Source: Flammeovirgaceae bacterium
GTDB taxonomy: Bacteria > Bacteroidota > Bacteroidia > Cytophagales > Cyclobacteriaceae
Reading direction: 5' to 3'
DNA length: 15,183 nt
NCBI GenBank assembly: GCA_022616575.1
Contig: JAKEEN010000034.1
Location: 1 to 15,183, forward strand
Shown here: one piece after another, positions 1-15,183 of the stretch
Position numbering within the stretch: position 1 is the first letter of the stretch
How the letters are laid out: every line of letters starts with the position of its first letter
Translations under genes and position numbers: made by a program
The notes under the pieces: model-generated
The model's database searches: none
What the model saw: the letters and a program-made list of their open reading frames with translations, nothing else
What the model was told of the DNA's origin: nothing

Positions 1-1158
1 CCGGTAGATGGTCATGATGTTAATCACATGGTAAGTGTATTGCAGGATTTGAAAAGTATAAAAGGCCCGAAAATACTTCACTGCATTACCATGAAAGGCA
101 AGGGTTACGGCCCCGCTGAACAAGGCAATGCAACCACCTGGCATGCACCCGGATTATTTGATAAAATCACAGGTGAGATCTATAAAAAAGTTGCCGAGAA
201 ACCGCAGGCCCCAAAGTATCAGGATGTCTTCGGTCATACACTTGTTGAGTTAGCCAAACAAAATGATAAGATTATTGGCATCACTCCCGCCATGCCATCA
301 GGCTCATCGATGAACATCATGATGAAAGAGATGCCTAACCGGGCTTTTGATGTGGGTATTGCAGAACAACATGCGGTTACCTTTTCGGCAGGACTCGCCA
401 CCCAGGGATTGGTTCCTTTTTGCAACATCTACAGTTCCTTCATGCAACGTGCTTATGATCAGGTGATTCATGATGTATGCATTCAGGATTTGCCCGTAAT
501 TTTCTGTCTTGATCGTGCCGGCTTTGCAGGTGCTGATGGACCTACACATCATGGTGCTTACGATATTGTGTACATGCGTTGTTTGCCCAACATGATCGTC
601 TCCGCGCCAATGAATGAATCAGAGTTGCGCAACCTCATGTACACTGCTCAGCTTCCCAGAAAAGGAGGAGCATTTACAATTCGCTATCCACGCGGACAGG
701 GTGTGATGCCTCAGTGGAGAACCCCCTTTGAAGAAATTAAGATTGGCACCGGAAGGAAACTCCGTGATGGAGATGAACTTGCCATTCTTACCATCGGGCA
801 CATTGGCAATTATGCCGTTGACGTTTGCGAAAGATTTGAAAAGCAAAATATCCGGATTGCCCATTATGACCTGCGATTTGTAAAACCACTTGATGAAGCC
901 CTGCTTCACGAAGTATTCAGCAAATACAAAAAGATCATTACCGTTGAAGATGGTTGTATTCAGGGCGGATTTGGAAGTACCATTTTGGAATTCATGGCTG
1001 ACAATAATTATTCGGCAGAAATAAAACGACTTGGCATCCCGGATGCCGTGATTGAACACGGTGAACAAATTGAATTGCATAGAGAATGTAATTTCGACCC
1101 GGAGGGCATCGCTACAGCAGTAGCCACTATGCTTGAGCTCGTTGCCAAACATGCCTGA
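1..1158 (+). CDS. dxs: 1-deoxy-D-xylulose-5-phosphate synthase, C-terminal part (5' end outside window)
   Basis: DXS condenses pyruvate with glyceraldehyde 3-phosphate using thiamine diphosphate, the first committed step of the cytoplasmic MEP isoprenoid pathway. The frame is open from base 1, reading PVDGHDV, so the gene starts upstream; the ATG at 28 is internal. Visible are the end of the TPP-binding domain (GPKILH then KGKGYGPAE), the pyrimidine-binding transketolase domain with the GIAEQHAV block, whose catalytic-type Glu is at nt 364-366, the [15 protein letters not shown] block, and the C-terminal transketolase domain (VEDG.IQGGFGS). About 385 codons remain of a family length near 630, so roughly 250 residues are missing at the N-terminus. 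The stop TGA at 1156-1158 overlaps the start of the next gene, so the two are probably translationally coupled. Identification is firm. Confidence 0.96.
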
Positions 1159-1927
1159 AAAAATCTTTTATACAGATTCAGGAAAAGGCGGAGTATTAGT
1201 TCTTCTTCACGGCTTCTGTGAGACCCATCAGGTTTGGGAAGATTCTATCAAAGAATACTCAAAACACTTCAGCGTTCTTGCCTTTGATCTACCTGGGGTT
1301 GGAAAAAGTGCAGGGTTGAAGGAGGGTTTCAAGATCAGTGATGTTGCCTCATCTATACTCAAGGTTCTAGCTGCGTTAAAAATCAAAAAGGTTGTGATGG
1401 CCGGACATTCGCTGGGAGGTTATGTAACATTAGCTGCGGTGGAAAAGCAACCCGAACTATTTGCCGGCTTCGCACTCTTTCATTCTACATCATTGGCTGA
1501 TTCATCAGAGAAAAAAGAATCGCGAAACAAGGTGATTGAATTTGTAGAAACACATGGGGCCGAGGCTTTCATCCGTCCATTTATACCACCCTTATTCTAC
1601 AACAAACAGCACCCTGCTATTGAGCGGTTAACAAAAATTGCGTTAGATGGCACACCCAGGCAGACGCTTATCGGCTATACTAGGGCTATGCGCGACAGGC
1701 CGGAATGGTCTAATGTCATCTCTTTATTTAACAAACCTATATTGTTCATTGCCGGACAAAGGGATACCATTATTCCTGTTGAAAGCATTCACAATCAGGC
1801 TAAAACAGCTGAAAAAGGAGAAGTAAGAACATTGCCCGAAGTAGTTCACATGGGCATGTTTGAGGCTCCACAACTTACCACTCAACTCATTATCAATTTT
1901 ACGCACCGATGCTACTCATCGCTTTAA
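1151..1927 (+). CDS. alpha/beta-fold hydrolase, MhpC-like
   Basis: A single-domain cytoplasmic alpha/beta hydrolase of 258 residues, a normal length for the family. The oxyanion-side motif HGF is at residues 20-22, the nucleophile elbow GHSLGG puts the catalytic Ser at 87, the acid is Asp205 in GQRD, and His233 (VVHMG) completes the triad. There is no signal peptide. I chose the ATG at 1151, which overlaps the dxs stop by 8 nt; an in-frame TTG at 1133 would add six residues encoded inside dxs and is less likely. The overlap implies co-transcription with dxs, but the substrate cannot be read from the sequence. Esterase, lactonase or C-C hydrolase activity are all possible; a direct isoprenoid role is not shown. 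Confidence 0.9.
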
Positions 1928-1948
1928 AAATTTAGAAAGCCCATTTTT

Positions 1949-1980
1949 TTGACTTTTTTGCCAAAAGTATGTTAAATTGG
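1949..1980 (+). promoter_or_regulatory. putative Bacteroidota-type promoter for the zinc-ribbon membrane protein gene
   Basis: TTGAC at 1949-1953 lies 21 nt before TAAATTGG at 1973-1980, which is one mismatch from the TAnnTTTG -7 consensus of Bacteroidota. A start near 1987 would give a leader of about 30 nt to the ATG at 2016. The site is AT-rich, so a chance match is possible. Confidence 0.3.
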
Positions 1981-2015
1981 TGTTTTAAAGCGATCACCCT
2001 AAACAAACCCATAAC

Positions 2016-2789
2016 ATGGTAAGAATTTTATTACAATTACCACAAGAATATGTAGATCAGTTCAGGCCGTGGAATGAGATGGCCAAGCAAGTTGCATACT
2101 TCTGCTGGGCAGCAGCAGCCTTGGTGGTGCTGGGACATATCGTGAAGTTGCTCCTCACACGGGAAGCAAAAGATCGGTACGACTACATAAACAAGTCAGA
2201 GATAAAGTTGCTTTGGATTGCCGCTATTATCTTCATAGTTGGTGCCTGTTTTTATGCCAACTCAAACATTCAGGAGCTAAGCACACTCTGGATTTTTGTA
2301 CGGGTATTTACCACCATCAGTATGGGAACAATCGCTGCCCTGGTGGTTCAGAACTTACTTAAATTTTACTATCCTTTCTTTGTTGAAAAACGTCTTAAAG
2401 CACTTCGCTACCAGCCGCGGATTTCCCCAAAAACCGGCAAGCCTATGAAGCTCCTCAGCGAAGAAGAAGAAGATGCTTATCTGGACGAGGGTATGCAGGC
2501 TGAAGAGAATGTATTCTCTATGGATTATGACGTATGGATGGATCCGGAAACCAAGTTTGTGAAAATTGAAAAATACTCTGGTCACCTTCATGCTTTACAA
2601 TGTCCTGAGTGCAACTACCAGACTTTTAAAGTTGTAAAAGAGGAAATATTAAAAACCCCGACTGCTTCTGAAGAAGGTGAGTTACTGAAACACTATCAGT
2701 GTGGTTATTGTGGGTATAAAGCGAAGAAAACTGTAACCCTGAAGGCTTCTTCTTCTGCTAAATTTGAAGAATCTGCTACAACTGCCTAA
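2016..2789 (+). CDS. uncharacterised membrane protein with three TM helices and a C-terminal zinc ribbon
   Basis: I do not recognise a named family. The 257-residue protein has three hydrophobic segments at about residues 26-47, 65-82 and 91-113, with no cleavable signal peptide. A basic, Tyr-rich stretch and an acidic run (LSEEEEDAYLDEG, about 147-159) follow. The C-terminal cytosolic-type domain carries two CxxC knuckles, CPEC at 196-199 and CGYC at 229-232, about 30 residues apart, which is the layout of a zinc ribbon that binds one Zn. The tail is Ser/Ala/Thr-rich. The gene stands alone, with its own likely promoter and a strong terminator 20 nt after the stop, so it is a monocistronic unit. 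A membrane-tethered regulator or assembly factor is possible, but no function can be assigned. Confidence 0.85.
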   Translation: MVRILLQLPQEYVDQFRPWNEMAKQVAYFCWAAAALVVLGHIVKLLLTREAKDRYDYINKSEIKLLWIAAIIFIVGACFYANSNIQELSTLWIFVRVFTTISMGTIAALVVQNLLKFYYPFFVEKRLKALRYQPRISPKTGKPMKLLSEEEEDAYLDEGMQAEENVFSMDYDVWMDPETKFVKIEKYSGHLHALQCPECNYQTFKVVKEEILKTPTASEEGELLKHYQCGYCGYKAKKTVTLKASSSAKFEESATTA

Positions 2790-2808
2790 ACCTGGATATT
2801 TACTATCT

Positions 2809-2840
2809 AAAAAACCCTGACGGAACCGTCAGGGTTTTTT
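2809..2840. terminator. perfect Rho-independent terminator, bidirectional
   Basis: AAAAAACCCTGACGG at 2809-2823 and its exact complement at 2826-2840 form a 15-bp stem around a nominal two-base AA centre, so the realistic loop is about four bases. The A and T tracts at the two ends make it usable on both strands: it closes the zinc-ribbon gene on the plus strand and the convergent small gene on the minus strand, whose stop lies 4 nt away. Confidence 0.93.
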
Positions 2841-2843
2841 GTT

Positions 2844-3098
2844 TCAGTTCAATTCTACAGGAAGCTTGATTTGATCTGAATAAAATTTCATTCGCGTATG
2901 AGTCGTATCAAGCAACAGAATCTTTTCGATCGATGCATGCTTGTGATTCACAAACACCTCGATATAATACGTGCCTAATAAATACAGATTGACTTTATAG
3001 TGATAATAGCGAATAGCCATTACAAACGTTCCCTGCTCGTATAATGTCTTGATTTTACGATCTAATGGATAGGTGTTGAACTCAGGCCACGCAATCAT
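2844..3098 (-). CDS. small hypothetical protein, 84 aa, probably conserved in Bacteroidota
   Basis: An 84-residue soluble protein with no signal peptide or membrane segment. It is rich in aromatic and basic residues, with patterns such as GTFVMAIRYY, KVNLYLLG and FVNHKHASIEKI that look like alternating beta strands, and it ends in a short Leu/Pro tail. From memory, similar short proteins of this pattern occur in Cytophagales genomes without assigned function; I could not check this. It lies 42 nt downstream of the dienelactone hydrolase on the same strand, so co-transcription is possible, and it ends right at the bidirectional terminator. The composition is protein-like and no overlapping gene competes, which supports a real gene. 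Confidence 0.72.
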   Translation of the reverse strand: MIAWPEFNTYPLDRKIKTLYEQGTFVMAIRYYHYKVNLYLLGTYYIEVFVNHKHASIEKILLLDTTHTRMKFYSDQIKLPVELN

Positions 3099-3140
3099 TA
3101 AATAAACTTAGAGAAAAAATAAGGTCCTTCAAAACAAGGT

Positions 3141-4001
3141 TCACACAAGCTTTTCCCTGAAGAATTTCATCGTGCGGCTCCATGCTAATTTAGCTGCCTC
3201 TTCATTGTAGCGAGTGGGTGCTGTATCATTATGAAAAGCATGCTGCGCGCCCTCATAAATGAATAGTTCGTATTGAATATTATTTTTCTTCAATGCTTCT
3301 TCATAAGCCTCAATACCGGCATTCACACGCTCATCAACGCCCGCATAATGGAGTTGTAAGGCTGCCTTAATCCTGGGTACTTCGGCCGCATCGGGTTGGC
3401 GACCGTAGAAAGGGGCCGCTGCCAGAAGTTCTGGCACATTTACCGCTAGATTATTTGCCATAGCCCCTCCCCAGCAAAAGCCTACGCAGCCAAATTTTCC
3501 ATTACAATCCTTGCGGTCTTTCAGGTGTTTAAAGGCAAGTGCAAAATTGCTTATGGTCTTCTTGGCATCAAGCTGTTGAAACATTCCGCGGGCTGCATCA
3601 CCATCGGCTGGCGTTCCGCCAAGGGGTGAAAGGGCGTCTGGGGCTATAGCCAAAAAACCTTCTAAGGCTGCCCTGCGCGTTACATCTTCTATGTGCGGAT
3701 TTAATCCCCTATTCTCGTGAACTACCATTACGGCAGCATACTTTCCTTCTTCCTTAGGCCGGGCCAGGTAGGCTTTCATTTGCACCCCTTCCTCGCCAGT
3801 GTAGGTTATATACTCTGTATGAAGCCGGTTATCCTGATCGGGTACTGTAGCAGCCTTTGCGTAGTTTACCTCCAATAATGGAAGTACCGCCATCGCTGTT
3901 GCGGTACTGCCAGTAAGCTTAATGAGTCGTTTGATGAATCCTTCACGTGTTAAAGGTTTGTGCGTGTATTCATCAAAAAGATTGATGATTTTCTGATCCA
4001 T
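3141..4001 (-). CDS. dienelactone hydrolase family protein with N-terminal export or anchor segment
   Basis: Dienelactone hydrolase-type alpha/beta enzymes use a Cys-His-Asp triad. Here the nucleophile motif GFCWGG gives Cys176, GVDERV gives Asp223 and AQHAF gives His254; VVHENRG (93-99) carries the Glu that in classical DLH interacts with the Cys. The 286-residue length exceeds the roughly 230 of cytoplasmic DLH because of an N-terminal region: residues 1-20 are polar (EYTHKPLTRE), then IKRLIKLTGSTATAMAVLPLLE resembles a Tat-like or anchor segment but lacks the twin arginine. The protein may therefore be exported or membrane-attached. The natural substrate is unknown; many homologues are simply carboxylesterases. 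The ATG at 3999-4001 is used. A tRNA-type terminator lies about 70 nt upstream of it, so this gene starts its own transcript. Confidence 0.92.
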   Translation of the reverse strand: MDQKIINLFDEYTHKPLTREGFIKRLIKLTGSTATAMAVLPLLEVNYAKAATVPDQDNRLHTEYITYTGEEGVQMKAYLARPKEEGKYAAVMVVHENRGLNPHIEDVTRRAALEGFLAIAPDALSPLGGTPADGDAARGMFQQLDAKKTISNFALAFKHLKDRKDCNGKFGCVGFCWGGAMANNLAVNVPELLAAAPFYGRQPDAAEVPRIKAALQLHYAGVDERVNAGIEAYEEALKKNNIQYELFIYEGAQHAFHNDTAPTRYNEEAAKLAWSRTMKFFREKLV

Positions 4002-4071
4002 TGGGTATAAAGTTTATTGAGTTTACAGCTTTATCCTTAGAATGGAAAGCCAATTTTTACAAGCTATAAGT

Positions 4072-4099
4072 AAAAAAGTCCTGAAGGAATCAGGACTTT
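4072..4099 (-). terminator. terminator behind the broken 3' tRNA-His copy
   Basis: A 10-bp perfect stem (AAAGTCCTGA at 4075-4084 paired with TCAGGACTTT at 4090-4099) with a 5-nt loop is followed, in the minus direction, by a T run ending at 4072. It sits about 10 nt beyond the 3' end of the tRNA remnant, the normal position for a tRNA terminator, and was probably the terminator of the original tRNA-His gene. Confidence 0.85.
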
Positions 4100-4110
4100 A
4101 AATTTTGAAG

Positions 4111-4199
4111 GGTGAAAGATGGGGTTCGAATGCTGACGCGAAGGTCAGCATCCTGACAATTGCTCCAGTAGGAGCAATTCGTCAGGACCCACGACCCCC
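4111..4199 (-). pseudogene. 3' fragment of a tRNA-His gene, interrupted in the T-arm
   Basis: Outside a 57-bp insertion, 4111-4130 and 4188-4199 match the 3' part of the intact tRNA-His (4408-4439) base for base: discriminator C, the 3' acceptor strand, the T-loop TTCGAAC, the T-stem and the G-rich variable region. The match starts, on the minus strand, within the 3' side of the anticodon stem and runs to the tRNA end. The insertion falls between the 5' strand of the T-stem and the T-loop. With no anticodon, D-arm or 5' acceptor strand it cannot make a tRNA. Its first base is the last base of the GIY-YIG stop codon. Confidence 0.9.
4131..4187. repeat. 57-bp double-hairpin (REP/MITE-like) insertion in the tRNA remnant
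   Basis: Two adjacent inverted repeats occupy the whole interval. The first is TGCTGAC, a 6-nt loop GCGAAG, then GTCAGCA (4131-4150). The second is TCCTGAC AATTGCTCC, loop AGTA, GGAGCAATT C GTCAGGA (4151-4187), with a single bulged C. The outer arms of the two hairpins differ at one position (TGCTGAC, TCCTGAC), so the element looks internally duplicated. Removing it restores the tRNA 3' sequence exactly, which defines both ends. I see no target-site duplication. It is too small to code for anything, so it would need mobilisation in trans. Confidence 0.85.
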
Positions 4200-4373
4200 T
4201 ATTTGTATTTTTTTATGAACTCGATCAATCTGTCTCTGGATAGATTTTTTATTTTACTCTCAAGAATAATAGCGGCCCTGGGGGGCTTAGAGGTACTCCA
4301 CCAGATCAGAGGTTTGACCTTTATAGAATTTGCCTGTTGGGTATGAATAGAGAATGTAAACTGTGAAGGTCAT
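4199..4373 (-). pseudogene. degraded GIY-YIG endonuclease gene with internal out-of-frame deletion
   Basis: From the ATG at 4373 the minus strand reads the start of a GIY-YIG nuclease: TVYILYSYPTGKFYKGQTSDL, with the VYI and YKG versions of the two signature triads, then stops at 4287-4289 after 28 residues. In another frame, from about 4315 to the TAG at 4199-4201, it reads a matching C-terminus: PLIWWSTSKPPRAA, then IILESKIKNLSRDR, then LIEFIKKYK. This includes the expected metal-binding Glu (IILE) and the basic tail. The middle, with the catalytic Arg and the HN..G..T region, about 25 residues, is missing, and the join near 4306-4315 shifts frame. Intact family members of this kind are about 80-90 residues. 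The protein cannot be functional. The identification rests on both halves agreeing with one family in the right order. Confidence 0.8.
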
Positions 4374-4375
4374 AA

Positions 4376-4402
4376 AAAAAGCCCTTAAAACTAGGGCTTT
4401 TT
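4376..4402 (-). terminator. terminator of the intact tRNA-His
   Basis: AAAAAGCCCT (4376-4385) pairs with AGGGCTTTTT (4393-4402) around a 7-nt loop, followed in the minus direction by a T tract. It begins six bases after the tRNA 3' end. The nuclease relic's ATG is only 2 nt beyond the tract, so an intact nuclease gene would have needed readthrough or its own promoter. Confidence 0.88.
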
Positions 4403-4407
4403 ATGAG

Positions 4408-4482
4408 GGTGAAAGATGGGGTTCGAACCCACGACCCCCAGAACCACAATCTGGTGCTCTAACCAACTGAGCTACATTCACC
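4408..4482 (-). tRNA. tRNA-His (anticodon GTG)
   Basis: The minus strand folds as a full cloverleaf: acceptor GTGAATG/CTTTCAC, D-arm GCTC...GAGC, anticodon arm CCAGA-TTGTGGT-TCTGG with anticodon GTG, and T-arm GTGGG-TTCGAAC-CCCAT. The extra G at -1 (position 4482) opposite discriminator C73 (4408) is the histidine identity element recognised by HisRS. CCA is not encoded and must be added after transcription. The acceptor stem has a T6:T67 mismatch, and the T-stem closes with a G-T wobble. A terminator follows at once. Flanking tRNA-like pieces are separate features. Confidence 0.96.
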
Positions 4483-4489
4483 ATTTTTT

Positions 4490-4530
4490 GCTCTAACCTC
4501 CCGATAGCTATCGGGATGAGCTACATCCCC
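4490..4530 (-). pseudogene. 5' tRNA fragment interrupted in the D-loop
   Basis: On the minus strand this reads GGGGATGTAGCTCA, an 18-bp palindrome, then GGTTAGAGC. The intact tRNA-His next door reads GGTGAATGTAGCTCA GTT GGTTAGAGC, so the piece is a 5' acceptor strand plus D-arm in which the palindrome stands in place of GTT. It ends at the base of the D-stem and is followed by an A run and the intact tRNA. Because D-arms are alike among tRNAs, the source could be tRNA-His with a drifted acceptor or another tRNA such as tRNA-Ala (GGGGATG acceptor). Confidence 0.62.
4499..4516. repeat. 18-bp perfect palindrome TCCCGATAGCTATCGGGA
   Basis: This is self-complementary over all 18 bases with no loop. 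It sits in the D-loop of the 5' tRNA fragment. From memory, near-identical CCGATAGCTATCGG palindromes are dispersed in many Bacteroidota intergenic regions; that recall was not checked. Confidence 0.85.
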
Positions 4531-4572
4531 AAATAATCCTCCTACGCCAATGTTTGGGTGGATAAAGGACTG

Positions 4573-4603
4573 CAAAATTAGAGAGACGGGCGTAATTAAC
4601 CAA
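4573..4603 (-). promoter_or_regulatory. putative promoter of the tRNA-His unit
   Basis: On the minus strand, TTG at 4603-4601 precedes TAATTTTG at 4580-4573, an exact match to TAnnTTTG, with a 20-nt gap. Transcription from here would begin about 85 nt before the tRNA and run through the broken 5' tRNA piece, so the precursor would carry a structured leader for RNase processing. Confidence 0.42.
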
Positions 4604-4604
4604 C

Positions 4605-5942
4605 TTAATCTCTCGCAAAAAGAATCCGCTGACCCTTAATTGATTCATCAAACTTCCCATTTTCATAGGCCAAATGACCTGAAACCAGTGTTTGAGTTAC
4701 TTTCGATTTAAAAGTTTGGCCTTCAAAAGGTGACCATCTGCATTTAGCAAGGATGTTGGCTTTCTCAACTTTCCAGGGGTCATTTAGATTGACAGCCACC
4801 ATATCAGCCTTATATCCTTCCCGGATAAACCCACGCTCTTTGATTTGAAAAAGAATGCCGGGATTATGAGCCATCTTCTCTACAACTCGCTCCAGTGAAA
4901 TTTTCCCTTGATGGTAAAACTCAAGCATAGCTGCCAAAGAATGTTGAATGAGCGGTCCACCGGAAGGTGCTTTGAAATATGTGTTTTGTTTTTCTTCTAA
5001 TGTGTGTGGTGCGTGGTCGGTGGCAATCACATCAATGTGGTCATCCAACATCGCCCTAAAAATAGCTTCCTGATCGGCTTGGGTTTTGATGGCCGGGTTC
5101 CATTTTATTTTTGTTCCCAGGCGTTCGTAATCACTGTCATTAAACCATAAATGATGAATACAGGCTTCAGCTGTAATTCTTTTTTGATTTAAGGGTGTAG
5201 TGTTGTCAAACAGGGAAGTTTCTTTTGCTGTGGATATGTGAAGAATATGAAGCCTCGTGTTAAACTTTTTAGCCAGGCTTATGGCAAAGGAGGATGATTT
5301 ATAACATGCCTCCTCTGACCTGATTTTAGCGTGAAGTTTTACCGGGAAATCTTCCCCATATTTATTTTTAAAGTCTTCAGAATTTTTTCTAATGGTGGGC
5401 TCATCTTCACAGTGTGTGGCAATGAGTGATGGAAACTTTGAGTAGAAGCCTTCCAGTGTTTTAGGGTCATCCACCAATAAATTTCCAGTAGAAGAACCCA
5501 TGAAGATTTTTAGTCCGCATACTCGCTTCACATCGGTCTTTAAAACCTCTTCGAGGTTATCATTCGAAGCGCCCATGAAAAATGAATAGTTCGCCAGCGA
5601 TGTATGAGTTGCGATTTCATACTTCTCTTCAAGTAACTCTTGGGTGAACGTGGGCGGATAGGTGTTGGGCATTTCCATAAAGGTAGTAACACCTCCCGCT
5701 ACCGCAGCTCTCGCTTCTGTATAAATGGTGCCTTTATGCGTTAACCCGGGCTCGCGAAAATGAACCTGATCATCAATAACTCCCGGTAACAAATGATTTC
5801 CCTGCAAATCAATGATCTTGTCAGCCCGAAGATGTGATAGCGCACCTATTTTCTCAATGCGGTCTCCTTTAATCAACACATCAGACTCAATGACCTTGCC
5901 TTCGTTAACTATATTTGCATTGAGTATCAGAATCGAATTCAT
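4605..5942 (-). CDS. pyrC: dihydroorotase (class I type)
   Basis: The enzyme interconverts carbamoyl-aspartate and dihydroorotate, step three of de novo UMP synthesis, in the cytoplasm. The 445-residue length and the whole motif series fit the class I dihydroorotase/allantoinase group: DDQVHFREPGLTHKG at 57-71, the carboxylated Lys145 in GLKIFMG, metal His177 (ATHCED), His235 (LHILHIS) and Asp309 in ATDHAPHT. The usual first HxH motif reads QVH (Gln59, His61), so one canonical metal ligand is replaced; I recall the same DDQVHF form in other Bacteroidota dihydroorotases, so this is probably lineage-normal. The gene is alone on its strand, upstream of the tRNA-His unit and divergent from the helicase. 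Its ATG lies directly after a -7 box, suggesting a very short leader. No other pyr genes are nearby. Confidence 0.94.
   Translation of the reverse strand: MNSILILNANIVNEGKVIESDVLIKGDRIEKIGALSHLRADKIIDLQGNHLLPGVIDDQVHFREPGLTHKGTIYTEARAAVAGGVTTFMEMPNTYPPTFTQELLEEKYEIATHTSLANYSFFMGASNDNLEEVLKTDVKRVCGLKIFMGSSTGNLLVDDPKTLEGFYSKFPSLIATHCEDEPTIRKNSEDFKNKYGEDFPVKLHAKIRSEEACYKSSSFAISLAKKFNTRLHILHISTAKETSLFDNTTPLNQKRITAEACIHHLWFNDSDYERLGTKIKWNPAIKTQADQEAIFRAMLDDHIDVIATDHAPHTLEEKQNTYFKAPSGGPLIQHSLAAMLEFYHQGKISLERVVEKMAHNPGILFQIKERGFIREGYKADMVAVNLNDPWKVEKANILAKCRWSPFEGQTFKSKVTQTLVSGHLAYENGKFDESIKGQRILFARD
5910..5917 (+). promoter_or_regulatory. putative -7 box for the DEAD-box helicase, inside pyrC
   Basis: TATATTTG fits TAnnTTTG exactly and lies 49 bp before the helicase ATG, within the first codons of the divergent pyrC. 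The nearest upstream TTG (5896-5898) is spaced too closely to be a good -33 element, so the call rests on the -7 box. Confidence 0.35.
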
Positions 5943-5946
5943 ACAG

Positions 5947-5954
5947 CAAAGTTA
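5947..5954 (-). promoter_or_regulatory. putative -7 box for pyrC, giving a leaderless or near-leaderless mRNA
   Basis: On the minus strand TAACTTTG matches TAnnTTTG exactly and ends 5 nt before the pyrC ATG (5942). Initiation at the usual distance would fall on or next to the A of the start codon. A TTG lies 14 nt further upstream, slightly short of the usual spacing, inside the start of the helicase gene. Confidence 0.45.
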
Positions 5955-5965
5955 AAATTAAACCG

Positions 5966-7225
5966 ATGCAAGCTTCCACCTTTGAGGATTTCAAACTCAA
6001 CAAACAACTCCTCAATGCCATAGAAGATCTTGGTTTTACACTGCCTACAGAGATTCAGCAAAAGTGTATTCCGTTGATTACCGGTGGGCAGGAAGTTATC
6101 GGGATAGCGCAAACGGGTACGGGAAAGACAGCAGCGTACATGCTACCCTTGCTTATGAAAGTCAAGTATGCGCAAGGCAACGACCCCCGCATGTTAATTC
6201 TGGCCCCCACTAAAGAACTCTCCCTGCAACTGGCCGAACACGCCAGGCTTCTTGCCAAGTACACAGATTTACGCATCGCTGCCATTTACGGTGGTGTTGG
6301 AGCACAACCACAAATAAAAGCAATCCTGGAGGGGGTCGATATTTTAGTGGCAACACCCGGGCGGTTTATGGAGATTTACCTGAAGGGCGAATTGCCAACC
6401 AAACAAATTAAAATTCTGGTGTTAGATGAAGCCGATCGGATTATGGATATGGGTTTTATGCCCCAGCTTAGAAAGATTTTTGAGGTAATTCCACCCAAGC
6501 GACAAAACCTGTTGTTCTCAGCCACTTTTTCTGAACGCGTTGAGCGTTTGTCTCAGGAGTTTTTGGAGTTCCCCATTAAAGTCGAAGTTACACCTCAGGC
6601 CACAACATCCATTCAGGTGGAACAAACTCTCTACGAAGTTCCAAACCTGAAGACAAAAATAAACCTTCTCGAATACCTACTCCAAAAAGAAGAACTTTCC
6701 CGCGTTATGGTGTTTTCGCGGACAAAAGAAACTGCCAATAATATTTTAAGCTATGTCGGGCGGAAAGCGTTGGGTCCTGCACGAGTCATCCATTCTAACA
6801 AGGGGCAGAATACCCGAATCAATGCTATGCAAGAGTTTAAAGATGGAAAGTTGAGAGTGTTGGTATCTACCGATGTGTCCGCCAGGGGAATTGATGTGAG
6901 TAACGTAACACATGTAATCAATTTTGACGTGCCCGTGTTGTATGAAGATTATGTGCATCGGGTGGGTAGAACGGGGCGTGCACTCCAGGAGGGCAAAGCC
7001 CTTACGTTTGCCAACCCGGCCGAGATGTATCATGTCAAAAAAATTGAAGATCTGATCCGGAAGAAAATCCCAATTCAAAAAATTCCTAAAGGAGTTGAAA
7101 TTGCCTCTACACCTTTTGAAGAATCGCAGCAGATAAAAAGGGAAATTGATTTACAACGTAAGAAGGAAGATCCTACTTACCAGGGTGCATTTCAGGAACG
7201 AAAGAAAAACTCGAAGCGTGGCTAA
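5966..7225 (+). CDS. DEAD-box ATP-dependent RNA helicase
   Basis: A cytoplasmic RNA helicase that remodels RNA or RNP structures. All core motifs are present in order: upstream aromatic and Q motif (FEDF, then PTEIQQ at 27-32), Walker A AQTGTGKT 48-55, PTKEL 81-85 (PTREL in most relatives), GG 109-110, TPGR 130-133, DEAD 154-157, SAT 185-187, STDVSARGID 301-310 and HRVGRTGR 331-338. At 419 residues it is little more than the two RecA domains with a short Lys/Arg/Glu-rich tail; it has no DbpA/CsdA-type RNA-binding domain and no long RG-rich tail. Closest in style to the RhlE/SrmB group, but assignment to one subfamily would be a guess. It diverges from pyrC with only 23 bp between start codons. 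Confidence 0.95.
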   Translation: MQASTFEDFKLNKQLLNAIEDLGFTLPTEIQQKCIPLITGGQEVIGIAQTGTGKTAAYMLPLLMKVKYAQGNDPRMLILAPTKELSLQLAEHARLLAKYTDLRIAAIYGGVGAQPQIKAILEGVDILVATPGRFMEIYLKGELPTKQIKILVLDEADRIMDMGFMPQLRKIFEVIPPKRQNLLFSATFSERVERLSQEFLEFPIKVEVTPQATTSIQVEQTLYEVPNLKTKINLLEYLLQKEELSRVMVFSRTKETANNILSYVGRKALGPARVIHSNKGQNTRINAMQEFKDGKLRVLVSTDVSARGIDVSNVTHVINFDVPVLYEDYVHRVGRTGRALQEGKALTFANPAEMYHVKKIEDLIRKKIPIQKIPKGVEIASTPFEESQQIKREIDLQRKKEDPTYQGAFQERKKNSKRG

Positions 7226-7296
7226 TTAAAAATTCAAGGTTCAAAATTTTCCATGGAGCCGCGACTAAATTTTTGGACTTAGCTTCCTTCCTAATG

Positions 7297-9315
7297 TTAA
7301 GCTGCGTAGATAGCGGGTATTTCAATCGTGAATGAGGCGCCCTTACCTGCTTCTGTTTCAAGAACAATCGTGCCTTTTAATTCTTTTGTTAGAACATTGA
7401 CGGTGGCCAGTCCCAACCCGTGTGAGCTTTCGCCACCGGTGGGTCGTGCACTCAGTTTTTGGAATTTACCATAGATCCGTTGCATGTCGCTTTGACTGAA
7501 CCCCGGGCCCTGATCGCTTACCTGGAAATATGCCTGACCATTTTGCGTCCACGTTCTGATAATAACTTGTTTTCCCGTTGGTGAAAATTTGATGGCATTG
7601 GAAACAAGGTTCTCCATGATTCTTCTCAGAAGTGTTCTGTCTGTCGATATGGTAGCCTCTGCTGCTTCAGCAACCAACTCGATATTTTTTTGTCGGGCAA
7701 CAATATCAAAATCGTTCTTCAGTTCCCTCACAAAGTGCTGCACTTCGATCGGTTCCATTTGGATGGCATACGAGTTCTCTTCGATGGCACGCAACTCCAG
7801 CAATTGTTGAATAATTTCATGAGCACCTTTTAATACCCGGTGGCTGTGATTGATAAGCTCCGCAGCATTTTCGTTTTCCTTTACTTCCTGCTCAATTACG
7901 AAAAGCAAGCCCTGCAAACTATTAAGCGGTGATTTTAAGTCGTGCACAATGGTGTTCACCAATCCTCTTATTTCCTGATTTAATTTGGTAAGTTCATCAT
8001 TAATCAACACCAGTTTTTCATTGGCCTTCTTTTTATCTCTTACTGACTTACGGATTACCAGCAGCATCGCAATCAAGCTGACAACAAGGGCACCGATAAG
8101 AAAAATAACCACCCGCTGTCTCAGCACCAGTTGATTCTGTATTTCAAGGTCCTGCTGTGCCTTCAATCGGGCCCTTCGTTCTTTATCAAGTTTAATATCA
8201 AAGGCTTTTGCCTCAATGCTTCCTTTTTGCAACTGATCAATAAGTGTGTCTTTGTATTGTGTGGCCATACTAAGATATTGGTAAGATACAGCTGGCTTAT
8301 CCAGCTTTCGTGAAATTTCTACCAATACTCCAATACTCTCAATCGCTGCATGCTTATTTTTAATACCTTTGCTCATCGCCAGCGATTCTGTTGCCACTTT
8401 TTCAGCCTGCGAATAATTCTTTTCAATAATGTAGCAGCGAGCCAGGTTTGTCATGGCAGGTATCAGCACGTCTGAGTAATGTTTACCGGCACTTTCACCA
8501 ATTACTTTTTGCAGATAAAATTTTGAACTGTCGTACTGACCCAATTTCAAAAACAATTTTCCGAGATGGCCATCATTGCGATGCACGAGATACTCGCTGT
8601 GGTATTTAGTACCCACATCCTGAGACAGACGGATGTAATACCGAACAGAATCCAATTTATTCATCTCGATCAGAATCAAGGCCAGTGTTTCGGCTGCGTA
8701 CCCTTGGCTATAAAAGTCGCGCATGGTTCCTAAATCGTGAAAAGCTTTTTTTGCACACGTAATCGCTTCCGGATAGTTGTTGGCTTCAAAATATGCCTCG
8801 GCCAGGTTAATGTAATCAAGACCGGCACTCAACGTATCATGTCGCAACTCATCAATTTCGATGGCTCTTAATAAATGATAGACTGCCATACTGTAATCGC
8901 CCAATTGATTGTAAACAACACCGATGTTATTGAGGCAGGCCGAAAGTCCTGCGCTGTCACTCATATTTTCAAAAACTGAATAGGCCTTGAAATTATTTGA
9001 CAGGCTGGACAAGTAGAGACCGTTTGATTCATCTGAAAGTGCTCTGTTAATGTATGCGTTGGCTATATCGAATTTATTAGTAGTCCCCTTGATGAGCGTC
9101 ATCGCCTCAGCGGATAACTCGGTAGCCCGCTTACTATTCATATCATTGTAATAGTAAACAACATGATTGATCACTTTGAGCCTCTGAGTATCTGGCAGGG
9201 ATGTCTTTAGCAGGTTCTCAAGACTATCAATTTCCCTGGTCTGGCCATAAGCCAATCCGCGCAGCATCATGACTGCTATAAGGATCAGGAATTGTATCGC
9301 TCTTTTTTGACTCAA
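7297..9315 (-). CDS. TPR-containing sensor histidine kinase
   Basis: A membrane-bound sensor kinase of 672 residues. A signal peptide (about 1-24, ending LAYGQ) leads to a periplasmic region of TPR-like helical repeats (roughly 45-355; for example residues 125-155 and 165-195), a coiled segment (about 365-400), one TM helix at 402-421, a HisKA domain with the H-box VHDLKSP (phospho-acceptor His458), and a HATPase_c domain with N-box NLVSNAIKFS (569-578), DQGPGF (601-606) and HGLGLA (632-637). No receiver domain is fused and no regulator is adjacent, so it is an orphan kinase; the TPR input domain suggests peptide or protein sensing, which is inference. The start is a TTG at 9313-9315: no ATG lies upstream in frame, and the first internal ATG (codon 16) would cut the signal peptide. 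Confidence 0.93.
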   Translation of the reverse strand: MSQKRAIQFLILIAVMMLRGLAYGQTREIDSLENLLKTSLPDTQRLKVINHVVYYYNDMNSKRATELSAEAMTLIKGTTNKFDIANAYINRALSDESNGLYLSSLSNNFKAYSVFENMSDSAGLSACLNNIGVVYNQLGDYSMAVYHLLRAIEIDELRHDTLSAGLDYINLAEAYFEANNYPEAITCAKKAFHDLGTMRDFYSQGYAAETLALILIEMNKLDSVRYYIRLSQDVGTKYHSEYLVHRNDGHLGKLFLKLGQYDSSKFYLQKVIGESAGKHYSDVLIPAMTNLARCYIIEKNYSQAEKVATESLAMSKGIKNKHAAIESIGVLVEISRKLDKPAVSYQYLSMATQYKDTLIDQLQKGSIEAKAFDIKLDKERRARLKAQQDLEIQNQLVLRQRVVIFLIGALVVSLIAMLLVIRKSVRDKKKANEKLVLINDELTKLNQEIRGLVNTIVHDLKSPLNSLQGLLFVIEQEVKENENAAELINHSHRVLKGAHEIIQQLLELRAIEENSYAIQMEPIEVQHFVRELKNDFDIVARQKNIELVAEAAEATISTDRTLLRRIMENLVSNAIKFSPTGKQVIIRTWTQNGQAYFQVSDQGPGFSQSDMQRIYGKFQKLSARPTGGESSHGLGLATVNVLTKELKGTIVLETEAGKGASFTIEIPAIYAA

Positions 9316-9365
9316 GGTTTGAAGGCGTACTAAGCTACAAAAAATATAGAGCCTTATAAAGTAAA

Positions 9366-9392
9366 AAAGGCGCGGCTTCGTACCGCACCTTT
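9366..9392 (-). terminator. terminator downstream of rho
   Basis: AAAGG CGCGG (9366-9375) pairs with CCGCACCTTT (9383-9392) around a 7-nt loop; the one non-Watson-Crick position is a G-U wobble in the minus-strand RNA. A run of T follows in the minus direction. It lies about 20 nt after the rho stop codon and separates rho from the kinase gene downstream. Confidence 0.85.
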
Positions 9393-9412
9393 CTTATGTA
9401 AGAAATTATCAT

Positions 9413-10942
9413 TTAGCCATTCATTGATAGCAGGAACTCCTCGTTGTTGCGTGTTCCTTTCATTCTGCTAAGCAGGAATTCCATCGCTTCATTTGAATTC
9501 ATGTCGCTCATAAACTTGCGCAAGATCCAAACGCGTTGCAATTCTTCCTCCTTCATCAATAAATCTTCGCGTCTTGTACCTGAGGCAGGCACATCGATAG
9601 CCGGGTACACACGCTTATTGGAGAGTTTGCGGTCAAGCTGCAGTTCCATGTTACCGGTTCCTTTAAATTCTTCGAAGATTACTTCATCCATCTTGGAGCC
9701 TGTTTCAATAAGCGCTGTGGCAATGATGGTCAACGACCCCCCATTTTCAATATTACGGGCTGCACCAAAAAAACGCTTGGGCTTGTGAAGTGCATTAGCA
9801 TCCACACCACCTGAAAGAATCTTTCCGGATGATGGAACAACTGTATTGTATGCACGGGCAAGACGGGTGATTGAATCGAGAAGGATTACCACATCATGAC
9901 CGCATTCTACCATGCGCTTTGCTTTTTCTAATACAATGCTCGAAACCTTTACGTGGCGTTCAGCCTGCTCATCAAATGTTGAGGCAATTACTTCTGCCTT
10001 CACGCTACGGGCCATGTCAGTCACTTCTTCCGGACGCTCATCGATCAGTAAAACGATCAGGTACACTTCCGGATGATTTTCTGCAATGGCATTGGCAATA
10101 TTTTTCAGCAACACGGTTTTACCGGTCTTAGGCTGGGCTACAATCATACCCCGTTGCCCTTTACCGATTGGTGAAAACAAGTCAAGGATACGGGTAGACA
10201 TGTTATCATGCGTGGTACTGAGTCTCAATTTTTCTTCCGGGAAAAGCGGTGTTAAATATTCAAACGCAACCCGGTCACGGATTTCTTCGGTGGTCTTACC
10301 ATTTACGCTTTCAACTTTTAATAAGGCAAAATATTTTTCGCCTTCTTTTGGCGGACGGATGGAGCCTTTTACGGTATCCCCAGTCTTTAGGCCAAAAAGT
10401 TTTATCTGGGACGGAGACACATAAATGTCATCGGGTGATGCGAGGTAGTTGTAATCTGACGAACGGAGGAAACCGTAGCCATCTTGCATAATTTCGAGTA
10501 CCCCTTCATTCGAAATGGCCCCGTCAAATTCGCGAATAGACGGGCGTTGAGGTTGTGGTTGACGCTCTTCGCGCACTACAGGCCTCACCTGCTGTTCTGT
10601 TATTTCGGCAGATGTGATTGATTCACGCGGTTCATCAAAGCTGGGAACCGTAGTTTCTAATTCAGCATTAATTGAACTCAATAATTCATCTGCTGAAAGA
10701 TCTTTAGCTTCAGGTTTTGCTGGCGCTACATTTTCTCGTCTGCGCGGGCGCATAACACGTTCTGGTTCTGGCGTGGAAGAATTTTTTGAGGCTGGAGCTT
10801 CCCCGGTAATGGCTTGCTGGTCAAGAATTTTATAGACCAGTTCTTGCTTCGAAAGCTTCTTGGCATTTTTTACGCCCATCGCTTCAGCAATGTCTTTCAA
10901 TTCAGAAAGTAGCCTGACATTCAAATCGTCAATTGTGTACAT
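9413..10942 (-). CDS. rho: transcription termination factor Rho
   Basis: Rho is a hexameric RNA-dependent ATPase that dissociates transcripts from RNA polymerase. The N-terminal Rho-N fold (residues 1-45, [18 protein letters not shown]) is followed by a low-complexity insertion at about 46-138, rich in Pro, Glu, Arg and Ser. The cold-shock-like RNA-binding domain follows ([12 protein letters not shown], 149-160; aromatic/DDIYVS). The ATPase has Walker A AQPKTGKT 269-276, the catalytic stretch [10 protein letters not shown] 301-310, Walker B VVILLDS 351-357 and the Q-loop-type LSGGVD 376-381. Length is 509 against about 420 in E. coli, the excess being the insertion, which is common in this phylum. 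The start ATG at 10940-10942 reads MYTIDDLN. A hairpin terminator follows, and serS is divergent upstream. Confidence 0.97.
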
Positions 10943-11153
10943 GGTAGGTTATTAGAAATTAGAATTTTGTTAAAAAGAAGTTAGCGGGTGCTTTTAATCT
11001 GTATTAAAGAATCAATAAAACGGGGGTCTTAGAAAAATTTTAACTCAGTAAGAAAACAGGATTTATATGACTATCGGCTTTTGAATTGCCGTACGATGTT
11101 GCAATTATAGGCTAATTTACCCTGAAAACAAATTCTCACTTGAAAAAATAGGC

Positions 11154-11161
11154 TATTTTTG
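11154..11161 (+). promoter_or_regulatory. putative -7 box for serS
   Basis: TATTTTTG is an exact TAnnTTTG match located 20 nt before the serS ATG, implying a short leader of roughly 14 nt. A TTG at 11140-11142 is too close to act as a standard -33 element, so support is limited to the -7 box. In the rest of the 239-bp rho-serS gap I see only AT-rich sequence and a weak inverted repeat. Confidence 0.4.
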
Positions 11162-11181
11162 ACGCCTAAATCACAGAATCG

Positions 11182-12456
11182 ATGCTTCAGTTAACCATTA
11201 TACGTGAGCAACGTCAACAAGTTATTGCAGGCCTTCAAAAAAGAAACCTGAAAGATGCTGAGCAACTTGTTGATACTGCCCTTCAACTTGATTCACAACG
11301 CAGAGAAACTCAAAAAACTCTTGACGAATTAAAGGCGCAATCCAATATTGACTCAAAAAAAATCGGTGAGTTAATGAAAGCCGGCAAAGCCGGTGAAGCA
11401 ACTTCTCTCCGTCAGGCTGTTGCCAATGACAAGGACAAGATCAAATCACTTGAAACCGAGTTGACAAGCTTTGAAGAAAAGTTAACTCAACACTTATATA
11501 GAATACCAAATGTGCCGGCCGAAAAAGTCCCAGCGGGTGCAGGTGCCGATGACAATCTCAATGTTTATGAGTATGGATCTATTCCTACTCTTAGCGATGA
11601 TGCGTTGCCTCATTGGGAACTCATCAAGAAGTATGACATCATTGATTTTGATCTCGGAAATAAGATTGCAGGCGCGGGCTTTCCGGTTTACAAAGGAAAA
11701 GGCGCTAAACTGCAACGCGCACTTATCAATTTTTTTTTAAGTGAAGCCGAGAAGCAAGGATACCTTGAAATTCAACCACCCATTGTAGTGAATGAAGCTT
11801 CGGGCTATGGAACTGGTCAGCTTCCTGATAAGGAGGGGCAGATGTTCCATGTTACAGCAGATGCACTTTACCTAATCCCAACAGCCGAAGTTCCGATTAC
11901 TAATCTCTATCGCGATGTAATGATACAAGAAGATAATCTGCCCATTAAAAACGTTGGCTACACACCCTGTTTCAGACGGGAAGCTGGAAGTTGGGGTGCG
12001 CATGTCAGAGGACTTAACCGACTCCATCAATTCGATAAAGTCGAAATTGTGCAGATCAGAAAAGCGGAAGAGTCTTATGCTACGCTTGATGAAATGTGCG
12101 CTTACGTGCAAGGTCTTTTAGAAAAACTGGAACTGCCTTATCGTAAATTGTTACTCTGTGGTGGCGATATGGGCTTTAACTCAGCCATGACGTACGATTT
12201 GGAAGTTTATGCGGGCGCACAAAAACGTTGGCTCGAAGTAAGCTCTGTCAGCAATTTTGAAACGTTTCAAGCTAACCGCCTGAAGCTTCGTTATAAAAAC
12301 AAAGAAGGAAAGACTCAATTACTACACACCCTCAACGGAAGTGCACTGGCGTTGCCCAGAATAGTAGCGGCTATTCTTGAAAACAATCAAACTAAAGATG
12401 GGATCACCATTCCGAAGGTACTTTGGGAGTATACCGGGTTTAAAGTTATCAGTTAA
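11182..12456 (+). CDS. serS: seryl-tRNA synthetase
   Basis: SerRS charges tRNA-Ser (and tRNA-Sec where present) with serine in the cytoplasm. The 424-residue length is normal. Residues 1-105 form the N-terminal antiparallel coiled coil that reads the long variable arm (heptad-like KTLDELKAQ, LETELTSFEEKL). The class II core follows: serine-binding TAE at 234-236, motif 2 FRREAGSWGAHVRGLNRLHQFDKVE beginning at about 264, the GGDMGFNSAMTYDLEV region (327-342), and motif 3 NGSALALPRIVAAILENNQ at 385-403. The motif 2 loop reads GSWGAHVRG, whereas many bacterial enzymes have GSAGRDTRG or similar; the key Arg residues are kept. The stop TAA sits in GTTAATC, the same heptamer that is tandemly repeated just downstream. 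Confidence 0.97.
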   Translation: MLQLTIIREQRQQVIAGLQKRNLKDAEQLVDTALQLDSQRRETQKTLDELKAQSNIDSKKIGELMKAGKAGEATSLRQAVANDKDKIKSLETELTSFEEKLTQHLYRIPNVPAEKVPAGAGADDNLNVYEYGSIPTLSDDALPHWELIKKYDIIDFDLGNKIAGAGFPVYKGKGAKLQRALINFFLSEAEKQGYLEIQPPIVVNEASGYGTGQLPDKEGQMFHVTADALYLIPTAEVPITNLYRDVMIQEDNLPIKNVGYTPCFRREAGSWGAHVRGLNRLHQFDKVEIVQIRKAEESYATLDEMCAYVQGLLEKLELPYRKLLLCGGDMGFNSAMTYDLEVYAGAQKRWLEVSSVSNFETFQANRLKLRYKNKEGKTQLLHTLNGSALALPRIVAAILENNQTKDGITIPKVLWEYTGFKVIS

Positions 12457-12478
12457 TCGTGCTTTTGGCGGGGCAGAA

Positions 12479-12513
12479 GTTAATCGTTAATCGTTGATCG
12501 TTGATCGTTAATC
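12479..12513. repeat. five tandem 7-bp repeats, GTTRATC
   Basis: Five head-to-tail units read GTTAATC, GTTAATC, GTTGATC, GTTGATC, GTTAATC, varying only at the fourth base. Another GTTAATC at 12452-12458 overlaps the serS stop codon, and related TTAATC/GTAAATC variants continue to about 12527. The array lies between the convergent serS and TspO-like genes. No terminator hairpin is visible in this gap. Confidence 0.9.
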
Positions 12514-12531
12514 TTAAATTGTAAATCAAGG

Positions 12532-13305
12532 CTACCCCTCAGTAAGGCCGACATAACGCAGCAATTGTTTTCTGACGGAGTACAAAAGCATAACAGCATT
12601 GACGATAATCATGGCCATGGCAGCATTAGCCAATGCCCGGTGCTCGGTATGAGTCCAGCGTAGAAATATCCCGAACAGTGCCCAGATAATTACTATGCAA
12701 AAAAATTGAGCATGGAAGCGCAGCATAATATAAAGGGAAAGACCGGTAACGGCCATCATCATCATTACCGTCCATGTGCCTTCAGTAAAAAATCCACCAT
12801 CCCAGCCTACTGATAACAAAAATGCTGCAATGTTACCCATCGTAGCAACGCAAATCCAAGCAAAATAAAGAGTGAAAGGAAAGCGAATGAATGCTCTTTC
12901 AACGAATGTGGTGAATTTCATTTCACGCTCGATAAGGAAAATTTTAACCAATGCTACCAACAGCATGAACATAATGAGTACTGATAAACCCGGCAACAAA
13001 TAATGCCACGATAAAATCCACGTCACGTTAAAAAGGCAGGTTAGCCAAAATAGTTTGGAGAGTTGTTCGGGTACCTGTATTTCTTTCTTCATCCATTGCA
13101 TCGCAATAAATCCGATCAGAAACAAATAGATGAATCCCCAGATCGAAAAGGTAATGCCGGCAGGGGTAAACAAGCTGGGGTATAAGGCTGAAATTTCGCG
13201 CGTTGTAAGCCCATTAATGGGTAAGCTATTAGCCAGGATGTTTGTCAGGAGCACTGCGACTAAGGCACCCGTACTGATCAAGAGTTGAAGAGATGTCCGC
13301 TGCAT
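12532..13305 (-). CDS. TspO/MBR-like integral membrane protein
   Basis: A 257-residue, highly hydrophobic protein with about seven or eight predicted helices: approximately 8-26, 46-69, 84-102, 106-126, 142-165, 178-196, 200-216 and 227-246. The segment FTPAGITFSIWGFIYLF (46-62) and the Trp/Asn-containing helix LFNVTWILSWHY (91-102), then FAWICVATMGNIAA (148-161), resemble the extended TspO/MBR (tryptophan-rich sensory protein) relatives found in Bacteroidota; classical TspO has five helices and about 160 residues. TspO proteins bind porphyrins and other hydrophobic ligands, but the ligand here is unknown and the assignment is by motif resemblance only. The gene is a single unit, convergent with serS and divergent from the peptidase. 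Confidence 0.75.
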   Translation of the reverse strand: MQRTSLQLLISTGALVAVLLTNILANSLPINGLTTREISALYPSLFTPAGITFSIWGFIYLFLIGFIAMQWMKKEIQVPEQLSKLFWLTCLFNVTWILSWHYLLPGLSVLIMFMLLVALVKIFLIEREMKFTTFVERAFIRFPFTLYFAWICVATMGNIAAFLLSVGWDGGFFTEGTWTVMMMMAVTGLSLYIMLRFHAQFFCIVIIWALFGIFLRWTHTEHRALANAAMAMIIVNAVMLLYSVRKQLLRYVGLTEG

Positions 13306-13437
13306 AAGTAAATAACATGGTTAAAGAAGAAAAGTTACCGCACATCACATCCCACTTTAAAAGGCAGTTAGTTTTCGCGAGACTTAGTTACTCATTATAA
13401 GTTAAATTTCAAGACTCTTTCCAAATTTTAATTACAC

Positions 13438-15183
13438 ATGAAAAGCAAATCACTATTAACGTTCTGCATTACGCTTTTGATATTTTGGTCGTGTGCAACC
13501 AAAGAGCAAAAGGTAGATTTTAAATATCCCGTCACCAAAAAAGTAGACACTGTTGATACTTATTTTGGCGTGGCTGTTGCCGATCCCTATCGTTGGCTGG
13601 AGAATGATACCACACAAGAAACAGCGGATTGGGTAAAGGCACAGAATGATGTGACCTTTGCATATCTGGATAACATTCCATATCGCGGGAAATTGAAGCA
13701 ACGCCTGGAAGCTCTTAATAATTATGAAAAGTTAAGTGCTCCGTTTAAAGAAGGCGATTACTACTATTATTATCGAAATGAAGGGCTGCAAAATCACAGT
13801 GTACTTTACCGTAAAAAAGGAATTGACGGAATGCCTGAAGTTTTTCTTGACCCGAATACGTTTAGCAAAGATGGAACTACACGTTTAGCCGGTATTTCTT
13901 TTTCGAATGACGGATCTATGGCTGCCTATCGAATTTCACGTGGTGGTGCAGATTGGACCGATGCCATTGTCATCAAAACTTCTGATAAGACAGTGGTTGA
14001 AGATACCATAGAGGATATTAAATTCGGTGGCATTGCATGGAAAGGCAATGAAGGATTTTTCTTCAGCACCTATGATAAGCCCAAAGGCAGCCAGCTCTCT
14101 GCTAAAACACAAAACCACAAGCTCTTCTTTCACAAAGTAGGAACGCCCCGAACTCAAGACGTTCTTGTTTTTGGTGGTGATAAAAATCCTCGCAGGTACA
14201 TTGGCGCCTACCTGACAGAAGATGAACGGTTCCTGATTGTAACGGCAGCCAATACAACGTATGGCAATGAACTTTACATCAAAGATTTAACGAATCCGAA
14301 AGGAGAACTCACCTCCATTGTGAATAATTTCGATCATTCTCATTTTGTGTTAGCCAATGAGGGCACCCGATTATTAATTCAGACTGACTTGGATGCGCCC
14401 AATACACGGGTGGTTGAAACAGATTTATCAAAACCCAATAGTGAAAACTGGAAAGATGTAATTCCGGAAACAGAAAATGTGCTCAACGCGGGTACGGCAG
14501 GAGGCAAATTGTTTGCCGAATATACGGTGGATGTAAAATCCCAAATCAAGCAGTACGATATGAAAGGGAAGTTTGAACGCGAGGTGGAATTACCAGGCAT
14601 TGGATCTACAGGCTGGGGTGGTGGCCGCACGGATGACAAAGAGATTTTCTATTCGTTCACTTCGTTTACCTATCCGACCTCTATTTTTAAGTATGAAATC
14701 GCTTCTGGTAAGTCAACGCTCTATGAAAACCCCAATGTGGATTTCAAACCAGATGACTATGAGACCAAGCAGGTTTTCTATCTCAGTAAAGACAGTACAA
14801 AAATCCCGATGTTCATCGTTCACAAAAAAGGCATTGAACTCAATGGTAAAAATCCAACGTGGCTTTATGCCTATGGTGGTTTTGGAATTACGCTTTCTCC
14901 CGGCTTCAGCTCATCGCGTATAGCCTGGCTTGAAAATGGTGGCATCTACGCACAGCCTAACTTGCGCGGTGGTGGGGAGTACGGAGAAGAATGGCACGAG
15001 GCCGGCACTAAAATGAAAAAGCAAAATGTGTTTGATGATTTTATTGCTGCGGCAGAATATCTTATCCAAGAAAAGTACACTTCGTCAGAATACCTCGCCA
15101 TTGCCGGTGGCTCAAACGGAGGATTATTGGTAGGCGCAACGATGACCCAACGCCCTGACTTAATGAAGGTGGCATTTCCAGCA
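13438..15183 (+). CDS. prolyl oligopeptidase family serine peptidase (S9A), probable lipoprotein; 3' end outside window
   Basis: Prolyl oligopeptidases cleave short peptides after proline. The frame from the ATG at 13438 is open to the last base (582 codons). The N-terminus, MKSKSLLTFCITLLIFWSCATKEQK, is a lipoprotein signal with Cys20 as the likely lipidated residue, so the enzyme probably sits in the periplasm or on the outer membrane. The family start follows (KYPVTKK.DTVDTYFGV.VADPYRWLEN), then the seven-bladed propeller, then the hydrolase domain: YAYGGFGI, NLRGGGEYGEEWHEAG and the nucleophile GGSNGG with Ser559. The Asp and His of the triad, normally about 90-130 residues later, lie beyond the window; complete enzymes are near 700 residues. 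It stands alone on its strand. Confidence 0.95.
   Translation, partial: MKSKSLLTFCITLLIFWSCATKEQKVDFKYPVTKKVDTVDTYFGVAVADPYRWLENDTTQETADWVKAQNDVTFAYLDNIPYRGKLKQRLEALNNYEKLSAPFKEGDYYYYYRNEGLQNHSVLYRKKGIDGMPEVFLDPNTFSKDGTTRLAGISFSNDGSMAAYRISRGGADWTDAIVIKTSDKTVVEDTIEDIKFGGIAWKGNEGFFFSTYDKPKGSQLSAKTQNHKLFFHKVGTPRTQDVLVFGGDKNPRRYIGAYLTEDERFLIVTAANTTYGNELYIKDLTNPKGELTSIVNNFDHSHFVLANEGTRLLIQTDLDAPNTRVVETDLSKPNSENWKDVIPETENVLNAGTAGGKLFAEYTVDVKSQIKQYDMKGKFEREVELPGIGSTGWGGGRTDDKEIFYSFTSFTYPTSIFKYEIASGKSTLYENPNVDFKPDDYETKQVFYLSKDSTKIPMFIVHKKGIELNGKNPTWLYAYGGFGITLSPGFSSSRIAWLENGGIYAQPNLRGGGEYGEEWHEAGTKMKKQNVFDDFIAAAEYLIQEKYTSSEYLAIAGGSNGGLLVGATMTQRPDLMKVAFPA

Follow-up and report, generated by a model that had tools for sequence, protein, structure and literature searches.

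A tRNA-His locus with a GIY-YIG relic as the probable remnant of a minimal mobile unit resident in tRNA genes

Our analysis of a 15,183-nucleotide stretch of a Flammeovirgaceae genome (contig JAKEEN010000034.1; this whole stretch is called the window below) suggests that its tRNA-His locus is probably the decayed copy of a minimal mobile unit which resides in tRNA genes and for whose movement we propose a nuclease-made break and recombination between tRNA-derived repeats. Such a unit would comprise a GIY-YIG open reading frame and a partial copy of the adjacent tRNA with one arm interrupted or replaced by a hairpin, and it may best be read, by analogy, as a minimal homing-endonuclease-like unit of tRNA genes that would act in the manner of phage SegB. 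On the minus strand the window presents, in this order, a 5' tRNA piece, an intact tRNA-His, a terminator-like hairpin, a GIY-YIG relic, a 3' tRNA-His piece and a second terminator-like hairpin (Table 1). An earlier note on this DNA had described an intact tRNA-His with terminator, relic and flanking tRNA pieces, all of which are present by ARAGORN, Rfam and the sequence itself, and had the 3' piece start on the nuclease stop codon, with which it indeed shares one base, the last of the relic's TAG (4199). The hairpins that interrupt both tRNA pieces had escaped that note.

Table 1. Features of the tRNA-His locus and its neighbouring genes in the window.
Feature	Position	Strand	Remark
Amidohydrolase-family gene	4605..5942	-	synteny marker upstream of tRNA-His
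5' tRNA piece	4490..4530	-	acceptor 5' strand and D-arm; hairpin breaks D-loop
Palindrome TCCCGATAGCTATCGGGA	4499..4516		in D-loop of 5' piece
Intact tRNA-His	4407..4481	-	anticodon gtg; ARAGORN; Rfam 64.5 bits
Terminator-like hairpin and T-run	~4374..4403	-	between tRNA-His and nuclease relic; by eye
GIY-YIG relic, N-terminal part (MTFTVYILYSYPTGKFYKGQTSDLVEYL*)	4287..4373	-	
GIY-YIG relic, C-terminal part (...AAIILESKIKNLSRDRLIEFIKKYK*)	4199..4286	-	aligned to L143; gene middle deleted
3' tRNA-His piece, part one	4187..4199	-	tRNA positions 43-55
56-nt double hairpin (CCTGAC..GTCAGG and TGCTGACC..GCGTCAGCA)	4131..4186		in T-arm of 3' piece
3' tRNA-His piece, part two	4110..4130	-	tRNA positions 55-75
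Second terminator-like hairpin	4074..4103	-	after 3' piece; by eye
Dienelactone-hydrolase-family gene	3141..4001	-	downstream synteny marker

From its ATG at 4373 to its TAG, the relic encodes what is left of a small GIY-YIG protein, whose start (MTFTVYILYS...KFYKGQTSDL) and end (ESKIKNLSRDRLIEFIKKYK) survive and whose middle is missing. Its two pieces alone gave no Pfam match, and it is absent from the hits of our nuclease profile search; we read it as GIY-YIG because MTFTVYILYSYPTGKFYKGQTSDLVEYL matches P0043 (13/26 identical, E 1e-7 in one single comparison), because its C-terminus resembles the nuclease at the tRNA-His of another genome (G035, locus L143) and because of its position. The alignment of the window with L143 runs from the tRNA through both nuclease ends to the second hairpin TGCTGACC..GCGTCAGCA, and L143 has a similar second hairpin in the same place as in the window's 3' piece. 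That piece is 100% identical to the intact tRNA-His over 22 nt and 13 nt, and the two occurrences of the tRNA-His 3' end are 297 bp apart. To judge from these parts, the window copy would be the fossil of a widespread unit, with a nuclease gene minus its middle. The earlier note saw the two tRNA pieces as a single split tRNA, a reading at odds with the window itself, whose pieces bear their hairpins at different places (D-loop vs T-arm), and rejected on the evidence of locus L137, where one piece overlaps the other and neither retains the original anticodon arm, a replacement being present in both; the L137 pieces are thus two partial copies and not the halves of a single tRNA.

The window's own genome (1.87 Mb, 53% complete) has GIY-YIG genes or relics adjoining tRNA-Asn, two tRNA-Met and tRNA-His. 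At C244, tRNA-Asn is followed by a terminator, an open GIY-YIG gene and the 3' part of tRNA-Asn with the hairpin TCCCGATAAATCGGGA; at C133, tRNA-Met precedes a GIY-YIG gene (frame broken, by eye) and a tRNA-Met 3' piece with the hairpin TCCGCCTAAGGCGGA; and at C26 a GIY-YIG relic comes after tRNA-Met. Because the tRNA-Asn and tRNA-Met loci share its order, the layout of the window goes beyond chance. The scanned flanks of the longer GIY-YIG proteins C282 and C263 and of the C173 gene held no tRNA. For relatives, the upstream amidohydrolase-family gene, which we take to be dihydroorotase-like, was sought in 59 genomes; 29 relatives' loci among the matches listed were scanned for tRNAs, and 23 of these 29 have a tRNA-His near that gene. 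Read by eye from 100 bp before to at most 520 bp after, four of the 23 loci (again among the matches listed) proved occupied or scarred: a GIY-YIG gene with a frameshift lies beside tRNA-His at L016, with no 3'-end copy by eye; at L024 and L032 there are 3' pieces in tandem but no nuclease; and upstream of tRNA-His at L030, likewise without a nuclease, there is a 5' piece with a D-loop hairpin much like the window's (by eye). The earlier note had looked to related genomes for a single uninterrupted tRNA-His; at L015 and L017 such a gene directly precedes one that starts like the window's dienelactone-hydrolase-family gene (by eye). Subtracting 297 bp from the window's tRNA-to-gene distance leaves ~108 bp, which resembles sites of the L015/L017 type (~115-145 bp).

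The same arrangement recurs well outside this genome. A profile of 21 nuclease homologues (A1) gave 249 confirmed loci in a search of named genomes; the best 80 of these 249, which we used, are mostly from Bacteroidota and also from Ignavibacteria-type, Calditrichaceae and Neomarinimicrobiota MAGs. Among the best 80, ARAGORN placed a tRNA on the same strand, ending less than 400 bp upstream of the nuclease, at 50 loci, one of which (L091) is a hairpin copy, leaving 49 genuine; at 44 of the 50 loci the sequence after the nuclease matches that same tRNA with a higher score than any of 100 shuffles. We note in passing that ARAGORN read hairpin copies as tRNAs at L091, L101 and L134. Taken together, the window's own genome, the named genomes, 30 loci of the family and the hits from G087 (the one genome of its genus) yielded 156 distinct nuclease hits, a set recruited from a tRNA-adjacent query whose members are not independent. 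Our script classed 76 of them with a tRNA just upstream, 9 with one just downstream (85 in all), 59 with a tRNA piece only and 12 with neither; because two tRNA calls were misread hairpin copies, the corrected figures are 83 with an intact same-strand tRNA within ~200 bp (13 types), 61 with a piece and again 12 with neither. The earlier note had proposed a search for GIY-YIG genes within about 200 bp of a tRNA and flanked by its partial copies; the unit does prove strongly enriched next to partial copies of the tRNA at which it lies. Five of the 12 hits with neither are weaker hits of G087 (L166-L170), and L167-L170 form one clade.

The piece beside the nuclease is usually a copy of the same tRNA, often with a hairpin, commonly TCCCGA..TCGGGA. 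With a fragment score cut-off of 18, the downstream flank matches a tRNA fragment in 120/156 cases, as against 4/148 reversed flanks, 14/156 reverse-complemented flanks and 4/156 far windows; on the strength of these flank nulls and the shuffle test we reject chance proximity of nuclease and tRNA. Relatives of the nuclease occur in at least 61 of the 78 sampled genomes of the bacterial family (E up to 1e-6), a count in which tRNA adjacency was not checked genome by genome. In our reading, some predicted homologues end in PDC or SDC where their frame would enter the tRNA-Asn anticodon arm, and homologue starts such as GPWVRVPAGS read like a translated T-arm.

In its common layout the unit consists of an intact tRNA, a terminator, the nuclease, a 3' tRNA piece with hairpin and a terminator. 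A minority of loci (L080, L104, L107, L108, L114, L119) have the mirror layout, with a repeated promoter region, a 5' tRNA piece with a D-loop hairpin, the nuclease and the intact tRNA; 5' pieces like the window's adjoin other tRNAs at L080, L104, L108, L114 and L119. As in the window, a hairpin copy may also lie upstream of the intact tRNA: our script flagged this at 21/76 loci, ~17 of which we judge sound (the flags at L048 and L067 fell on neighbouring tRNA-Gly genes, and those at L116 and L133 are doubtful), and missed upstream copies that we saw by eye at L137 and L146. A clear downstream copy of the tRNA's last 13 bases is present in 60/76 units with an upstream tRNA, the other 16/76 being without a recognisable 3'-end copy. 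Tandem nuclease hits, counted where starts lie at least 250 bp apart and with overlapping loci counted apart, occur at 36/124 loci and are mostly spaced by 324-458 bp. Among relatives, the nuclease ORF of the unit measures 77-109 aa. By eye, its start codon often comes directly after the terminator.

As for the hairpin, palindromes of the form TCCCGA-N(2-12)-TCGGGA number 128 in 546 kb of nuclease loci, with 114/128 in tRNA-like flanks against 23/300 in a random null. They number 0 in 123 kb of relatives' control loci (the pattern does not count L030's variant core, TCCCGG) and 1 in 81 kb of Flavobacterium loci without a unit. In the whole 1.87 Mb of the window's own genome there are 7 places of this kind, TCCCGATAGCTATCGGGA among them, and 2/7 lie within tRNA pieces at nuclease loci. 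The 7 own-genome places and the blank in 123 kb of controls contradict a view of the hairpins as evenly scattered ordinary repeats. Such palindromes do occur elsewhere too, for example in a terminator-like loop at L128. The seventh pair, which adjoins the six-base core, is complementary in 54/66 distinct inner parts where 25.4 would be expected, and pairing has therefore been retained while the sequence varies. Hairpin junctions are exact. The anticodon arm is replaced (26-28/44-46) in Lys, Arg, Pro, Met, Leu, Ala and Val units, with the stem swapped and the loop often partly retained (among the 18 rows listed); the hairpin lies in the variable loop (43/51) in most of the Asn units placed, in the T-loop (56/62) in Phe units and in the D-loop (12-15/17-19) in the mirror layout. 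Break points are thus spread over anticodon, variable, T or D regions by nuclease clade and are not confined to the anticodon arm, where the earlier note had placed the insertion. Other cores (TCCTGAC, TCCGCC, TGCTGAC) occur as well, and the hairpin in the T-arm of the window's own 3' piece is a member of another palindrome family, one found at 9 places in its genome.

The nuclease itself is a small GIY-YIG protein (P0001 vs PF01541, E 1.5e-10) in which Y6, Y17, R27 and E65, presumably the catalytic positions, are invariant in alignment A1. By sequence, the nearest solved chains are the UPF0213 proteins 1zg2 and 1ywl; the open PMC literature gave us nothing on UPF0213/YhbQ. On a tree of 103 nucleases over 92 columns (one row per locus, without stops, at least 60 aa; 39/100 inner branches drawn open), the 96 labelled rows require 32 changes of tRNA type, the minimum among shuffles being 58. 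Arm class, assigned by script for 55/103 tree rows after rows without a clear flank match were dropped, changes 16 times over these 55, the minimum of 300 shuffles being 27. An anticodon-arm position is found in 13/16 classified rows of one large clade, which spans eight tRNA types, vs 0/39 elsewhere; the Fisher value for arm by clade, 3.9e-10, is description more than probability, the rows being related. In these sequence comparisons, nuclease clades lean to one tRNA each, and the clade predicts the arm that bears the hairpin. We read this as a sign that the hairpin may mark the nuclease's place of action, or else may be inherited with the nuclease. The median dN/dS of the nuclease, 0.16 over 27 non-independent pairs, indicates proteins kept functional by purifying selection.

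Filled and empty alleles of one site were found at a Flavobacterium tRNA-Leu, where 30 loci were examined from 142 genomes with a match. The locus of F. aquaticum (L055) is filled and that of a relative (L201) is empty; their two matched flanks are 93% and 96% identical, and L055 has ~326 bp extra and a 48-bp direct repeat. This repeat corresponds to the tRNA-Leu end and terminator, the same in both L055 copies and in the empty allele; at L055 the resident 3' tRNA end and terminator are duplicated and the tRNA is left whole. The intact tRNA-Leu is identical between filled and empty genomes in two comparisons (L055 = L203; L053 = L201/L202), and one base separates L055 from L201. Among the matches listed, 6/21 flavobacteria in which the flanking gene was found are filled, and on a tree of that gene (22/39 loci, from 21 genomes, where it was found) the filled or empty state changes six times. 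In 8/10 filled pairs, with one flanking gene only for comparison, synonymous difference is lower in the nuclease than in the flanking gene. This patchy distribution and low synonymous difference bear on a spread from lineage to lineage, with the proviso that losses could also give patchiness. A phage or plasmid vehicle was dropped after a tblastn of one protein, P0021, brought up nothing in either collection.

To our minds, these data may be accommodated by the following course of events. The nuclease would break or nick DNA, either in the tRNA gene at the arm in question or in its own copy at the hairpin; through recombination between the tRNA-derived repeats the unit might then reach the corresponding tRNA gene in other genomes, and the same recombination may amplify the unit in tandem or delete it, with the essential tRNA presumably intact throughout. 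For the intact tRNA to escape its own nuclease, either action is confined to the hairpin, or the nuclease is nearly silent, or cutting is tolerated and repaired; the last of these would also make arrays. Against classical homing stands the finding that filled and empty genomes can share an identical intact tRNA-Leu, the alteration being limited to the partial copy, and because the intact tRNA-Leu gives no sign of a resistant variant we do not file the unit as a member of the classical homing endonucleases. Against the proposed course also stand the 16/76 units without a recognisable 3'-end copy, the lack of one by eye at L016, and the nuclease-free pieces at L024, L032 and L030, which would be expected if hairpin copies could arise without a nuclease too. 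On whether we are dealing with an undescribed class of minimal mobile elements in Bacteroidota and related phyla, made of a nuclease and a hairpin-altered tRNA copy, with a lineage-specific tRNA and arm, spread by cutting and leaving the tRNA, or rebuilding it via target duplication, we are evenly divided. A search of the open PMC literature, with subscription papers mostly outside its scope, found no description of such units, and what it gave on tiny mobile repeats was off topic.

Other histories of the locus have to be weighed against this course. The earlier note had a carried tRNA cure the insertion: a whole tRNA (or its 3' half) would be imported along with the nuclease, insert into the resident tRNA and replace the function thus destroyed. 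Part of this stands in that the unit does lie at a tRNA gene and the tRNA survives, and the 34 nt which follow the two tRNA ends are less than 80% alike in 21/60 units (one unreadable through runs of N), several of which have plausible terminators on both sides. The two sides likewise differ in the window, and in such units a 3' half might have been carried in. Hairpin copies ahead of the intact tRNA (21/76 flagged, ~17 sound) also suit the import model, and so, weakly and by eye, does L149, where the far and not the near terminator resembles that of a unit-free tRNA-Val of the same genus; the downstream genes differ there, none being shared in our genus and near-genus comparison of this tRNA-Val site. 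However, the two stretches are at least 80% alike in 39/60 units and at least 95% alike in 23, compared with 7/368 pairs between loci of the same tRNA type, and at L055, where both copies equal that of the empty relative, it is the resident end that is duplicated and no import is needed. With the overlapping pieces of L137 and the sameness of intact tRNAs in some filled and empty genomes counted in, we regard import as improbable. Somewhat better placed, if still on the unlikely side, is a nuclease that acts on its own unit's hairpin only, a circle of nuclease and hairpin copy entering the tRNA gene by a Campbell-type single crossover. Order and direct repeats are the outcome of such a crossover, and tandem arrays, the hairpin core common to several clades and phyla, the small size of the protein and the unaltered intact tRNA all fit; yet the hairpin cores are not universal, as the other forms named above attest, and arm specificity would be explained through inheritance only.

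We give little credence to a domesticated role in which, as with SegB in phage, nuclease and repeats amplify tRNA genes, for instance against toxins or defences that cut tRNAs. SegB (PMC13096335) offers a precedent, and it would be in keeping with such a role that units in Marinifilaceae (L057, L090, L093, L112) have tRNA-Asn genes in tandem next to them and that L148 has an Asp/Gly array. Most tRNA-bearing loci among the best 80 of 249 have a single upstream tRNA, though, presence is patchy, and the window copy and some others are relics. Practically no weight attaches to a decayed tRNA array with an unrelated nuclease gene nearby by chance: the window copy is decayed and nuclease-free tRNA pieces exist, but the recurrence, flank-null and palindrome statistics contradict it. 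We return to the nuclease-made break with recombination between tRNA-derived repeats. If true, it would describe a nuclease-only element of ~330-460 bp that lives at essential RNA genes without intron or integrase, and would account for many of the stray tRNA pieces and GIY-YIG genes in Bacteroidota genomes. The filled and empty Flavobacterium alleles would make a ready test bed for how very small nucleases find their targets, and hairpin copies may mislead tRNA annotation.

Among known systems, genomic islands, ICEs and prophages that target tRNA genes insert there with the 3' end duplicated and the tRNA left whole, and the units share with them the direct repeat of the 3' tRNA end and the intact tRNA. 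They differ in having no integrase, in their size (~330 bp at L055), in break points in several arms and in a displaced tRNA copy that holds a hairpin. An integrative island was rejected at L055, whose ~326 bp insert is filled by the GIY-YIG ORF and tRNA piece with no tyrosine or serine integrase. REP/RAYT systems and other very small palindromic mobile repeats likewise tie short palindromes to a nuclease gene; in contrast to them, the unit has a GIY-YIG protein, not a tyrosine transposase, and its palindromes are concentrated in tRNA copies at nuclease loci. We set aside a RAYT or IS200-type element since the unit's ORF is GIY-YIG and no HUH tyrosine transposase. Group I introns that lie in the anticodon loops of tRNAs, in some cases with an endonuclease (PMC3984707), resemble the units in tying an endonuclease gene to a tRNA gene. 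A group I intron was dismissed for the window, where only the tRNA matched Rfam and where tRNA-His is uninterrupted and the partial copy interrupted instead. In CPR bacteria, GIY-YIG genes lie in rRNA insertion sequences that match neither intron class, according to the part of the source at hand (PMC11270868); there too a GIY-YIG protein is lodged in a structural RNA gene, albeit of rRNA and not tRNA, and that part of the source describes no partial gene copies.

Closest in manner is SegB of phage T6, whose cuts fall within tRNA genes and which causes its tRNA locus to amplify in tandem; a motif, RAWTSGAAC, helps cutting without being required and occurs at 23/83 sites (PMC13096335). By our inference, the motif's reverse complement GTTCSAWTY looks T-loop-like, which is where the hairpins of clade-II tRNA-Phe and tRNA-Leu units sit. 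Around T4 segB, no pieces of the four tRNAs tested were found in or near the gene. SegB differs from the unit nucleases in length (221 aa), in showing little sequence similarity to them (hhalign probability 1.1), in being phage-borne and in having no hairpin-marked tRNA copy. It resembles them as a free-standing GIY-YIG gene, T4 segB lying 41 bp after tRNA-Ile on the same strand, and the Flavobacterium tRNA-Leu site adds what is looked for in homing, a nuclease next to its putative target and a single site that comes in filled and empty form. If the reading holds, it would link chromosomal elements with the phage SegB story.

The double hairpin that breaks the T-arm of the window's 3' tRNA-His piece has a counterpart of the same kind elsewhere in its own genome (locus L003), where a CCTGAC/TGCTGAC double hairpin is followed at once by the start codon of a GIY-YIG gene. 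The TGCTGAC hairpin occurs at nine places in this genome, several of them inside longer dispersed repeats close to contig ends. Another own-genome locus (L006) holds a GIY-YIG gene of a different type, without a tRNA and with copies of the repeat TTCGACTCCGCTCAGG..GTGAC on either side, in both orientations.

Features located at individual loci
Locus	Sequence	Feature	Position	Strand
L003	own genome, C270	double hairpin and GIY-YIG start codon	30-120	
L006	own genome, C173	GIY-YIG gene, other type, with flanking repeats	about 1300-2000	minus
L128	own genome, C249	TCCCGATAGCTATCGGGA	742-759	
L134	genome G087	hairpin copy of tRNA-Asn	1776-1858	nuclease strand

The TCCCGA palindrome, a common hairpin core in the tRNA copies of units (nuclease gene plus partial tRNA copy), is seen in other settings as well. 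At L128 it lies outside any tRNA, in the loop of a hairpin that looks like a transcription terminator. At L125 and L129 (own-genome contigs C88 and C299) a TCCCGA palindrome is embedded in the common context GATTTTATCCCGAT..ATCGGGAATCCCTGGCC, a further small repeat family.

At L024 and L032, the 3' end of tRNA-His and its terminator stand in tandem copies with altered T-loops, and the stretch seen there contains no nuclease gene; such pieces may therefore also form or persist without one. In Marinifilaceae (L057, L090, L093, L112), units lie behind tandem arrays of three to five genes for tRNA-Asn at a spacing of about 120 bp, as if tRNA-Asn itself had been amplified.

Partial tRNA copies with a hairpin in one arm can themselves be called tRNAs, as with the tRNA-Asn copy at L134, which ARAGORN reports as tRNA-Gly(ccc); the hairpin copies at L091 and L101 are taken for tRNAs too. 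For tRNA annotation, this means that hairpin copies may be misannotated.
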